Assembly: GCA_017510445.1 (NCBI GenBank) | Contig: JAFWNF010000003.1 | Location: 1-64,000 of the forward strand | Reading direction: 5' to 3' | Length of the DNA: 64,000 bases | Source: Candidatus Saccharimonadota bacterium | Lineage (GTDB): Bacteria; Patescibacteriota; Saccharimonadia; Saccharimonadales; Saccharimonadaceae | Part shown: in pieces, positions 1 through 64,000 of the stretch | How the letters are laid out: every line of letters starts with the position of its first letter | Numbering within the stretch: the stretch's first letter is position 1 | The notes under the pieces: model-generated | The model's database searches: none | What the model was told of the DNA's origin: nothing | The model's input: the letters and a program-made list of their open reading frames with translations, nothing else | Translations under genes and position numbers: made by a program

Positions 1-1
1 C

Positions 2-2236
2 GGCAACATCTATGGCACAGAATTTAGGACCAGACTATTGTCGGTTGATAAAAATACCTTCACTGGTACGGTAACGCCTCCAGGCAGTGGAGCCTATACT
101 GAAGCAACCGTTACAAATCCCCCAGAAAACCTCGATAATAATCAAACTAATGATAGACCAGTTGACGCAGTAGACAAAAAGTACGATGATACAATCTTTG
201 CAGGATCTGACAATAACGATAGTATAAAAGCAACCTATAACCACGCTGCTACCGCTAAGGCTGACGAAAACACCACCAGCAAAGGTTGTGAGGCCATGGA
301 TGATTACGATATTCCATGGTATATAGATGGCGATCTCAGAAAATCAGGTGTCGACATAAGCACCATACCATTCCGTTTAGCCGTTAATAATCAAGAATGC
401 ATAAATCCAAAAGACCCGTTGCTCACTTCAGAGGGGGAAAGCTATACATACACCATCGACAACACTGCAGATGAACATAGTAGCGGTAATGCTATCGCTC
501 TTGGTACCAAAGACAGAGAATTCCTTCAAGGCGGTCATATAGCTTCAAAATATGAACTTCAGGCTGATAAAAGCCTTAAAGAGACAGGTGAGCTTAAAGC
601 CAACGTTAAGTTCAAAGTCTCTCGCCCTTGGAACTACAATCTATCAATCAAAAAATTTGCGATTAACCAACCTGGCGGTCTCTTCGTCACCGACGGCTCA
701 GTTACACTTTCCGCAGAAGTCATTAACAGAGCAAACTCAGAAGAGAGCAACCCATCTTATTCACCAAAAGATACAAAAGCAGAAATATACAAAATCCTAG
801 TTGAGGATACGAATCAGCGTAACTATTACAATGGGGTGTTAGGCTCCGGCAATGGTATTCCTGGTGCAGAATCTGCAGGCTTCATAGATCTCAACGATGA
901 CAAAGGCAATGGTATCAAGTACGCCCAAAAGAAAGCAACTGGAGAAGAACCGGGCTCTAGTGGAGTAAAAACTTCTGACTCAATAGATTATAGTTATGGA
1001 GACGACAAAGTTGGTCAACTCCTCTGTTTCTACCTCAGAGTTAACCATACTGATAGTAACAAGGATACAAATAATAACGGCGGCTATGTCAATGGCAGTA
1101 ATGGCGGTACGCCAAATAATAACTATCTTTACTCTAAACTTGCCTGTGCTACTCTCATTGGTGTTCCACATGCAGAATTCTGGGGAGGTAGTGTCTTCTC
1201 TACAGGAAATATAGAAACTAAGATTTATCAGCACACACGTCTCGGCGGTGGTAGTACGTTCATTATCGGCTCATGGGCTGACTATGGTGTGATTGGTAAA
1301 AATAATATTAGAGGTCTCGCATCTGGTAAAACAATCGGGCAAGAAAAAGTAGATGATAGCTATGATTGTAAACATCATCCGCTTACAATTAACAATAAAA
1401 CTTGTGAGGACAAAGGTACCCCCTCCGTTGACGAAACTTACCTAGATGCCACAGATCCAGCTGGTACTGCTATCTCCACAATCGGCCATAACCAAAGTAT
1501 TGTATCAACCAACACTAAAACCAGGCTCTTAAGCAAATATAGAAAAGTTAACGGTATCGAAGACCATGGTCTTTCTTCTATCCAACCCACTACTGCCAAT
1601 GCTCATGGCCAAGATTCCCAATACTACTGCTATACGAATGGCGATTTTACTACTCTAGTTAATTGCAACACAACCACATATGGAGATACTAACAATGCCT
1701 ATCGTTACACATATCAAGATGGAGATCTAGATATAGGAAATCTCACGCTCCAACATAGCACCACTCATGTTATTTACGCGACGAGAGATATCAATATCAA
1801 CGGCAATATTAAATACGATACATATGAAGGTAGCGGCTACACTAAACTCAGCCAAATTCCTCAATATATCATTATTGCTGATGGGAATATTAATATTGAT
1901 GACTCCGTCACAGAAATTAACGCATGGCTAATTGCGGATGCAGATAACAACGGCTCAGGTACAATTGATACTTGTACGTTCAATCAACCGAGCGCCGAAG
2001 ACTCTGGCAAGGAACTAATCAAAGGGCCAAATGATTACAACGCCAATGTCTGTAATGATCAACTTGTTGTTAAAGGTCCTGTCTTTGCTAATAAACTACA
2101 GTTAAGCCGTACACAATTTGGCGCAGCAGAGAAGTTCGATATCAATCCACTTTCTTACTATTGGGCCTATGCTCAAGCTAAGGAGAGTGGGAGGTCAACA
2201 ACGGTATATCTACATCCGCTAGCGCCTAGATATTGA
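2..2236 (+). CDS. large surface/secreted protein, 5'-truncated by window edge
   Basis: The reading frame is open from the first in-frame codon at position 2, so the gene begins upstream; a TTG at 38 is not a convincing start. The visible ~744 residues are Asn/Thr/Asp/Ser-rich and have no transmembrane segment. The C-terminal half has repeated short beta-like stretches (around GNIETKIYQHT, GDLDIGNLTLQHS, DININGNIKY, GNINIDDSVTEINAW), resembling a stacked beta-helix. The protein ends in KGPVFANKLQLSRT and YYWAYAQA, a tail I associate with very large exported proteins of Saccharibacteria and relatives. A role in the cell surface or pilus is inference. No catalytic motif was seen. The downstream gene nrnA has its own promoter. 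Confidence 0.6.
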   Translation, partial: GNIYGTEFRTRLLSVDKNTFTGTVTPPGSGAYTEATVTNPPENLDNNQTNDRPVDAVDKKYDDTIFAGSDNNDSIKATYNHAATAKADENTTSKGCEAMDDYDIPWYIDGDLRKSGVDISTIPFRLAVNNQECINPKDPLLTSEGESYTYTIDNTADEHSSGNAIALGTKDREFLQGGHIASKYELQADKSLKETGELKANVKFKVSRPWNYNLSIKKFAINQPGGLFVTDGSVTLSAEVINRANSEESNPSYSPKDTKAEIYKILVEDTNQRNYYNGVLGSGNGIPGAESAGFIDLNDDKGNGIKYAQKKATGEEPGSSGVKTSDSIDYSYGDDKVGQLLCFYLRVNHTDSNKDTNNNGGYVNGSNGGTPNNNYLYSKLACATLIGVPHAEFWGGSVFSTGNIETKIYQHTRLGGGSTFIIGSWADYGVIGKNNIRGLASGKTIGQEKVDDSYDCKHHPLTINNKTCEDKGTPSVDETYLDATDPAGTAISTIGHNQSIVSTNTKTRLLSKYRKVNGIEDHGLSSIQPTTANAHGQDSQYYCYTNGDFTTLVNCNTTTYGDTNNAYRYTYQDGDLDIGNLTLQHSTTHVIYATRDININGNIKYDTYEGSGYTKLSQIPQYIIIADGNINIDDSVTEINAWLIADADNNGSGTIDTCTFNQPSAEDSGKELIKGPNDYNANVCNDQLVVKGPVFANKLQLSRTQFGAAEKFDINPLSYYWAYAQAKESGRSTTVYLHPLAPRY

Positions 2237-2245
2237 TAAGAATCA

Positions 2246-2254
2246 TGTTATAAT
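2246..2254 (+). promoter_or_regulatory. extended -10 (TGTTATAAT), leaderless promoter of nrnA
   Basis: Consensus TGN-TATAAT with TATAAT at 2249-2254 and the ATG at 2261, leaving 6 nt. The predicted transcript starts at or next to the start codon, and no Shine-Dalgarno site fits in between. Confidence 0.75.
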
Positions 2255-2260
2255 AAAAAC

Positions 2261-3241
2261 ATGTACAATAATTTTGCAGAATTTCTCAAAAACAAAGAAA
2301 AGATCTCTATAATCCAAGCTGAAAATCCCGATGGCGACTCATTGGGCTCGGCACTTGCTCTTGATTATATTCTTGATGACAAAGAAATCTCTCATTATTG
2401 TCCAGTAGACATTCCAAAATACCTACATTATTACCAAGATTGGTCAAGAATTTCCAACGAATTTGATTTCGATACTGATGGTTATATTATTGTCGACACC
2501 GCCGCCGAAATTCTTCTCAGCAAACTTCTCGATAACTCAAAAATCAAAGAAGCCTTAGAAACCAAACCAGTTTTCGTTCTCGATCATCATGAAACCGAAG
2601 ATGATCTTAGTTTTTCTCATGAAAAAATCATCGAACAACTTCCGGCATGTTGCGATCTCATCTATAAAATCGCAAAAACACTAAAATTCGAAACAAATAA
2701 GTTCGCCTCTGAAGCAATAGTTTCCGGTATTCTCGCCGACACTCTCGGTCTATCTTCCGCCACAGTCACCGCAGATACTTTCCGCACTGTCGCAGAATTA
2801 GTTGACCTAGGCGCCAATATTGCCGAATTAGAAGAAAAACGACGTGAATTTATGAAGAAATCACCTCGAATTCTTTCTTATAAAGCTGACCTTATCAAAA
2901 GAATCGAATATTCACTCGACGGAGAACTCGCTACCGTCCATATTCCATGGGATGACATCAAAGAATATTCAGACGAATATAATCCAAATGTCCTCATCCT
3001 AGAAGAAATGAGACTTGTGGAGGGCGTAAAAATCGCTATCGCCATTAAAACATATCCTGACGGCAAATTGACTGGCAAAATTCGCACGTCGCTCCCAATT
3101 GCAGACCAAATTGCTGGCTATTTTGGCGGTGGCGGTCATCCATATGCGTCCGGTTTCAGAACCTACAATTTAACATACGAAGACGCTTTAAAAGATATCG
3201 TAAAAATCTCTTACCAACTCTTAACTTCCAATGAGAAATAG
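2261..3241 (+). CDS. nrnA: DHH-family phosphoesterase (NrnA-like oligoribonuclease / pAp phosphatase)
   Basis: A 326-aa cytosolic protein of the DHH/DHHA1 superfamily. The first metal motif NPDGDS lies at residues 22-27, a VDTA motif near 80, the signature DHH inside VLDHHETED near 110, and the C-terminal substrate-binding GGGGHPYASG near 290. NrnA degrades short oligonucleotides to mononucleotides and dephosphorylates pAp; c-di-NMP phosphodiesterases share the fold and are an alternative. The length is usual for NrnA. It is read from its own leaderless promoter and is probably co-transcribed with cysS, 8 nt downstream. Confidence 0.88.
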   Translation: MYNNFAEFLKNKEKISIIQAENPDGDSLGSALALDYILDDKEISHYCPVDIPKYLHYYQDWSRISNEFDFDTDGYIIVDTAAEILLSKLLDNSKIKEALETKPVFVLDHHETEDDLSFSHEKIIEQLPACCDLIYKIAKTLKFETNKFASEAIVSGILADTLGLSSATVTADTFRTVAELVDLGANIAELEEKRREFMKKSPRILSYKADLIKRIEYSLDGELATVHIPWDDIKEYSDEYNPNVLILEEMRLVEGVKIAIAIKTYPDGKLTGKIRTSLPIADQIAGYFGGGGHPYASGFRTYNLTYEDALKDIVKISYQLLTSNEK

Positions 3242-3249
3242 GAACGGAT

Positions 3250-4629
3250 ATGATTAAACTTAAAAATACAGCCACAAAAAAATTAGAAGAATTTAAACCA
3301 ATTAACCCAAACGAAGTAAAAATCTATTCTTGTGGCCCAACCGTCTATGGCTATCAACATATTGGTAATTACGCATCATATATTTATTGGGACTTATTAA
3401 CAAGAACCATGAAATTAAACGGCTATAACGTAAAACGAATTATAAATCTCACCGACGTCGGACATCTTACATCAGATGAAGATGATGGCGAAGACAAAAT
3501 GGAAAAAGGCGCCCGAAAAGAAGGAAAGACTGTATGGGAAATTGCAGAGTATTATATTGATGATTTTATTAAAAATTACAAGTTATTAAATCTCCTCCTA
3601 CCCGATAAATTCTGCCGTGCAACCGATTACATAGAAGAAGACAAAAAATCAGTGCAAACAATGATTGACAAAAACTATACCTACGAGACCGAAGATGGTA
3701 TTTATTTTGACACTTCAAAATTCCCCGAATATGCAAATTTTGCTCGTCTCGATCTTGAAGGATTGAAGGCGGGAGCTAGAGTCGATTTTAATTCTGAGAA
3801 AAAAAATGTCTCAGATTTCGCCGTTTGGAAATTCATCAAACCAGGCGAGAAACATGCAATGCGCTGGGACTTCCTTAATCGCCCAGGCTATCCAGGCTGG
3901 CATCTTGAATGTTCAACAATTATTCATAAAGAATTAGGCGAGCCAATTGATATCCATACAGGAGGAATTGACCATATTCCAATCCATCATACCAACGAAA
4001 TCGCGCAAACATATGCTATGACAGAAAAACCACTCGCAAAATACTGGCTCCACTGTAATTTCATTACAATAGACAATGAAAAAATCTCTAAATCTTTAGG
4101 TAACATTTATACTCTTCAGGATCTTGCAGAAAAAGGTTTTTCACCAATGGACTATAAAATGTGGGTTCTTTCTGGAACATATTCAGGAACGAGAAACTTT
4201 TCTTTTAGTGACTTAGAAGCAGTCAAAAACCGTCGCAAAAACTGGCGCAATAAAATCGCCATGATATACCAATCAACCCTTAAAAACGCTGATGGAAGCG
4301 CACTCGAAACTTCCGAAAAAAACTTCAAAGAAAAAATTCTCAATGCGGTTAATAACGACTTAAATTCCGCTTCCGCATTTGCACTCATAGATCAACTCCC
4401 AGAAACCACATCAAAATCTATATGGGAATTTATTGATGAATTATTTGGCCTAAATCTAATAAATGATTCACCGAATATCACAGAAGAGCAGACAAAACTA
4501 TTAGCAGAACGAAAAAAAGCTAGGGAAGAAAAGAATTTTGAAAAATCCGACGAACTTCGCTCAAAACTCGAAAACACAGGCATATCAGTAAAAGACACGC
4601 CAAACGGCCAAATTTGGCAATATATCTAA
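3250..4629 (+). CDS. cysS: cysteine--tRNA ligase
   Basis: A class I aminoacyl-tRNA synthetase of 459 aa, a typical length. The Zn/Cys-binding CGPTVYGYQHIGN (HIGH variant) is near residues 28-40, the second zinc region is LECSTI, then HTGGIDHIPIHH, and the KMSKS loop is KISKSLGN near 278. It charges tRNA-Cys in the cytosol. It follows nrnA by 8 nt with a weak AGGAAC ribosome site. The linker after the catalytic core contains a copy of the dispersed repeat (4291-4320), read in frame as DGSALETSE. It converges on the next gene with a 4-nt stop-codon overlap. Confidence 0.96.
   Translation: MIKLKNTATKKLEEFKPINPNEVKIYSCGPTVYGYQHIGNYASYIYWDLLTRTMKLNGYNVKRIINLTDVGHLTSDEDDGEDKMEKGARKEGKTVWEIAEYYIDDFIKNYKLLNLLLPDKFCRATDYIEEDKKSVQTMIDKNYTYETEDGIYFDTSKFPEYANFARLDLEGLKAGARVDFNSEKKNVSDFAVWKFIKPGEKHAMRWDFLNRPGYPGWHLECSTIIHKELGEPIDIHTGGIDHIPIHHTNEIAQTYAMTEKPLAKYWLHCNFITIDNEKISKSLGNIYTLQDLAEKGFSPMDYKMWVLSGTYSGTRNFSFSDLEAVKNRRKNWRNKIAMIYQSTLKNADGSALETSEKNFKEKILNAVNNDLNSASAFALIDQLPETTSKSIWEFIDELFGLNLINDSPNITEEQTKLLAERKKAREEKNFEKSDELRSKLENTGISVKDTPNGQIWQYI
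4291..4320. repeat. dispersed short repeat, intragenic copy inside cysS
   Basis: From GATGGAAGCGC through CTCGAAACTTCCGAAAAA. It matches the intergenic copy at 47119-47143 with one mismatch over 25 nt, the copy at 17134-17161 over the CTCGAAACTTCCGAA core, and the right half of the island repeats. GGAAG and CTTCC can pair. Confidence 0.6.
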
Positions 4630-5738
4630 CTCTTCTCTCTAAGCTCTCTAATTTCTTTCAAGCGAGGAATTTCGTCAATCAAAACCTTTATGCAGCCCGC
4701 AATCGGAATAGCCACAATCGCACCAAGAAGTCCAGCAACATAAACACCAATCGTCACAGAAGCCAAGACGATCAAAGGTGAAAGCATCAGGGCGTCACCT
4801 TGAATCTTCGGCGCAATTCCATTATTTTCGATTTGTGCATAAATAATATAAAATACCGCAAAGACGATGCCGGCTAGCGGACTACTAAACAAAAGAATTA
4901 GGGAGACAAGGACACAGCCAATTATCTGCCCAAACATCGGAATTAAATAAAAAGTCATCGTAATTAGTCCCATAGGAAGCGCAAGTGCCGGCTCAAAATT
5001 AAAAATCAAAGAGAGGATAAACACCACAAACGCAGTTACACCCCCATCAAGTAACGCAATTGTTACTTGTTTAGCAACATAAGTAGAAATTACATTCCCC
5101 ATTTTACTCGTAATCTTTCTAGCTTCTTCTGTCGCTTCGTCTTTTTTTCTACCGGACAATCTTACCCAAAATTCATTATATAACTTTGGGCCTTCGAGCA
5201 AAAAGAGAAGCGTTAAAATCAAAGAGAGGCCACCAGCCGATATAGCCCCAACCACAGCACCGAAAGTTGCAAAAGCCGTATTCCCGAGATTTCCTAAAAT
5301 ATCTGAACTTACATTTGAGATTGCCGAAATCATATCATCTTTTAGATTTTCTAAACCAAAATTCCTACCAATGTTATTCACGCCTTCCCATCCACCCAGA
5401 GTTTTTTCGAACATATCAGGAAGATTCCCAACGAACCTGACAGTCTCAGAGACAACAACTGGTCCAATCACGGCGACAATTATTAAAATTGCAAAAATTA
5501 CAATCAAAAAAGCGAGAACAGACGAAAGCTGTTTTTTATTTGTCTTTTTTCTTTTCAAAAAAAGATTATTAATTTTATCGGCAAGAGGCTTAATGGCAAT
5601 TGCAAGAAAAAGACCAATCCCAACAATTAAAAGCCCTTTCCAAGCCAAAAATATAAAGCCAGCAACAAATGCAAAACCTAAAATAACAAGCCAAAATCTC
5701 ACAAATGTTTTCGTTTCAAAACTAATAGTCTTACTCAT
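4626..5738 (-). CDS. AI-2E family (PF01594-type) membrane permease
   Basis: A 370-aa polytopic membrane protein with about eight hydrophobic segments. It has the family's hallmark C-terminal region: YLIPMFGQIIG near residue 270, then the PKIQGDALMLSPL stretch followed by a long hydrophobic pair. Members were named for autoinducer-2 export (TqsA), but many transport other substrates or act as Na+/H+ antiporters, so the substrate is unknown. The ATG at 5738 is preceded by a perfect AAGGAGG. The stop codon overlaps the cysS stop (CTAA) and no terminator separates the two convergent genes. Confidence 0.85.
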   Translation of the reverse strand: MSKTISFETKTFVRFWLVILGFAFVAGFIFLAWKGLLIVGIGLFLAIAIKPLADKINNLFLKRKKTNKKQLSSVLAFLIVIFAILIIVAVIGPVVVSETVRFVGNLPDMFEKTLGGWEGVNNIGRNFGLENLKDDMISAISNVSSDILGNLGNTAFATFGAVVGAISAGGLSLILTLLFLLEGPKLYNEFWVRLSGRKKDEATEEARKITSKMGNVISTYVAKQVTIALLDGGVTAFVVFILSLIFNFEPALALPMGLITMTFYLIPMFGQIIGCVLVSLILLFSSPLAGIVFAVFYIIYAQIENNGIAPKIQGDALMLSPLIVLASVTIGVYVAGLLGAIVAIPIAGCIKVLIDEIPRLKEIRELREKS

Positions 5739-5758
5739 TAACCTCCTTGTTTAAGATA

Positions 5759-5767
5759 ATTATACCA
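5759..5767 (-). promoter_or_regulatory. extended -10 promoter for the AI-2E permease
   Basis: On the minus strand TGG-TATAAT, followed about 10 nt later by AAGGAGG (plus 5742-5748) and the ATG at 5738. This is a short but real leader, unlike the leaderless genes. Confidence 0.65.
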
Positions 5768-5812
5768 TAACCAAATTAAGTATGATAAAATTTCAATGAT
5801 TAAAGGAGAATT

Positions 5813-6163
5813 ATGCCATACAAAAAAATTGATTTTGAGAGTACGACAAAATTTAATAAAAATGGTGTAGACTTTATCGGTTACGGCGCGATTAATAACA
5901 ATCTGTCCGTAGTCATGGAGACGGTAAAAGAAGGCCATTTTGAAGAATTTATTCACGACAAAAGCACCTTTACTTATATTTTTTTGGAGGGGTCGGGAAC
6001 ATTTTATCTAGATGATGAAAAAATAGATGTTCAAGCTGGTGATATTTTATCTATAGAACCAGGAACTAGAATTTACTATAAAGGTAATCTGAAGCAATTG
6101 CTAATCACAACGCCAGCTTACGACCCAAAATATGAAAGGCATATTAGAAATATCGATAAATAA
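5813..6163 (+). CDS. small cupin-domain protein
   Basis: 116 aa. A single beta-barrel cupin is suggested by the conserved turn GSGTFYLDDEKIDVQAGDILSIEPGT (about residues 61-86), matching cupin motif 1/2 spacing. The usual metal-binding His pair is poorly conserved: I see H only near 43 and 48. Enzymatic activity is therefore uncertain and a sugar-binding or regulatory role is equally possible. The ATG is preceded by AAAGGAGAA, with a TATGATAAAAT box at 5781-5791. It stands alone between divergent and leaderless neighbours. Confidence 0.65.
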   Translation: MPYKKIDFESTTKFNKNGVDFIGYGAINNNLSVVMETVKEGHFEEFIHDKSTFTYIFLEGSGTFYLDDEKIDVQAGDILSIEPGTRIYYKGNLKQLLITTPAYDPKYERHIRNIDK

Positions 6164-6175
6164 TAAATCGATTTG

Positions 6176-6184
6176 TGGTATAAT
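6176..6184 (+). promoter_or_regulatory. extended -10 (TGGTATAAT), leaderless promoter
   Basis: TATAAT at 6179-6184, with exactly 6 nt to the ATG at 6191. It also decides the start: the in-frame TTG at 6173 lies upstream of the predicted transcription start. Confidence 0.75.
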
Positions 6185-6190
6185 TTTCTC

Positions 6191-7291
6191 ATGGTTAATT
6201 CAGAGTCGGAGAGAAAGCCAAACCTGAAAAAAGGAATTTTAGTTGCTATTTTCGTAGTTTTTAACGCCGCAATTATCCTCTGGACAGCACTTTCCGAATT
6301 TGCCGATAAAGAAAATGCCGTTAAATTTAGTGATGTAAACTTGAACGGCTGGCTTCTTATTCCCGCATTAATGACATTTTTGGTGGCAATCAGTGCAGAA
6401 ATTACAAAATATATCTTGATGATGAAAAGATGCTGTAACGTCTTCGACCCAAGAACAGCAATCAGAACATTCATCCTCGGTCGTTATTACGACAACATCA
6501 CACCCGCAGCCGTTGGCGGGCAACCATTCCAATTCATGTATATGAAAAAACACGGAATAAAAAACGGCTACTCGACAATCATACCTATGATCGGCATGAT
6601 AACGACCCAAGTCGGTTTTTTGCTCGTCGCAATTCCAACCTTTATCCTTCTCGGGAACAGAATATCGATTGGAGTTCTTGGCTCAGGATGTTTAGGGTTA
6701 ATGTTTTATGCGGTATTTCCAATCGGAATATTACTTGCAACATTCTTCCGTAGTACGGTTTCAAAAATTGTCACCTCTTTTGTGAAACTGCTTGCAAAAA
6801 TTCATATCGTAAAAGATAAAGAAAAATCTGTAGAAAAAGCAGAAAAGACAATCGACCAATACGTAAAGTGCATCAAAACAATCTTCAAAGACAAAAAGCT
6901 TGCTATCAGCCTTATTTTACTCAGTGTTGTTTTCCAAGTTTTTGTCAGTTTCATTCCATTCTTTGTTCTAAAAGCATTTGGCGGAAACATCGAATTCTTT
7001 ACCTGTTTCGTAACAATCATCTCGATTTCAAGTGCAATCTACTTCATTCCTACTCCAGGAAACGCAGGCGCAGCAGAAGGTTCATTCTTCTTTGTCTTTT
7101 CTAGCCTTACGTCAGGTTACGTTTTCTGGGCAATGCTTTTCTGGAGATTCTTCAGCTATTATTCTTATATCCTTGCCGGCGTAACTATCTACTCGCTAAT
7201 TGCGTATGAAAAAAGAACTAAACACTATCTACTCGACGACATAAAAGAAAAAATTAATAGCAAGCGAAAAGCGCCAAAGAAGACGAACTGA
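6191..7291 (+). CDS. lysylphosphatidylglycerol-synthase-TM / UPF0104 flippase-like membrane protein
   Basis: 366 aa with about eight membrane helices. The family motifs are GRYYDNITPAAVGGQPF near residue 100 and PTPGNAGAAEGSFF near 290, as in the membrane half of MprF and related proteins. These proteins are thought to move or modify lipids; there is no aminoacyl-transferase domain here, so only the membrane domain is present. The ATG at 6191 was chosen from the promoter position. The next gene starts 1 nt after the stop, making an operon with an ABC exporter pair. That suggests envelope lipid or drug handling (inference). Confidence 0.8.
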   Translation: MVNSESERKPNLKKGILVAIFVVFNAAIILWTALSEFADKENAVKFSDVNLNGWLLIPALMTFLVAISAEITKYILMMKRCCNVFDPRTAIRTFILGRYYDNITPAAVGGQPFQFMYMKKHGIKNGYSTIIPMIGMITTQVGFLLVAIPTFILLGNRISIGVLGSGCLGLMFYAVFPIGILLATFFRSTVSKIVTSFVKLLAKIHIVKDKEKSVEKAEKTIDQYVKCIKTIFKDKKLAISLILLSVVFQVFVSFIPFFVLKAFGGNIEFFTCFVTIISISSAIYFIPTPGNAGAAEGSFFFVFSSLTSGYVFWAMLFWRFFSYYSYILAGVTIYSLIAYEKRTKHYLLDDIKEKINSKRKAPKKTN

Positions 7292-7292
7292 A

Positions 7293-9050
7293 ATGTTAAA
7301 ACTGGCAAAATACCTAAAGCCATATTTCTTGCAGTGCATTCTACTCGCATTCGCAACAGCCACACAGACATGGTTCACATTACTTTTGCCGTCCGAAATG
7401 GCGAAAATCGTTAACAATGGTATCGTCGAAAACAATATAGCTTTCATTTATGAATCAGGGTTAAGAATGTTGGTTTTCGTTCTAGTCTCCTCACTATGCG
7501 CAATCGCTTCGGGCTATTTGTCAGCATATATCGGCTCACGTTTTTCCCGCGATCTTCGCGCAGATATTTATGCTAAAGTTTTAAATTTTAGTATCGCAGA
7601 CAATGACAAATTCAGCACCGCATCATTAATTACACGCACAACAAACGACGTAAACCAAGTCCAACAGACCTATTCAATGATCTTATCGATGTTTCTTAGA
7701 GCGCCAATGATGGCAATAGTTGCCCTGATTCAAGCCTTCGCAACGGCACAAGACATGACATGGATAATCGCGCTTGCAGTAGCCATAATTCTCATATCAG
7801 CTATTTCAATAATCTCATTTGCAATTCCAAAATTTAAAATATTCCAAAAACTATTCGACAAAATTACACTTATTACGCGTGAAAATTTAACTGGCATTCG
7901 CGTCATACGTGCATTCAACAATCAAAAAATTGAGAGAAAAAAATTTAGCCAAACCAACATAGAATTAACGGGCATTTTAACCTGGATGAGTAAAGTCACG
8001 GGGCTCGTCACACCTATCATTACTTTTGTATTCGACGGGATCTGTCTACTTTGTATTTGGATTGGTTTAAAAAACTACGAATTCGACGCAAACTATCTTG
8101 GTAACATGATGGCATTTATGCAGTATGCCATCCAGGTCGTCATGTCATTTATGATTCTAACTTTGTTCTTTGTAAGTATCCCGCGCGCAAACGTTTCCGC
8201 AGGGCGTATCAAAGAAGTATTGAATACTCATTCAAAAATTATCTGGCCAAAAAAGACGAAGACAGAGCCATCAAAAACACCATCTGTTATATTCAAAGAT
8301 GTTGATTTTCGATATGGCGAAGCAGAAGATAATGTTTTAAATGATGTCAGCTTTGAAGCAAAAGTCGGAGAGACGACCGCTATTATTGGGAGCACTGGCT
8401 CTGGAAAATCAACAATCGCAAATCTTATTCTAAGATTTTATGACGCTACAAATGGAAAAGTTTTAATCAATGGCGTAAATGTAAAAGATTTTTCAAAAAA
8501 AGATTTGATGAAAAAGATTGGATACGTTCCTCAACGCGGAATTCTTTTTAGTGGAACAATAGAATCAAACATTAAATTTTCAAATCCAAATATAACTGAC
8601 GAAAAAATGGAAAAAGCTTCGAAAATATCCCAGTCAAAAGAATTTGTTGAAAAAAATCCAGAAAAGTACAACTTAAAAATATCACAACGTGGCACAAACG
8701 TTTCTGGCGGACAAAAACAGCGTCTCTCTATTGCTCGTGCAATCGCAAAAAACCCAGAAATATACATCTTCGACGATTCATTCTCCGCACTTGATATGAA
8801 AACAGATAAAAAACTCAGAGAAGAATTAAAAGAAATTGTAAAAGAAAGCGTAACAATAATAATTGCCCAAAGAATCAATACAATTAAAGATGCCGATCAA
8901 ATTATTGTCCTAGACAAAGGACGCATTGTTGGAAAGGGGAATCATCATAGCCTACTCAGGACATGTAAAATATACAACGAGATAGTTAAATCACAATTAT
9001 CGGAGGCTGAATTCGAAAAAGAGCTGTTAAACGCCAGGGAGGAAAAATAA
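7293..9050 (+). CDS. ABC exporter half-transporter with degenerate ATPase site
   Basis: 585 aa: six transmembrane helices (about 1-310) followed by a nucleotide-binding domain. Walker A is GSTGSGKST and the signature is VSGGQKQR. Walker B is IYIFDD, with Asp where the catalytic Glu should be, and the switch loop is AQR instead of AHR. These substitutions match the degenerate half of heterodimeric exporters such as TM287/288. The protein therefore very likely pairs with the overlapping downstream gene. The substrate is unknown, with multidrug or lipid the usual options. Confidence 0.9.
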   Translation: MLKLAKYLKPYFLQCILLAFATATQTWFTLLLPSEMAKIVNNGIVENNIAFIYESGLRMLVFVLVSSLCAIASGYLSAYIGSRFSRDLRADIYAKVLNFSIADNDKFSTASLITRTTNDVNQVQQTYSMILSMFLRAPMMAIVALIQAFATAQDMTWIIALAVAIILISAISIISFAIPKFKIFQKLFDKITLITRENLTGIRVIRAFNNQKIERKKFSQTNIELTGILTWMSKVTGLVTPIITFVFDGICLLCIWIGLKNYEFDANYLGNMMAFMQYAIQVVMSFMILTLFFVSIPRANVSAGRIKEVLNTHSKIIWPKKTKTEPSKTPSVIFKDVDFRYGEAEDNVLNDVSFEAKVGETTAIIGSTGSGKSTIANLILRFYDATNGKVLINGVNVKDFSKKDLMKKIGYVPQRGILFSGTIESNIKFSNPNITDEKMEKASKISQSKEFVEKNPEKYNLKISQRGTNVSGGQKQRLSIARAIAKNPEIYIFDDSFSALDMKTDKKLREELKEIVKESVTIIIAQRINTIKDADQIIVLDKGRIVGKGNHHSLLRTCKIYNEIVKSQLSEAEFEKELLNAREEK

Positions 9051-10831
9051 TGCCGGGTCCTCAAAGAACAGCAAACCAAAAACCAAAAGATATAAAAAAC
9101 GCAATTAAAGTTTTTGCGCGTTCTTTAAAACCCTGGAGATTTCGTATCTTTATAGGCATTATTTTAACAATCATTTCATCCCTTCTTTCTATTTTTGGCC
9201 CAAAATTACTCGGAGATATGACAAATTCAGCAACAAGTAGCTTTGCAAAAACAGGGCATATTGATTGGGGACCACTCGGAAAACTAGCAATCGAACTCAT
9301 AATTCTTTACCTAACATCCGGCATTCTTAACTATATCCAGCAAGTTCTTTTTGGAGTTTTAACCGCAAAATACACACAAAAACTTCGAACCGAAATACTC
9401 GCGAAAATAAATCGTCTGCCAATCTCATATTTCGATAAACATCAACACGGAGATATCCTTTCTAGGATGTCTAACGACGTCGATATTCTTGCTAATTCTC
9501 TTACCGAAGAGCTAGCTCAAATTATAAATTCAACAATAACAATCATTGGTATTTTAATTATCATGCTTAGCATTTCGATCCCGCTTTCAGCTATCGCGCT
9601 TGTCGCCATACCAATTTCAATCCTGGTCACAGGTAAAGTCATGTCGAAAGCACAAAGATACTTTGCTTCGCGTCAAGCCACGCTCGGTAAACTCAATAGC
9701 ATTATTGAAGAAGATTATTCTGGACAAATCATTATTAAATCAAATTCGCACGAAAATGAGTCTTTTGAAGCCTTTAACAAAGTTAATGAAAAACTATCCG
9801 AAGAAGTCAAAAAAAGTGAATTCCTTGCACGTCTTGCTTTCCCACTTACTCACATTTTCACGAACCTTAGCTATATATTAATATGTATTGTTGGCGGAAT
9901 TTCAGTTCTATCAGGCAGGCTATCAATTGGTGGCCTTCAGGCCTTTATCCAATACGTCAATCGCTTCAATCGTCCAATCACAAGTCTCGCCGAGTTAACA
10001 GCCAACATCCAGCTCACGCTTGCAGCTTCTGAAAGAATCTTTGATTTCCTAAACAAACCAGAGGAGCTTGAAAACCAATCCGAACAAATCTTGAAGACAT
10101 CAACCGGCACCGTCGAATTTAAAAATATTTCTTTCTCATACAATAAAGATAAAGAAATCATTCATAATTTTTCAGCCAAAATCGAACCAGGAAATAAAGT
10201 TGCTATTGTTGGGCCAACAGGCGCCGGCAAAACAACTTTAATAAATCTTCTCATGCGCTTTTACGATCCAGATGAAGGGCAAATTTTAATTGACAATATT
10301 CCTACAACCAATTTATCACGAGAAAATGTTCGCGACCTTTTTGGTATGGTACTCCAAGACACTTGGCTATTCTCAGGCACAATTGAAGACAACTTGCGTT
10401 ACGGGAACCCAGACGCGAACATAGAAAAAATCAAACAAATTACCAAAATTACAAATGTAGATCATGTAATCGAATCGTTACCACACGGCTACAAAACTGT
10501 CATATCAGAAGACTCCGATAATATTTCGGCAGGCGAAAAACAACTTTTAACTATAGCTCGCGCCATGATTGCGAATCCGCCAATGATAATCCTTGACGAA
10601 GCAACCTCAAACGTAGACACTCGAACCGAAGAATTAATTCAAGAAGCATTCGATAAACTTACAAAAGGCAAAACAAGCTTTGTTATCGCTCATCGTCTTT
10701 CAACAATTCGCAACGCGGATTTGGTCATCGTTCTAAACAACGGAAAAATTGTTGAACAAGGTACCCACGACTCACTTTTGAAAAAAGGAGGCTTTTATTA
10801 CGATTTATATAACTCACAATTTACCACGTAG
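9050..10831 (+). CDS. ABC exporter half-transporter with catalytic ATPase site
   Basis: 593 aa: a membrane domain (about 30-330) and a nucleotide-binding domain with Walker A GPTGAGKTT, Walker B MIILDEATSNVD with the catalytic Glu, and AHR in the switch loop. Its signature motif is degenerate (ISAGEKQ rather than LSGGQ). This complements the upstream partner: one composite site is consensus and the other is degenerate. The start codon overlaps the upstream stop (TAATG) and is preceded by GGAGG, indicating translational coupling. It forms a heterodimer with the 7293-9050 product. Confidence 0.92.
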   Translation: MPGPQRTANQKPKDIKNAIKVFARSLKPWRFRIFIGIILTIISSLLSIFGPKLLGDMTNSATSSFAKTGHIDWGPLGKLAIELIILYLTSGILNYIQQVLFGVLTAKYTQKLRTEILAKINRLPISYFDKHQHGDILSRMSNDVDILANSLTEELAQIINSTITIIGILIIMLSISIPLSAIALVAIPISILVTGKVMSKAQRYFASRQATLGKLNSIIEEDYSGQIIIKSNSHENESFEAFNKVNEKLSEEVKKSEFLARLAFPLTHIFTNLSYILICIVGGISVLSGRLSIGGLQAFIQYVNRFNRPITSLAELTANIQLTLAASERIFDFLNKPEELENQSEQILKTSTGTVEFKNISFSYNKDKEIIHNFSAKIEPGNKVAIVGPTGAGKTTLINLLMRFYDPDEGQILIDNIPTTNLSRENVRDLFGMVLQDTWLFSGTIEDNLRYGNPDANIEKIKQITKITNVDHVIESLPHGYKTVISEDSDNISAGEKQLLTIARAMIANPPMIILDEATSNVDTRTEELIQEAFDKLTKGKTSFVIAHRLSTIRNADLVIVLNNGKIVEQGTHDSLLKKGGFYYDLYNSQFTT

Positions 10832-10840
10832 AAATTTACG

Positions 10841-10849
10841 TGTTATAAT
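10841..10849 (+). promoter_or_regulatory. extended -10 (TGTTATAAT) for tdk
   Basis: TATAAT at 10844-10849, followed by CGGAGG at 10858-10863 and ATG at 10867. This gives a short leader carrying a Shine-Dalgarno site. The -10 lies just after a small CACGTA/TACGTG palindrome that overlaps the exporter stop codon. Confidence 0.65.
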
Positions 10850-10866
10850 TTTAAAAACGGAGGTTT

Positions 10867-11457
10867 ATGTCAAAATTATATTTTCGCTACGGCGCAATGG
10901 GGTGCGGCAAAACCATGCAACTACTCCAAGTTGCTTTCAACTATGAAGAACGTGGTCATAAAGTTTGTGTGATAAAACCAAAAACTGACACAAAAAACGG
11001 TTCAAAACTTTTAACACGTATCGGCCCAGAACGCGAAACAGATTTTTGTTTCGATAAGAAAACAAATATCTTCGAAAAAATCGCCAAAAAATATCTAAAA
11101 GTTTCCTGTATCCTCATTGATGAGGCTCAATTCCTAACAAAAAAACAAGTTGACGAACTTCTAAAAATCACAACGGATCTAAATATCCCAGTTATGGCCT
11201 ATGGCCTCCGATTAAATTTCCGCCAAGAAGATGGTGGATTCGAAGGTGCCACTCGTCTTCTTCAAATTGCACATGATATAGAAGAATTAAAAACAATCTG
11301 CGAATGCGGTCGTAAAGCAACAATGAATTGTCGTTTTCTAAATAATAAGCTGACAACTGAAGGCCCAGACATCTTAATCGATGACGGAAGCTCCAAAATC
11401 GAATATCGCGCGCTTTGCCCAAAATGTTTTTATAAATATCAAAAGGGAGAAGAATAA
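10867..11457 (+). CDS. tdk: thymidine kinase
   Basis: 196 aa, the usual type II thymidine kinase length. The P-loop GAMGCGKT is near residue 8, the Walker B-like LIDEAQFL near 84, and the zinc-binding pairs CEC (about 141) and CPKC (about 187). It phosphorylates thymidine to dTMP with ATP. The next gene, a dTMP kinase, overlaps its stop codon (TAATG), so the two form a thymidine-to-dTDP salvage pair. This fits an organism that scavenges nucleosides from a host or the environment. Confidence 0.95.
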   Translation: MSKLYFRYGAMGCGKTMQLLQVAFNYEERGHKVCVIKPKTDTKNGSKLLTRIGPERETDFCFDKKTNIFEKIAKKYLKVSCILIDEAQFLTKKQVDELLKITTDLNIPVMAYGLRLNFRQEDGGFEGATRLLQIAHDIEELKTICECGRKATMNCRFLNNKLTTEGPDILIDDGSSKIEYRALCPKCFYKYQKGEE

Positions 11458-12068
11458 TGTATATCGTCATAGAAGGTCAAGATGGAACTGGAAAATCTAC
11501 TCAAGTCGAACTTTTTGCAGAATACCTCCGCAAACAAGGGAAAGAAGTCTTAACTCTGCACGAGCCAGACGGCGACCTACCTCAAGCCCATGACATTCAT
11601 GACTTAATTGTTATCAAGGGTAAAGATTACCATCTTGAGCCACTTACAAACGTCGCACTTTTCACAGCATCTCGTTTAGAACTTTGGCATAAATTAGCAG
11701 AGCCAGTTTTAAAAAAAGGAGGCTATGTAATTTCAGCGCGAAACTGGTGGTCAACACTCGCATATCAAGGTTATGGAGAAGGAATATCAAGATCAAGAAT
11801 CACCCGTTTGACAAACGATTTCTTGCCATCACACTATGTAAGGCCAGAAAAATCAGCTATTCTTACGCTTCCCGATAGAGTTCGCGAAGAACGTGAGAAA
11901 AAACGCGGAAAAGCCCTCGAGACCTTCGAAGTTAAAGGCAACGATTTTCAATCACGGGTTAATCACGCTTACGAAAAAATTGCTAAAGATCTTAGTATCC
12001 CAATTGTTGATGCTTCAGGCACGATCGAAGAAGTTTTCGAAAAACTAAAAACCCTCTTCCAAATTTAA
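11457..12068 (+). CDS. tmk: thymidylate (dTMP) kinase
   Basis: 203 aa with P-loop EGQDGTGKST at residues 6-15. The family DR(Y/H)xxSxxAYQ motif appears as ARNWWSTLAYQG near 94, keeping the Arg but not the Asp. The LID region is Arg/Lys-rich (REEREKKRG). It converts dTMP to dTDP. It overlaps tdk by one base and has a GGGAGAAG ribosome site. The EPDGD loop replaces the usual REPGGT, so it is somewhat divergent, but the assignment is supported by the tdk context. Confidence 0.85.
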   Translation: MYIVIEGQDGTGKSTQVELFAEYLRKQGKEVLTLHEPDGDLPQAHDIHDLIVIKGKDYHLEPLTNVALFTASRLELWHKLAEPVLKKGGYVISARNWWSTLAYQGYGEGISRSRITRLTNDFLPSHYVRPEKSAILTLPDRVREEREKKRGKALETFEVKGNDFQSRVNHAYEKIAKDLSIPIVDASGTIEEVFEKLKTLFQI

Positions 12069-12110
12069 TAAATTATAATATAATAATATTTATGCTAATT
12101 GGTGGGTCAA

Positions 12111-13700
12111 ATGAATAAAATCGCAGTTTATTTAAACCGTCAAATTTCCGGTAATGCTTTTGATAAAGAGTCGATTCTTGAGGCTTATTCTACAGATCGC
12201 TCAGTTCTAAAATTCATGCCAAAAATTGTCGCATTTCCTGAAAAAACCGAAGATGTCGAGAAAATCATTAAATTCATCGATCAGCTCGCAGAAAAAGATT
12301 ACAAAATTCCGACTGGAATTTGGGGTAGCGGGCTAGACGCTACAGGCGCAGATTTAACTTCAGGCTTGTTGATTTCTACTGAAAAAATGAACCAAATCAA
12401 AGAAATCGACACCCACGACCGTCTAATCCATATTCAATCAGGCGTAACTCTCGAACAACTTAACTCCGCTCTTTCGACCCACGGTCTCTGCCTTCCGATT
12501 AACGCCAATCCAAAAGAAACAATCGGTGGGCTTATCGCAAACTGTCCAACCGACACACAAGCTGCATTTTTCGGCGGTATCATGAATTATATCGAAAGAA
12601 TCGAAGTTGTTCTCTCTGACGGAAGTTGCATCCAAACTGTCCCACTAAAAAAAGCATCTCTCGTCAAAAAACAGTCCCAAGATAACCTCGAAGGAAAAAT
12701 ATATCGCGAAATTAGCAAATTAATCGAAGAAAATGAAGATTTAATGCAAAAACTCTTCATTACCCAAGATTTATCAGGCTATCCTTCCGTCTCTCGCTGT
12801 TCTCAAGACGACGGCAAAACCTTCGACCTTCTTCCAATTTTCTACGGCTCCCAAGGTACCCTTGGTCTTATCACCGAAATTATCCTTCGCGTTGAACCAA
12901 TTCCTGCCGTTCCATATCATATCATCACTTCCTCAAACTCGCTCCAGTCAATTTTCGAAATCCTTTCCGTCGCAAAAACCCTAAGCCCAGTCGAATTATT
13001 ACTTTTCGATTCGGAAATTTTTAAGTCAGCCTTTGAACTCGGCAAAGAACCGTCGCTAATTCCGAAGAAAATCTTATCAAACAAATATATCGTCCAGGCG
13101 ACATTTATTCCGAACCATTTCAACAAAACAAAAGTTAAAGAATTCTACGATTCACTTCCAAAATCCACCCGTGTCGAACTCAATGATCCAGAAGAAGCCT
13201 CAAGCTTCCACGAATTATCCAACCCACTCTACATCTACCTAAACAAAAGCTCGAAAGGCGAACATTCCCCAATCATAACCGATGTTCATATTCCAAACGT
13301 CGAACTGCCGAGTCTAATCGAAAGCCTCACTGTTCTCGAGAAAAAATATAACGTAAAACTCAACCTCTTTGGCTCCTTCGCAACAAACATCTACTCAATC
13401 AGGCCAAACATAAAAATTGAAACCGAAGAAGGCAGGCTGTTTATCGTCGAATTTTTACGCGATTTCAACATGCTTCTAAAAATCCACCACGGCCATCTCG
13501 CCGGCGGAAGTCCAGAAGGAAGACTGAAAGCCCTTCTTACAAACCACGATCTAACGCCAGAAGAAAGAAAAATTTACACTTCAATCAAGAACATCTTCGA
13601 CAAAAACAACGTCCTTTCCCCTGATATAAAGCTAAACGCAAATCCAAAAACCACTTCAACTCACTTCCGCACAAAAGTGAACAAAACCATCCAATTCTAA
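12111..13700 (+). CDS. FAD-linked oxidase (lactate/glycolate oxidase family)
   Basis: 529 aa from the ATG at 12111. The N-terminal PP-loop FAD-binding domain (FAD_binding_4 type) has VAFPEKTEDVEKIIKF near 41, GSGLDATGADL near 76, PKETIGGLIA near 140 and YGSQGTLGLITE near 248. The C-terminal part is FAD-oxidase C-like with HHGHLAGGSPEGR near 462. The family oxidises 2-hydroxyacids such as D-lactate or glycolate, or alkyl-DHAP; the substrate cannot be read from the sequence. In-frame TTG (12099) and GTG (12102) codons exist upstream, but the ATG follows GGTGGG at a usable distance. A possible -10 is TATGCT just upstream. Confidence 0.8.
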   Translation: MNKIAVYLNRQISGNAFDKESILEAYSTDRSVLKFMPKIVAFPEKTEDVEKIIKFIDQLAEKDYKIPTGIWGSGLDATGADLTSGLLISTEKMNQIKEIDTHDRLIHIQSGVTLEQLNSALSTHGLCLPINANPKETIGGLIANCPTDTQAAFFGGIMNYIERIEVVLSDGSCIQTVPLKKASLVKKQSQDNLEGKIYREISKLIEENEDLMQKLFITQDLSGYPSVSRCSQDDGKTFDLLPIFYGSQGTLGLITEIILRVEPIPAVPYHIITSSNSLQSIFEILSVAKTLSPVELLLFDSEIFKSAFELGKEPSLIPKKILSNKYIVQATFIPNHFNKTKVKEFYDSLPKSTRVELNDPEEASSFHELSNPLYIYLNKSSKGEHSPIITDVHIPNVELPSLIESLTVLEKKYNVKLNLFGSFATNIYSIRPNIKIETEEGRLFIVEFLRDFNMLLKIHHGHLAGGSPEGRLKALLTNHDLTPEERKIYTSIKNIFDKNNVLSPDIKLNANPKTTSTHFRTKVNKTIQF

Positions 13701-13724
13701 CATCTTTATTATCTCTATAAAAAA

Positions 13725-13733
13725 TGTTATAAT
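13725..13733 (+). promoter_or_regulatory. extended -10 (TGTTATAAT), leaderless promoter of tig
   Basis: TATAAT at 13728-13733, with exactly 6 nt to the ATG at 13740 and no Shine-Dalgarno sequence. Confidence 0.75.
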
Positions 13734-13739
13734 TGGGTA

Positions 13740-15020
13740 ATGAAAGTTACTACAAAAAATTTATCCGACACAAAAGTTGAACTAACAGTTTCACTTGACA
13801 AAAACGATTTAAAAGAGGCTAGAAAAAAAGCCGTCGAGCGTCTTGCCAAAGATGTCAAAGTTGAAGGTTTCAGAGCTGGAAAAGCTCCTCTCGACCTTGC
13901 CGAGAAAATTATGAACCCAAACGAAGTGTCTTCGCTCGCTATCGACATCGCCGTTCGCACTTCAATTCCAGAAGCGTTCAAAAAAGCCGAAAAATCACCA
14001 TTAGTTATTCCTGAAGTAAACGTCACAAAATACGTCCCAGACGAAATGGCCGAATATACAGCCACCGCCGACATTCTTCCTGATGTAAAACTCGGCGATT
14101 ACAAAAATCTTAAAGTTAAAAAAGAAAAAACTGAAGCATCCGAAAAAGACGTTAACGAAATTCTCGAAAATATCAGAAACGCCTACGCCGAAAAGAAAAC
14201 CGCGAAAAAACCAGCCGAAAATGGCGACGAAGTAATTATTGATTTCGTTGGTAAAAAAGATGACAAAGCCTTCGATGGTGGTACAGCAAAAGACTATCAT
14301 CTAACCCTCGGCTCCAACCAATTCATCCCAGGTTTCGAAGAGGGAATTATTGGTCATTCATCAGGCGACAAATTTGATTTGAATCTCACCTTCCCAAAAG
14401 ACTACTTCAACAAAGACCTCGCTGGTAAGAAGACTGTTTTTGAAGTCCTTCTGAAACAAGTCAACGAAATCAAAAAACCAGAACTCGACGCAGAATTAGC
14501 TAAAAAATGTGGCCCATTCAAATCAATCGACGAGCTTAAAAAAGATATTAAGAAAAACGTCGAGGCCCAAAACGAAGCAAAAGCAACCGACAAATTTAAA
14601 GACGAACTCGTCGAAAAACTTGTCGAAAAGTCTAAAGTTAGCGCACCAGAAATTCTCATAAAAGATCAACTCCGCCTCATAAAAGACGATTTTGAACGCA
14701 ACGCCAAAAACCGCGGTCAAAGTCTCGAAGATTATATTAAATCAGGTGGCGAAACCTTCGAAAAATGGGAAAAAGAAATCGAAAAAATCGCCGAAAAACG
14801 CGTAAAAGCTTCCCTCGTTCTCCAAGTCCTCGCGATGCAAGAAAAAATCTCTGCTAGTGACGAAGATGTAGACGCTAAAATTGCCGAATTGAAAGACGTA
14901 TACCAAAAATCCCCAGAGGCTCTAAAGAATCTCAAAGACCCTCGCGTTAAAATCGATATAAAAAACCGTCTAACAATCGAAAAAACGCTCGACTATCTTG
15001 CAAAAATAAACAACAAGTAG
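13740..15020 (+). CDS. tig: trigger factor (ribosome-associated chaperone / prolyl isomerase)
   Basis: 426 aa with the full three-domain layout. The N-terminal ribosome-binding domain carries the GFRAGKAP signature near residues 42-49. A central FKBP-type PPIase domain runs from about 155 to 240, with DFVGKKDDKAFDGG and LGSNQFIPGFEEGI. The C-terminal chaperone domain is Lys/Glu-rich and helical. It protects nascent chains at the exit tunnel. It is read from its own leaderless promoter, with rpsL on a separate transcript starting right after its stop. Confidence 0.94.
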   Translation: MKVTTKNLSDTKVELTVSLDKNDLKEARKKAVERLAKDVKVEGFRAGKAPLDLAEKIMNPNEVSSLAIDIAVRTSIPEAFKKAEKSPLVIPEVNVTKYVPDEMAEYTATADILPDVKLGDYKNLKVKKEKTEASEKDVNEILENIRNAYAEKKTAKKPAENGDEVIIDFVGKKDDKAFDGGTAKDYHLTLGSNQFIPGFEEGIIGHSSGDKFDLNLTFPKDYFNKDLAGKKTVFEVLLKQVNEIKKPELDAELAKKCGPFKSIDELKKDIKKNVEAQNEAKATDKFKDELVEKLVEKSKVSAPEILIKDQLRLIKDDFERNAKNRGQSLEDYIKSGGETFEKWEKEIEKIAEKRVKASLVLQVLAMQEKISASDEDVDAKIAELKDVYQKSPEALKNLKDPRVKIDIKNRLTIEKTLDYLAKINNK

Positions 15021-15107
15021 TATAATATCTTTAAAGAGTTTCATCCTGGTTTTTTATTGCTGTAAGAAAACTAGGAAAAATATTAAATAATAAAGGAATT
15101 TTTAAAA
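15021..15107 (+). promoter_or_regulatory. rpsL promoter and structured ribosomal-protein leader
   Basis: TATAAT at 15021-15026 is followed by an ~75-nt leader. CCTGGTTTT (15045-15053) pairs with AAAACTAGG (15067-15075), one G-U wobble included. The 13-mer CTGGTTTTTTATT at 15046-15058 recurs exactly in the tuf leader at 63356-63368, also preceded by AGAGT. The leader ends with AAAGGA ahead of the GTG start. Autogenous control by a ribosomal protein is inference. Confidence 0.55.
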
Positions 15108-15521
15108 GTGCCAACTATTAATCAGTTGATTAGAAAACCTAGAAAGGTCTCTGCGAAAAAGTCCAAAGCTCCAGCTCTTGGCTCAATCGTAAACACCTTA
15201 AAGACTCGTTACTACAACCAACCTGCGCCATTGAAACGCGGTGTTTGCATCAAAGTAACAACAAAAACTCCAAAGAAACCTAACTCCGCTCTCCGTAAGG
15301 TCGCTCGTGTCCGTCTAACCAACGGCCAAGAAGTTTGGGCCTACATCGGCGGCGAAGGCCACAACCTCCAAGAGCACGCTGTTGTGCTTGTCCGTGGTGG
15401 TCGTGTTCCTGATCTCCCAGGTGTTCGCTATCATATCGTCCGTGGAACCCTTGACCTTCAAGGTGTCCAAGGCCGAAAACAAGGCCGTTCAAAATACGGT
15501 GCAAAGAAGGAGGATAAGTAA
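15108..15521 (+). CDS. rpsL: 30S ribosomal protein S12
   Basis: 137 aa starting with GTG. It is universally recognisable by [11 protein letters not shown] at the N-terminus, [19 protein letters not shown] with the decoding-centre lysine, and [21 protein letters not shown]. There is a short extra segment ([15 protein letters not shown], about residues 27-41) between the N-terminal tail and the core, where most bacteria have a shorter linker. It sits in an operon with rpsG, two bases downstream. The classical str-operon partners fusA and tuf are about 46-48 kb away in this window. Confidence 0.97.
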
Positions 15522-15523
15522 TT

Positions 15524-16003
15524 ATGCCACGCAAAACTACTAAATCCCTAGAAAGAAAAGTTAATCCTGACCGAAGATACCAATCCATCCTCGTCCAAAG
15601 ATTAATCAATAAATCCATGCTCGACGGGAAGAAACAGGTTGCCGAACGTGCAGTTTATTCCGCCATTGAAGGTGCTGCAAAGAAATTAAATTCTGAGGAT
15701 CCAGTCGAAGTTCTTGAAAAAGCAATCGCAAACGTTTCCCCAGATTTCGAAGTCAAATCTCGCCGTGTCGGTGGCGCAAACTACCAAATCCCGTTCCCAA
15801 TTTCCGGCCATCGTCAACTTCACTTCGCCTTTTCTTGGCTCGTTCAATCTGCCCGCGCTCGCGGTGGAATGCCTTATGCCAAACGCCTCGAAGCTGAAAT
15901 TGTCGACGCCTACAACGAAACCGGTGCCGCCTTCAAGAAAAAAGAAGACTGTCACCGCATGGCCGAAGCAAACCGCGCTTTCGCACACTTCGCTCGCGCT
16001 TAG
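15524..16003 (+). CDS. rpsG: 30S ribosomal protein S7
   Basis: 159 aa with the S7 signature: VQRLINKSMLDGKKQVAE near residue 27, then VKSRRVGGANYQIPFP near 78 and the C-terminal KKEDCHRMAEANRAFAH. It nucleates assembly of the 16S 3' domain and sits next to the E site. An ideal GGAGG in the end of rpsL supplies its ribosome site. It is followed by a strong terminator, ending the two-gene operon. Confidence 0.97.
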   Translation: MPRKTTKSLERKVNPDRRYQSILVQRLINKSMLDGKKQVAERAVYSAIEGAAKKLNSEDPVEVLEKAIANVSPDFEVKSRRVGGANYQIPFPISGHRQLHFAFSWLVQSARARGGMPYAKRLEAEIVDAYNETGAAFKKKEDCHRMAEANRAFAHFARA

Positions 16004-16013
16004 CCTGTTTCAG

Positions 16014-16040
16014 AAAAAAGACCCGAAGGGGTCTTTTTTT
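16014..16040 (+). terminator. Rho-independent terminator after rpsG
   Basis: AAAAAAGACCC-GAAG-GGGTCTTTTTTT, a GC-capped hairpin with A and T tracts, so it can work in both directions. Confidence 0.9.
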
Positions 16041-16049
16041 ATTTTATGG

Positions 16050-16117
16050 AAGCGCGCTTTCTTTCTCCGATCACCTCTGTTATTTTCTGATGGAAGCGCA
16101 TTTTGACTCTTCAGAAA
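16050..16117. repeat. left copy of the 68-nt direct repeat bounding the accessory island
   Basis: It starts AAGCGCGCT, contains a 32-nt stretch identical to the right copy (16062-16093: TTTCTCCGATCACC through TTTTCTGATGG) and ends CTCTTCAGAAA. The right copy is at 19906-19974. Two GGAAGCGC cores occur within it (16048-16055 and 16092-16099), linking it to the shorter dispersed repeats at 4291, 17134 and 47119. Confidence 0.8.
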
Positions 16118-16120
16118 TTA

Positions 16121-16204
16121 TGATATAATGGAACCATATCACGCCATTAAAACGGCGTCTTTTTTTTATGGTTGTTTGACCGAAAAGCCAAAAAAGGAGA
16201 AATC
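16121..16204 (+). promoter_or_regulatory. promoter plus terminator-like hairpin leader of the MuF-toxin gene
   Basis: Extended -10 TGATATAAT at 16121-16129. An ACGCC/GGCGT hairpin (16141-16158) is then followed directly by eight T residues, and AAAAAAGGAG precedes the ATG at 16205. A terminator between promoter and ribosome site suggests attenuation or low basal expression (inference). Confidence 0.55.
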
Positions 16205-16894
16205 ATGAAAATTGATCCAAAGAATAAAGCCGAAATTGAGGCCTATGAAGAAATGGGCATTAAAAAATTCAAATATCTAGCTGTTCTCGATAGTCGCACT
16301 TCAGAAATCTGCCGAGATATGGACGGAAAGATTTTTGATGTCAAAGATGCTGTTCAAGGCGAAAATACTCCACCACTCCATCCGAACTGTCGCTCGACAA
16401 TCGTTCCATATATTAGCAAGGAATATGAACCAGAAATTCGAATCGCTCGAGACCCAGAAACTGGGAAAAATTACTATATCGAAAATATGAATTATCGGGA
16501 GTGGGAAAAGGAATATGTAAATAATAAACCAAATGTCCTTTTTGAAAAAAATGCAACATTAAATAGGAGAGAAGAAAAAGTAGTAAAATGGGCCAATAAT
16601 TATTTTGGAGGAAAAATAACTGTATTAGCTGAATCAAATAAAAGAGGAGTGAAAACGCCAGATATTCGAATAAATAACATTAAATTTGAAATAAAAAGCA
16701 CATCTGGGACATTAAAAACGCTAGATACTCAAATAAGATACGCTTCACATCAATCTAAAAATATAATTGTCGATATAACTGGAGCAAAATATAATGCCAT
16801 TGAAGCGTATAAGGTTATACGAAGACGAATGGAAAGAAACGATATAGAACAAGTATATGTAATTCGTAACGGGAAACTACTAAAAAGATTATAA
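16205..16894 (+). CDS. MuF/SPP1-gp7-type phage head protein fragment fused to a putative CdiA-like nuclease toxin
   Basis: 229 aa. The N-terminal ~95 residues carry the MuF/SPP1 gp7 head-morphogenesis core: LDSRTSEICRDMDGKIF and PPLHPNCRSTIVP, with the family's paired Cys and HPNCRS. After a linker, the last ~110 residues (from about 115) look like a polymorphic-toxin nuclease of the BECR/CdiA-CT kind: KTPDIRINNIKFEIKS, then LDTQIRYASHQSKNIIVDI. MuF-toxin fusions are established in temperate phages (MuF polymorphic toxins). Here no other phage gene is present and no immunity gene is recognisable next to it. The ATG at 16205 has a strong AAAAAAGGAG; the in-frame TTG at 16172 falls next to the leader hairpin and is less likely. 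Toxic activity is inference. Confidence 0.65.
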   Translation: MKIDPKNKAEIEAYEEMGIKKFKYLAVLDSRTSEICRDMDGKIFDVKDAVQGENTPPLHPNCRSTIVPYISKEYEPEIRIARDPETGKNYYIENMNYREWEKEYVNNKPNVLFEKNATLNRREEKVVKWANNYFGGKITVLAESNKRGVKTPDIRINNIKFEIKSTSGTLKTLDTQIRYASHQSKNIIVDITGAKYNAIEAYKVIRRRMERNDIEQVYVIRNGKLLKRL

Positions 16895-16951
16895 AAAAAG
16901 GGTTGCCTGTCCACGTTCCAAAAAGGGGAGCGTGAACGGCAACCTTTCCAT
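16895..16951. terminator. large hairpin after the MuF-toxin gene
   Basis: GGTTGCC (16901-16907) pairs with GGCAACC (16938-16944), with an inner CACG/CGTG. Seven A residues precede it and a short T run follows. It looks like a bidirectional terminator and is stronger when read on the minus strand. Confidence 0.6.
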
Positions 16952-17005
16952 TATTATAATATACTTTTATGAAAAAATAAATAGTTTTCTTGATTTTAAT
17001 TTCTA

Positions 17006-17050
17006 TGCTATAATTAAAACAACAACCACATCCAATCGGGTGTGGTTTTT
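17006..17050 (+). promoter_or_regulatory. promoter followed by terminator-like hairpin, ahead of the 25-codon ORF
   Basis: Extended -10 TGCTATAAT at 17006-17014. ACCACATCC (17025-17033) then pairs with GGGTGTGGT (17038-17046) around an AATC loop and is followed by a T run. The arrangement of promoter, hairpin with T run, then ribosome site repeats that seen at 16121-16204. Confidence 0.5.
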
Positions 17051-17089
17051 GTATATCAAGCCGAGGGGCGTAAAACGAAAGGAATTGCA

Positions 17090-17167
17090 ATGACGGAAGT
17101 CAACAACACCAATACCTCTGTAGAGAAAACTACTGATAGAGGCGCGCTCGAAACTTCCGAACAGTAA
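17090..17167 (+). CDS. 25-aa ORF of unknown function in the island
   Basis: ATG with AAAGGA eight bases upstream. The peptide is hydrophilic, rich in Thr, Glu and Asn, and ends ALETSEQ. That end is encoded by a copy of the dispersed repeat (17134-17161), so the ORF may be a decayed fragment rather than a functional peptide. It lies between a promoter-hairpin leader and the methyltransferase leader, so a leader-peptide role is possible but unproven. I do not recognise it. Confidence 0.3.
   Translation: MTEVNNTNTSVEKTTDRGALETSEQ
17134..17161. repeat. dispersed short repeat copy inside the island
   Basis: TGATAGAGGCGC followed by GCTCGAAACTTCCGAA. It shares an exact 20-mer with the copy at 47119-47143 and the same reading frame (ALETSE) as the copy in cysS. 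Confidence 0.55.
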
Positions 17168-17203
17168 ACTTAAAACAGGGAGATTTTTCTCACTCGATGT
17201 TTA

Positions 17204-17414
17204 TGATATAATCAAAGTGTCCAAACTATAAATTTAACACAACAGAAAACACAGAACATATCTGTTGTCCATAGTGCTTATTAATCGGGCACTGTAGACA
17301 GTCGAGCGCTATGTTCTGTTGTTAAAATAGTTTGGACACTTGCTACAGTGTCCGATTTTTGTTTGCGTAGACAGTGTCTAAAACTCGTTCTGTTGTGAGA
17401 AAGCAACAGAACAT
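17204..17414 (+). ncRNA. structured leader RNA of the methyltransferase gene (candidate attenuator / switch)
   Basis: Extended -10 TGATATAAT at 17204-17212, then ~195 nt before the ATG. A 15-bp perfect stem joins 17215-17229 to 17327-17341. Inside it, 17234-17239 and 17252-17260 pair with 17310-17325, and AGTGC/GCACT caps the top. The 3' strand GGACACT (17334-17340) can instead pair with AGTGTCC (17347-17353), which is followed by GATTTTTG: a terminator that excludes the long stem. GTTCTGTTG/CAACAGAAC (17387-17395/17404-17412) forms a hairpin right before the ATG, and TATGTTCTGTTG (17310-17321) is complementary to 17404-17415, which touches the start codon. The pairings are seen; the switching is inference. 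Confidence 0.65.
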
Positions 17415-18818
17415 ATGGCTGATAATAAAAATCTCCATAATGCCAACCGCGCAAAACAAGATGAATTTTATACTCAACTTATTGACATTGAAAAAGAACT
17501 AAAGCATTACAAAGATTTTTTTAAAGATAAGGTTGTCCTTTGTAATTGTGATGATCCTTTTGAGAGTAATTTTTTCAAATACTTCGCTCTAAATTTTAAC
17601 TATCTTGGATTGAAGAAATTAATTTGCACTAGCTATGCTGGCTCGCCAATCGCCCATACAGAGCTAAACGACCTTCCACTTTTTCATAAAGACGAAAAAC
17701 TCCCCTACATGATTGAAATAACAGAAGTAAAAGACGAAAACGGCGATGGCGCAACCGACCTTTCTGACATTAGATTTCTGTTAGAAAATGACAAAAACAC
17801 TCTCACGCTCCTCGATGGCGATGGTGACTTTCGTAGTGAAGAATGTATCGGCTTTCTCGAAGAGGCCGACGTAGTTGTCACAAATCCTCCTTTTTCTCTC
17901 TTCCGCGAATATGTCGCACAACTCATAAAATACAACAAAAAATTTCTTATTATCGGCAATCAAAATGCAATCACTTACAAAGAAATATTCCCATTAATTA
18001 AGGATAATAAGCTTTGGCTTGGACACAGTATTCATAGCGGAGATAGAGAATTTAGAATACCAGATTATTATGAAGTCCGTTCAAAATCGCTAAGAATAGA
18101 CGAAAAAGGGAATAAGTATATTAGAGTAGTTGGAGTTAGATGGTATACAAATATTGATTACGAGGCGCGTCACGAAAAACTCATTCTATACAAACATTAC
18201 ACTCCAGAAGAATACCCCAAATACGATAACTACGATGCTATTAATGTTAATAAAACTAGCGACATTCCATGCGACTACTTCGAAGATGTTGGCGTTCCAA
18301 TTACGTACTTAGACAAACATAATCCAGAGCAATTTGATATAGTAAAATTCCGCAAAGGTAACGATGGTAAAGATTTGACCTATACGAGAGAGAGAGAGAG
18401 TTACGCCATACTTCAGAATCATCATCAGAAGAAAGGCATAACGGCATTATGGGAGTCCCAATCACATTTATCGACAAGTGGAATCCAGCCCAATTCGAAA
18501 TTGTCGGAGCAACAGAATCTGAAGGAAAAGGTTTTTCTGAAGGACTCTGGGACGAAAGAAGCAGAATTGCCCAACCACTTGTCAACGGAAAACGAATATA
18601 CAAACGAATCTTTATCAAGAAAAAGGCGTAATGGAATTATGGGTGTGCCAATAACATTTTTAGATAAATATAACCCTGACCAATTCGAAATAATCAATGG
18701 CATTGGCAGATATGCTTGTATTGAAGCAGATTATACGAACCCGCCAGGAACATATGGGACAGATATTAACGGAAAACATACATATTTTAGAATACTAATC
18801 AAAAGGAGAACAAAATGA
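17415..18818 (+). CDS. EcoRI-type adenine-specific DNA methyltransferase, GA-tract and multi-cassette C-terminus
   Basis: 467 aa as assembled. The N-terminal ~290 residues match the EcoRI methylase family: QDEFYTQ near 15, the SAM-region VLCNCDDPFESNFF near 42, and catalytic motif IV TNPPFSLF near 156. It should methylate adenine in a short DNA site and protect against a partner nuclease. The family's C-terminal unit GVPITYLDKHNPEQFDI follows at 18291. At 18386-18400 lies a (GA)7G tract. In the assembled frame, ~80 codons after the tract are an out-of-frame reading of a second unit, and the protein then enters a third unit (GVPITFLDKYNPDQFEI) in frame. The tail is therefore probably set by repeat number. 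Its stop overlaps the DUF262-HNH start (ATGA). Confidence 0.85.
   Translation: MADNKNLHNANRAKQDEFYTQLIDIEKELKHYKDFFKDKVVLCNCDDPFESNFFKYFALNFNYLGLKKLICTSYAGSPIAHTELNDLPLFHKDEKLPYMIEITEVKDENGDGATDLSDIRFLLENDKNTLTLLDGDGDFRSEECIGFLEEADVVVTNPPFSLFREYVAQLIKYNKKFLIIGNQNAITYKEIFPLIKDNKLWLGHSIHSGDREFRIPDYYEVRSKSLRIDEKGNKYIRVVGVRWYTNIDYEARHEKLILYKHYTPEEYPKYDNYDAINVNKTSDIPCDYFEDVGVPITYLDKHNPEQFDIVKFRKGNDGKDLTYTRERESYAILQNHHQKKGITALWESQSHLSTSGIQPNSKLSEQQNLKEKVFLKDSGTKEAELPNHLSTENEYTNESLSRKRRNGIMGVPITFLDKYNPDQFEIINGIGRYACIEADYTNPPGTYGTDINGKHTYFRILIKRRTK
18291..18441 (+). other. C-terminal cassette 1 of the methyltransferase (native end in a different frame)
   Basis: It begins GVPITYLDKHNPEQFDI in the main frame and runs into the GA tract. 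The natural ending VTPYFRIIIRRKA-stop (18400-18441) is only in frame if the tract gains one GA unit (or loses two). The ending is clearly homologous to those of cassettes 2 and 3. Confidence 0.75.
18386..18400 (+). repeat. (GA)7G dinucleotide tract inside the methyltransferase gene
   Basis: Fifteen uninterrupted alternating bases. Intragenic dinucleotide tracts in methyltransferase genes are classic phase-variation sites. A change of one unit moves the downstream frame by two bases. Confidence 0.9.
18440..18631 (+). other. C-terminal cassette 2, in the alternate reading frame
   Basis: It encodes NGIMGVPITFIDKWNPAQFE, then GATESEGKGFSEGLW, and ends KRIYKRIFIKKKA-stop at 18631. It is in frame with the methyltransferase only if the tract loses one GA unit. 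Its AAC-GGC start overlaps the TAA stop of cassette 1. An internal ATG at 18449 has AGAAAGG upstream and might also be used on its own. Confidence 0.75.
18630..18818 (+). other. C-terminal cassette 3, in frame in the assembled sequence
   Basis: It encodes NGIMGVPITFLDKYNPDQFE, a distinct middle segment NGIGRYACIEADYTNPPG, and the ending KHTYFRILIKRRTK-stop. It starts on the TAA of cassette 2 (TAATGG), as cassette 2 starts on the TAA of cassette 1 (TAACGG). Confidence 0.75.
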
Positions 18819-19897
18819 AAATCGAACTTCATAATATTAAAATTAAAGATGTTTTTAATGGATATAAAGACAGTGACGAAGAAGGTATTGTTGGCTTCGA
18901 CGGCAAACTTAATATTCGTCCAAAATATCAACGCGAATTTGTTTATGGCGATAAAGAACGAACGGCAGTAATTAGTACGATTAACAAAGGGTTTCCTTTG
19001 AACGTAATGTATTGGATGAAAAATGACGATGGAACATTTGAGCTGCTTGATGGACAACAAAGGACGATTTCGTTTTGTCAATATCTCAACGGTGATTTCT
19101 CGGTAGATGGAAAATACGCGCACAATTTAACTTCTGATCAAAGAGAAAAAATCGAAAACTATGGCTTATTCATTTATATCTGCGAAGGAACTGATAGTGA
19201 AAGACTAGACTGGTTTAGGATTATTAATATTGCAGGTGTAAAATTGACCGAACAAGAACTTAGGAATGCAACTTATACTGGTCCGTGGCTTACTGATGCG
19301 AAACGACATTTCTCAAAAACTAACTGTCCTGCCTATGGTCTCGCCGAAAAATATATGAACGGCTCGCCAATTCGCCAAGATTATCTCGAATCGGCTCTAA
19401 AATGGATTTCTGACGGAAGTATTGAAGAATATATGTCTCGCCACCAACATGACGACAACGCTTCTGGGCTCTGGCAATACTTCCAAACCGTGATTTCTTG
19501 GGCGCAAACTATTTTCCCAACATACCGCAAAGAAATGAAAGGTCTAGAATGGGGTGAACTTTATAATAAATATCACGAAAACACCTATGACGCCCAAAAA
19601 CTTGAAATTGAAATTTCTCGACTTATGCAAGATGAAGATGTTACGGCGAAAAAAGGCATCTATGAATATTTACTCTCTGGCGACGAAAGATTTCTCAGCA
19701 TCCGCGCTTTTTCCGATAGTCAAAAACGCGAGGCTTATGAGCGCCAAGGTGGAATCTGCCCAATCTGTAAAGAACATTTTGAAATTTCTGAAATGGAAGC
19801 CGACCATATCACTCCTTGGAGCCAAGGCGGAAAAACTTCTTCCGAAAACTGCCAAACGCTCTGCCGTGATTGCAACCGCCGAAAAAGCGATAAATAA
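18815..19897 (+). CDS. DUF262-HNH nuclease, putative restriction partner of the methyltransferase
   Basis: 360 aa. The N-terminal DUF262 (GmrS/ParB-like) domain shows PKYQREFVYG near 29-38 and LLDGQQRT near 73-80. The C-terminal HNH domain is complete: CPICKEHF near 314, DHITPWSQGG near 329-338 and CQTLCRDCNRRK near 346-357. In GmrSD and related systems DUF262 binds nucleotide through DGQQR and couples to a nuclease; here a single chain joins DUF262 to HNH. The ATGA overlap with the methyltransferase predicts translational coupling and a restriction-modification-like pair. Whether it cuts unmodified or modified DNA cannot be told from sequence. Confidence 0.82.
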   Translation: MKIELHNIKIKDVFNGYKDSDEEGIVGFDGKLNIRPKYQREFVYGDKERTAVISTINKGFPLNVMYWMKNDDGTFELLDGQQRTISFCQYLNGDFSVDGKYAHNLTSDQREKIENYGLFIYICEGTDSERLDWFRIINIAGVKLTEQELRNATYTGPWLTDAKRHFSKTNCPAYGLAEKYMNGSPIRQDYLESALKWISDGSIEEYMSRHQHDDNASGLWQYFQTVISWAQTIFPTYRKEMKGLEWGELYNKYHENTYDAQKLEIEISRLMQDEDVTAKKGIYEYLLSGDERFLSIRAFSDSQKREAYERQGGICPICKEHFEISEMEADHITPWSQGGKTSSENCQTLCRDCNRRKSDK

Positions 19898-19905
19898 TTT
19901 TTTCT

Positions 19906-19974
19906 AAGCGCGCTCCATTTCTCCGATCACCTCTGTTATTTTCTGATGGGAGCGCGGATGAATCTTCCGAAAAA
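19906..19974. repeat. right copy of the direct repeat bounding the accessory island
   Basis: AAGCGCGCT, three differing bases, the same 32-nt block as the left copy (16062-16093), then AGCGC and CTTCCGAAAA. It lies directly between the nuclease stop and the gap promoter, so removing one repeat plus the island would join rpsG to gap. Confidence 0.8.
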
Positions 19975-19998
19975 ATCTAGCTATTTTTATCCTGCTTG

Positions 19999-20007
19999 TG
20001 CTATAAT
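19999..20007 (+). promoter_or_regulatory. extended -10 (TGCTATAAT) for gap
   Basis: TATAAT at 20002-20007. An ATG at 20016 would be near-leaderless, but AGGAGG at 20024-20029 points to the ATG at 20034. Confidence 0.65.
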
Positions 20008-20033
20008 AGAAAAAAATGTACCTAGGAGGAAAA

Positions 20034-21035
20034 ATGGTAAAATTAGCAATTAACGGTTTTGGAAGAATTGGTCGAAGCGCATTCAAAATTGCTTTTGAAA
20101 GACCTGACGTTGAAATTGTCGCAATCAACGATCTTTCCGACCCAAAAGCCCTTGCCCATCTTTTGAAATATGACTCATCTTATGGAATTTATAACCACGA
20201 CGTAAAAACCGACAAAGAAAACCTGATCGTCGACGGAAAGAGAATTCGCGTTCTCGCCGAAAAAGAACCCTCGGCTCTTCCATGGAAAGATCTTGAAATT
20301 GATGTCGTCATCGAAAGCACCGGTTTCTTCACCGACCCCGAAAAAGCCCACGCCCACATCGATGCTGGTGCGAAAAAAGTCGTTATTTCCGCTCCTGCCA
20401 AAGGCGAAGGTGCAAAAACTATCGTTCTCGGTGTCAACGAAGATATTCTCGAAGATTCTGACGAAATCATTTCAAACGCTTCCTGCACCACAAACTGCAT
20501 CGCGCCCGTAATGAAAATCCTCGAAGAACAAATCGGCATCGAAAAGGCCATGATAACCACTGTTCACTCTTACACCGCATCCCAAAAACTCCAAGATGCC
20601 CCAGCAAAAGACCTTCGTGAAGCTCGTGCTGCTGCTGAAAACATCGTCCCAACCACCACTGGCGCCTCAAAAGCCGCCGCAAAAACCATTCCTTCGTTAC
20701 AAGGAAAATTTAACGGTCTCTCCGTTCGCGTTCCAACTCCCGTCGTCTCACTCTCCGATATCACCGCCGTCGTCAAACGCGACGTCACAAAAGAAGAAAT
20801 CAACGAAATTTTTAGAAAAGCTGCCAAAGAACCCTACTTCGAAGGTATTCTCGACGTAACTGAAGAGGAGCTTGTCTCTTGTGATCTCCGCGGAAACTCT
20901 CATTCTTGCATTGTAGATTTACCTCTTACAGATGTAGTTGGTGGGAACTTAATCAAAGTTGTTGCTTGGTACGACAATGAATGGGGCTACTCCAACCGCC
21001 TCGTCGAACTTGCAACCGACTTCGGAAAAAGATAA
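20034..21035 (+). CDS. gap: glyceraldehyde-3-phosphate dehydrogenase, type I
   Basis: 333 aa from the ATG at 20034. The NAD-binding NGFGRIGR is at residues 6-13, Asp after IAIND favours NAD over NADP, and the catalytic Cys is in ASCTTNC near 150. The C-terminal WYDNEWGYSNR is intact. It makes 1,3-bisphosphoglycerate and NADH. An alternative ATG at 20016 would add six residues; AGGAGG immediately before 20034 decides against it. It heads a run of sugar-phosphate genes with overlapping starts and stops. Confidence 0.96.
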   Translation: MVKLAINGFGRIGRSAFKIAFERPDVEIVAINDLSDPKALAHLLKYDSSYGIYNHDVKTDKENLIVDGKRIRVLAEKEPSALPWKDLEIDVVIESTGFFTDPEKAHAHIDAGAKKVVISAPAKGEGAKTIVLGVNEDILEDSDEIISNASCTTNCIAPVMKILEEQIGIEKAMITTVHSYTASQKLQDAPAKDLREARAAAENIVPTTTGASKAAAKTIPSLQGKFNGLSVRVPTPVVSLSDITAVVKRDVTKEEINEIFRKAAKEPYFEGILDVTEEELVSCDLRGNSHSCIVDLPLTDVVGGNLIKVVAWYDNEWGYSNRLVELATDFGKR

Positions 21036-21484
21036 TGGAAAAAAGACCACGAATTTTTATCGGTTCAGATTATCACGGTTTTGAAAAGAAATCCGCCCTA
21101 ATTCAACATCTATCATCTTTTTTCAATATCGTCGATAAAGGTAATTTTGAGAAAGTCCAAGATGATTACAATAATCCAGCCATCGCCGTCTCTATGGCCG
21201 TCAAAGAAAACCCCGAAAGTTTCGGCATCTTAATTTGTGGTTCCGCTCATGGCATGTGTATTCAATCCAACCGATTTAAGGGCATTCGCGCAATTAACGC
21301 TCTCTCGGAAAAATCTGCCAAACTTGGTCGCGAACACGACGACGCAAACGTGCTCTGTCTTTCTGCCGAACTAACAGATTTAGGCACGATGGAAAAAATC
21401 ATCCAGACATTTATCAATACCAAATTCGAACCAATCGAACGCAGAGTGCGCCGATTAAAAAAATTAGATGAGGAGAACCCATGA
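21035..21484 (+). CDS. rpiB: ribose-5-phosphate isomerase B family (RpiB/LacAB)
   Basis: 149 aa. IGSDYHGFEKK at the N-terminus, the active-site Cys in ILICGSAHGM near 66-75, and GIRAINALS followed by REHDDANVLCL match the family. It interconverts ribose-5-phosphate and ribulose-5-phosphate. The ATG at 21035 shares a base with the gap stop (TAATG). The usual GTGIG loop is GSAHG here, so another aldose-ketose phosphate substrate is conceivable. Its stop overlaps the next start (ATGA). Confidence 0.85.
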   Translation: MEKRPRIFIGSDYHGFEKKSALIQHLSSFFNIVDKGNFEKVQDDYNNPAIAVSMAVKENPESFGILICGSAHGMCIQSNRFKGIRAINALSEKSAKLGREHDDANVLCLSAELTDLGTMEKIIQTFINTKFEPIERRVRRLKKLDEENP

Positions 21485-22134
21485 TTAAAATCGTTCCGAC
21501 AATTCTCACAGACACCGCCCAAAATTTCAATCAAATCGCCGAGGTTTATCAAAAATTCGCCAATCGCATCCAAATCGACATCAGCGATGGCCAATTTTCC
21601 CCCTACCCAACAGTCCAATTAAAAGATATTACTTTCTCTCAAAACTGGAACGGTGAGTGGGATCTTCATCTAATGGTTAAATCCCCCTCTCTTTACATCC
21701 AGGACATTCTTCGTCTCCATCCTTCTCTCTGTATTTTTCATGCCGAATCAGATGAAAATTTACTCCCCCTCTTCGAAACTCTGAATCAAGCCGGCATAAA
21801 AACCGGTGTCGCGATCCTTCGTTCCACGTTCCCAGGAAATATTAAACCCTATATCGACGCTTGCGACCATGTACTTATCTTTGGAGGAACACTTGGACGC
21901 CAGGGCGGCGAAGCCGACATGATCCAGCTTGAAAAAGCTGCTATTATCAAAGAAATTGACCCCAACGTCGAAATTGGCTGGGATGGCGGCGCTAATCTAG
22001 ATAACATTCGCGCTATCGCCCACGCCGGCATCGACGTCATCAATGTTGGCGCCGCAATCAGTCGCGCTCAAAACACCTCCGAAGCCTACGTCGCCCTCCA
22101 AGCTGAAATTGAAAAAACAGGAGTAAATCTCTAA
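21481..22134 (+). CDS. ribulose-phosphate 3-epimerase-like TIM barrel
   Basis: 217 aa. Family landmarks are HLMVKSP near 60, FHAESDE near 83, IFGGTLGRQGG near 126 and GWDGGANLDNI near 157. The first metal ligand of the classical HxDxMDG motif is changed: the segment reads QIDISDG, with Gln for His. The other ligands (His of HLMV, Asp of WDGG) remain. It could still be Rpe or a specialised epimerase. It has an ideal GAGGAGA ribosome site and lies within the rpiB to pfkB-like overlap chain. Confidence 0.75.
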   Translation: MIKIVPTILTDTAQNFNQIAEVYQKFANRIQIDISDGQFSPYPTVQLKDITFSQNWNGEWDLHLMVKSPSLYIQDILRLHPSLCIFHAESDENLLPLFETLNQAGIKTGVAILRSTFPGNIKPYIDACDHVLIFGGTLGRQGGEADMIQLEKAAIIKEIDPNVEIGWDGGANLDNIRAIAHAGIDVINVGAAISRAQNTSEAYVALQAEIEKTGVNL

Positions 22135-23099
22135 TGGCACGCATAATTTCTCTTGGCTCAGCAGTTGAAGATATTTTCCTTATCGACCGCGACGATTTTG
22201 TCGCCAGTCAAATCGGCGACACTTCCATTTTTGGAAAAATCGAAATCGGCTCTAAAATTGACATTGATAAAATCTCCTACGAAATCGGTGGAGGAGGAAC
22301 AAATTCCGCCGTTACTTTTTCTCGCTTTGGTCACGAATCAATCTTTTTAGGCAATCTCGCAAACGATCCCGCCGGCGAAGCAATCGTTGCTCTTCTGGAC
22401 AAAGAAGGTATCGATTCAAGCTATATTAAAACCATAAAGGGAACAACCGGTTGTTCGGTCATTTTGCTTGACGCCAAATCCGGCGAAAGGACAATTCTTA
22501 CTCATCGCGGTGTCAGCTCTAATTTCAAAAACCAAAACCCAGAAATCTTAAACGAAATTAAGCCAGATTGGCTCTACATTTCCTCCCTTCGCGGAGACAT
22601 GGATACGCTGCTCTCATTTATCGAATCCGCAAAAAACAATAATTGCAGAATTATGCTAAACCCAGGAAAATTGGAACTCTCCCATCTCGAACAAATCCTC
22701 GGAATCCTTTCTGACATCGACGTGCTTCTTCTTAATAAATCCGAAGCCTCCCAAATTGTTCCAGGCAAAATTCTTTCTGAGCTCATTTCCCACCTCTCAA
22801 ACTACACTGAGACCGTCATTCTCACCGACGGCCCAATGGGTGGTATCGCCACCAACCGCGAAGAAACCTATCGCTTCGGAATTTATGAAGACGTCAAAGT
22901 TAAAGACACGACAGGCGCAGGCGACGCTTTCGGTTCAGGTTTTCTCGCCTCTCTTGCTTCTGGTAAAAGCTTCCGCCAAGCCATCAAATACGGCAGTGCA
23001 AATTCCACTTCAGTCATTCGCTATATCGGTGCTAAAAAAGGCATTTTAACAGGGAACGAAAAACTCCACGAAATGCCAATCCAAAAGGTTGATTTATGA
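22134..23099 (+). CDS. PfkB-family sugar/nucleoside kinase
   Basis: 321 aa. PfkB signature 1 is GGGGTNSAVTFSRFG near 43-57 and signature 2 is DTTGAGDAFGSGF near 261-273, containing the catalytic Asp. The family phosphorylates ribose, fructose-phosphates, adenosine or similar; specificity is not readable here. The start overlaps the epimerase stop with AGGAG upstream. Its position beside rpiB and the epimerase suggests entry of ribose or nucleoside-derived sugar into the triose pathway (inference). Confidence 0.85.
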   Translation: MARIISLGSAVEDIFLIDRDDFVASQIGDTSIFGKIEIGSKIDIDKISYEIGGGGTNSAVTFSRFGHESIFLGNLANDPAGEAIVALLDKEGIDSSYIKTIKGTTGCSVILLDAKSGERTILTHRGVSSNFKNQNPEILNEIKPDWLYISSLRGDMDTLLSFIESAKNNNCRIMLNPGKLELSHLEQILGILSDIDVLLLNKSEASQIVPGKILSELISHLSNYTETVILTDGPMGGIATNREETYRFGIYEDVKVKDTTGAGDAFGSGFLASLASGKSFRQAIKYGSANSTSVIRYIGAKKGILTGNEKLHEMPIQKVDL

Positions 23100-23821
23100 G
23101 TGGTATGGATCCAAAAGAAGCCAGAAAATTTTTCGAAAGCCTAGAAGAAGCCGATAAAGAACGCGCTCAAGCCTATGCAAAGGATCTCGGTCGTGGTCTA
23201 AAAATCGTCCGCACTTTTCCCCAAGGTGTCACAATTTTTGGTTCTGCTCGCCTTCCTCAAAACGATAAATATTGTAAAAAAGCTCGCGAACTCGGCCGAC
23301 TTCTCGCCGAAAACGGCCATGCAGTTATTACCGGTGGCGGTCCAGGCATTATGGAAGCTGCCAACCGTGGATCATTCGAATACGGTGGTCGCTCAATCGG
23401 CCTTAACATCACATTAAAATACGAACAACAACCAAATCCATACTTAACCGACATGCTTCAATTCGAATACTTTTTCGCTAGAAAAGTCATGCTCGCCATG
23501 AGTGCAAAAGTTTATGTCTTCTTCCCAGGTGGTTTCGGTACCATGGACGAATTCACAGAACTTCTAATCCTTATGCAAGAAGAGAAAATGCCAAAAATGC
23601 CAATGTTCCTTTTCGGCAAATCTTTCTGGAAACCTCTCGATAAATTTTATTTGTCAAAAATGCTTCCGATGAGTCTTATCAAAAAAGAAGATCCAAAAAT
23701 TTACAAAATCACTGACGATGTTCAAGAAATTGTCCGTGCCGCCAACAAAATCGGGCATCCAAAAATCAAAACAAATTATTACGATGGCTTCAGTAGCGCA
23801 ACAATTCCTCACGACTCTTAA
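23096..23821 (+). CDS. LOG-family Rossmann protein (lysine-decarboxylase-like, TIGR00730 type)
   Basis: 241 aa with the diagnostic GGGPGIMEAANRG near 80 and PGGFGTMDEFTE near 143. In plants and several bacteria this family releases the free base from nucleoside 5'-monophosphates (LOG phosphoribohydrolase). A nucleotide-salvage role fits the adjacent sugar-phosphate genes. It overlaps the kinase stop by four bases (ATGA) and is the last gene of this transcript; frr has its own promoter. Confidence 0.85.
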   Translation: MSGMDPKEARKFFESLEEADKERAQAYAKDLGRGLKIVRTFPQGVTIFGSARLPQNDKYCKKARELGRLLAENGHAVITGGGPGIMEAANRGSFEYGGRSIGLNITLKYEQQPNPYLTDMLQFEYFFARKVMLAMSAKVYVFFPGGFGTMDEFTELLILMQEEKMPKMPMFLFGKSFWKPLDKFYLSKMLPMSLIKKEDPKIYKITDDVQEIVRAANKIGHPKIKTNYYDGFSSATIPHDS

Positions 23822-23824
23822 ATA

Positions 23825-23833
23825 TGCTATAAT
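23825..23833 (+). promoter_or_regulatory. extended -10 (TGCTATAAT) for frr
   Basis: TATAAT at 23828-23833, a short leader with GAAAGGA, and the ATG at 23856. Confidence 0.65.
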
Positions 23834-23855
23834 AATTCCATAGAAAGGAATTATT

Positions 23856-24398
23856 ATGTTTGATTCATCAGAATATAAAACAAAAATGAACGCGGTAATC
23901 GAACGCTTTAAAGACGAAATGAAAAAAGTTCGCACCGGCCGTGCTCATCCAGATATGCTCACAAACGTGAAAGTTGAAGCCTATGGCCAATGGATGCCCC
24001 TAAACCAAGTTGCAAACGTCACTGCTCAAGGCGGAACGATGCTTCTTATCACCCCTTTTGACCCTTCAAACATCGCCAACATTACCGCTTCAATTCGTAA
24101 CGACCAATCTCTCGGCTTAAATCCTTCTGATGATGGCCATGTTGTTCGCGTCCCAATCCCACCTCTAACTGAAGAAAGAAGAAAAGAAATTGTTAAAACC
24201 ACTTCCCAAAAAGTAGAAGAATCAAAAGTCCAAATCCGTAATATTCGTGAAGACGCTAGAAAAGAACTAAAAACCGCCGACCTACCAGAAGACGTTAGAA
24301 AACGTGGTGAGAAAGAAGTCGACGATTTAACAAAATCCTTCACCGACCAAATAGACAAAGAATTCAAAGAAAAAGAAGCTGAGATCATGAAGATCTAA
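23856..24398 (+). CDS. frr: ribosome recycling factor
   Basis: 180 aa, near the canonical 185. RTGRAHPDML near residue 29 and the C-terminal helical part (EERRKEIVKTTSQKVEESK, then REDARKELK) are typical. With EF-G it splits post-termination ribosomes. It is first in a frr-uppS-rseP-CPBP-proS order resembling the widespread frr-uppS-cdsA-rseP-proS cluster, but pyrH and cdsA are absent. Confidence 0.96.
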   Translation: MFDSSEYKTKMNAVIERFKDEMKKVRTGRAHPDMLTNVKVEAYGQWMPLNQVANVTAQGGTMLLITPFDPSNIANITASIRNDQSLGLNPSDDGHVVRVPIPPLTEERRKEIVKTTSQKVEESKVQIRNIREDARKELKTADLPEDVRKRGEKEVDDLTKSFTDQIDKEFKEKEAEIMKI

Positions 24399-24414
24399 GC
24401 TTCCCTATAATACC

Positions 24415-24443
24415 ATTATATCACACTTATGGAAAAAAGTCAA
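24415..24443 (-). promoter_or_regulatory. minus-strand consensus promoter at the start of uppS, antisense to frr 3' end
   Basis: Read on the minus strand: TTGACT, a 17-nt spacer ending GTGTGA, then TATAAT. The -35 element lies within the first codons of uppS. It is a member of the seven-copy family described under findings, and no minus-strand gene follows it. Confidence 0.5.
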
Positions 24444-25118
24444 GTTATACCCACACATATAGGCTTCATCGTCGATGGGAATCGTCGTTGGGCCAGAGAA
24501 AGAAACCTTCCAACTCTCGAAGGTCACAAACGTGGTCTTGAGCATGTTGAAAAAATGATTGAAGCTGTCGCCAAAGAAAAAATTAAATTTGCCAGTTTCT
24601 ATCTTTTCTCAACCGAAAACTGGAATCGTTCCGAAGAAGAAGTGAGCTACCTCATGAATCTCGCTAAAACCAAAATGAAAAACCTTGGCAAAACAGCCAA
24701 AAAAAATGACATGAAATGCGTCTTCATGAGCGCAGACAACGGAAAACTCGATCCGGCGCTTCAGAAAAAATTTGATGAAGTTGAAGAAATCACTAAGGAT
24801 TGTAAGTCAGGAACAATTTGTTTCTGCTTCAACTACGGCGGTCAACAAGAAATTGCTGACGCATCAAAGAAAATCGCCGAAGAAGGTGGCGAGTTTACAC
24901 CAGAGAATATCGAAAAACATCTCTATCATCCAGAAGTTCCGCCTTGCGATCTGATTGTTCGGACCTCAGGCGAAGAGAGAATCTCTGGCTTTATGCTCTG
25001 GCGTTCCGCATATTCCGAATTTCTATTTATGAAAAAATATTGGCCGGCAATTGAACCAGAAGATTTGAAAGATATCTTAAAAGAATTCGAATCTCGTTCA
25101 CGACGCTTCGGAAAATAA
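24429..25118 (+). CDS. uppS: isoprenyl transferase (undecaprenyl diphosphate synthase family)
   Basis: 229 aa. HIGFIVDGNRRWA near residues 9-21 holds the catalytic Asp and pyrophosphate-binding Arg. Also present are GHKRGLEH near 34, FSTENWNR near 62, and the C-terminal DLIVRTSGEERISGFMLW. It makes the polyprenyl carrier for cell-wall and glycan synthesis. The first codons (MEKSQV) are encoded by sequence that also forms a minus-strand promoter. No clear Shine-Dalgarno site; TATAAT at 24406 lies 17 nt upstream of the ATG. Confidence 0.94.
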   Translation: MEKSQVIPTHIGFIVDGNRRWARERNLPTLEGHKRGLEHVEKMIEAVAKEKIKFASFYLFSTENWNRSEEEVSYLMNLAKTKMKNLGKTAKKNDMKCVFMSADNGKLDPALQKKFDEVEEITKDCKSGTICFCFNYGGQQEIADASKKIAEEGGEFTPENIEKHLYHPEVPPCDLIVRTSGEERISGFMLWRSAYSEFLFMKKYWPAIEPEDLKDILKEFESRSRRFGK

Positions 25119-25136
25119 TTATAAATTTTAAACATA

Positions 25137-25145
25137 TGCTATAAT
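25137..25145 (+). promoter_or_regulatory. extended -10 (TGCTATAAT), leaderless promoter of rseP
   Basis: TATAAT at 25140-25145, exactly 6 nt before the ATG at 25152. Confidence 0.75.
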
Positions 25146-25151
25146 AATCTT

Positions 25152-26498
25152 ATGGAAATATTTTTAGGTGTTCTAATTGGCATTTTTTGCTTGCTTTTTC
25201 TCGTCACAGCCCATGAATTCGGTCATTTTATCATGGCCAGAAAAAACGGCGTTCGCGTTCTTGAATTCGGAATTTGTTTCCCGCCTCGAGCAAAAGCCTG
25301 GGTTCATAAACTCCAAAAAGACAAGGACGGAAAAATTATCAAAAAGAAAAACGGCAAACCGCTTTATAAATGGATAAAAATTCCTAGAAAAGACTGGAAA
25401 AAGTCCCAAGATGGTTTAGTTTTTAGTTTGAATCTTCTGCCGATTGGCGGTTTTTGCCAGATGGACGGTGAATCCGATGCCGACACGCGACCGCAGACTT
25501 TTGGCGCAGGATCATTCTGGACAAAAACCAAAATTCTCTTTGGCGGAGTAATGATGAATTGGCTCGTTTCTTTTGTGATTTTCACAATTCTCGCTTGGGT
25601 TGGCATGCCAATTGTTTTAGAAAATCAATTTTCCATCGACTCAGACAAAACTGCCGAATACTCGAAAGTCACTGTCGTTAAAATCGAAGAAAACTCCCCC
25701 GCAGAACGTGCTGGCTTTAAAGAAGGTGACGAAATTCTTAAAATCGAAGACGTTGACATTCATACCAGTTCTGACGTCTCAACCGAAAATCTTAAATACG
25801 CCGGCAAAGAAACAAACTATATCATTAAGCGCACGGTGTCTTGTAGTGACGTAAGCCAATATAATTCTGAAGACAAAAAGAAATTTGAGCCATGTACTCT
25901 CATGGGCATCGGTATTGACGGAACTTCACCAGAATTAGACATCATCCTTACATTAAAAGCCAGTTTGAACGAGAAAGATAATGAGTACGGCTATTTGCTT
26001 GGTGTAAATATGGAATCCGATTTATATAATATAAATCGTTATACTTGGTCCGCACCAATCGTTGGCATTGGTACTTCGCTCCAGCTCACAGCCGAAACCT
26101 TCAAAGGCCTTGGCGGAATGCTTTGGAACTTAATCTCTGGTGCATTTAGTCAATTCAGTCCTGATGATTCAGCTCGCGAAGCGGGTCGACAAGCAATCGA
26201 AAGCGCCGGCGACAGCGTCTCGGGCCCAATCGGAATTATCAGTATGTTCATCTATCTCTATTCAGATATTCGCATCACTCTCCTTCTCTTTGGTTTGATT
26301 TCCGTTTCTCTCGCCTGTATGAACGTTCTTCCAATCCCCGCGCTCGACGGCGGAAGATGGCTCATGATTTTTATTGCTCGCCTACAACACAAACGCCTCA
26401 CAAAAGAAACCGAAGAAAAGATTGTTTCTAAAGCTCTCTTAATTCTCTTTGGGCTGATGATTTTCATCACAATCTTAGATGTTATAAGGTTCTTCTAA
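25152..26498 (+). CDS. rseP: RseP-type site-2 intramembrane zinc protease
   Basis: 448 aa. HExxH appears as AHEFGH near residues 18-23 in the first membrane helix, a single PDZ domain is around 165-215, and the second active-site motif is NVLPIPALDGG near 394. The protein cleaves membrane-anchored regulators or remnant signal peptides. A basic insertion (KDKDGKIIKKKNGK) follows the first helix. Its position after uppS is conserved in bacteria, but cdsA, normally in between, is missing. Confidence 0.92.
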   Translation: MEIFLGVLIGIFCLLFLVTAHEFGHFIMARKNGVRVLEFGICFPPRAKAWVHKLQKDKDGKIIKKKNGKPLYKWIKIPRKDWKKSQDGLVFSLNLLPIGGFCQMDGESDADTRPQTFGAGSFWTKTKILFGGVMMNWLVSFVIFTILAWVGMPIVLENQFSIDSDKTAEYSKVTVVKIEENSPAERAGFKEGDEILKIEDVDIHTSSDVSTENLKYAGKETNYIIKRTVSCSDVSQYNSEDKKKFEPCTLMGIGIDGTSPELDIILTLKASLNEKDNEYGYLLGVNMESDLYNINRYTWSAPIVGIGTSLQLTAETFKGLGGMLWNLISGAFSQFSPDDSAREAGRQAIESAGDSVSGPIGIISMFIYLYSDIRITLLLFGLISVSLACMNVLPIPALDGGRWLMIFIARLQHKRLTKETEEKIVSKALLILFGLMIFITILDVIRFF

Positions 26499-27304
26499 TG
26501 ACAAAAACGAGCAAAGAATCAAAGAAACCAGAGAAAAAAATCCCGAAACAGACTGCAAAAAAAAATCCTAAGAATAAACCCGAAAAAAGAACTTTTCCAT
26601 ATATTTTCTTGAGAATACTCCTTTATTCGGGTTGGGCAACGTTCATTATCGTTGCTCTCCAGTTTTTGGTTTTTCTTATCTTTACTAAAATCTTTGGCAA
26701 CTTTTCTGACAACCCACTTATCTTTGCGTTTTATTCCTTAATTTACTATAGTCTCTCTGTTTTAGTAATTATTTTTCTTCCTAAAAAAATCCTTAAAAAG
26801 CAGACAGCATCGCGCGAAGATTTAGGATTAAAAGATCTTCCAACTTTTTCCGACATCGGCCTCAGCCCAGTCGCATTCATTATCTATCTCATCTTCGCCA
26901 CAATCCTAACCGCCTTGTTTAGTCTTTTTCCATGGTTTAATGCAAACGAAGCCCAAAATCTTGGCTTAAACACCTATATGAATAGTACCGAAATGATCTT
27001 TACATTCTTTTCCGTCGCTATCATCGCGCCAATTGCCGAAGAAATTATCTTTCGAGGTTGGCTTTATGACAAGCTTCGAAAACTCTTCCCAGGCAAACTA
27101 TCAATCGTATTTTCAATTTTAATCGTTTCTGCCATATTCGGTCTCATTCATGACCAATTTAATGTCGCAGTCAACGTTTTCGCCATGAGCGTCGTCTGCT
27201 GTCTACTACGCGAAATCACTGGCACAATTTATTCTGGAATACTCCTCCATATTTTGAAAAACACTATCGCCTTCCTTCTCGTTTACGTGTATCACATCTT
27301 ATGA
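26498..27304 (+). CDS. CPBP-family intramembrane metalloprotease (CAAX-like)
   Basis: 268 aa: a Lys-rich cytosolic N-terminus (about 35 residues) and seven or so membrane helices. The three motifs are EEIIFRGWLYD near 184, GLIHDQF near 209 and LHILKNT near 249. Family members act in bacteriocin self-immunity, prenyl-protein processing or membrane-protein cleavage; the substrate here is unknown. The start overlaps the rseP stop (TAATG), so two unrelated intramembrane proteases are translationally coupled. Confidence 0.85.
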   Translation: MTKTSKESKKPEKKIPKQTAKKNPKNKPEKRTFPYIFLRILLYSGWATFIIVALQFLVFLIFTKIFGNFSDNPLIFAFYSLIYYSLSVLVIIFLPKKILKKQTASREDLGLKDLPTFSDIGLSPVAFIIYLIFATILTALFSLFPWFNANEAQNLGLNTYMNSTEMIFTFFSVAIIAPIAEEIIFRGWLYDKLRKLFPGKLSIVFSILIVSAIFGLIHDQFNVAVNVFAMSVVCCLLREITGTIYSGILLHILKNTIAFLLVYVYHIL

Positions 27305-27310
27305 TACAAT
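27302..27310 (+). promoter_or_regulatory. extended -10 (TGATACAAT) for proS
   Basis: TACAAT at 27305-27310, with 9 nt to the ATG at 27320. Probably leaderless or with a leader of one to three bases. Confidence 0.5.
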
Positions 27311-27319
27311 ATAACCGTT

Positions 27320-28552
27320 ATGCGTTTTTCAAAAACTTTCATTAAAACACTTCGAAATGCACCAAAAGACGAAACCGCTAAAAACGGTATTCTTTTAACT
27401 CGTGCAGGCTATATCTACAAAGAACTCGCCGGAATTTACGATTATCTTCCACTCGGTTTAAGAGTAATTGAAAATATCAAATCCATTATTCGCGATGAAC
27501 TCGGGAAAATCGGCTGTGAAGAAGTTTCACTTAGCCTCCTCCAAAATCCAGAACTTTGGGAAAAGACAGGCCGTTGGGATGATAAAGAAGTAGATATTTG
27601 GTTCAAAACGAAACTCTCGGCTGGTGGAGAACTTGGTCTCGCGCCAACCCATGAAGAACCAATCACGAGCCTCCTAAAATCCTACGTAAAAAGCTACAAA
27701 GATCTTCCTCTCTATGTTTACCAAATTCAAAACAAATTCCGCAACGAACTTCGCGCTAAATCTGGTATCTTAAGAGGCAGAGAATTCTTAATGAAGGACC
27801 TCTATAGTTTTACTGCCACAGAAGAAGAGTTAAACGATTTTTATTCAAAAGTTGAAATCGCCTATAAAAACATTTTTGATCGTCTCGGAATAGGAAGCGA
27901 CACTTTTGAAGCCTTCGCGTCGGGCGGAATCTTTAGCAAATATTCCCATGAATTTCAAACAGTTACTGAAGTTGGAGAAGATACTGTCTGGTTCAATAAA
28001 GACAACTCACTCGCTTTTAACGATGAAGTATTTAACGATGAAGTCCTAAGCGAATTTAACTGTAAAAAAGAAGATTTTACTGCTAAAAAAGCTTGCGAAG
28101 TTGGAAATATCTTCAAGTTAAAATTCAAATACTCCGAACCGTTAGATTTAAAATTTATGAACCAAGAAAACCAAAATCAAACTGTCTACATGGGTTGTTA
28201 CGGTATTGGTGTGTCTCGTTTAATGGGCGTTATAGTTGAAAAGTTTGCCGACGAAAAAGGTTTAATTTGGCCAGAAAATGTTGCTCCATTTAAGTATCAT
28301 TTGGTCGCAATTGGCGAAAATGGTGAAAAAGAAGCCGAAAAAATCTATGAAAAAAATGAAAATTTGTTCTTTTATGATGACCGCAAATCTGTTCGTTTCG
28401 GAGAAAAAATGTCCGATGCTGAGTTAATGGGCATACCTTATGTTGTTCTTGTTTCTGACAGGCTCCTAGCTGAAGGTAAAATCGAAATCACCAAACGCGA
28501 AACAAACGAAAAAACACTATTGACTACAGACGAATTTATTGCTAAACTTTAG
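27320..28552 (+). CDS. proS: proline--tRNA ligase, short form without editing insertion
   Basis: 410 aa. The class II core is complete: APTHEEPIT near 110, motif 2 KFRNELRAKSGILRGREF near 138, and the motif 3 region YMGCYGIGVSRLMG near 290, followed by the anticodon domain. Typical bacterial ProRS is about 570 aa with an ~180-aa INS editing domain between motifs 2 and 3. Here that gap is only as long as in alphaproteobacterial-type short ProRS, so Ala-tRNA-Pro editing in cis is predicted to be absent. Confidence 0.94.
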   Translation: MRFSKTFIKTLRNAPKDETAKNGILLTRAGYIYKELAGIYDYLPLGLRVIENIKSIIRDELGKIGCEEVSLSLLQNPELWEKTGRWDDKEVDIWFKTKLSAGGELGLAPTHEEPITSLLKSYVKSYKDLPLYVYQIQNKFRNELRAKSGILRGREFLMKDLYSFTATEEELNDFYSKVEIAYKNIFDRLGIGSDTFEAFASGGIFSKYSHEFQTVTEVGEDTVWFNKDNSLAFNDEVFNDEVLSEFNCKKEDFTAKKACEVGNIFKLKFKYSEPLDLKFMNQENQNQTVYMGCYGIGVSRLMGVIVEKFADEKGLIWPENVAPFKYHLVAIGENGEKEAEKIYEKNENLFFYDDRKSVRFGEKMSDAELMGIPYVVLVSDRLLAEGKIEITKRETNEKTLLTTDEFIAKL

Positions 28553-28586
28553 CGGGATTTTATAAAAATCGCCAAGAAAGGCTATT

Positions 28587-29033
28587 ATGAAAAAAGGAAT
28601 TACCCTAACCAAAGAAGGTAAGGCTGCTCTCGAGGCAGAATTACAAGAGCTAATCGACGGACGAACCGCCATCACGGAAAAAATTGCCACTGCTCGCGCT
28701 TTTGGTGACTTATCCGAAAATGAAGAATACTCTTCCGCTCGCGCAGAACAAAAATTGGCTGAAAATCGTATCCTCGAAATCCAAGACATTCTCAAAAACG
28801 CAACTGTCCTTAAAAACGTTAAACACTCGAAAATTGTCCTAGGCTCAAAAGTTGAAGTTGAAGTAAAAAAGAAAAAATTCACCTACGAAATTGTTGGCCC
28901 AATCGAAGCAAATCCATTAGAGGGCAAAATTAGCGACGCTTCTCCAGTCGGAAAAGCCCTTCTCGGAAAAAAAGAAGGCGAAGAATATAGTCTACCGAAC
29001 GGCACAAAAGGAAAAATCATTTCCGTAAACTAG
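28587..29033 (+). CDS. greA: transcription elongation factor GreA
   Basis: 148 aa: an N-terminal coiled-coil finger with acidic tip (GDLSENEEYSSARAEQ near 38-53) and a C-terminal FKBP-like globular domain ending DASPVGKALLGKKEGE. It rescues backtracked RNA polymerase. AGAAAGG lies 7 nt before the ATG. It is followed by a clear terminator whose T run abuts the lysS promoter. Confidence 0.96.
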   Translation: MKKGITLTKEGKAALEAELQELIDGRTAITEKIATARAFGDLSENEEYSSARAEQKLAENRILEIQDILKNATVLKNVKHSKIVLGSKVEVEVKKKKFTYEIVGPIEANPLEGKISDASPVGKALLGKKEGEEYSLPNGTKGKIISVN

Positions 29034-29047
29034 TCAAAAATTTAGAG

Positions 29048-29073
29048 AGCCGAGTTTACCACTCGGCTTTTTT
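29048..29073 (+). terminator. terminator after greA
   Basis: AGCCGAG-TTTACCA-CTCGGCT followed by TTTTTT. Confidence 0.88.
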
Positions 29074-29074
29074 G

Positions 29075-29083
29075 TGTTATGAT
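29075..29083 (+). promoter_or_regulatory. extended -10 (TGTTATGAT), leaderless promoter of lysS
   Basis: TATGAT at 29078-29083, exactly 6 nt before the ATG at 29090. It rules out the in-frame TTG at 29072, which lies upstream of the promoter box. Confidence 0.7.
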
Positions 29084-29089
29084 ATACCC

Positions 29090-30547
29090 ATGGTACAATT
29101 AAGCGATTACCGCAACGAGCGGCTCAAAAAACTTGAAGAAATAAAATCAGCTGGCATTGATCCTTATCCGGCAAAATCTTCGCGCAATATAAAAATTTCC
29201 GAAATACTTAATAACTTTGAAAAGCAAAAAGGGAAAGAAGTTACTGTTGCTGGGCGCATTGTCGCAATCCGCTCATTTGGAAAAATCGCTTTCTTAAAAA
29301 TTCGTGATTATTTCGGCGAAATCCAAATCTTTATGAAAGACGAAGGAGAACCGGCCGAATTTTTTACCATCAAAAAGATTGGACTTCTCGATACCGGCGA
29401 TTTTATCGAAGCTAAAGGTACCGTCGACAAAACCCAAACTGGTGAAATTTCCGTCTTTGCAAATTCCGTCCGATTATTAACAAAATCCCTTCGCCCACTA
29501 CCAGAAAAATTCACCAACAAAGAAGAACGCTACCGCCGTCGTTACGTTGACATGAACGTCAACCCAGAAGTCCGCGAACGCATGGTTCGTCGATCTAAAT
29601 TCTGGCAAGCTACCCGCAAGTTTATGATCGACCACGGTTTTATCGAAATCAACATTCCGGTATTAGAGCACACCACTGGTGGTGCTGACGCTAACCCATT
29701 TGTCACACACATGGACGCTCTAGACGAAGACCTCTATCTTCGCATTTCCCATGAGCTGCCACTAAAACGTCTCATCGGCGCAGGCTTTGAAAAAGTTTTT
29801 GATATTGGTCCACGTTTCCGCAACGAAGGCGTTGATGATGAACATCTTCCAGAGCACATCGCCTTTGAATCTTACGCCGCCTACGAAGATTACGAAGATG
29901 GCATGAACTTCTATGAAGAAATGATTAAATATGTCGCTAAAGAAACTTGGGGTACACTCGAGTTCCACGTTGGTGGTTTTGATATTAACCTCAATCAAAA
30001 ATGGCCACGCATCAAATATGCCGACCTTCTAAAAGAAAAATTCAACGTCGATGTGTTTAACCCAGATCGCGTTGAAATGCTTAATATTCTTAAAGAAAAT
30101 GGCGTTGATATTGATACTCTGAAAAATGCTTCCGACGCCCGTCTTATCGACCATATCTGGAAACTCATCCGCAAAACTTCCGCTGGTCCATACTGGCTAG
30201 TTGAAGAACCGACGGCACTCAGCCCTCTTGCTAAAGTCGACCCAGAAAACCCAACCGTCACCCAAAGATTCCATCCAATTATCGCCGGAACCGAAATGGG
30301 GAACGGCTTCTCCGAGCTAAACGATCCGCTCGATCAGCTCGAACGCTTCAAAGAACAACAAGCCGCTCGCGATGCCGGCGACGAAGAAGCGCAAATGCTA
30401 GACATGGATTTTGTAGAAATGCTCGAATATGGCATGCCTCCAACCTGTGGCTGGGGTAACAGCGAAAGAAACTTCTGGCTATTAGAAGGAGTTTCTGGCC
30501 GCGAAGGCGTCCCATTCCCAATCATCAAACGAAATAATCAAGAATAA
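29090..30547 (+). CDS. lysS: lysine--tRNA ligase, class II
   Basis: 485 aa. An OB-fold anticodon domain (about 50-140, GKIAFLKIRD) precedes the class II core: motif 1 near 175, TTGGADANPFVTHM near 198, motif 2 FRNEGVDDEHLPEH near 243. The C-terminal motif 3 region WGNSERNFWLLEGVSGR is unusual: the typical motif 3 GxGxGxDRLxM is not evident and the chain ends soon after. Function is still most likely LysRS; related GenX/PoxA-like ligases are shorter and lack the OB domain. Confidence 0.88.
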   Translation: MVQLSDYRNERLKKLEEIKSAGIDPYPAKSSRNIKISEILNNFEKQKGKEVTVAGRIVAIRSFGKIAFLKIRDYFGEIQIFMKDEGEPAEFFTIKKIGLLDTGDFIEAKGTVDKTQTGEISVFANSVRLLTKSLRPLPEKFTNKEERYRRRYVDMNVNPEVRERMVRRSKFWQATRKFMIDHGFIEINIPVLEHTTGGADANPFVTHMDALDEDLYLRISHELPLKRLIGAGFEKVFDIGPRFRNEGVDDEHLPEHIAFESYAAYEDYEDGMNFYEEMIKYVAKETWGTLEFHVGGFDINLNQKWPRIKYADLLKEKFNVDVFNPDRVEMLNILKENGVDIDTLKNASDARLIDHIWKLIRKTSAGPYWLVEEPTALSPLAKVDPENPTVTQRFHPIIAGTEMGNGFSELNDPLDQLERFKEQQAARDAGDEEAQMLDMDFVEMLEYGMPPTCGWGNSERNFWLLEGVSGREGVPFPIIKRNNQE

Positions 30548-30568
30548 AAAAAGCGGGCATCCGCCCGC
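30546..30568 (-). terminator. terminator of the 104-aa minus gene
   Basis: GCGGGC-ATCC-GCCCGC, with the T run on the minus strand. It directly follows the lysS stop, so it may serve both convergent genes. Confidence 0.8.
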
Positions 30569-30578
30569 GAAAAATGCG

Positions 30579-30893
30579 CTAATTGCTGTCAGTAAAATAG
30601 GCTAGTTCTTTACCTTTTTCGTCTTTAATTCGACCCGTGCTACAAAATTCCGACAGAATAAACGCGACATCTTTAAAGGTTTTATTGCAAAGAATCCCGT
30701 TGTGCCTTATAGTGATTAAATGCTCAACGTCATAAAGAACTTTACCGCTTACTACGCCAAGATCTTTTTCAATCAGAACATCTTCGCTACAAAACAAGGC
30801 TGAGATAAATTTCCTAAAACCTTCTTCGGGGTTTTCTTCCTCGCAATAATCGCCAGTTTTAAAAAGTCCCCAAATTTCTATCACCGTAGTCAT
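30579..30893 (-). CDS. 104-aa hypothetical protein
   Basis: Not recognised. It is a soluble, acidic protein with four Cys residues and a hydrophobic start (VIEIWGLFKTG). The gene is credible: it has its own extended -10 (minus TGTTATGAT, plus 30925-30933), a GGAGGTG seven bases before the ATG, and a hairpin terminator after the stop. It is followed upstream by another small gene of the same layout. No membrane or signal segment. Confidence 0.6.
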   Translation of the reverse strand: MTTVIEIWGLFKTGDYCEEENPEEGFRKFISALFCSEDVLIEKDLGVVSGKVLYDVEHLITIRHNGILCNKTFKDVAFILSEFCSTGRIKDEKGKELAYFTDSN

Positions 30894-30924
30894 TTATTTC
30901 ACCTCCAACTCAGTGATCTTTTTT

Positions 30925-30933
30925 ATCATAACA
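30925..30933 (-). promoter_or_regulatory. extended -10 for the 104-aa gene
   Basis: Minus-strand TGT-TATGAT, followed by an ~25-nt leader with GGAGGTG. Confidence 0.6.
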
Positions 30934-30952
30934 TATTTCTAGAATAACAAAA

Positions 30953-30971
30953 GAGCGGACATAGTCCGCTC
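30953..30971 (-). terminator. terminator of the 92-aa minus gene
   Basis: GAGCGGAC-ATA-GTCCGCTC followed by TTTT on the minus strand. Confidence 0.75.
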
Positions 30972-30976
30972 ATCAC

Positions 30977-31255
30977 TCAGATAATCTGATATAAATCTAC
31001 TCTTTGACAAAAGGCAGAGCACATCAGATGACCAAGTTCCTCAACTGGTATTGAGGCAAAAGTTTTTTCGTAATCAACCATAAACGAATAGTTATCACAA
31101 ATTATTTTTCTTTTCTTTTTATCGAACCTTCCATCCATACTCTTCAGTATTACTTTCTTCGGATTCATAAAGAATTGATTGAATACGCTTTTTATTTCGC
31201 TCCTAATACTAGCATCTTTTTCAAGGCAACCTATTAAATTGATTACCACTATCAC
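30977..31255 (-). CDS. 92-aa hypothetical protein
   Basis: Not recognised. The start was set to the GTG at 31255, because GGGAGGTGG lies six bases upstream and would otherwise be inside the ORF beginning at the TTG at 31270. The product is basic in the middle (GRFDKKKRKIICDN) with two Cys near the C-terminus. It has its own promoter and terminator. Together with the 104-aa neighbour it forms a small minus-strand pair in a mostly plus-strand region. Confidence 0.5.
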   Translation of the reverse strand: MIVVINLIGCLEKDASIRSEIKSVFNQFFMNPKKVILKSMDGRFDKKKRKIICDNYSFMVDYEKTFASIPVEELGHLMCSAFCQRVDLYQII

Positions 31256-31284
31256 AAAACCACCTCCCAATTGTGATCAAAATA

Positions 31285-31293
31285 ATTATACCA
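31285..31293 (-). promoter_or_regulatory. extended -10 for the 92-aa gene
   Basis: Minus-strand TGG-TATAAT, ~20-nt leader, GGGAGGTGG, GTG start. Confidence 0.6.
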
Positions 31294-31355
31294 TATACTG
31301 TTATTTTCAGCAAACAGAGCCAGTATGCCAAATATATACGAAATAAGCATAAACG

Positions 31356-31364
31356 TGTTATAAT
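31356..31364 (+). promoter_or_regulatory. extended -10 (TGTTATAAT), leaderless promoter of ldh
   Basis: TATAAT at 31359-31364, exactly 6 nt before the ATG at 31371. Confidence 0.75.
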
Positions 31365-31370
31365 TAACGC

Positions 31371-32279
31371 ATGAGCAACAAAGTCATGATCGTGGGAACT
31401 GGCAATGTTGGTGCATCAATTGCATTCTCCCTTATCAATCAACGCACCTCAATTAACGAAATAATTTTAACTGATATCAATTCAAAAGACGCCGAAGGCG
31501 AAGCCATGGATCTTTCTGATGCTCTGCCTGTTGCTCCAACAACAATTAAACTAAGTGCCGGCACTTATGCTGATGCTAAATCCTGTGACGTTGTTATTAT
31601 CACGGCTGGCGTCCCACAACGCCCAGGCGAAACGCGCATGGATCTTCTAAACAATAACGCAAAAATTATTAAATCCATGATCAAAGAAATTATGAAATCT
31701 GGTTTTGATGGAATTTTTCTTGTCGTCTCAAACCCAATGGACGTCCTCACGTATCTTGTCTGGAAATATTCTGGATTACCAGAAAATCGCATTATCGGCT
31801 CTGGCACTGTTCTAGACTCTGCTCGATTGCGACAAAAAATTGCTACATTCCTAAATGTCCATCCAAAATCCATCCAAGCCTACCAAGTTGGAGAACATGG
31901 CGATTCTGAATTCGCCCTTTGGTCTACGGCCAATGTTGGTGGTGAAAAAATCACTTCTCTCGTTTCCGAGCCAAATCGAAAACGCCTAGAAGAGGAAACC
32001 AGAAACGAAGCTTACGAAATTATTAATCGCAAAGGCGCAACGTATTACGGAATTGGCGTCTGCGTTGCACATATCTTGAACTCAATCTTCGATGACGAGC
32101 ATCGAATTCTTTCCGTATCTTCCTACGACGACAATAATGACGTATTTTACGGATTCCCGTCCGTTGTTGGTCGTCGAGGAATCTACAGGCGTCTGAATCT
32201 AAAATTATCAGAAGAAGAAGGAATCAACCTCCAGAAATCGATAAATGTTCTAAAGGAGGCAATTAAGTCAGTATCGTGA
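31371..32279 (+). CDS. ldh: L-lactate dehydrogenase
   Basis: 302 aa. GTGNVGAS near residue 8 binds NAD. The substrate loop GVPQRPGETRMDL has Gln at the discriminating position, as in lactate rather than malate dehydrogenases. SNPMDVLTY, GSGTVLDSARLR and the catalytic His in GEHGDSEFALWS follow. It reduces pyruvate to lactate, regenerating NAD for the gap reaction, consistent with fermentative energy metabolism. It is read from a leaderless promoter, and the next gene overlaps its stop (GTGA). Confidence 0.92.
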   Translation: MSNKVMIVGTGNVGASIAFSLINQRTSINEIILTDINSKDAEGEAMDLSDALPVAPTTIKLSAGTYADAKSCDVVIITAGVPQRPGETRMDLLNNNAKIIKSMIKEIMKSGFDGIFLVVSNPMDVLTYLVWKYSGLPENRIIGSGTVLDSARLRQKIATFLNVHPKSIQAYQVGEHGDSEFALWSTANVGGEKITSLVSEPNRKRLEEETRNEAYEIINRKGATYYGIGVCVAHILNSIFDDEHRILSVSSYDDNNDVFYGFPSVVGRRGIYRRLNLKLSEEEGINLQKSINVLKEAIKSVS

Positions 32280-33727
32280 GAATAAAGACCCTAAAACTCC
32301 ATTATATCACACTATTGATTTTTTGTCAAGTTTTTTGTTTATGCTTTTCTTCTAGCACCTATGCCGCTTCTAACTCTCTCTCGATAGAATGCCCAGAAGA
32401 ACTTGTCCCAGGTCAAACCATTACATGCTCAGTATCTTCAAATTCACAAATCAACATCAGCACAATAACAGGCACTTTCTCAACCGAAAATCTCACGGTC
32501 AAAGATTTTAGAGGCGCATCTCCTTGGACAGGTACTTTATCTGGAAACGATATATCAATCAACTCTTCAGAAGAAAAAAATGGTATTTCGAAAGTCGGAA
32601 CAATTGACATAACTTCATCGAAACCCGAAACAACAGGTACACTTATTATTGATAACCTCATTTTCGGCGTTGAAAACCAATACTCTTTCAGCGTCGTAGG
32701 ACCTTATGTTGAAATAAAAATTCTTACCGCACCCACATGTACCGAAGATGAGGAGCTAGTAGATGGCGTTTGCAAAAAAAGAGCTTGTACCGACGATGAA
32801 GAATTAGTAGATGGTAAATGTCAAAAAAAGGTTATCGAATGCAAAGACGACGAAGAGCTCGTCGACGGTGTTTGTAAAAGAATAACCCCGGTTTGCCAAG
32901 AAGACGAAATAATAGTTGATAACACCTGCCAGAAAAAACCACCCAAATGTAAGGAAGGTGAGATTCTAGTCAAAAATGTCTGTGTTGTCGATGTTGGACC
33001 GAAAGTCGACTACCTTTTAATCGGAATTATTGTTGGCTCCGTCATCATTATAATCGGCATTATTCTCATTGTGGTATTTCTTTACAAAAAGAAAAAAGAA
33101 AGTTCACAATCTGGAAGCTATCTTAGCCTTTCTCATTCAAGGGCAGGCACAACAACTTTAAGGTCGCAATCTGGAGTTAATAGTAATTTTTCTGGCTCAA
33201 GAACTGGCGCTCCAGCGAATTTACAACAGTCCCAACAATCAACACGACCGAATTCCCAGAATAGCTATGACAACGGAACATATTTGTCCAGATCAGGAGA
33301 AGTTTCGGAAGCCACAGCTATGCCTCCAAAAAATAACGATCCGAGATTACAAATGAAAATGGAGACTGCCTCAACAGCCCTTCAAGCAAAAGGACAATCT
33401 AACCAGCAAATGCTAGATGAAAACGGACAGCCAATCTTTGATCCAAACGACCCCCGTCTCCAAATTCAATTCAACAGCCAACAACAAGAAATGAGATTAA
33501 AAACAACTCAACCAACAACATCTGCTTATCAGATAGCGAACCAAGCCGCACCAGAAGAAACCGCAAAGCCAAACGAGGTTATTCAGAAAGCACAAATCGT
33601 AATCCAGCCTAACGGCCCAATAGCTAACCAATACCCAAATCAACCCAGTATGGAACAATATTACTCTCAGCCTTCACAAAAAGTTGAATTATCAAAACCT
33701 ACTGATCCAGACGTTTTCGAAAGCTAA
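32276..33727 (+). CDS. secreted-domain membrane protein with five Cys repeats and a Gln-rich tail
   Basis: 483 aa, GTG start overlapping the ldh stop. A signal peptide (1-30, hydrophobic LLIFCQVFCLCF then STYA) is followed by a ~115-residue beta domain with cohesin-like spacing. Five tandem ~20-residue units then follow, of the form C-x-DDEELVDG-x-C-KK, each with two Cys. A membrane helix (about 250-275) precedes a ~205-residue cytosolic tail rich in Gln, Ser, Pro and Asn, with NDPRLQ motifs. It is probably a surface-exposed binding protein anchored in the membrane. I do not recognise a named family. Confidence 0.7.
   Translation: MRIKTLKLHYITLLIFCQVFCLCFSSSTYAASNSLSIECPEELVPGQTITCSVSSNSQINISTITGTFSTENLTVKDFRGASPWTGTLSGNDISINSSEEKNGISKVGTIDITSSKPETTGTLIIDNLIFGVENQYSFSVVGPYVEIKILTAPTCTEDEELVDGVCKKRACTDDEELVDGKCQKKVIECKDDEELVDGVCKRITPVCQEDEIIVDNTCQKKPPKCKEGEILVKNVCVVDVGPKVDYLLIGIIVGSVIIIIGIILIVVFLYKKKKESSQSGSYLSLSHSRAGTTTLRSQSGVNSNFSGSRTGAPANLQQSQQSTRPNSQNSYDNGTYLSRSGEVSEATAMPPKNNDPRLQMKMETASTALQAKGQSNQQMLDENGQPIFDPNDPRLQIQFNSQQQEMRLKTTQPTTSAYQIANQAAPEETAKPNEVIQKAQIVIQPNGPIANQYPNQPSMEQYYSQPSQKVELSKPTDPDVFES
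32301..32329 (-). promoter_or_regulatory. minus-strand consensus promoter inside the start of the Cys-repeat gene, antisense to ldh
   Basis: On the minus strand: TTGACA, a 17-nt spacer ending GTGTGA, TATAAT. No minus-strand gene follows; transcription would run antisense into ldh. Confidence 0.5.
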
Positions 33728-33732
33728 ATCTA

Positions 33733-33741
33733 TGATATAAT
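33733..33741 (+). promoter_or_regulatory. extended -10 (TGATATAAT), leaderless promoter of serS
   Basis: TATAAT at 33736-33741, exactly 6 nt before the ATG at 33748. Confidence 0.75.
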
Positions 33742-33747
33742 TAGTCT

Positions 33748-34992
33748 ATGTTAGACGTTAATTTTATTCGTAATAACCAAAAATTGGTTTCTGATTCTGC
33801 CCGCGAAAAAGGCTATGACGTCGATATCGATCTTATTATCAGTCTTGATGAGCAGAGAAAAACTCTCCTTCAAGATGTCGAAGAAAAACGCCGTCGTCGC
33901 AACGAAATCGCCAGCAAAATGAAGGGAGGAAAGCCTTCAGAAGAATTAATCAAGGAAGGAAAAGATTTAAAAACCGAACTCTCAAGCAGAGAAAGTGAAC
34001 TCTCAGAACTTGAAAAAACTCTAAAATCAGCTATCGCCAAAGTCCCAAATATCATTTTTGATGACGTTCCACTAGGTGGCGAAGAATGTAGCAAAGAAAT
34101 CAAAGTCTGGGGTGAAAAGAAAAAGGAGGGCATCGATCACCTCGATTTTGCCACTTCTAGAGATTGGCTAGATTTTGAGCGTGGTGCCAAAGTTGCTGGT
34201 GCGAAATTTTATTACTTAAAAAGCGACCTTGCATTATTGGAGAATGCACTCTATCAATACGGTTTATCAAAAGTCCTAGAACACGGCTTTACATTTATGA
34301 CCGTTCCCGATATGGTGTCATCAAAAATTCTCGAGGGTTGTGGTTTTAACCCTCGCACTTCCGAACAATCCGACGAATATTATATCGAAGGCGAAGATCT
34401 CGCCATGATCGCCACCGCCGAGATGCCACTTACCGGCTACCATATGGACGAAATCATCGACGAAGACAAGCTTCCGCTTTTCTACGCTGGTTACTCCGCC
34501 TGTTTCAGAAAAGAAGCCGGCACTTATGGTAAATACACTCGCGGTCTTTTCCGCGTCCATCAATTCAACAAGCTCGAGATGTACGCTTTCTGTCTTCCAG
34601 AACAATCCAAAGAAATTCACGAAAAGATTCTCGCTATCGAGGAAGATATCTGGCAAGGCCTAGAAATTCCATACCACATTATTAACATCGCCGCCGGCGA
34701 TCTCGGTAGCCCCGCCGCAAAAAAATACGATATGGAATATTGGTCTCCAGTCAATCAAAAATATCAAGAAATCACTAGTTGTTCTAACTGCACCGATTTC
34801 CAAGCGCGAGCCGTAAACTGTCGCGTCCGCAGAAAAGACGGCACCATTGAATTCGTTCACACCTTAAACGGCACCGCTATTCCATTAGCTCGCGCCCTTG
34901 TTGTGATTTTAGAGAACTATGCCACAAAAGACGGCAAATTAAAAGTTCCAAAAGTATTGCGTCCATATTTAAATAACAGAGAGGAGATCTAA
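33748..34992 (+). CDS. serS: serine--tRNA ligase
   Basis: 414 aa: an N-terminal antiparallel coiled coil (about 28-100) that binds the tRNA-Ser long arm, then a class II core with TAEMPLTGYH near 224, FRKEAGTYGKYTRGLFRVHQF near 259 (motif 2), and the motif 3 HTLNGTAIPLARALV near 373. It charges tRNA-Ser and tRNA-Sec. The hpf gene overlaps its stop, with GAGGAGA as its ribosome site. Confidence 0.96.
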   Translation: MLDVNFIRNNQKLVSDSAREKGYDVDIDLIISLDEQRKTLLQDVEEKRRRRNEIASKMKGGKPSEELIKEGKDLKTELSSRESELSELEKTLKSAIAKVPNIIFDDVPLGGEECSKEIKVWGEKKKEGIDHLDFATSRDWLDFERGAKVAGAKFYYLKSDLALLENALYQYGLSKVLEHGFTFMTVPDMVSSKILEGCGFNPRTSEQSDEYYIEGEDLAMIATAEMPLTGYHMDEIIDEDKLPLFYAGYSACFRKEAGTYGKYTRGLFRVHQFNKLEMYAFCLPEQSKEIHEKILAIEEDIWQGLEIPYHIINIAAGDLGSPAAKKYDMEYWSPVNQKYQEITSCSNCTDFQARAVNCRVRRKDGTIEFVHTLNGTAIPLARALVVILENYATKDGKLKVPKVLRPYLNNREEI

Positions 34993-35354
34993 TGATCAAT
35001 AAAATCGAAATCACGGGAAGCAACTATAAAGTCGACAACGGTTTTCAAAAGTATGCCGAAAAAAGAATCGGCAAACTTGACCGTTATTTACCTCATGGCA
35101 ACAAAAAAGACGTCGTCGTTAAAATCGTCGTCACCGAAGTAAATCGTGACCACGGCAACAAATACGAAATCTCTGCTGCCATGGAAATCCCAGGTGGAAA
35201 AGTCATCGCCGCCAAAGACGAATGCTCCAACGTCTTCGCTGGTATCGATATCATCGAAGCCAAGTTAACCGGCCAAATCCGACGTTTTAAGATTGAATCA
35301 ACACCTCATCTTCGTCGAAAAAAGATCAAGAATCTGTTCATCAAAAGAAAATAA
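34992..35354 (+). CDS. hpf: ribosome hibernation promoting factor (HPF/YfiA family, short form)
   Basis: 120 aa. The beta-alpha-beta-beta-beta-alpha HPF fold is suggested by the conserved start IEITGSNYKVDNGFQKYAEKR and the basic C-terminal helix. It lacks the C-terminal dimerisation domain of long HPF. The basic tail (RRKKIKNLFIKRK) is prominent. It binds the 30S decoding region and silences ribosomes in stationary or starved cells. It is translationally coupled to serS. Confidence 0.85.
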   Translation: MINKIEITGSNYKVDNGFQKYAEKRIGKLDRYLPHGNKKDVVVKIVVTEVNRDHGNKYEISAAMEIPGGKVIAAKDECSNVFAGIDIIEAKLTGQIRRFKIESTPHLRRKKIKNLFIKRK

Positions 35355-35402
35355 TGTGTTAAACTAAATAAGATAATAATTCAGAGTGAGGAGTGTCTGT
35401 TT

Positions 35403-38138
35403 ATGACAGAAAAAGAAAAGAAGACGAAAGTCAAAAAGACAGAAAAACCCGTCAAAAAAGTTTCTGCAAAAAATATCAAAAAACCTAAAGTAAAGAAAGA
35501 GAAAAAACCCTCTGATAAGCTCGCCGATAAAACTGCTTTAACAAAGTTCCTGCAAGGAGTTTTTGGTGACGCTCAAAAGAAAGTTCTTCGCCGTCTTTAT
35601 AAAAAAGTGCTCGAAATCAACAAGCTTGAGCCAAAATATCAAGCAATGTCAAAAGAAGAACTCGCTGATCAAACCCGTATCTTCAAAGAAAAACTCGAGA
35701 AAAAAGCCTCACTCGATTCAATCCTTCCTGATGCTTTCGCCGTCGTTCGCGAAGCAACTAACCGCATTCTAAAAATGCGTCCATTCGACGTCCAACTCAT
35801 CGGTGGCATAGTTCTTCACGAAGGAAAAGTCGCCGAAATGAAAACTGGCGAAGGTAAAACTCTTGTTGCCCTACTCCCAGCCTACTTAAATGCTCTTACG
35901 GGCAAAGGCGTCCATGTCGTCACCGTCAACGATTACCTTGCTCAACGTGATGCCGGTTGGAATGGTCCAGTTTATGATTTTCTTGGACTTTCTGTCGCCG
36001 TCATTATTAACAACGCTTCTTTCATCTATGATAAAGAATACGAAAACGACGAACATGACGACGAACGCTTCCTTCATTTGAAACCATGCACAAGAAAAGA
36101 AGCTTACGCCGCTGATATTACCTATGGTACGAACAACGAATTCGGCTTCGATTACCTCCGCGACAACATGACTAGCGAAGTGAAATTCCTTCGTCAACGT
36201 GAACTCAACTTCGCAATCGTCGACGAGGTCGATTCGATCCTCATCGACGAAGCCCGCACTCCTCTCATCATCTCCGCTCCAGCCGGCGATAATCCAGACG
36301 CTTATTACCAATTCGCTAAAATTGCTTCACGTCTTACAGACGAAGATTATGTTCTTGATGAAAAACATCGTTCTGTTACTCTCTCCGAAAAAGGAGTTGA
36401 AAAAGTCCAGAATCTCCTCGGTGTCGAGACGCTCTACTCAACCAAAAACACCCCACTCGTCTATCATATGGAACAAGCTCTTCGCGCCGAAGTCCTTTTC
36501 AAACGCGACAAAGATTACGTCGTAACAAATTCAGGCGAGGTTATTATCGTTGACGAACATACTGGCCGTCTAATGCAAGGTCGCCGTTATAACGAAGGCC
36601 TTCACCAAGCTATCGAAGCTAAAGAAGGCGTCTCAGTAAAAGAAGAATCAATGACTTTAGCAACAATCTCATTCCAGAATTTCTTCCGCCTCTATAAAAA
36701 ACTTTCCGGTATGACCGGAACCGCTTTCACAGAAGCTGAAGAGTTCCAACAAATCTACGCCCTTGATGTTGTCCAAATTCCGCCTAACAAACCAATCATT
36801 CGTGTTGATAAGGACGATTTAATTTTCAGCACCAAAGCTGGAAAACTTAAAGCCATCGCGGCAGAAATTAAAAAATACCACGAAAAAGGTCAACCAGTTC
36901 TTGTTGGTTCTGATTCAATTAGAAACAACGAAGAAATCGCTAAATATCTCGACGAGCAGGGAATCCCATACGAAATCTTGAACGCTAAAAACAACGAGCG
37001 TGAAGCCGCCATCATCGAAAAGGCTGGCGAAAAAGGCGCTATCACTCTCGCCACCAACATGGCAGGTCGTGGCACTGATATTAAACTTGGCAAAGGCGTT
37101 AAAGAACTCGGTGGGCTCGTTGTCATCGGCTCCGCTCGCCATGATTCACGCCGTGTTGATAACCAGCTCCGCGGTCGTGGTGGCCGTCAAGGAGATCCAG
37201 GCACCACACAATTCTTCGTTTCTTGCGAAGACGATTTGATGCGTATCTTCCAAGGTGACCGCGTCAAGATACTCATGTCTCGTCTCGGCGTCGCCGAAGA
37301 TCAACCAATCCAAACTCGTTCAATTTCAAAAACCCTCGAAGCCGCTCAAAAACGTATTGAAGGCTTCAACTTTGACTCCCGTAAAAACGTCGTCCAATAT
37401 GATAACGTTATTAACCGCCACCGCAAAGTTGTCTACATGATTCGTCGTAAGATTCTTGAAGGCGAAGATATCCATACAGAAATCGAACGCCTCATGAAAG
37501 ACGAAGTCAACGATCTTTGTGAATTTAGTAGCCGTATCAACAAAGATTTCAACGATAATTTCAAAGCTATATTCAACTTAGATGACGATTTAATCGACGA
37601 AATCGGCAAAATTCGCAAAGAAAAAGACCGCAAAAAACTCGCTCTCACGTCCGTTAGAGAGGCCTACAAACTTAAAGAAACCGAATTTGGCGAAGAAACT
37701 GTCCGAAAAATTGAACGTGAAGTATACCTCAAAGTTCTCGATATTCTCTGGATGCAACACCTTGAAAATATGCAACATTTGCGCGAAGGTATTCATTGGC
37801 GCTCAGTTGGCCAACGCGATCCTTTAGTCGAATATCGTTCTGAGTCCCAAAAACTCTTTGACGGTTTGCAACGTAACTTACGCGAAGAAGTATTGAAGTT
37901 CATTCTTAACATGTCCCAAAGTGAAGCAACAAAGACTGATGTCGAAGATGATGATTACGATACGGAACTCACGAAAATGGCTTCTAGTTCTTCAGAAAAA
38001 GGTGTCAACGAAATTCAGTCTGGTGACAAAAACCTAGATAAAGAATTCAAAAAAGAACCACGCAAAGTCGCCAATATTCACACTTCAAAGAAGTCGAAAA
38101 AATCCCGCAAAAAGAACAAAAAAAATAAACGCCACTAG
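35403..38138 (+). CDS. secA: preprotein translocase ATPase SecA
   Basis: 911 aa. Walker A GEGKT is in EMKTGEGKTLVALLPA near 148, Walker B and the DEAD-like region are in VDEVDSILIDEARTP near 274, the second motor domain has TNMAGRGTDIKLG near 552, and RGRGGRQGDPG is near 592. It drives Sec-dependent export through SecY. There is an extra Lys-rich N-terminal extension of ~45 residues, and the C-terminus is Lys-rich (KKSKKSRKKNKKNK) with no zinc-binding CxCxSxxxxC motif. The -10 is probably TGTTAAACT at 35357, with GAGGAG in the leader. Confidence 0.97.
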   Translation: MTEKEKKTKVKKTEKPVKKVSAKNIKKPKVKKEKKPSDKLADKTALTKFLQGVFGDAQKKVLRRLYKKVLEINKLEPKYQAMSKEELADQTRIFKEKLEKKASLDSILPDAFAVVREATNRILKMRPFDVQLIGGIVLHEGKVAEMKTGEGKTLVALLPAYLNALTGKGVHVVTVNDYLAQRDAGWNGPVYDFLGLSVAVIINNASFIYDKEYENDEHDDERFLHLKPCTRKEAYAADITYGTNNEFGFDYLRDNMTSEVKFLRQRELNFAIVDEVDSILIDEARTPLIISAPAGDNPDAYYQFAKIASRLTDEDYVLDEKHRSVTLSEKGVEKVQNLLGVETLYSTKNTPLVYHMEQALRAEVLFKRDKDYVVTNSGEVIIVDEHTGRLMQGRRYNEGLHQAIEAKEGVSVKEESMTLATISFQNFFRLYKKLSGMTGTAFTEAEEFQQIYALDVVQIPPNKPIIRVDKDDLIFSTKAGKLKAIAAEIKKYHEKGQPVLVGSDSIRNNEEIAKYLDEQGIPYEILNAKNNEREAAIIEKAGEKGAITLATNMAGRGTDIKLGKGVKELGGLVVIGSARHDSRRVDNQLRGRGGRQGDPGTTQFFVSCEDDLMRIFQGDRVKILMSRLGVAEDQPIQTRSISKTLEAAQKRIEGFNFDSRKNVVQYDNVINRHRKVVYMIRRKILEGEDIHTEIERLMKDEVNDLCEFSSRINKDFNDNFKAIFNLDDDLIDEIGKIRKEKDRKKLALTSVREAYKLKETEFGEETVRKIEREVYLKVLDILWMQHLENMQHLREGIHWRSVGQRDPLVEYRSESQKLFDGLQRNLREEVLKFILNMSQSEATKTDVEDDDYDTELTKMASSSSEKGVNEIQSGDKNLDKEFKKEPRKVANIHTSKKSKKSRKKNKKNKRH

Positions 38139-38181
38139 GCGCTACCCTCCTTATTATATCACACTTAATCAAAAAAGTCAA
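38126..38181 (-). promoter_or_regulatory. minus-strand consensus promoter running into a terminator behind secA
   Basis: On the minus strand: TTGACT (38181-38176), 17-nt spacer, TATAAT (38158-38153), AAGGAGGGTA, then GCGCC-TAGT-GGCGT and TTTATTTTTTTT. The predicted RNA is only about 25-35 nt. The hairpin also serves the secA end on the plus strand. Confidence 0.55.
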
Positions 38182-38204
38182 GCTTAATCTATCAAAACTA
38201 ACTA

Positions 38205-38233
38205 TTGACCCTGTAAAATCAGGCGTGTATGAA
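38205..38233 (+). promoter_or_regulatory. promoter of the M16 peptidase gene
   Basis: TTGACC, 17-nt spacer, TATGAA, then 8 nt to the ATG at 38242. Leaderless or nearly so. Confidence 0.5.
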
Positions 38234-38241
38234 AAAATAAC

Positions 38242-39516
38242 ATGAAACATTCTGTCGAAGAAATCTCGCTCAAAAATGGCATGAAAGGGCTATTAGTTAA
38301 TGTTCCGAGTGCTAGTGTTATGTCAATGCGTGTTCAATTTCGTGCTGGCATGCGCTACGCAAAAAATCCTGACTTAGCCGAAATTGCTCACGTTACAGAA
38401 CATCTCAGCTTCGGGGCAAACAGTAAGTTTAAAAGCGAACAAGAATACGAGGCAGAATTTACCAAAAACGGTGCTTATCACAACGCCTGGACATCCGATT
38501 ACTCAATTTGTTACGAAACCGAATGCGCCGATTTCGAGTGGGATAGGATTTTAGACTTAAAACGTTTGGCTATTTGCGAGCCTCGTTTTAATGAAGAAGA
38601 GTTAAAAAGCGAAAAAAGCAACGTTCGTTCCGAGCTGACAGCATACCAAAATGAGTATCCACGTTTAATTTGGCCAAAACTTCAGCAATCAATTGGCGAA
38701 AACGTCCCAAGCCTTCCAGAGCGAATAAAAACTCTGAACAACATTGAATTGAAAGATATTCGCGAACATCACCGTCGCACCCATACTTCTGATAATATGC
38801 GCTTTATTATCGCCGGTAATATCGATCGCCATCGTAAACACGAAATAATCAGAATGCTTGAAAACTGGGAGTTAAAGCGTGGGGAAAGGTTCGAAATCCC
38901 TTTCGACATTCTGCATACATCAGAAGCTCATCTCATCCGCCGAAAAGACGCCTCGAACATCACTTTCGGTTTTTCCTGGATTACGCCTCGCCATTTTGAT
39001 CCGTTCGAAATTCAAACAATGGGATGTTTAAACCATATCTTGACCGGAACAATGTATAGCAAAATTTTCGGCCAAGCCCGTAAGAAAGGCCTTGTTTATA
39101 GTATCGATAGCGGAGTAAATAGTAGCCCAACTGCTACATCGTGGGATTTTGAGGGGGAAGTCAATCTCGAAAACTCCGAACTTCTTTTTGAACTTATTCA
39201 AAAAGAAATTAACAGAATTCTTACCGGCACCCTTAAAGAATCCGATCTTGAATCAGCCAAACAATACATGCTCGGTCGCTTTCAAATGTCCGCCCAAACT
39301 GTTTCTCAAATTGCCGACTTTTATGCTGAAACTTTCTTCAAAAATGATGAAAAAGAGGACTTCAATCTTATCCCGGAATTAGTTAAAAAGATTACCAAAG
39401 AAAAGATTATTGAACTGGCACGCGAATTCGCAGATAGTGGCTTAAGATCCTTTGTTGCAGTTAGCTCGTGCGAAAAATCTGCCATTACTTATCTAAATAA
39501 CTATCTAACATTTTAA
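38242..39516 (+). CDS. M16-family zinc metallopeptidase (pitrilysin/processing-peptidase-like)
   Basis: 424 aa. The inverted zinc motif HxxEH is HVTEH near residues 50-54, preceded by FRAGMRYAKNPDLAEIA. The second, downstream Glu ligand probably lies in EEELKSEKSNVRSEL near 126. The second half is the structurally similar inactive M16 domain. Such proteins degrade peptides or process presequences. There is no signal peptide, so it is probably cytosolic. Confidence 0.85.
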   Translation: MKHSVEEISLKNGMKGLLVNVPSASVMSMRVQFRAGMRYAKNPDLAEIAHVTEHLSFGANSKFKSEQEYEAEFTKNGAYHNAWTSDYSICYETECADFEWDRILDLKRLAICEPRFNEEELKSEKSNVRSELTAYQNEYPRLIWPKLQQSIGENVPSLPERIKTLNNIELKDIREHHRRTHTSDNMRFIIAGNIDRHRKHEIIRMLENWELKRGERFEIPFDILHTSEAHLIRRKDASNITFGFSWITPRHFDPFEIQTMGCLNHILTGTMYSKIFGQARKKGLVYSIDSGVNSSPTATSWDFEGEVNLENSELLFELIQKEINRILTGTLKESDLESAKQYMLGRFQMSAQTVSQIADFYAETFFKNDEKEDFNLIPELVKKITKEKIIELAREFADSGLRSFVAVSSCEKSAITYLNNYLTF

Positions 39517-39558
39517 TAATGTTTATGCTAAAATAGAAACGTTAATAGGAGATTTTTT

Positions 39559-40293
39559 GTGGAAAATGGAAATAGTACAGACTACGAGAAAATAATAGAA
39601 AACGAGCTAAACAAACAGAGTACCGTCGAACCACAACCAACTCCAGAACCAGTCGAAAATCAATCTGAAATCACCGAAGAAAAACCCAAAAAAACAAAAA
39701 AACTTTTGTTTGTCATTCTAATAATTATTTTTCTCGTTGTAGCTGGATCGGTGGTCGCCGTCTTAATCTTATTATCTAACAATTCTCAAAACAAAACTTC
39801 AGAAACCAGCGAAGGACAAACCGAAAATATAGAAGCAAAAACATATTCTTTCGAAATGCCTGAACTAGGCGTAAAAATACAATTACCAGATGAGTTTAAT
39901 AAAACAATTTTTTCTGAAAATGATGGCGAAAACTACTATATCTGGGGATACACTAGTAGCGAAAAACCAGATTATATTACAATCGACAAAAACTCACCTG
40001 ACTTTTTCCCACTTTTTGCACTAAACTATTCAAATGAAGAATTACAAAATGACAAATATTCGTTTTATACTGGAGATGGTGCATATGGTCGCGAAGATGG
40101 AAGCGTCCTTTATCTCCACGAAATAAACTTAGAAAAATTAGAAAGCACCGAAGCAATTGTGCGTAAACTCGAAAACGGAGAAGAGCTCTCTCAAGAAGAA
40201 AACGAATTACTAGAAAAATTTGAAAAAGTATATGAAGAGATCAATACTCTCGAGTTATACTTTAAAGACGGTTTTAAATATCAAGATCTTTAG
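39559..40293 (+). CDS. single-pass membrane protein with acidic extracytoplasmic domain
   Basis: 244 aa, GTG start with AGGAGA upstream and TGCTAAAAT at 39526. A Glu/Pro/Thr-rich cytosolic segment (1-45) precedes a Lys patch (KPKKTKK) and one membrane helix (about 49-72). A ~170-residue exported domain follows, with no recognised motif and a very acidic second half. I do not recognise a family. The isolated TM with N-in topology is like that of many secreted-domain proteins of this radiation. Confidence 0.6.
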   Translation: MENGNSTDYEKIIENELNKQSTVEPQPTPEPVENQSEITEEKPKKTKKLLFVILIIIFLVVAGSVVAVLILLSNNSQNKTSETSEGQTENIEAKTYSFEMPELGVKIQLPDEFNKTIFSENDGENYYIWGYTSSEKPDYITIDKNSPDFFPLFALNYSNEELQNDKYSFYTGDGAYGREDGSVLYLHEINLEKLESTEAIVRKLENGEELSQEENELLEKFEKVYEEINTLELYFKDGFKYQDL

Positions 40294-40303
40294 TTTTTCT
40301 CTG

Positions 40304-40312
40304 TGCTATAAT
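40304..40312 (+). promoter_or_regulatory. extended -10 (TGCTATAAT), leaderless promoter of murD
   Basis: TATAAT at 40307-40312, exactly 6 nt before the ATG at 40319. Confidence 0.75.
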
Positions 40313-40318
40313 TAATCC

Positions 40319-41560
40319 ATGACAATTGCAATTCTTGGTTACGGAAAAGAAGGAAAATCCGTAGAAAACTATTTCAAAAAACAAAATATCGACACAAAAG
40401 TTTTCGATAATTTCACTGAAGACGAACTTAAAAATTTTAATCTAGATTCGTATGAAATGGTTTTTCGTAGCCCAGGCGTTAAGCCGTTTAATAAAAACTG
40501 GAGCTCCTCTACTAAATATTTTTTTGATAATTGTATTTGTCCAATAATAGGCGTAACTGGCACAAAAGGTAAAGGAACAACTTGTTCAATGATTACAGCC
40601 ATTTTGGAAGCGCTCGGGAAAAAAGTATATCTTGTCGGCAATATCGGCAATCCATCATTAGACATACTTGATAAAATACGACCCGAAGATGTGGTTGTCT
40701 ACGAAATGAGTAGCTTCCAACTCTGGGATTTATACGCTTCGCCAAAAATCTCCGTCATACTTCGAATCGAGCCAGACCATTTAAACGTTCATAAAGATTT
40801 CGAGGACTATGTCGGCGCAAAGTCTCATATTGCTGAATTTCAATCGAATAATGATTCCTGCATTTATTTTAAAGACAACAAGGATTCCAAAAGAATTGCA
40901 GAAAAATCAAAAGGCAAAAAATATACTTACCCAATTGAAAAACCATCAAATAACCTAACTGCTATTCTCGATGCATTAAATGTTCCTGGGAACCACAATC
41001 GAGAAAACGCTGAAGCTGCTCTTCTCGCATCGGCAACTTTTTTCAATCTATCATTAGAGGAGTTTTTAGAAAAAAACAAAGACGTTCTAATTTCAGCATT
41101 TTCAAATTTCACTGGTCTTCCACATCGCTGTCAATTCCTGCGCGAGTTGAATGGCGTCAAATATTATGACGACAATTTTTCAACAACCGTACCATCTTTC
41201 GAGGTTGCGCTTAAGGCTTTTCCAAACGAAAATAAAATTCTTATCATCGGCGGAAGAGATAAGACTCACGGCGAAAACTATCCAAAAATTATAGATTTAA
41301 TCAAAAACACATCAAATATTCAAGCAATCGTTCTAATTGGCGAATCGGGCCATGAAATTTTCGAAAAATATAAAAATGAAAATTTAAAATTTATTCTCGC
41401 CGAATCATTAGAAGAAGCCGTAAATACTGCGAAAGACGAAGCGGAGAAAATAAATAACTCAATTGTTTTAATGTCGCCCGCTGCTGCAAGTTTTGATATG
41501 TTTAAAAACGTTTACGATCGCGGAGAACAATATCAAAATCTAATCAAAAATCTAAAATAA
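40319..41560 (+). CDS. murD: UDP-N-acetylmuramoyl-L-alanine--D-glutamate ligase
   Basis: 413 aa, slightly shorter than the usual ~440. The Mur ligase ATP loop is VTGTKGKGTT near 80, YEMSSFQLW near 123 and DDNFSTTVPSFEVAL near 284. The C-terminal domain has IIGGRDKTHGENY near 308. It adds D-Glu to the peptidoglycan stem peptide in the cytosol. The N-terminal UDP-binding domain is reduced. It is co-transcribed with prfB, and its presence shows the organism builds or remodels its own peptidoglycan. Confidence 0.88.
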   Translation: MTIAILGYGKEGKSVENYFKKQNIDTKVFDNFTEDELKNFNLDSYEMVFRSPGVKPFNKNWSSSTKYFFDNCICPIIGVTGTKGKGTTCSMITAILEALGKKVYLVGNIGNPSLDILDKIRPEDVVVYEMSSFQLWDLYASPKISVILRIEPDHLNVHKDFEDYVGAKSHIAEFQSNNDSCIYFKDNKDSKRIAEKSKGKKYTYPIEKPSNNLTAILDALNVPGNHNRENAEAALLASATFFNLSLEEFLEKNKDVLISAFSNFTGLPHRCQFLRELNGVKYYDDNFSTTVPSFEVALKAFPNENKILIIGGRDKTHGENYPKIIDLIKNTSNIQAIVLIGESGHEIFEKYKNENLKFILAESLEEAVNTAKDEAEKINNSIVLMSPAAASFDMFKNVYDRGEQYQNLIKNLK

Positions 41561-41561
41561 T

Positions 41562-42629
41562 ATGTTTGATAATCGTATATCTGATTTAAAGAAAGATTTG
41601 GAAAAATCTTGGCAAAAACTCGATTTAGATAAAAAGATCGAGCAAAGAAAAGCGCTCGAACAGGAAGTTGCCGAACCAGAAATTTGGCTCAATCCTGAAA
41701 ATGCAAGAACAAAAAACGAAGATTTAGCTCATTTGTCAGAAGAAATTGACCCTTGGATTGTTATAAAGTCTCAAATCTCCGATATTAACGAACTCTTAAA
41801 TCTAAAAGACGACAGTCTAAATGACGAACTAGAAGAGCAAATTTCTGCCATAGAAAACGAGTTGGGGAAACTGAAAAAATCTTTGCGGTTCACCGGAAAA
41901 TATGATAGCGCAAATGCAATTCTGCGCATCACAGCTGGCGTAGGCGGAACCGAAGCTATGGACTGGGCTGGAATGTTAGAAAGAATGTATCTCCGTTTTT
42001 GTGAAAAAAATAATTACAAAACAACTTGTCTAGAACGAGTAAGCGGAGAAGAAGCTGGCATCAAAACAGGTGTTTATGAAATTTCTGGCAATCATGCATA
42101 CGGACGCTTAAAATCAGAACACGGCGTTCATCGGCTCGTCAGACTAAGCCCATTCAACGCTGATAACCTTCGCCAAACATCTTTTGCACTAGTAGAAATA
42201 TTGCCGGTAATTAAAAACGATATCGATATTAAAATTGATGATAAAGATTTAAGAATTGACGTTTATCATTCTGGTGGCCATGGCGGTCAATCCGTCAACA
42301 CTACAAATTCTGCAGTCAGAATTACGCATTTACCAACTAACACCGTCGTTGCTATTCAAAACGAACGTAGTCAACTTCAAAACAAAGAAAAAGCTATGGA
42401 AATTTTACGCGGGAAACTTGCTCAAATGCAACAAGAACAACATACCGCTTCAATCGCCGAACTTCGTGCCGGCGAGAGTGCAAAGTGGGGACAGCAAATC
42501 CGTAACTACATCCTTCAACCCTACAAACTCGTCAAAGATACCCGCACAAAATATGAAGAAACCGATCCAGATTCTGTGCTAGACGGAAAAATAGACGGCT
42601 TTATTGATGCTTTTCTCGATTTTTCATAA
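41562..42629 (+). CDS. prfB: peptide chain release factor 2
   Basis: 355 aa. The RF2-specific SPF tripeptide is in RLSPFNADN near 200 and the catalytic GGQ in HGGQSVNTTNSAVRI near 245. It releases peptides at UGA and UAA, so UGA is a true stop in this genome. The familiar autoregulatory frameshift near codon 25 is absent: the gene is one uninterrupted frame. It starts 1 nt after the murD stop with no obvious Shine-Dalgarno site. Confidence 0.95.
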   Translation: MFDNRISDLKKDLEKSWQKLDLDKKIEQRKALEQEVAEPEIWLNPENARTKNEDLAHLSEEIDPWIVIKSQISDINELLNLKDDSLNDELEEQISAIENELGKLKKSLRFTGKYDSANAILRITAGVGGTEAMDWAGMLERMYLRFCEKNNYKTTCLERVSGEEAGIKTGVYEISGNHAYGRLKSEHGVHRLVRLSPFNADNLRQTSFALVEILPVIKNDIDIKIDDKDLRIDVYHSGGHGGQSVNTTNSAVRITHLPTNTVVAIQNERSQLQNKEKAMEILRGKLAQMQQEQHTASIAELRAGESAKWGQQIRNYILQPYKLVKDTRTKYEETDPDSVLDGKIDGFIDAFLDFS

Positions 42630-42635
42630 AGATTA

Positions 42636-42644
42636 TGTTATGAT
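42636..42644 (+). promoter_or_regulatory. extended -10 (TGTTATGAT), leaderless promoter of ftsE
   Basis: TATGAT at 42639-42644, exactly 6 nt before the ATG at 42651. Confidence 0.7.
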
Positions 42645-42650
42645 TAATGT

Positions 42651-43619
42651 ATGATTCTACTTGATGGCGTTTCTAAAACCTATCCAGGAGATAAAGTCCC
42701 TGCTCTCGACAATGTCTCGCTTCATATTTCGCCAAACGAATTTGTTTTTATAGTCGGTAAGTCAGGTGCTGGAAAATCCACCCTTACAAAAATGATTACA
42801 AAGGAAGAACGCCAAGATTCCGGCAAAATTATTGTCGGCGGTATTGATCTTGATTATGTTAAACGTCGTCATATTCCTCATTATCGCCGTCGCCTCGGAG
42901 TCGTTTTTCAAGATTTCAAACTCCTTCCAAAACGCACAGTTTATGAAAATGTCGCCTTCGTACTCGAAATAGCAGGAATGAGCGATAAAGAAATTAGAAA
43001 TACCGTTCCAAAAGTCCTTGAGCTTGTTGGATTATCTGAACAGTCAAGTAAATTTCCAGATCAACTCTCAGGCGGTCAAGTCCAACGTGTTTCTATTGCA
43101 CGTTCCGTAGCTCGCCAACCGAAAATCCTCATCGCCGATGAGCCGACCGCAAACCTTGACCAATTAACAACCAAAGAAATAATCGAATTACTTCAAAAAA
43201 TTAACGATTTCGGGACCACACTCCTTGTCAATACTCATGACGAATCCATTGTTAATTATCTCCAAAAACGAGTCATTACTATGGAAAATGGTCGTATCAT
43301 TTCCGATCAAAAAACCCACGGCCTCTACCGCTTAAATCCAGAAGGCGAAATCCAAAAACCTGGTGCAAGAATTGAGAAACTATCGACTCAGCCACTTCAA
43401 AAACCAAAGCCAACAGCACCAAAACCCATACAAAAACCAGCACAAAAAACCGTGCCAAAACCTACGCCTAAAAAGCCCGTAACAAAACCTCGTGCAATTA
43501 ATGATTTTACAGAAACTACTTCAAAAACCCCAAAATACTTAGACACTAGCACGAAGATGCCTAAAATGAAGACTGCCACTCGAAAACCAACTCCCCAAAG
43601 AAGCAGAAAGGTAATTTAA
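42651..43619 (+). CDS. ftsE: cell division ATP-binding protein FtsE with a long Pro/Lys/Thr tail
   Basis: 322 aa. The ABC ATPase core (1-225) has Walker A GKSGAGKST near 37, signature LSGGQVQRVS near 141 and Walker B LIADEPTANLD near 161. A normal FtsE is ~225 aa; here ~95 extra residues follow, made largely of Lys-Pro repeats (KPKPTAPKPIQKP and similar), probably disordered. With FtsX it forms a mechanotransmitting complex that activates cell-wall hydrolases at division. It is tightly linked to ftsX and the CHAP hydrolase gene. Confidence 0.93.
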   Translation: MILLDGVSKTYPGDKVPALDNVSLHISPNEFVFIVGKSGAGKSTLTKMITKEERQDSGKIIVGGIDLDYVKRRHIPHYRRRLGVVFQDFKLLPKRTVYENVAFVLEIAGMSDKEIRNTVPKVLELVGLSEQSSKFPDQLSGGQVQRVSIARSVARQPKILIADEPTANLDQLTTKEIIELLQKINDFGTTLLVNTHDESIVNYLQKRVITMENGRIISDQKTHGLYRLNPEGEIQKPGARIEKLSTQPLQKPKPTAPKPIQKPAQKTVPKPTPKKPVTKPRAINDFTETTSKTPKYLDTSTKMPKMKTATRKPTPQRSRKVI

Positions 43620-44645
43620 ATGGCAGAAAAAACAACTCCCACAAAAAAAGAATCAAAAAAATATCTGAGAACCCTTTCCAAGGATCGCGGTTCAAGAATC
43701 CGCTCAAAAAGAAGAGTCATAAAATATGGCACCATTGGTTTCGGCCGAAATATTTGGCTCTCTGCCGCCTCGGCACTAGTCATGACTATCACGCTTCTAA
43801 TCCTTTTTGCTACGGTTTTTTCCAATGTTATTCTTACCGAAACCGCCAACTCTATTAAAGACAAAATCGATATCACTATTTTTCTTAAACCAGAAACATC
43901 AGAAACTACTTTAGATGAGCTTGCGAACCTACTCAAGGCAGACGAAAATGTTAAAAACGAAAGCCTTATTATAAATACAAGCGAAGACGAACTGAATTTA
44001 TTTATTTCAGAACACACCGATAAAGACGAACTTATCGAAACACTCAATGAAGACGAAATGAAACAAATCATGCTAAAAAATATGCAGGCAACAATTCGAT
44101 TCAAAGTATACGATCCTGAAAATCTTGATTCGGTCAAAAACATCATCGAAAATGACAAAGTTTTCGTAGAAAATCTCGACGAAGAAAAAGAGCCAACTTA
44201 CAACCTAAACCAAGCCGAAATCGAAAAAATCAGTTCTTGGGCTAATATCGCCAAAAACGGCGGTTTAATTCTCGGCGCAGTTTTCCTCGCAATATCAGTC
44301 TTGCTTATTTTCAACACAGTTAGAATGGCAATTTTCTCAAGGCGCGAGGAAATTTATATGATGAAGCTCATAGGCGCAGATCGTAGTTTTATCCGAGGTC
44401 CATTCCTAGTTGAGGCAAGGCTTTCTGGCCTAATTTCAGGCATCATTTCCGCAACAATCAGCTATTTTGGTTTCAAAGCCGTTTACCCAATCCTTGAATC
44501 TTACGGTATTAGTGTTTCTAAATTTGCCAATTTATTCCACACTACGTGGCTCGTCGCTTTCTTCGGTATTATGATTTTTGTCGGAATTCTTATCGGCTCA
44601 ATTTCAGCTCGCCTCGCTCTGAAAAAATACCTCAGAAAACTCTAA
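43620..44645 (+). CDS. ftsX: cell division protein FtsX
   Basis: 341 aa. The basic N-terminus (~45 residues) is followed by a first membrane helix (about 52-75), an extracytoplasmic domain (76-215) and three more helices, with the FtsX-like sequence RREEIYMMKLIGADRSFIRGPF near 240. It anchors FtsE and contacts a periplasmic or wall hydrolase. It starts directly at the ftsE stop (AGAAAGG upstream), so the pair is co-translated. Confidence 0.93.
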   Translation: MAEKTTPTKKESKKYLRTLSKDRGSRIRSKRRVIKYGTIGFGRNIWLSAASALVMTITLLILFATVFSNVILTETANSIKDKIDITIFLKPETSETTLDELANLLKADENVKNESLIINTSEDELNLFISEHTDKDELIETLNEDEMKQIMLKNMQATIRFKVYDPENLDSVKNIIENDKVFVENLDEEKEPTYNLNQAEIEKISSWANIAKNGGLILGAVFLAISVLLIFNTVRMAIFSRREEIYMMKLIGADRSFIRGPFLVEARLSGLISGIISATISYFGFKAVYPILESYGISVSKFANLFHTTWLVAFFGIMIFVGILIGSISARLALKKYLRKL

Positions 44646-44647
44646 TC

Positions 44648-44676
44648 TTGAAAAAAACCATAACCTGTTATATACT
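44648..44676 (+). promoter_or_regulatory. leaderless promoter of the CHAP hydrolase gene
   Basis: TTGAAA, 17-nt spacer, TATACT at 44671-44676, then exactly 6 nt to the ATG at 44683. Confidence 0.65.
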
Positions 44677-44682
44677 TAGCTT

Positions 44683-45888
44683 ATGGTAATACTAAAACAA
44701 AAACGTTTCATCAGTATTCTCCTAGTTATTCTTGCTTTTGCCTTTAGTATTTTTCTTCCAGTTCGCTCCGCTTTAGCGTTATCTTCCGCTTGCCAAACCG
44801 AAGAATGCAAAGAAGCCGCAAGAAAAGAATCGGAAGCAAAGAAAAATCAAAAAGAAGCCACCGAGACAGCAAATCTCTACTCTACCCAAGTCTCTGCCAA
44901 AAAAGCCGAAATAAACAGCAAGGAACAAGAAATCGGCCAAATCCAATCCACTATCACACAGAAAAATATTGAAATTGAACAAAAAACCAAAGAAATCGAC
45001 GAAGCCGTTAAAAAACTCGACAAACAACAAAATGCTCTCGCAAAGCTCATCGTCGAAATGCATTTCGAAACTGAAGTTGATCCAATTCTCATTCTGGCAG
45101 GAAGCGAATCTATTTCTGATCTTGCCGAAAAAGAAGCCAGAAATGAGGTCGTCGAAGAACAAGTCACTCTCTCTTCGAAGGAAATCAAAGCTCTAAAAAC
45201 GAAGCTCGAGGAAGATAGACAAAAACTTGAAGATGACAAAAAAACCATCGAGATTGCTCTAGAAGAACAAGAAAAACAAAGACAAGAACTCATCTCCGCA
45301 AAAGCCGAACTTGATTCAATGGTCCAAAAATACTCTAGCGACGCCGCAGCATACGAAGAGGAAGCAAAAGCCCAAGCCGCTATTCGTATCGCCGAAGAAA
45401 AAGCTTATCAAGAAGCCCATCGAGAAATTTACACAACAAACGGTGGAGGAGTCTACTATGGCTATAATACCTATCCATGGCAAGAAAAATGTCCTCAGGA
45501 TCAAGATTGGTATTATTCTACAATTAACGGCCGAGTCGTCGGCGGGTATGTTTGTGAATGTGTTAGCTATGCTGGTTGGAAAGCCTACGAGAACTATGGA
45601 ATTTATGCTTCTTGGGGTAACGCCTACAGCTGGGACAATCGCGCTAGATCACTCGGATACACCGTAAATAACACTCCAGAAGCTGGAACAATTGGCCAAA
45701 CTGATTCCGGTATTTACGGCCACGTTTTCTGGGTTGAAAGTGTCAACGGCGACGGCTCAATTAATATCAGCGAATACAATAACTACTACTCAACTGGCCA
45801 ACTCACAGGCTCCTATCATATGGGCGATTTTGGTTCACGCGTAATCCCAGCTTACGACGTCCATAATTACAATTACATTCATTTTTAA
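44683..45888 (+). CDS. PcsB-like secreted coiled-coil CHAP peptidoglycan hydrolase
   Basis: 401 aa. A signal peptide (1-32, ending SALA) is followed by a long coiled coil (about 45-245, Lys/Glu/Gln heptads) and a C-terminal CHAP domain (about 265-400). The CHAP domain has catalytic Cys in CECVSYAGW near 287 and His in GHVFWVE near 346. This is the layout of PcsB, the amidase/endopeptidase regulated by FtsEX in Gram-positive cocci. Its position immediately after ftsEX strongly supports the same function. It has its own promoter. Confidence 0.88.
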   Translation: MVILKQKRFISILLVILAFAFSIFLPVRSALALSSACQTEECKEAARKESEAKKNQKEATETANLYSTQVSAKKAEINSKEQEIGQIQSTITQKNIEIEQKTKEIDEAVKKLDKQQNALAKLIVEMHFETEVDPILILAGSESISDLAEKEARNEVVEEQVTLSSKEIKALKTKLEEDRQKLEDDKKTIEIALEEQEKQRQELISAKAELDSMVQKYSSDAAAYEEEAKAQAAIRIAEEKAYQEAHREIYTTNGGGVYYGYNTYPWQEKCPQDQDWYYSTINGRVVGGYVCECVSYAGWKAYENYGIYASWGNAYSWDNRARSLGYTVNNTPEAGTIGQTDSGIYGHVFWVESVNGDGSINISEYNNYYSTGQLTGSYHMGDFGSRVIPAYDVHNYNYIHF

Positions 45889-45898
45889 TTAGCTTTTA

Positions 45899-45907
45899 TG
45901 TTAAAAT
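45899..45907 (+). promoter_or_regulatory. extended -10 (TGTTAAAAT), leaderless promoter of ctp
   Basis: TAAAAT at 45902-45907, exactly 6 nt before the ATG at 45914. Confidence 0.65.
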
Positions 45908-45913
45908 AGAATA

Positions 45914-47107
45914 ATGACAGAAGTGGAGTGGAAACCAAAAAAGATTAATTTAAGTAGTGGTATTATTCTCAGTGGCATTACATTAGCCATTGGTCTTTTT
46001 ATCGGCCTGACCTGGAGCGCTTTTGCGCCATATCTCGGCTTCAGTTCAACTTCAACGCCCGAAACCGTCTCTAAAGTCAATTGGTCGTCATTGAATGAAA
46101 TCTATTCGACCCTTGCTAAAAACTATGATGGCGAAATTGACGAAAAAGAACTTATTGAAGGCGCCAAAAAAGGTATGACCGAATCTCTTGGTGATGTTTA
46201 TACTGTCTATATGGACTCAGAAGAAGCTGAAGAATTCAATAAATCCCTCCACGGTGATGTTGGTGGTGGAATTGGTATTGAATTTGCTCTCCGTAACAAC
46301 TATCCTACCGTCATCCGCACTTTGCCAGATAACCCCGCCAGAAAAGCAGGAATCCTAGCTGGCGATGTAATTTACAAAGTTAATGATGAAGAAGTTTGGG
46401 AACTCTCAACTGAAGAAATCGCAACAAAGACCCGTGGCGAAGTAGGAACAGAAGTAAAACTCACCGTCGTGCGTAACGGCAAAGAAAAATCATTCACTAT
46501 GACCCGCGAAAAAATCAATAATGTCTCAGCCTACATCGATTATGATGGCAAAACCGCTATTTTAACCGTCACTCGTTTCGACACCGATACAGGTGAACTT
46601 GTCACTAAGTTTGCCAAAGAAGCTCTAGAAAAAAACTGCAAAAAACTCATTCTAGATTTACGCAATAACGGCGGAGGTTATGTTAGCGCCGCAAAAGACA
46701 TTCTTTCACTCTGGATTGATGGCAAAGAAATTTTAATTCAAAAATCCAAGCACAAAAATGACGAAACCACGTATGCTAACCGCGGTAAAGCTATCCTCTC
46801 CGACATGAAAACCATCGTCCTAGTTAATAATTCCACTGCAAGCGCATCAGAAATCGTCGCAGGCGCCCTTAAAGACTATAAAAAAGCTACGCTCGTTGGC
46901 GAACAAACCTACGGTAAAGGCGTCGTCCAAAGCCTATTTGATGTTTCCGATGATTCGCTCCTAAAAATCACTGTCGCTAGTTGGTATACTCCTCTCGGAA
47001 ATTCCATCAACAAAACCGGCATCACCCCAGACATTGAAGTCGAATTGACCTACGACGACACTAATAACATGCGCGACCCTCAACTCGACAAAGCAAAATC
47101 TCTCTAA
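45914..47107 (+). CDS. ctp: carboxy-terminal processing protease (S41)
   Basis: 397 aa. An N-terminal membrane anchor (about 15-38) is followed by a PDZ domain (about 105-185, GGGIGIEF and AGILAGDVI) and the S41 catalytic domain with the Ser in NNSTASASEIVAGAL near 313 and Lys in GEQTYGKGVVQ near 339. It acts outside the membrane and trims C-termini of exported proteins or activates wall hydrolases. Its proximity to ftsEX and the CHAP hydrolase suggests a division or envelope module. Confidence 0.93.
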   Translation: MTEVEWKPKKINLSSGIILSGITLAIGLFIGLTWSAFAPYLGFSSTSTPETVSKVNWSSLNEIYSTLAKNYDGEIDEKELIEGAKKGMTESLGDVYTVYMDSEEAEEFNKSLHGDVGGGIGIEFALRNNYPTVIRTLPDNPARKAGILAGDVIYKVNDEEVWELSTEEIATKTRGEVGTEVKLTVVRNGKEKSFTMTREKINNVSAYIDYDGKTAILTVTRFDTDTGELVTKFAKEALEKNCKKLILDLRNNGGGYVSAAKDILSLWIDGKEILIQKSKHKNDETTYANRGKAILSDMKTIVLVNNSTASASEIVAGALKDYKKATLVGEQTYGKGVVQSLFDVSDDSLLKITVASWYTPLGNSINKTGITPDIEVELTYDDTNNMRDPQLDKAKSL

Positions 47108-47118
47108 TCTCATTTTCC

Positions 47119-47143
47119 AAGCGCGCTCGAAACTTCCGAAAAA
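47119..47143. repeat. dispersed short repeat, intergenic copy before dus
   Basis: AAGCGCGCTCGAAACTTCCG followed by five further A residues after AA. It abuts the dus promoter and matches the cysS intragenic copy with one mismatch over 25 nt. Confidence 0.6.
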
Positions 47144-47145
47144 TA

Positions 47146-47154
47146 TGTTATAAT
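47146..47154 (+). promoter_or_regulatory. extended -10 (TGTTATAAT), leaderless promoter of dus
   Basis: TATAAT at 47149-47154, exactly 6 nt before the ATG at 47161. Confidence 0.75.
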
Positions 47155-47160
47155 ATAATA

Positions 47161-48123
47161 ATGAAAATCAAAAAAGATATCTGGAATACCCTAGAAAAAC
47201 CATTTTTTGTCCTAGCGCCTATGGAAGGCGTAACAGATATTGCTTTTCGCCAAGTCATTGCGAAAGCAGGTCGTCCAGACATTTTTTTTACAGAATTTAC
47301 TAATGTATCGAGCTACGCATCAGAGAAAGGAAGAAAAAACGCACTTGAGAGATTAAAGATCACTCCTTCAGATTCTCCGATCATCGCTCAAATCTGGGGG
47401 AAAAACCCTGAACATTTTTCGGAACTTTCATCCGCGCTTGAATCACTTGGCTTCTCTGGAATCGATCTAAACATGGGATGTCCCGACCGTCACGTTAACC
47501 GTGCTGGCGGTGGAGCAGCTATGATCAAAACACCAGAACTCGCCGTTGATTGTTTTAGACGCGCCAAAAACTCCACAAATCTCCCCGTATCTATCAAAAC
47601 TCGCCTTGGCTACACTTATTTAAACGAGTGGAAACCATGGCTCACGGTCCTTCTAAATGAGCATCCGGCCGCGCTGACCGTTCATCTACGCACTCGCAAA
47701 GAAATGTCTAAAGTTCCTGCCCATTTTGAGCTTATTCCAGAAATCCTAAAATTAAAAAAAGAGATCTCCCCAGAAACCAAACTTATCATCAACGGCGATA
47801 TTAAAGATAAAACCAACGCGAAAGAACTTTACGAAAAATACCCAGAAATTGATGGTTTCATGATCGGTCGTGGCGTCTTTCAAAATCCATTCTGCTTCAC
47901 CGACCATATCGCCACAAAAACTGAACTTTTAGATCTTTTGTATTTTCACCTCGATAAATTCGATGAAGAGGCGAAAGAAACATATCATTCTTTCGAACCA
48001 TTAAAACATTATTTTAAAATCTATCTCAACAACTTCCCGGGCGCAAGTGAATTGAGAAATCAACTCATGCAAACTCATTCAACGGAAGAAGTAAGAAAAA
48101 TCTTAGATAATCAATCTTTTTAG
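47161..48123 (+). CDS. dus: tRNA-dihydrouridine synthase
   Basis: 320 aa FMN-dependent TIM barrel. LAPMEGVTDIAFRQ near 18 binds FMN; the catalytic Cys lies in LNMGCPDRHVNRAGGGAAM near 105; PVSIKTRLGY and GFMIGRGVFQNP follow. It reduces specific uridines in the tRNA D loop. The DusA/B/C class is not certain. Its stop overlaps that of lepB on the other strand by four bases (TTAG). Confidence 0.93.
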   Translation: MKIKKDIWNTLEKPFFVLAPMEGVTDIAFRQVIAKAGRPDIFFTEFTNVSSYASEKGRKNALERLKITPSDSPIIAQIWGKNPEHFSELSSALESLGFSGIDLNMGCPDRHVNRAGGGAAMIKTPELAVDCFRRAKNSTNLPVSIKTRLGYTYLNEWKPWLTVLLNEHPAALTVHLRTRKEMSKVPAHFELIPEILKLKKEISPETKLIINGDIKDKTNAKELYEKYPEIDGFMIGRGVFQNPFCFTDHIATKTELLDLLYFHLDKFDEEAKETYHSFEPLKHYFKIYLNNFPGASELRNQLMQTHSTEEVRKILDNQSF

Positions 48124-48968
48124 AACACTGATAGTCTATTGAATGGGAAGATTCGAAGATTAACCGGCCCTACAATTCGGCAGAAGGGAACCGTTCCAAG
48201 ACCATTTCTTGAATCATACGAATTTGAGCCTTCACGGTTATCGCCCGAAACGAAAATTTCTCCCTCAGGCACGATCATATCAATTTCTCCAGAAGTATGG
48301 AGTTTTGGTCCAGTCGCAAGTTTTTCTTTTGCTTCATCAGCGAACGTTCGCCAAGTATCGTCATAAATTGTTCCTGATTCTTCATCGTCAGGGTCAGAGT
48401 AAACTGTCATTACTCCGTCTTTTACCACTACTCTCTCCCCCGAAAACGCGATTACGCGTTTAATGATATATTGATCCGCAATATCTTCCGGCGCATCACA
48501 AGTCATATAATTTCCCATTTCACTGAAGTCAGCACTTGAATTTTTTAATTCATCATTGAGATTTATTCCAAAACTCTCAGCCGTTATAATTAAATCAGAT
48601 ACATTGCTAAACTTTGATTTTCTAAGTTCCGACGTTTCAACTCCAAGTTCATCAGCTTTTGCAAGCCATCTATAAGCTTTTTCTAGATCTTCGTCTTTAT
48701 TTGCAAAAACAATAATTTCGCCTCGACTAGGTACAAACTCCTCACCAGAAAAATGCTTCAGAGTAACAGCAAAACGATTTACAATTACACGATCACCATC
48801 GAGCAAAGTATCTTCCATACTCGACCCAACAACGTTATAAGAACGAAACACGAACGAATTAAGAAGCAAGGTCCCAACTACAACACATAAAACAAAACTA
48901 CCAAAACTAAAAATATCTTTCAGGATTGGATGCTTCTGAAAGAACGTCGCTCTCACATTTATATCCAT
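48120..48968 (-). CDS. lepB: signal peptidase I
   Basis: 282 aa from the ATG at 48968. One membrane helix (about 20-42) is followed by the catalytic Ser in VGSSMEDTLLDGDRV near 48, the Lys in IKRVIAFSGERV near 178, and the box E motif SGDNREGSNSYDSR near 250. A ~95-residue insertion between the catalytic Ser and Lys regions is larger than in E. coli-like minimal forms. It removes signal peptides from Sec substrates. The start codon was set by the TATAAT six bases upstream, so upstream in-frame codons are untranscribed. Confidence 0.93.
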   Translation of the reverse strand: MDINVRATFFQKHPILKDIFSFGSFVLCVVVGTLLLNSFVFRSYNVVGSSMEDTLLDGDRVIVNRFAVTLKHFSGEEFVPSRGEIIVFANKDEDLEKAYRWLAKADELGVETSELRKSKFSNVSDLIITAESFGINLNDELKNSSADFSEMGNYMTCDAPEDIADQYIIKRVIAFSGERVVVKDGVMTVYSDPDDEESGTIYDDTWRTFADEAKEKLATGPKLHTSGEIDMIVPEGEIFVSGDNREGSNSYDSRNGLGTVPFCRIVGPVNLRIFPFNRLSVF

Positions 48969-48974
48969 TCTTAA

Positions 48975-48983
48975 ATTATACCA
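48975..48983 (-). promoter_or_regulatory. extended -10 (TGGTATAAT), leaderless promoter of lepB
   Basis: Minus-strand TATAAT (plus 48975-48980), exactly 6 nt before the ATG at 48968. This shows the leaderless layout on the minus strand too. Confidence 0.72.
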
Positions 48984-49024
48984 CGTTAAAAAATTTAAAC
49001 ACAAAAATTAACACGAAAAAACTA

Positions 49025-49033
49025 TGGTATAAT
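49025..49033 (+). promoter_or_regulatory. extended -10 (TGGTATAAT), leaderless promoter
   Basis: TATAAT at 49028-49033 and 7 nt to the ATG at 49041. Confidence 0.7.
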
Positions 49034-49040
49034 AAACTAT

Positions 49041-49832
49041 ATGGCAGATTATGTTTTTATCCGAAAATCTCGCAACAAACTTAGTTCAATTCTTCATGTT
49101 TTTCTGAATATCCTTCTTGGCGCTGGCTCAATTCTCGTCACCGTAATCTCTGGTAGCTGGATTATCGGTATGATTCTCGTCTTTATTTCCAAATGGCGTA
49201 TTTTCGCCGTCCGCCCTCGTTTTTGGTTCTTAAATATAAAGTCAAATCTCGTTGACATTATCGTTGGCGCTTCATTAGTTCTTATTGCTTATTGCTACGG
49301 CGGCGAACTTCTTCCAATCCACATCATCCTCGCCGTTTTCTACGTTTTTTGGTTAGTTCTATTCAAACCGCTCACTTCCGAAAACGGCACAATCATCCAA
49401 TCTCTTTTTGCTATCTTCTTTGGCACTACTGCCACCATCCTTCTCACTTCCACAATTGATTCAATCGTTCTCGTAATAGTTGAATTTATAATCGGTTACA
49501 GCGCAAGCCGTCACCTCCTCGCTCAAAAGTCAGAAGGGAATTTCACAATGACCACTTTAGTTTCAGGTCTTCTGTTCGCCGAAATCGCCTTGCTTTCAAG
49601 TGCCTGGTCAATCCTTTATCCAGTTAAACTCGTTTCCGCTATGGGCATTCAAATTCCCCAACTTTCAATCATTCTGACTATTATCTCCTTCTCGTTCTTT
49701 AAAATCTACTACTCGATCGAAAAACACGATGGTAAAATCATCAAATCAGACATCGCCGCTCCTGCTATCTTCGCCATTCTTACGGTCGCAATCATAATTT
49801 TTGCTTTTTCAAATCCAATTTTCAATATTTAA
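49041..49832 (+). CDS. polytopic membrane protein of unknown function
   Basis: 263 aa with about eight hydrophobic helices and almost no hydrophilic domain. A basic cytosolic start (FIRKSRNKL) and a KWRIFAVRPRFWF loop near residue 50 are the only distinctive segments. I do not recognise a family. It lies between lepB and htrA, so an envelope role is possible, but nothing in the sequence shows it. Confidence 0.6.
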   Translation: MADYVFIRKSRNKLSSILHVFLNILLGAGSILVTVISGSWIIGMILVFISKWRIFAVRPRFWFLNIKSNLVDIIVGASLVLIAYCYGGELLPIHIILAVFYVFWLVLFKPLTSENGTIIQSLFAIFFGTTATILLTSTIDSIVLVIVEFIIGYSASRHLLAQKSEGNFTMTTLVSGLLFAEIALLSSAWSILYPVKLVSAMGIQIPQLSIILTIISFSFFKIYYSIEKHDGKIIKSDIAAPAIFAILTVAIIIFAFSNPIFNI

Positions 49833-49891
49833 GCTATTTTTAAGAAAAAGGATTATAATATACTTATGTTAAAAACAGAAAGGATTTTTTA

Positions 49892-51064
49892 ATGCAAGAA
49901 AACAAATCTGAAGAAAAAACCGCCGAACCAAAATCATCCAACTTAAAAGTTTTGACTTTAATTCTCGCGATTTTTGCATTTATTTTCGCAGGCGCCAGCC
50001 TCACCATCTCAATCATCGATTATCAAAATGGTGACACCCCGCTAACAATCACCCAAGCCGGCGCAGACGGTAACTCCGCCAACTTCACTGAGGGCTCAAT
50101 TGCTGACGTCGCCAATAAAGTTTCAAATTCCGTCGTATCCATCACAACCGAAATTCGCACCACTGGTTGGTTTGGCCAATCTTCAACTTCCACCGCCGCA
50201 GGCACAGGTGTCATTATTTCGAGCGATGGTTATATTTTAACTAACAAGCATGTTATCGAAGATGCCAACAAAATCAGCGTCGTCACTGCTGACGGCAAGT
50301 CCTACGAAAAAGTTAAGCTCGTCGCCACCGACCCTTTGAACGACATTGCCTTCTTGAAAATTTCTGACGTCGCAAATCTCCCCTCCGCGACACTAGGTAA
50401 TTCAAAAACCCTAGCCATCGGCCAACCCGTCATCGCCATCGGTAATGCACTCGGCCAATTCGACAACACTGTCACATCCGGTATCATTTCCGGCACCGGT
50501 CGTTCGATTGTTGCCACCGACAGCTCTTACAGCTCCCAAGAAACCCTCGTCGACATGATCCAAACCGACGCCGCTATTAACGCCGGAAACTCTGGTGGAC
50601 CACTCGTCAACGCCGCCGGTGAAGTCATTGGTATTAATACTGCTACTTCTTCCGACGCCGACGGTATCGGTTTCGCCATTCCAATTTCCTCCGTCAAAGG
50701 CATGTTGAATCAACTTCTCGAAACCGGAAAAGCAGAGCGCGCCTATCTCGGTGTTTACAGCATCACTATCACCCCAGAAGTTGTTTCAGAATACGACCTT
50801 CCAGTTAACTCCGGCGCATATCTCTATTATGAATCTGGCAAATATACCAACTCCGCTATCGCAAAAAATTCTCCTGCTGAAAAAGCCGGCCTGAAAAACA
50901 AAGATATTGTCCTCTCTGTTGATGGCACCAAAATCGGCGCCTCTGGCTCACTCACTACACTTATTGGCGAATATAAACCAGGCGACACCGTCCAACTCTC
51001 AATCCTAAGAGAAGGTAAGGAAATGGCAGTGAACGTCACTCTAGGCGCTTACGAAGAAGATTAA
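49892..51064 (+). CDS. htrA: HtrA/DegP-like trypsin-fold serine protease with PDZ domain
   Basis: 390 aa. An N-terminal anchor (about 22-44) is followed by the protease domain with the triad His in LTNKHVIED near 118, Asp in DPLNDIAFLK near 150 and Ser in INAGNSGGPLV near 233. One C-terminal PDZ domain (about 290-385) follows. It degrades misfolded exported proteins. AAAGGA precedes the ATG, with TATAAT at 49854 giving a ~25-nt leader. The stop codon overlaps that of the convergent deaminase (TTAA). Confidence 0.95.
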   Translation: MQENKSEEKTAEPKSSNLKVLTLILAIFAFIFAGASLTISIIDYQNGDTPLTITQAGADGNSANFTEGSIADVANKVSNSVVSITTEIRTTGWFGQSSTSTAAGTGVIISSDGYILTNKHVIEDANKISVVTADGKSYEKVKLVATDPLNDIAFLKISDVANLPSATLGNSKTLAIGQPVIAIGNALGQFDNTVTSGIISGTGRSIVATDSSYSSQETLVDMIQTDAAINAGNSGGPLVNAAGEVIGINTATSSDADGIGFAIPISSVKGMLNQLLETGKAERAYLGVYSITITPEVVSEYDLPVNSGAYLYYESGKYTNSAIAKNSPAEKAGLKNKDIVLSVDGTKIGASGSLTTLIGEYKPGDTVQLSILREGKEMAVNVTLGAYEED

Positions 51065-51603
51065 ATCCATTTAAGAAGTTGTTTCTTTTCAGAACTCTCA
51101 TTGTCATAACAATCTAAAATATCTTCGATGTAGCTTTTCCCGTTCGATAGGTTGAGCGTTTCAACATCTGGACAAGCCGAGAGTAAACGAATAATCGCTT
51201 CATCCGTCTCCATATTTGTCATTGATTTACTAGTTTTTCCATGCGAATGAACTCTAAGTTCTTTATAAACAAATTTCTTGATTCCAGCTTGCAAACAATA
51301 TTTCAAACAGTTCTCACAAGTCGCAAATGGACAATAAAGCGTGCATCCCTCTAAATCTTTCCCGGAAAAAATCAGCGCATTCATTTCTGCATGCACGACA
51401 AAATAATACTTCATTGGTCGCTCAGTCAAAGTCATTTTTGATTCATCTGCCCCCTGAATCATTCCATTATATCCAAACGAAACTGGACGATGTCTCGGGT
51501 CAACAATTACACATCCAACTTTAGTTGATGGATCCTTGGATTTTTTTGCCACCTCTTCAGCAATCCCCATAAAATATTCATCCCAAGAAAGTTGCGACTT
51601 CAT
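51061..51603 (-). CDS. dCMP/cytidine deaminase family protein
   Basis: 180 aa. The zinc motif HAE is in FVVHAEMNALIFSG near 72-75 and the PCxxC equivalent is CPFATCENC near 91-99. Residues 20-35 (DPSTKVGCVIV) match dCMP deaminases. It would deaminate dCMP to dUMP as precursor of dTMP, complementing tdk and tmk. A comEB-like competence role is a weaker alternative. AAGGAGG precedes the ATG, with TATACT upstream. Confidence 0.85.
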   Translation of the reverse strand: MKSQLSWDEYFMGIAEEVAKKSKDPSTKVGCVIVDPRHRPVSFGYNGMIQGADESKMTLTERPMKYYFVVHAEMNALIFSGKDLEGCTLYCPFATCENCLKYCLQAGIKKFVYKELRVHSHGKTSKSMTNMETDEAIIRLLSACPDVETLNLSNGKSYIEDILDCYDNESSEKKQLLKWI

Positions 51604-51638
51604 TTTCCTCCTTAATTTTTTCTAGTATAACAAAAAAA

Positions 51639-51836
51639 CTATTTACTAGAAAGATGATAATGGTCCCCAAATTCACATTTATAAACCGAAAGTTCTGGCG
51701 CACCATGGTCAAACTCCGCACATTTAGCCGCCACTTCTGCTTCTTCGCGAGTTTTATAACAAATCTTCTGTGTCTCCCCAACCCAGCATCTCTCCGGTTC
51801 AACCATATTTATTTTGAAATTTTTATTTCTACTCAT
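51639..51836 (-). CDS. 65-aa hypothetical protein
   Basis: Starts at the ATG at 51836, with GGTGGAGAG four bases upstream and a consensus promoter 10 nt upstream of the ATG. The product has the sequence features of a small single-domain protein: KTREEAEVAAKCAEFDHG in the middle and CEFGDHYHLSSK at the end, with Cys and His residues that could bind metal (inference). I do not recognise it, though similar 60-70 aa 'PCR-associated-marker-like' names would be unsupported. Confidence 0.55.
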   Translation of the reverse strand: MSRNKNFKINMVEPERCWVGETQKICYKTREEAEVAAKCAEFDHGAPELSVYKCEFGDHYHLSSK

Positions 51837-51846
51837 ACTCTCCACC

Positions 51847-51875
51847 ATTATACCACACCTTAACCATTTTGTCAA
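51847..51875 (-). promoter_or_regulatory. consensus promoter of the 65-aa gene
   Basis: Minus-strand TTGACA, 17-nt spacer ending GTGTGG, TATAAT. It is the same promoter family as the antisense copies, here in front of a real gene. Confidence 0.75.
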
Positions 51876-51918
51876 TTTTGCTTCTATTTTCGGAATTTAA
51901 CCGCACCCAATAAAATAG

Positions 51919-52049
51919 AATCTCTTTTCTGAGAATTTTAAAGGCTAAAAATAGGAAAAAATAGTGATGGAAAGCCAGTACTGGAATTACCGGAAGGACT
52001 TCCATCAAATTATTTTTTTCTATTTTTACCTCTTCGAAGAAAAGAGATT
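51919..52049. ncRNA. putative structured RNA between the L31 and 65-aa genes
   Basis: A perfect 12-bp long-range pairing (AATCTCTTTTCT 51919-51930 with AGAAAAGAGATT 52038-52049) encloses a TGATGGAA/TTCCATCA stem (51965-51972/52000-52007). That stem is topped by CTGG-AATTA-CCGG and followed by seven T residues. No ORF is credible here. Strand, promoter and function are unknown. Confidence 0.35.
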
Positions 52050-52075
52050 TTATATTTATATACTGTTAAAACATC

Positions 52076-52102
52076 AAAAATCCCCCTTTCGGGGGGATTT
52101 TT
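52076..52102 (-). terminator. terminator of the L31 gene
   Basis: AAAAATCCCCC-TTTC-GGGGGGATTTTTTT, bidirectional in principle. It directly follows the L31 stop. Confidence 0.88.
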
Positions 52103-52435
52103 TTATTTCTCAGATTTTTCAGCTTTCTTTTTCGCTTCTTTTTCGGCTTTTTTCACCTTGTTACCGAGAGTTTTCTTTAGGGCTTCTGCCTTCTTAGCGC
52201 GAGCTTTGAAGCGATCCACACGACCCTCAGTATCGATGATTTTCTCTTCACCAGTGAAGAATGGATGTGATGCGGAAGAAATTTGCACCTTGACTAGAGG
52301 ATATTCCTTTCCATCTGTCCATTTGATAGTTTCGTCGCTTTGAGCAGTAGAACGTGTCAAAAACGAGAATTTTGCCGCTTCATCAGAGAAAACGACATAA
52401 CGATAATCTTTAGGATGTAATTCTTTTTTACTCAT
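52103..52435 (-). CDS. rpmE: 50S ribosomal protein L31 (type B-like) with Lys-rich extension
   Basis: 110 aa. The core [19 protein letters not shown] and the [27 protein letters not shown] region match L31 without the zinc-binding Cys cluster, as in type B. A C-terminal tail of ~30 residues ([16 protein letters not shown]) is extra. L31 bridges the two ribosomal subunits. TGATATAAT lies 10 nt before the ATG. Confidence 0.9.
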
Positions 52436-52474
52436 AATTCAGACCATTATATCAGATATTTTTAAAAAGTAAAG

Positions 52475-52507
52475 ATAAAAAAATAGGGAAGCACATATGT
52501 ACTTCCC
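52475..52507 (-). terminator. terminator of the 80-aa gene
   Basis: GGGAAG (52486-52491) pairs with CTTCCC (52502-52507) and is followed on the minus strand by TATTTTTTT. Confidence 0.8.
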
Positions 52508-52521
52508 GAGGAAAAGATTGT

Positions 52522-52764
52522 TTACTCCGCACGCCCTAAGGCATACTCAACCGCAAACTGGATAGGATCCCAGCCAGAATTAGGTTCCTCCTGAAGATGT
52601 TTATCGGCTGGTTTAGAGTGTGACGGATTTGTGCCATCAGCTTCGGCGTTAGCCTTACTGATGTCAACATTCTTCCTTTCAATACGAATATACGAGCCGT
52701 CACGTCCGGCCATCTCAAGCTTCAAATCATCAACAAAGGTTTTGCTGATCTCTTCGGGTGTCAT
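52522..52764 (-). CDS. 80-aa hypothetical protein
   Basis: Not recognised. It is small, hydrophilic and acidic, with a helical N-terminus (EEISKTFVDDLKLEMAGRDG), a Ser/Asn/Pro-rich middle and a hydrophobic end (WDPIQFAVEYALGRAE). It is a real transcription unit: consensus promoter at 52817-52845, ~45-nt leader with GAGAGGGGG before the ATG, and a hairpin terminator after the stop. Confidence 0.55.
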   Translation of the reverse strand: MTPEEISKTFVDDLKLEMAGRDGSYIRIERKNVDISKANAEADGTNPSHSKPADKHLQEEPNSGWDPIQFAVEYALGRAE

Positions 52765-52816
52765 AGATTTCGTCCCCCTCTCTAAAATTTAGTGTATTCT
52801 ATAACATACCCTCCTT

Positions 52817-52845
52817 ATTATAGCACACTTCGCGAAAAAAGTCAA
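52817..52845 (-). promoter_or_regulatory. consensus promoter of the 80-aa gene
   Basis: Minus-strand TTGACT, 17-nt spacer ending GTGTGC, TATAAT, then AAGGAGGGTA. It is nearly identical to the copy behind secA from before the -35 to ten bases past the -10. Confidence 0.78.
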
Positions 52846-52925
52846 GCATTTTAGCTCATTTTCGTCAAATTCGCGATAATTCATGTAAAAATACCAGAAA
52901 ATCCCTCTTTTTTACCAGAAAAATA

Positions 52926-52945
52926 GGGGAGACATCAGTCTCCCC
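52926..52945 (-). terminator. terminator of the ClpP-like gene
   Basis: GGGGAGAC-ATCA-GTCTCCCC followed by TATTTTT on the minus strand. Confidence 0.85.
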
Positions 52946-52963
52946 ATGGGAAAGGAACAAAAG

Positions 52964-53653
52964 CTATTTAAAAACATCTTCAAGCTTGGATTTATGCGCC
53001 TCAGAAAACGAACAAACCTGATCGAAGCTCTCTACAATTTCATCAATAACCCCGAGTTCCAATGCCTCCGGCACCAACATATACCACTCGCGCCGCACAT
53101 TCTTTTCATATTCCTTGTTCGTGATCTTGGTTTTTTTTACGATGTTTTCAATCTCCAGTTTCTCCAGATCATCACTAAATTTCAATCGATCGCGAAATTT
53201 GCTCGAAGAATCAAAACCACCTTCTGCGCCATCATGAAGCAGAAAACTTGAACTCTTAAACGCAAACCTCTTATGCCCGCTTATCATAATCTGAAATGCC
53301 ATAGAATAAGCTTTTGAAACGTTCACAGTATAAACCGGTGTTTTTGAGACATAAATCGTATCGATGATTGCCAATCCCGCCACAACATCTCCACCTGGAG
53401 AATCGATGAACAACTTAATCGGAACGCGCTCGGAGAGTGGCACGAGATGATCTTGACGATTATATTCTCGAATATCCACCAATATATCAGCAACGGTAGT
53501 CTCATCTATCTCTCCGTCGAGCCACAACTCTCGATTCTTAAAATTCCGTAGATAAAGCAAGTCGTTTAGCGTTAAGGAAGCATCATCGCTTAGAGTTTTC
53601 AACTCGTCGTCAAACACAGGTTCAATATCTTTTCTTAAGAGCTTCTTTTTCAT
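52964..53653 (-). CDS. divergent ClpP-family serine protease
   Basis: 229 aa. The ClpP/crotonase fold is indicated by RELWLDGEIDE near 45, PIKLFIDSPGGDVVAGLAI near 84-102, the catalytic Ser in VSKAYSMAFQ near 121 and His in SFLLHDGAEGG near 147. Canonical ClpP is ~195 aa with MIHQP after the His, and this protein has extra N- and C-terminal residues and altered motifs. No Clp ATPase gene is nearby. GGAGAGC precedes the ATG. The leader carries a terminator-like hairpin. Confidence 0.8.
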   Translation of the reverse strand: MKKKLLRKDIEPVFDDELKTLSDDASLTLNDLLYLRNFKNRELWLDGEIDETTVADILVDIREYNRQDHLVPLSERVPIKLFIDSPGGDVVAGLAIIDTIYVSKTPVYTVNVSKAYSMAFQIMISGHKRFAFKSSSFLLHDGAEGGFDSSSKFRDRLKFSDDLEKLEIENIVKKTKITNKEYEKNVRREWYMLVPEALELGVIDEIVESFDQVCSFSEAHKSKLEDVFK

Positions 53654-53679
53654 TTTTAGCTCTCCTTTCTCAATGTACT

Positions 53680-53700
53680 AAAAAAACGGGATAATGCCCG
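53680..53700 (-). promoter_or_regulatory. terminator-like hairpin in the ClpP-like gene's leader
   Basis: On the minus strand CGGG-CATTAT-CCCG followed by seven T residues, between the -10 (plus 53714-53719) and the ribosome site. Possible attenuator. Confidence 0.5.
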
Positions 53701-53713
53701 CCTTTTCACCACT

Positions 53714-53722
53714 TTTATATCA
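53714..53722 (-). promoter_or_regulatory. extended -10 (TGATATAAA) of the ClpP-like gene
   Basis: It lies about 30 bases from the divergent rpsB promoter, so the two genes share a control region. Confidence 0.55.
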
Positions 53723-53746
53723 TATCTTGTTTTTTCTCGCAATATA

Positions 53747-53755
53747 TGATAAAAT
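53747..53755 (+). promoter_or_regulatory. extended -10 (TGATAAAAT) of rpsB
   Basis: TAAAAT at 53750-53755, followed by a ~70-nt leader. Confidence 0.6.
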
Positions 53756-53782
53756 TAAACCATTAATAAATTTAATGAATCA

Positions 53783-53814
53783 ACTATGGGAGGTTTCCTG
53801 ACAAAACCCATAGT
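53783..53814 (+). promoter_or_regulatory. rpsB leader hairpin
   Basis: ACTATGGG pairs perfectly with CCCATAGT around a 16-nt loop, just before AAGGAAAGG and the ATG. Its position suits translational autoregulation by S2, as known for other bacteria; whether the fold is the same S2 leader is not shown. Confidence 0.5.
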
Positions 53815-53831
53815 GAAGGAAAGGAAATCAT

Positions 53832-54518
53832 ATGACCGTTAAAGTCGATATGAAAGCATTGCTTGAAGCTGGTGCCCATTTTGGTCACAAAACTAGCCGA
53901 TGGCATCCAAAAATGGCGCCATACATCCACTCAAAACGTGGTGACGCCCACATTATTAATCTCGAGAAAACTGTTGAAGCTCTCGAAAAATCTCTCCCAG
54001 AGATTACCAAAATCGTCAAAGATGGCAAAAAAGTTCTCTTTGTCGGTACCAAAAAACAACTCAAAGGTATCGTTAAAGAATCTGCTGAATCTATCGATAT
54101 GCCATATGTTACAGTTCGCTGGGTTGGTGGCACTTTAACCAACGTCGAAACCGTCAATCGCCAAATCAAAAAATTAAAAGACCTAGAACGCCGTATGAAA
54201 AATGGCGAACTCGAAGCTCGTTATTCAAAACTCGAAGTTCAACGCTTCCAAGAGGAAATTGATTTACTTAACGAACGTTATGGTGGCATCAAAGAAATGA
54301 CCAGCCAGCCATCTGCTCTCATTGTTACCGATGCTATCCAAGACAAAAACGCAATCAAAGAAGCAAAAACTTTGAATATTCCAGTCTATGCTTTGACTGA
54401 CACCAACGTTGATCCAACCGACATCGAAAACGTTATTCCAATGAACGACGACGCAGTTAAAGCTGTTAAACTCGTTCTCGATTACTTCGTCGAAGCAATC
54501 AAAGAAGGTAAAAAATAA
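53832..54518 (+). CDS. rpsB: 30S ribosomal protein S2
   Basis: 228 aa. DMKALLEAGAHFGHKTSRWHPKM at the N-terminus, VLFVGTKKQLKGIV near 72, PYVTVRWVGGTLTN near 93 and the C-terminal PVYALTDTNVDPTDIENVIP are diagnostic. It joins the 30S platform late in assembly. It is in an operon with tsf, 12 nt downstream, as in most bacteria. Confidence 0.97.
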   Translation: MTVKVDMKALLEAGAHFGHKTSRWHPKMAPYIHSKRGDAHIINLEKTVEALEKSLPEITKIVKDGKKVLFVGTKKQLKGIVKESAESIDMPYVTVRWVGGTLTNVETVNRQIKKLKDLERRMKNGELEARYSKLEVQRFQEEIDLLNERYGGIKEMTSQPSALIVTDAIQDKNAIKEAKTLNIPVYALTDTNVDPTDIENVIPMNDDAVKAVKLVLDYFVEAIKEGKK

Positions 54519-54530
54519 TTAGGAGGCAAA

Positions 54531-55121
54531 ATGGCAAACATTTCTATTGATCAAATCAAAAAACTAAAAGAACTTTCTGGCGTCGGACTCACCGATGCAA
54601 AAAAAGCTCTTGTCGAAGCCGACGGCGACTTTGATAAAGCTTTAGAAGCAATGCGCAAAAAAGGTCTCACCAAAGCTGAAAAGCGTGGTGATCGCGAAAC
54701 TCGTGAAGGTCTTATTGATTCTTATGTTCATGACGGTCGCATCGGCGCCATCGTCGAAGTAAACTGCGAAACTTCTTTCGTCGCTAAAACCGATGAGTTC
54801 AAAGACCTCGCCCACAAAATGGCGATGCAAGTTGCTTCAATGAACCCACTCTATGTTTCTGAAGCTGACATCCCAGAGGAAGTTAAAAAAGCAAAAATGA
54901 AAGAGCTCGAAGAGAATTTCAAAGGCCCAGAAAAAATGAAAGCTCAAATTCTCGAAGGCCAAGCTAAAAAAGCTTTTGCCGACAAGGTTCTCTTGAATCA
55001 ACCATACATCCTTGATGATTCAAAAACCGTTGAACAATTTATCAAAGACTGTATCGCAAAAACTGGCGAAAATATTACCATCCGCCAATTCAAACGCATT
55101 GAACTCGGCGTCACAGAATAA
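54531..55121 (+). CDS. tsf: elongation factor Ts
   Basis: 196 aa, the short single-core form. The N-terminal UBA-like domain (KKLKELSGVGLTDAKKALVEADGD), the TDF motif region as TSFVAKTDEF near 83 and a C-terminal core are present. It exchanges GDP for GTP on EF-Tu. AGGAGG lies seven bases before the ATG. It is followed by a strong terminator. Confidence 0.96.
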   Translation: MANISIDQIKKLKELSGVGLTDAKKALVEADGDFDKALEAMRKKGLTKAEKRGDRETREGLIDSYVHDGRIGAIVEVNCETSFVAKTDEFKDLAHKMAMQVASMNPLYVSEADIPEEVKKAKMKELEENFKGPEKMKAQILEGQAKKAFADKVLLNQPYILDDSKTVEQFIKDCIAKTGENITIRQFKRIELGVTE

Positions 55122-55132
55122 AAGCAAAAAGC

Positions 55133-55158
55133 AAGGTCCCCGCGAAGGGGACCTTTTT
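55133..55158 (+). terminator. terminator after tsf
   Basis: AAGGTCCCC-GCGAA-GGGGACCTT followed by TTTG. It is only 13 nt from the end of the convergent DUF1566-like gene. Confidence 0.88.
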
Positions 55159-55171
55159 GTTGGGAAAAATT

Positions 55172-55687
55172 TTAGATTTCACGAACGAGACGAACACAAC
55201 ACCCTATTTCAGAATCAGGATGATCATAAAAACCGCCGTACTGTTCCGATGTTTCAGTCGGGTGCTCAAGCTCGAAACTTGCACCATTCGGTGTGATTTT
55301 CATCGCACCGCCAGCGACAGACAGATCTGACCAGTAATAAGTTGCATCTACAACTATAGGCGCTCGGACTGTCCCAGAAATCAACTCTTTGCCAGCATAT
55401 CCATCGAGTCCTAGCAAATCGAGAAAATCGTCACCCGTAAGAGCATCAGTCACGCCTTCATCGTATTCAACGAAAGCTGCAATAAACTTTAGCTCGACTA
55501 ACGTCGGTAATCGCCAGCCAGTATCCGATTCTTCGAGATTTTTTTTGAGCTCCAGCACCTCTTTTTTGGAAAAGAATATCGAACCATCTTCCTTGACCAA
55601 ATCCCGGTCTGCGACGACTAAATATGTGTCGGGAAAATCAATCTCAATTCTGTCCATCAGATCGTTCAAATTTGTCTTTAACTTCAT
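55172..55687 (-). CDS. DUF1566/Lcl-like protein
   Basis: 171 aa. The family pattern is present: GWRLPTLVELKFI near 57, ATYYWSDLSVAGGAMKI near 114 and the terminal CCVRLVRE. Such C-type-lectin-like/FGE-like modules are usually on secreted or surface proteins, but no signal peptide is visible here, so the location is unclear. The N-terminal ~50 residues are unrelated and acidic. It has its own consensus promoter and a GGGAGG ribosome site. Confidence 0.7.
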   Translation of the reverse strand: MKLKTNLNDLMDRIEIDFPDTYLVVADRDLVKEDGSIFFSKKEVLELKKNLEESDTGWRLPTLVELKFIAAFVEYDEGVTDALTGDDFLDLLGLDGYAGKELISGTVRAPIVVDATYYWSDLSVAGGAMKITPNGASFELEHPTETSEQYGGFYDHPDSEIGCCVRLVREI

Positions 55688-55753
55688 GTTAAAAGACCTC
55701 CCAAATTTAAAGTACTCCCTCCGGTTACCACCCCTTCAGAGAGTCGAGTTTTC

Positions 55754-55782
55754 ATTCTAGCACAATTATATTAATCTGTCAA
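55754..55782 (-). promoter_or_regulatory. promoter of the DUF1566-like gene
   Basis: Minus-strand TTGACA, 17-nt spacer, TAGAAT, ~60-nt leader. Confidence 0.7.
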
Positions 55783-55784
55783 CC

Positions 55785-56034
55785 AGATATTCTTTCAAAA
55801 CTCTTCTTTTCTAAAATATTTCATATCTGCTTTTCAAAACTTTTCTTTTCTCGAGCTCGGCGAACAAAACGAAGTTTTGTGAGTGATTCGCCGGATTTTT
55901 ACCAACATTTCCGGGGAAAAAACTCCAAAACAAAGTGGCTAAAAAGTTTTTCTTCCCAGCGAATATGTTGTAAAAATAAACCCGCGCGAATACTATCCAT
56001 GCGAAAGAAAAAAGAGTTTTGAAGAAAAATATCT
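55785..56034. other. 250-bp nested inverted-repeat element (structured RNA or MITE-like)
   Basis: This fills the 427-nt gap without a gene upstream of rplF. Outer arms 55785-55805 and 56012-56034 are complementary over about 20 bases with two small mismatched spots. Inside are CGGCGAA/TTCGCCG (55858-55864/55887-55893), ATTTTTAC-CAACAT/ATGTTG-TAAAAAT (55895-55908/55965-55977) and, within that, GGGGAAAAAACT/AGTTTTTCTTCCC (55913-55924/55945-55957). No ORF, transposase or recognised RNA family (no RNase P, tmRNA or SRP core). It could be a long noncoding RNA or a small non-autonomous element. Confidence 0.5.
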
Positions 56035-56049
56035 AGCGCTACAAAACTA

Positions 56050-56078
56050 TTGCATTTTTCTCTATTTTGTGCTAAAAT
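56050..56078 (+). promoter_or_regulatory. promoter of the rplF operon
   Basis: TTGCAT, 17-nt spacer ending TGTGC, TAAAAT at 56073-56078, then a ~30-nt leader with AGAGAG before the ATG at 56115. Confidence 0.7.
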
Positions 56079-56114
56079 GACACCTATTATCAACTTTAAA
56101 AGAGAGATTCTTAT

Positions 56115-56651
56115 ATGAGTCGTATCGGAAAACAACCTGTGGTCGTTCCCGCAGGAGTGACAATCACGGTCGGCGATAGTGAAATTACTGTTGCAGGACC
56201 AAAGGGTTCACTCTCTGTCCCGGTTCAACCCAACACTAGTACCGTCCTCGAAGACGGCAAACTCGTCGTTACAAGAGTTGACGATGAACCAAAATCCCGT
56301 GCTTGGCACGGTCTCCAACGTGCGCTTCTAAACAACGCTGTTGAAGGCGTCACTAAAGGTTTTGAGAAAAAACTCGAAATCAACGGTGTCGGTTTCCGCC
56401 TTTCAGGTGGAGGCAAACAAATCGAGATGGCCCTCGGCTTTTCTCATCCAGTCAAATACACTGCTCCAGATGGAATCGACCTAAAAGTCGACAAAATGAC
56501 CATCACCGTCAGCGGTATAGACAAACAACAAGTTGGTCAAGTTGCTGCAGAAATCCGCAGCCTCAAGAAACCTGAACCATACAAAGGCAAAGGCATTAAA
56601 TATGTTGACGAACAAATCGTCCGCAAAGCCGGAAAGGCAGGTAAGAAATAA
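56115..56651 (+). CDS. rplF: 50S ribosomal protein L6
   Basis: 178 aa with the duplicated L6 fold and the signature PEPYKGKGIKYVDEQIVRKAGKAGKK at the C-terminus. SRIGKQPVVVPAGV is typical at the start. It lies near the GTPase-associated centre. Here it starts a transcription unit; the genes normally before it (rplE, rpsN, rpsH) are not in this region. Its stop overlaps the rplR start. Confidence 0.97.
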   Translation: MSRIGKQPVVVPAGVTITVGDSEITVAGPKGSLSVPVQPNTSTVLEDGKLVVTRVDDEPKSRAWHGLQRALLNNAVEGVTKGFEKKLEINGVGFRLSGGGKQIEMALGFSHPVKYTAPDGIDLKVDKMTITVSGIDKQQVGQVAAEIRSLKKPEPYKGKGIKYVDEQIVRKAGKAGKK

Positions 56652-56980
56652 TGGAAAGTATTTATCGCGCTAATCGTACCCGCGCTAAAATTCACGGCAC
56701 AAAAGACCGTCCTCGTCTTAGCGTCCACATTAGCAATCAACATATCATCGCCCAAATCATTAATGATGACGAAAGCAAAACTCTTGCTTATGCCACTACT
56801 GTTGGTAGCAAGATTACCGGCACCATGACCGAAAAAGCCGCCAAAATTGGCGAAGAAATCGGTAAGGCCGCCAAAAAAGCTAAAATCGAAAAAGTTGTTT
56901 TCGATCGTGGTTCAAAACTTTATGCGAACCGTCTTTCAGCTCTCGCTGATGCCGCTCGCAAGGAAGGACTAAAGTTCTAA
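56651..56980 (+). CDS. rplR: 50S ribosomal protein L18
   Basis: 109 aa, slightly short. RPRLSVHISNQHIIAQII near 21 and VVFDRGSKLYANRLSALADAARKEGLKF at the C-terminus are diagnostic. It binds 5S rRNA. It overlaps rplF by one base (TAATG). Confidence 0.96.
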   Translation: MESIYRANRTRAKIHGTKDRPRLSVHISNQHIIAQIINDDESKTLAYATTVGSKITGTMTEKAAKIGEEIGKAAKKAKIEKVVFDRGSKLYANRLSALADAARKEGLKF

Positions 56981-56981
56981 T

Positions 56982-57668
56982 ATGCCAGAGAATACAAATG
57001 CTCCAAAGGTAGTCAATAAGTCCGGCACCCTCAAAATGACCGATGAGGTCGCTGCAACTAAAGAAGTTCGCGACATGGGCGGTCGCCGTATGCCACGTCG
57101 TGACAATCGTCGCAATCGTGTCAAAGCCGACGTTGCTCCAAAGGAATATGATCAAGTTACAATTGCCGTTGACCGCGTTTCTCGCACCGTCGCCGGCGGT
57201 CGCCGTATGCGCTTCAAAGCACTTGTTGCCATCGGTAACCACAAAAACAAAGTTGGTATTGGCGTCGCTAAAGGCAACGATGTTACCACCGCCGTCGCTA
57301 AAGCCGAAGCCAAAGCTAAAAAGACCATGATCACCTTCAACATGAACGGCGAAACCATCTGCCACGAAGTTGAAACCAAAGTTACTGGCGCTGACGTTCT
57401 TATGAAACCAGCTGCTCCAGGTACAGGTATTATCGCTGGTGGTACCGTTCGTTCTATCATGGGTCTCACTGGAGTTAAAAACCTTATTTCCAAATCCCTT
57501 GGTTCAACCAACAAAGTCAATATTGCTTACGCAGTTATTGAAGGTTTGAAAGCTCAAGTTCCTCGTAAAGATTGGAACACAACTGAGAAAAAAGCCAAAG
57601 CGGAAAAAATCGAAGAAAAAGAAGCTCCAAAAAAAGCTGCAAAAGAGGCTAAAAAGGAGACCAAATAA
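56982..57668 (+). CDS. rpsE: 30S ribosomal protein S5, extended
   Basis: 228 aa against the usual ~165. The core has VSRTVAGGRRMRFKALV near 66, GIGVAKGNDVTTAV near 92 and GTGIIAGGTVRSIMGLTGV near 147. The ~50-residue N-terminal extension and the Lys/Glu/Ala-rich C-terminal tail are additions. It helps translational accuracy. No rpmD (L30) follows: rplO begins on its stop codon. Confidence 0.96.
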   Translation: MPENTNAPKVVNKSGTLKMTDEVAATKEVRDMGGRRMPRRDNRRNRVKADVAPKEYDQVTIAVDRVSRTVAGGRRMRFKALVAIGNHKNKVGIGVAKGNDVTTAVAKAEAKAKKTMITFNMNGETICHEVETKVTGADVLMKPAAPGTGIIAGGTVRSIMGLTGVKNLISKSLGSTNKVNIAYAVIEGLKAQVPRKDWNTTEKKAKAEKIEEKEAPKKAAKEAKKETK

Positions 57669-58132
57669 TGAAATACAATGATTTAACCGTCAACAAAAAT
57701 ACTCGCCCTTCTCGCAAAGGTCGTGGTATTTCCGCCGGACAGGGAAAAACTGCTGGTCGCGGTACTAAAGGTCAAAAATCTCGTACCGGTCATCGCAAAA
57801 TGCCTGCAGGCTTCATGGGTGGACAACGCGCAATCATGCAAGCTGTTCCAAAGCTCAAAGGCTTCAAATCAATCCATGAAAAAGCCGAAGTTGTCTACAC
57901 TGATCGTTTGAACGAACTTTCAGGCAACGTCGACAACTATCTTCTCGCTGAAAAAGATTTGATTTCTTCACCTTTCGTGAAAGTAAAGGTTGTCTCTCGT
58001 GGTGAATTAACCGCAAAGATCAACCTCGAAACTCAATTCGCATCAAAATCTGCAGTTGAAGCAATCAAAAAAGCTGGTGGCTCCTTCAAAAAAGTCGCCA
58101 TCTTAAAACGCGAAAAGAAATCTGAGAAATAA
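57668..58132 (+). CDS. rplO: 50S ribosomal protein L15
   Basis: 154 aa. The Gly/Arg/Lys-rich start (SRKGRGISAGQGKTAGRGTKGQKSR) and the C-terminal IKKAGGSFKKV segment are typical. It is a late-assembly 23S binder. It overlaps rpsE by one base with AAAAGGAG upstream, and ends the operon at a bidirectional terminator. Confidence 0.95.
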   Translation: MKYNDLTVNKNTRPSRKGRGISAGQGKTAGRGTKGQKSRTGHRKMPAGFMGGQRAIMQAVPKLKGFKSIHEKAEVVYTDRLNELSGNVDNYLLAEKDLISSPFVKVKVVSRGELTAKINLETQFASKSAVEAIKKAGGSFKKVAILKREKKSEK

Positions 58133-58146
58133 CTTTCTCACAAACC

Positions 58147-58174
58147 AAAAAATCCCCCAAAACGGGGATTTTTT
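58147..58174. terminator. bidirectional terminator after rplO
   Basis: AAAAAATCCCC with GGGGATTTTTT around a CAAAAC loop. It stops rplO transcripts and, on the minus strand, transcripts from the promoter at 58199-58227. Confidence 0.88.
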
Positions 58175-58198
58175 GTTACTTTAAACACCTATACCCTC

Positions 58199-58227
58199 AT
58201 TATACCACACTTTATCAAAAAAGTCAA
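58199..58227 (-). promoter_or_regulatory. minus-strand consensus promoter facing the rplO terminator
   Basis: Minus-strand TTGACT, 17-nt spacer ending GTGTGG, TATAAT, then GAGGGTATAGG and the terminator about 20-45 nt on. No ORF. Confidence 0.55.
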
Positions 58228-58259
58228 GGTTACTTTTTCTAGTCAAATCCTTTTTTCTG

Positions 58260-58268
58260 TGATATGAT
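58260..58268 (+). promoter_or_regulatory. extended -10 (TGATATGAT) of secY
   Basis: TATGAT at 58263-58268, ~40-nt leader, ATG at 58311. secY has its own promoter rather than being read from the ribosomal operon. Confidence 0.6.
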
Positions 58269-58310
58269 AGATAAAGTTAATAAAGAGGTAAATATTACAG
58301 AGAGACCATT

Positions 58311-59762
58311 ATGCATTTCAAAACTATTTTCAAATCCCTAAAAAACAAAGACATGCTAAAGCGCATCCTGATTATTTTCGGGATTCTCGTCGCTTATCGC
58401 ATTATCGCCCACATCCCAGTTCCACTAGGTGAACCAGCAACTTTCAAGGAAGCTATTGGTAATTTAATCAGTAAATCCGACTTCGGTAGCTTTATCGACC
58501 TTATCTCTGGTGGTGGTCTTACTTCATTCTCGATTATCCTCGTTGGTATCTCCCCATATATTACCGCCTCAATCGTTATCCAACTCCTCACCAAAGCCAT
58601 CCCGTCCCTCGAAGAGATCTCTCAAGACGGCGAAACCGGTCGTCGAAAAATCAACCAATGGACTCGTATCGCCTCAATCCCTCTTGCCATCATCCAATCC
58701 ATCGCTTACATTTTTATCCTTTATCAATCCGTCCTCGGGGCAAACGCTTCTGTTGTTGCCGACCCAACCCCAATTCAATGGGTCATTTCCATCTCTGCCA
58801 TGGTCGCCGGCTCTACTATTCTTATGTGGCTTGGCGAACTTATCACTGAACAAGGAATCGGTAACGGTATTTCCATGATTATCTTCGCTTCCATCGTCTC
58901 CCGTCTTCCAAATACCCTTGGCACACTTTGGAACAATCTTCTTGACACTTCAAACGGCTCACTTTCAGTTTTCGGTTGGTTCGATCTTCCAGTTAATCCA
59001 ACCTATTTCTGGGTCACCATCGGTTTTGTTTTCGCCCTTATCGCTGTTATCTACTTCCTCGTTAAACTCAACGAAGCCCAAAGAATCGTTACAATTAACT
59101 ACGCGAAACGTGTTCATGGCAACTCTGCCTATGGCGGGATTCGTTCCATTCTCCCAATGAAACTTATTGCTGCTGGCGTTATCCCAGTTATCTTCGCTAC
59201 AGCCTTTCTTTCGCTTCCGGCTCTCGTTGGTCAATTCTTGATTACCATCAATCCTGACACCGCCTCTACTGGTTACGAAATTGGCACAAAACTTATTTCT
59301 CTCTTCACCGCCCCATCAGCTTCAAATTTCACAACTCTTTATCCAGACGGAATTACTGCTCAATGGTTCTTCTACCCAGGCGTTTATTTCGCGCTTGTCA
59401 TCCTCTTTACCTACTTCTACACATCCGTTATGTTTAATACCAAAGAAATTGCCGATAATCTCCAAAAACAAGGTGCTTTCATCGAAGGTGTTCGCCCAGG
59501 CCTCAAAACAGCTGAGCATCTCTCCCATATTATTACTCGCCTTAATCTCTTTGGTTCAATTTCCCTTGGCCTAATCGCCATGCTTCCGTTCATTACGGAT
59601 TACATCTTCATCTTAACGACTGGCTATCCAGCTGGTCTCTCACTCTCTGGTACAGGTCTCCTGATCGTGGTAACGGTTGGCCTCGAAAACCTCCGTTCGT
59701 TAGATTCCCGTGCGTTAATGGTAACCTACGACGACTACAAAAATGAAGTTGCAGAGAAGTAA
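58311..59762 (+). CDS. secY: protein translocase subunit SecY
   Basis: 483 aa with ten membrane helices. Signature 1 is in GGGLTSFSIILVGISPYITASI near 64-85, and signature 2-like QWVISISAMVAGSTILMWLGELI near 157. The cytosolic C5 loop has GVRPGLKTAEHL near 390. It forms the export channel used by SecA and for membrane insertion. Slightly long because of the external loop between helices. adk, map and infA, which often follow, are absent; a sortase gene overlaps its 3' end by 20 bases. Confidence 0.97.
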   Translation: MHFKTIFKSLKNKDMLKRILIIFGILVAYRIIAHIPVPLGEPATFKEAIGNLISKSDFGSFIDLISGGGLTSFSIILVGISPYITASIVIQLLTKAIPSLEEISQDGETGRRKINQWTRIASIPLAIIQSIAYIFILYQSVLGANASVVADPTPIQWVISISAMVAGSTILMWLGELITEQGIGNGISMIIFASIVSRLPNTLGTLWNNLLDTSNGSLSVFGWFDLPVNPTYFWVTIGFVFALIAVIYFLVKLNEAQRIVTINYAKRVHGNSAYGGIRSILPMKLIAAGVIPVIFATAFLSLPALVGQFLITINPDTASTGYEIGTKLISLFTAPSASNFTTLYPDGITAQWFFYPGVYFALVILFTYFYTSVMFNTKEIADNLQKQGAFIEGVRPGLKTAEHLSHIITRLNLFGSISLGLIAMLPFITDYIFILTTGYPAGLSLSGTGLLIVVTVGLENLRSLDSRALMVTYDDYKNEVAEK

Positions 59763-60525
59763 AATCAAACGTATTCTTCCAAAATTCGGCTATTTAGCCA
59801 TCATACTTATCTTAGGTGGGTTTTTCTTAAAAACCTTCCTTTGGGAACAAGATTATCTTCTAAATAAAAACGGCGAAGTTCGTGCTACGAACGTCGTTGG
59901 CACAGAAGTTGAAGCTCAAGAAGTTGACGAAACTGAACCAACACCCGAAGAAGTTGCCGACTTTACTGTTCCAGCTTCAAATCCTCGCTATATTACAATT
60001 CCAAGCCTCGGCAATGTCTGGGGTCGCCAAGTTATTTCCGTCGGCCTTACTCGTTCTGGTGCCCTCGACACACCCACTAATATCTTTCAAGCTGGCTGGT
60101 ATGACCAATCGGCCAAACCAGGTTCAGGCGGAGCTATCGTTATCGATGGCCACAATGGTGGGCCAAATGTTATAGGTATCTTTAAGCACCTGCCAAACGC
60201 TAAAATCGGTGAAAAGGTTATTATCGAGCGTGGCGATGGCGCAATTTTCACCTATACTATCGTAAAAAACGACACTATCCCTTTAGATAAATCCGATGAC
60301 TACATGCGTGAGATCTTTAAGAAAATTGATGGCAAAGAAACCGTCACGGTTATTACTTGCACTGGCGAATGGTCTCAGACTCGTCAAACCTATCTCGCAC
60401 GTCAATATCTCCGTGCCACTCTTGATCAAATCGAAATCGACGAAAACACTCCAATCACTGAAGAACCTAAAATCGATAATTCAGAAAGTACCGAGATCGA
60501 AGCTACCCTTTCTCCAGAAGAATAG
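59743..60525 (+). CDS. sortase (class E/D-like), membrane-anchored transpeptidase
   Basis: 260 aa. An N-terminal anchor (about 14-32) and an acidic linker precede the sortase barrel (about 78-232). Catalytic His is in VIDGHNGGP near 139, Cys in TVITCTGEW near 203 and Arg in ARQYLRA near 217. Sortases attach surface proteins through a C-terminal sorting signal or build pili. The start lies inside secY (20-nt overlap), implying coupled expression. An acidic C-terminal tail is extra. No obvious LPxTG substrate was seen in this window. Confidence 0.88.
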   Translation: MKLQRSKIKRILPKFGYLAIILILGGFFLKTFLWEQDYLLNKNGEVRATNVVGTEVEAQEVDETEPTPEEVADFTVPASNPRYITIPSLGNVWGRQVISVGLTRSGALDTPTNIFQAGWYDQSAKPGSGGAIVIDGHNGGPNVIGIFKHLPNAKIGEKVIIERGDGAIFTYTIVKNDTIPLDKSDDYMREIFKKIDGKETVTVITCTGEWSQTRQTYLARQYLRATLDQIEIDENTPITEEPKIDNSESTEIEATLSPEE

Positions 60526-60536
60526 TCTTCTTTTCC

Positions 60537-60565
60537 TTGACGATATTCTAGTTTTTTTGTATAAT
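60537..60565 (+). promoter_or_regulatory. promoter of rpsJ
   Basis: TTGACG, 17-nt spacer, TATAAT at 60560-60565. A ~85-nt leader follows. Confidence 0.75.
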
Positions 60566-60592
60566 TATTAGGCAAAAATATTAATTTATCCA

Positions 60593-60645
60593 TCTTCGCT
60601 AAATCATCGACGAGACATCTAAGTTCCCATCTGAAGTTGCGAAGA
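60593..60645 (+). promoter_or_regulatory. rpsJ leader hairpin
   Basis: TCTTCGC (60593-60599) pairs with GCGAAGA (60639-60645), placing the ribosome site GAAAGGA right after the stem. A candidate ribosomal-protein leader; the ligand is not identifiable. Confidence 0.4.
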
Positions 60646-60658
60646 AGAAAGGAATTTA

Positions 60659-61009
60659 ATGGCTGAAGCCAAAAAAACTGCCAAAAAGGCACCAAAAGCC
60701 GCCGAGGGCTTAAAAATTCGTATCCGCTTAAAAGCCTATGACCACCGCGTCATCGACCAAAGCGCCAAACAAATCGTTGACACTGCGATTCGCACTGGAG
60801 CAACCGTCTCTGGTCCAGTACCTCTTCCAACCAAACGCTCAACTTTTACAGTTGTAAAATCTCCACACGTCTACAAAACTGGTGGTGAAGCTTTTGAGAT
60901 GAAGATCCACAAACGTCTCATTGATATCGAAAACGCTACTCCAAAAACCATCGAGAGCCTCCAAAACCTAGCTCTCCCTGCTGGCGTTGATGCAGAAATC
61001 AAAATGTAA
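60659..61009 (+). CDS. rpsJ: 30S ribosomal protein S10
   Basis: 116 aa. [22 protein letters not shown] near 17, then [20 protein letters not shown] near 58 and [12 protein letters not shown] are diagnostic. The ~15-residue Lys/Ala-rich N-terminus is extra. S10/NusE also acts in antitermination. It is alone on its transcript: the S10 operon (rplC, rplD and so on) does not follow, and a terminator separates it from fusA. Confidence 0.96.
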
Positions 61010-61011
61010 AA

Positions 61012-61036
61012 ACGTTGTAATTTTTACAACATTTTT
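61012..61036 (+). terminator. terminator between rpsJ and fusA
   Basis: GTTGTAA-TTT-TTACAAC followed by ATTTTT. Confidence 0.8.
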
Positions 61037-61066
61037 GATAATAATCTATAAATAAAGAAGGAAATT

Positions 61067-63166
61067 ATGGCTAACGAAGTCAAAGATTTGTCCATGCTTC
61101 GTAATATCGGCATCATCGCCCATATCGACGCAGGAAAAACTACAACCTCTGAGGCGATTCTTTATCGCACGGGTCTTAAACACAAAATCGATCTAGTTAA
61201 AGGTGGCACCGGTGGTGCCGATACCGACTGGATGGAACAGGAAAAAGAGCGTGGTATTACTATTACCTCCGCAGCTGTTACTGTTTACTGGAAAAATCAC
61301 CAAATTAATATCATCGATACCCCAGGCCACATCGACTTTACCGCCGAAGTCGAACGCTCTCTTCGCGTTCTCGACGGCGCTGTCGTTGTTTTCGATGGCA
61401 AAATGGGTGTTGAAGCTCAATCTGAAACAGTTTGGCGCCAAGCTACAAAATACGGCGTTCCACGTATCTGTTTCGTCAACAAAATCAACCAAATCGGTGG
61501 TGATTTCTATAAATCCCTCGATTCAATCCACAAACGTCTTTCGAAAAATGCTGTTGCGATTCATCTCCCAATCGGCTTCGAAAAAGATATCTGCGGTGTC
61601 GTTGACCTAGTTGACATGAAAGCCTACACCTACAAAGATTACGCTGACCATGAGCTTACTGTTGGCGAAATCCCAGCTGACATGCTCGAAAAAGCTAAGA
61701 ATGCTCGTTCAATTCTCGTCGAGGAAGCCGTTCAAGCTGACGAAGCTTTAATGGAAAAATTCTTCGACCAAGGCGAAGAAGCGATCACTGTTGACGAACT
61801 AAAGAGCGCTCTTCGAAAACGCGTCCTTGATGGCGATTTCTATCTTGTTACTGGTGGTGATGGCCGTGGTGTTATCGTCGAAAAAGTTCTCGACCTTATG
61901 ACCGACTATCTCCCAAGCCCACTTGACCGCGACCAAGGTCAAGTTGTCGGTAACAACATCAAAACCGGTGAAGAAATTGTTAGAAAAGCTGACAACAGCG
62001 AGCCTCTCACTGCTCTCGCTTTCAAAATTGCCACTGACCCATTCGTTGGAAAACTCATTTTCATCCGTGTTTATGCTGGTAAATTAAAATCTGGCGACAC
62101 AGTCATGAACGCTACAACCGGCGACAAAGAACGCATCGGTCGTATCGTTCGTATGCACGCTAACGATCGCAAAGATATTACCGAAATCTGCGCTGGTGAT
62201 ATCGCCGCTGTCGTTGGTCTCAAAAACTGTACCACCGGTACAACTCTTTGTGATCCATCTCACCCAATTCTTCTCGAATCAATCGAATTCCCAGATCCAC
62301 CTGTTTCTATTGCCGTCGAGCCAAAAACCAAAGCCGACCAAGAAAAAATGGGTATCGGTCTCTCGAAAATGGCAGAAGAAGATCCAACTTTCCGCGTTCA
62401 CACCGACGAAGAAACTGGCCAAACCATCATTTCAGGTATGGGCGAGCTTCACCTTGAAATCATCATCGACCGCTTGAAACGTGAACATGGTGTTGAAGCT
62501 AACACTGGCGCTCCACAAGTTGCCTACCGCGAAACTATTCGTGGCACCGCTGAAGCCCAAGGTAAACACATCAAACAATCCGGTGGTCGTGGCCAATACG
62601 GTGACGTCTGGATCAAATTTGAACCAAACGAACCAGGGAAAGGTTTCGAATTCATCGATCAAATCAAAGGCGGTGTCGTTCCTCAGGAATACCGCAAACC
62701 GGTTCAAAAAGGTGTCGAAGATACTCTCGCTGGCGGCGTCATCGCTGGTTATCCAGTTGTTGACGTTAAGGCTACTCTCTATGATGGTTCTTACCACGAT
62801 GTCGACTCATCAGAGCTCGCCTTCACCCTCGCTGGTAGCTTAGCCACTCGCGAAGGTATCAAGAAAGCTAACCCTGTTCTTCTTGAACCAGTCATGAAAC
62901 TCGAAATTACCACCCCTGAAGAATTTATGGGTGACGTAATTGGCGATATCAACTCTCGCCGTGGCCGTATCGACGAAATGGAAGATTTGAACGGTGGCGC
63001 AAAGCTCATCAAGGCTTTCTGTCCACTCGCCAATCTCTTCGGCTATACGTCTGATCTACGTGGTATGTCTCAAGGCCGCGCAGCCTCCTCTATGGAGCTC
63101 TTCGCCTACGAAGAAGTACCACCTAACGTAGCTCAAGAAATCATCGAGAAACGCAACTCGAAATAA
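61067..63166 (+). CDS. fusA: elongation factor G
   Basis: 699 aa, full length. G1 is AHIDAGKTT near 18, G2/G3 are ERGITITSAA and DTPGHIDFTAEV, G4 is NKIN near 142. Domain IV has the GGRGQYGDVWI region near 505 and the C-terminus is intact. It drives translocation and, with RRF, recycling. GAAGGAAA precedes the ATG. It is separated from rpsL-rpsG by 45 kb, so the str operon is split. Confidence 0.97.
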   Translation: MANEVKDLSMLRNIGIIAHIDAGKTTTSEAILYRTGLKHKIDLVKGGTGGADTDWMEQEKERGITITSAAVTVYWKNHQINIIDTPGHIDFTAEVERSLRVLDGAVVVFDGKMGVEAQSETVWRQATKYGVPRICFVNKINQIGGDFYKSLDSIHKRLSKNAVAIHLPIGFEKDICGVVDLVDMKAYTYKDYADHELTVGEIPADMLEKAKNARSILVEEAVQADEALMEKFFDQGEEAITVDELKSALRKRVLDGDFYLVTGGDGRGVIVEKVLDLMTDYLPSPLDRDQGQVVGNNIKTGEEIVRKADNSEPLTALAFKIATDPFVGKLIFIRVYAGKLKSGDTVMNATTGDKERIGRIVRMHANDRKDITEICAGDIAAVVGLKNCTTGTTLCDPSHPILLESIEFPDPPVSIAVEPKTKADQEKMGIGLSKMAEEDPTFRVHTDEETGQTIISGMGELHLEIIIDRLKREHGVEANTGAPQVAYRETIRGTAEAQGKHIKQSGGRGQYGDVWIKFEPNEPGKGFEFIDQIKGGVVPQEYRKPVQKGVEDTLAGGVIAGYPVVDVKATLYDGSYHDVDSSELAFTLAGSLATREGIKKANPVLLEPVMKLEITTPEEFMGDVIGDINSRRGRIDEMEDLNGGAKLIKAFCPLANLFGYTSDLRGMSQGRAASSMELFAYEEVPPNVAQEIIEKRNSK

Positions 63167-63172
63167 ACAATC

Positions 63173-63201
63173 AAAAAAATCTCCCGAAAGGGAGATTTTT
63201 T
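63173..63201. terminator. bidirectional terminator after fusA
   Basis: AAAAAAATCTCCC-GAAA-GGGAGATTTTTTT. On the minus strand it would stop transcripts from the promoter at 63237-63265. Confidence 0.9.
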
Positions 63202-63236
63202 TGCTTTTTGACCTAATATCCTCCTTACTATAATTC

Positions 63237-63265
63237 ATTATACCACACTTTACGAAAAAAGTCAA
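63237..63265 (-). promoter_or_regulatory. minus-strand consensus promoter facing the fusA terminator
   Basis: Minus-strand TTGACT, 17-nt spacer ending GTGTGG, TATAAT. Transcription would start near 63230, pass AAGGAGG and end at the terminator, giving an RNA of about 55 nt. Confidence 0.55.
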
Positions 63266-63306
63266 GCATTTACACTATTTTATCCAAAAAATAAGTATTT
63301 TTCCTC

Positions 63307-63335
63307 TTTACAATCCCCGAAAAATCGTATAAAAT
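63307..63335 (+). promoter_or_regulatory. promoter of tuf
   Basis: TTTACA, 17-nt spacer, TAAAAT at 63330-63335. Leader ~65 nt. Confidence 0.6.
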
Positions 63336-63348
63336 AACAAGGTAGAGT

Positions 63349-63379
63349 CTTGAAGCTGGTTTTTTATTAGTGCTTCAAG
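63349..63379 (+). promoter_or_regulatory. tuf leader hairpin with the motif shared with rpsL
   Basis: CTTGAAGC pairs with GCTTCAAG around a 15-nt loop containing most of CTGGTTTTTTATT (63356-63368), the same 13-mer as in the rpsL leader. Confidence 0.5.
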
Positions 63380-63406
63380 TCATTAATAAAATTAAAAGGA
63401 GAATGA

Positions 63407-64000
63407 ATGGCAAATTTTGACCGTTCCAAACCACATATCAACGTCGGTACTATGGGCCACGTTGACCACGGTAAAACTACCCTCACTGCTGCAATCACTG
63501 CAGTTCTAGCAAAGAAACTTCCTTCCGAAGTTAACAAACCAGTAGCTTACGATCAGATCGACAACGCTCCAGAAGAGAAAGCTCGCGGTATCACCATCGC
63601 AACTTCTCACCAAGAGTACGAATCTGAAAAACGTCACTACGCTCACGTCGACATGCCAGGTCACGCCGACTACATTAAAAACATGATCACCGGTGCTGCT
63701 CAGGTTGATGGTGCTATCCTCGTCGTTGTTGCTAACGATGGTCCACTTCCACAGACCCGTGAACACGTTCTCTTGGCTCACCAAGTTAACGTGCCAAAAA
63801 TCATTGTTTTCTTGAACAAAATGGATCTCGCTGATCCTGAGCTCGTCGAGCTCGTTGAAATGGACGTTCGCGAACTTCTTAACAAATATGGTTTCGATGG
63901 CGACAACGCCCCAATCATCAAAGGTTCTGCAACCAAAGCTCTCGAAGGCGATCCAGAAGCTGAACAAGCTATTATGGATCTCGTTCACGCTATGGACGAA
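63407..64000 (+). CDS. tuf: elongation factor Tu, 3'-truncated by window edge
   Basis: The first 198 residues are visible and the frame is open to the end of the window. G1 GHVDHGKTT near 17, ARGITI near 55, DMPGHADY near 77 and NKMD near 132 identify the GTPase domain. It delivers aminoacyl-tRNA to the ribosome, with EF-Ts from 54531-55121 as its exchange factor. AAAAGGAG precedes the ATG at 63407; the ATG at 63403 is out of frame and stops after five codons. Confidence 0.97.

Follow-up and report, generated by a model that had tools for sequence, protein, structure and literature searches.

A candidate family of pseudoknot-gated transcription attenuators in Saccharibacteria, represented in the leader of an EcoRI-type methyltransferase gene

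The leader of an EcoRI-type methyltransferase gene in Saccharibacteria probably belongs to a family of cis-acting transcription attenuators that is specific to Saccharibacteria and gated by a pseudoknot, as judged from sequence comparison and modelled folds. The family appears to consist of pseudoknotted leaders from one Saccharibacteria order and to have been uncatalogued until now. The leader lies in the window, a stretch of 64,000 nucleotides from contig JAFWNF010000003.1 of a Candidatus Saccharimonadota genome (858 kb, 19 contigs), and its parts are all on the forward strand. On the same strand, the gene at 17415-18818 encodes an EcoRI-family adenine-specific DNA methyltransferase that matches PF13651 at E = 3e-158. 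The gene for the cognate HNH/GmrSD-N type II restriction endonuclease overlaps it and occupies 18815-19897. Upstream of the leader lie open reading frames (ORFs) that look like genes for the ribosomal proteins S12 and S7.

Transcription is predicted to depend on an extended -10 box (TATAAT at 17207-17212, with TG at 17204-17205), which is assigned from its sequence and from the -10 statistics of the class. It places the putative +1 at about 17217-17219, at the start of the outer stem P1. The 5' strand of P1, S1 (17215-17229), is identified by helix search and P1 covariation, and its 3' strand is S3 (17327-17341). The preliminary description had drawn this stem as a 15-bp helix, and it is indeed perfect. 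Since the TATAAT box sets the 5' end of the RNA at the beginning of the stem, up to three of the outermost pairs, and at least one, may precede +1. Pairing and covariation further define helix P1.1, formed by A1 (17239-17247) with 17314-17322, and the hairpin P2 (17270-17313, CATAGTGCTT/GAGCGCTATG). A small, variable junction hairpin, P3 (17251-17265, ACAGA/TCTGT), is read from the sequence, and its arms are complementary in relatives by eye. S3 also serves as the 5' arm of an intrinsic-terminator-like hairpin (17332-17360), recognised from sequence and covariation, in which 17332-17340 pairs with 17347-17355, followed by TTTTTG and including the U-tract at 17356-17360. The terminator hairpin of the preliminary description is thus real and, as described there, reuses the 3' strand of the long stem.

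The pseudoknot is formed by AATCGGGCACTGTAG in the inner hairpin loop (S2, 17283-17297, within the P2 loop) and CTACAGTGTCCGATT directly 3' of the long stem (S4, 17343-17357). Together they give a crossing helix of 15 bp, found by helix search, which ends at the U-tract. Covariation supports both strands, S2 also being supported by shuffles, and S4 doubles as the 3' arm of the terminator. The top-scoring pair of crossing helices reaches 35, against a maximum of 21 among 400 dinucleotide shuffles. The minimum free energy of the leader has z = -6.2, with 0 of 200 shuffles as stable. The preliminary description had overlooked the pseudoknot, together with P2, P3, the TATAAT box and a second copy of the S1 sequence at 17373-17382, which can also pair with S3.

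In the proposed mechanism, transcription would begin at the first bases of P1, and four segments would compete, with S1:S3 (P1) and S2:S4 (the pseudoknot) excluding the intrinsic-terminator hairpin S3:S4. Timely formation of the pseudoknot would tie up S4 together with part of the U-tract, and RNA polymerase would read through; otherwise S3:S4 would form and the transcript would stop near 17360. Read-through would thus correspond to P1 with the pseudoknot and termination to S3:S4, and a physiological signal presumably sets the choice of fold. Sequence, covariation and energies point to exclusive terminator and antiterminator folds upstream of a gene, the arrangement of a transcription attenuator, which is the predicted function. 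When P1 and the terminator are each forced without the pseudoknot, the mean difference is -2.5 kcal/mol over 55 members and -1.7 kcal/mol over 20, and the duplex of the pseudoknot contributes roughly -18 to -20 kcal/mol with loop penalties ignored. Because the P1 and terminator energies are nearly equal and the pseudoknot is strong, the pseudoknot would be the natural decider. A point against this attenuator reading is that in the window P1 wins over the terminator by 7.5 kcal/mol without any help from the pseudoknot. Termination as the output is supported by separate hairpins of the intrinsic type, each with a U-tract, that stand between the pseudoknot and the start codon in L102, L104, L125, L127 and L132.

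Searched at the DNA level, 174 genomes of the genus yield about 12 homologous leaders with 69-81% identity over most of their length. A first covariance model, built from seven leaders with the pseudoknot left out, detects the element in 29 of the 394 genomes tested from the taxonomic family. A second model (R2), built from 22 aligned members, was run on 393 genomes of the order and is positive in 74 of them, spread over 30 genera; among the 317 good genomes, 73 are positive. These large-sample counts are lower bounds because of the strict filters. Covariance searches recover about 90 homologous leaders in one order of Saccharibacteria. The 11 positive genomes of a phylum-wide sample all belong to this order, and a class-wide sample adds one match in another family, in a genome of 630 contigs with 5% contamination. 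With looser filters, genome G166 holds 11 family matches at E < 0.02. The near-palindromic character of the element gives rise to antisense model matches, which a score cut-off removed from the independent test set. Alignments were redone with covariance models, since MAFFT misaligned the 3' strand of P1.1 between subgroups. The window matches model R2 at 126.7 bits (E = 1.2e-26), being itself part of the seed. It shows the family structure (P1 at +1, P1.1, P2 and a pseudoknot from the P2 loop to sequence 3' of P1) and the family context (a -10 box just upstream, a 3' U-tract and a sense ORF downstream). The leader at L103:1508-1700 matches L104 almost exactly over its first approximately 45 nt and continues with unrelated hairpins; it is apparently a decayed or rearranged copy.

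Covariation among these homologues was the check proposed in the preliminary description, and it supports the mutually exclusive folds. The 22-member alignment was fitted to P1, P1.1 and P2, and the pseudoknot was left unfitted; 91% of its cells pair in this set (35-44% when the strands are slid), with double-side changes in 11 of 14 pairs. Among 63 independent members outside the model, 93% of pseudoknot cells pair (slid, 42-55%) and 10 of 15 pairs have changed on both sides. The covariation score in these members is 0.388, compared with 0.160 after shuffling (0 of 500). P1 shows both-side changes in 11 of 12 pairs in the same 63 members, and P1, P1.1 and P2 together have double changes in 26 of 27 pairs, in an alignment that is biased towards these stems because it was fitted to them. 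The terminator hairpin S3:S4 covaries in the first set (0.261 vs 0.155) and weakly in the 63-member set (0.071 vs 0.038, 8 double-change cells). Strong conservation of the strands is expected, since S3 pairs with both S1 and S4, and S4 with both S2 and S3. The weakness of the S3:S4 covariation in the larger set, and its partial origin in the second partner of each strand, count against the attenuator reading.

A further point against that reading is that A residues of the pseudoknot pair with the U-tract, as those of a terminator stem would. It raises the unlikely alternative of a reversed polarity, in which the pseudoknot helix at the U-tract is itself the terminator and its opening lets transcription continue. 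The helix reaches into the U-tract through an A-rich segment, and column 126/283 changes from A:U to U:A or C:G. A terminator of this kind, however, would need its 3' strand to reach over P1 to a partner some 45-100 nt upstream. Conservation extends to the local S3:S4 hairpin, including bases outside P1, and class-B relatives such as L104 have the pseudoknot without a U-tract, followed by a separate terminator hairpin.

A -10-like box stands 2-8 nt ahead of the element in 91 of 94 members, with an exact TATAAT in 65 of 94 (background 1.2%), and the element ends in a U-run in 85 of 94. Of the 62 members that could be tested, 60 have an ORF of at least 60 codons that begins no more than 130 nt downstream, compared with 23 in the opposite direction. 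These data bear on two further explanations. The terminated RNA of roughly 150 nt could be the main product, a stable trans-acting small RNA with incidental read-through into the gene. Its own promoter, compact fold and U-tailed 3' end would suit such an RNA, but this is improbable given that the element lies nearly always directly 5' of a sense ORF, that in L164 and L166 the Shine-Dalgarno (SD) sequence is only a few nucleotides from the U-tract, and that the methyltransferase leaders carry complementarity to their start codon in cis. Still less credible is a feature of the DNA, with the palindrome forming the ends of a mobile element or the operator of a regulator. The 15-bp terminal inverted repeat and the horizontal movement of restriction-modification cargo would fit this picture; the fixed position between -10 box and ORF, the covariation of crossing helices and the U-tract speak against it. 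The leader also does not travel with the gene: among 80 EcoRI-type methyltransferase loci drawn from GTDB, only the Saccharibacteria locus L016 is positive and the other 79 have no such leader, so carriage along with restriction-modification genes across phyla was rejected. Phage carriage was likewise rejected, as 68 pattern matches in viral contigs gave 0 covariance-model matches. A leader-peptide attenuator was considered and discarded, since only 8 of 88 members contain an internal ORF of at least 8 codons with an SD-like sequence, and the internal ORFs of the window leader are all very short.

The genes downstream of the family are diverse. They include several types of methyltransferase (EcoRI_methylase, N6_N4_Mtase, C5 DNA_methylase, Eco57I and MmeI, and N6_Mtase) and other genes, many of which seem by eye to encode membrane-anchored or secreted proteins (DUF4352, DUF5067, DUF6591 and many unassigned). 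Consequently, the element is not a methyltransferase-specific device. The PF13651 gene occurs in 22 genomes of the genus, and the leader is near it at 16 of the 22 examined loci. Among the PF13651 loci, L297, L300 and L306 have a plain promoter with the start codon close behind, and the leaders of L316 and of L330, the G167 locus, belong to a second family.

The surroundings of the window leader contain several other elements. The gene at 16172-16894 encodes a Phage_Mu_F domain and a CdiA_C toxin domain; a separate promoter-like TATAAT lies ahead of it at about 16124, and a short hairpin of the GGCGT type, with a T-run, stands just upstream of the gene. The region 17007-17167 contains another promoter-like TATAAT followed immediately by a terminator-like hairpin (17024-17047), and a 25-codon ORF (17090-17167) stops just ahead of the leader. 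Within the methyltransferase gene (region 18386-18818), a (GA)7 tract at 18386-18399 leads into three exit frames, all with a plausible C-terminus: ...VTPYFRIIIRRKA, ...GIMGVPITFIDKWNP...RIFIKKKA and, as assembled, ...GIMGVPITFLDKYNP...RILIKRRTK. Slippage in this tract could pick among alternative C-terminal cassettes of the methyltransferase, perhaps for target recognition. Repeats of the (GACA)n type precede duplicated cassettes in different frames in L010, L037 and L054, a similar repeat stands ahead of one detected cassette in L017, and (GA)6 tracts occur in L016 and L044.

The methyltransferase leaders may carry a second layer of control at the start codon. In the window, 17310-17323, which includes the 3' strand of P1.1, is complementary to 17239-17247 and 17251-17260 and likewise to the segment at 17402-17415, a copy of the A1 strand that runs up to the start codon. 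This double complementarity had been pointed out in the preliminary description, as had a start-codon hairpin; the latter is present at 17387-17396/17403-17412, and its loop carries an SD-like GAGAAAG, so that 17387-17412 is a predicted ribosome-binding hairpin. Once freed, the 3' strand of P1.1 and S3 could pair with the copy of their 5' strand at the start codon, and the event that favours termination could also block translation of transcripts that escape. The duplex of 3' strand and start codon in the window has z = -5.0 relative to mononucleotide shuffles. The median is -2.0 in 26 restriction-modification leaders and about 0 in 56 other leaders, which places the start-codon layer mainly in the methyltransferase leaders and rules it out as a class-wide rule. 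The idea that one RNA holds exclusive folds for both termination and translation is supported by covariation in the homologues, although it was framed without the decisive pseudoknot. The suggested purpose, a delayed or titrated expression of the modification enzyme, fits the translation layer as restriction-modification control. It cannot be the general purpose of the termination layer, because most members of the family do not precede methyltransferases. The other purpose suggested there, that the leader senses a ligand or an antisense RNA, is conceivable.

A second family follows the same plan with unrelated sequence. Its leaders at L316/L327, L328 and L330, all ahead of methyltransferase-like genes (for example L316:1338-1489), have the sequence GCTAAAC...GCGGCCATTTAC...GTTTAGCGACTAAGTAAATGGTCGC and then a T-rich stretch. 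P1 lies near +1, a hairpin loop pairs over about 12 bp with sequence immediately 3' of P1 to give the pseudoknot, and a local terminator hairpin is present. In ten members, P1 and the pseudoknot covary, with 99.5% of positions paired and double changes in 5 pairs. A copy of the P1 5' strand ends at the ATG in L316/L327, L328 and L330, and by eye the other members shown have no such copy. At the DNA level, up to 36 of the 166 genus genomes searched contain matches to this family, many of them short. A third variant of the plan, with weak matches, seems to be present in L100 and L101. It lies near position 1511 in the oriented loci, precedes non-methyltransferase genes and has a 15-bp pseudoknot (GTGGAGCACCTCGCT/AGCGGGGTGTTCCAC). 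A broader reading, offered tentatively, is a lineage-specific RNA regulon in which two or more families of pseudoknot switches, unrelated to each other in sequence, control restriction-modification and surface genes in response to a common signal, with a start-codon lock for methyltransferases.

The trigger may instead be named more specifically. In a true riboswitch, the three-way junction and pseudoknot would form a binding site for an ion or small molecule whose binding stabilises the pseudoknot, and surface and defence genes would be controlled in this way. This is a special case of the attenuator explanation, conceivable and clearly less probable than the general form. A junction and pseudoknot over a terminator are typical riboswitch architecture, as many as 12 family matches occur per genome, and many members have a purine-rich, RCA-like stretch after S2 (by eye). 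On the other hand, strictly conserved unpaired bases are few (partly by eye), the downstream genes share no pathway, and the second family achieves the same plan with unrelated sequence, so that no common binding pocket is apparent. Rfam offers no match either: Rfam 15 returns no family for the window at gathering thresholds or for 27 member-bearing loci at relaxed E-values. The leader can accordingly be described as a candidate of the riboswitch or attenuator type, and a claim to a riboswitch class would require a ligand. No paper found in the literature on leader RNAs, riboswitches and restriction-modification attenuators in Saccharibacteria or Patescibacteria, searched mostly within its open-access part, describes the element.

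Several known systems resemble the family in part. The fluoride, preQ1-I and SAM-II riboswitches are pseudoknotted and control an intrinsic terminator. Beyond the Rfam comparison, and from general knowledge of these RNAs, the likeness lies in a 5'-leader pseudoknot that uses sequence overlapping the terminator hairpin. The present family differs in its lack of an Rfam match, its P1 of about 12-15 bp at +1, its three-way junction, its pseudoknot of about 11-15 bp and its diverse downstream genes. T-box and leader-peptide attenuators similarly have leaders with alternative antiterminator and terminator folds; in the present family, unlike leader-peptide attenuators, internal ORFs are short and SD-like sequences rare, and the Rfam T-box model matches neither the window nor the member-bearing loci. 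L203:2388-2527 (minus strand) aligns with the full length of the Lactococcus leu-phe_leader model RF01743, and both end in a terminator; with a score of 37 bits where the gathering threshold is 70, and as one of about 27 loci tested, this match is probably due to chance. Viral exonuclease-resistant RNAs share the topology, in which the loop of a junction hairpin pairs just 3' of the closing stem, but differ in stem lengths, context and terminator, so that the similarity is a resemblance only. Restriction-modification genes are known to be regulated by controller proteins, promoter methylation and antisense RNA. The window leader also precedes a restriction-modification operon, whose control by it is predicted, but the family would act through an RNA fold in cis that is common to other genes.

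Saccharibacteria are tiny parasitic episymbionts with reduced genomes, and little is known of their gene regulation. An order-wide, covarying RNA in front of restriction-modification and surface genes provides a testable handle on how defence and host contact are adjusted. If the regulon reading is true, a common signal such as host attachment or nutrient state would be involved. The design is compact, with four near-complementary strands that set a pseudoknot against a terminator, and it is found in two sequence-unrelated families. A 2024 review calls for inducible systems for Saccharibacteria and lists riboswitches as candidates (PMC11665869). The family may represent a new riboswitch class and could perhaps serve as a tool for inducible expression.
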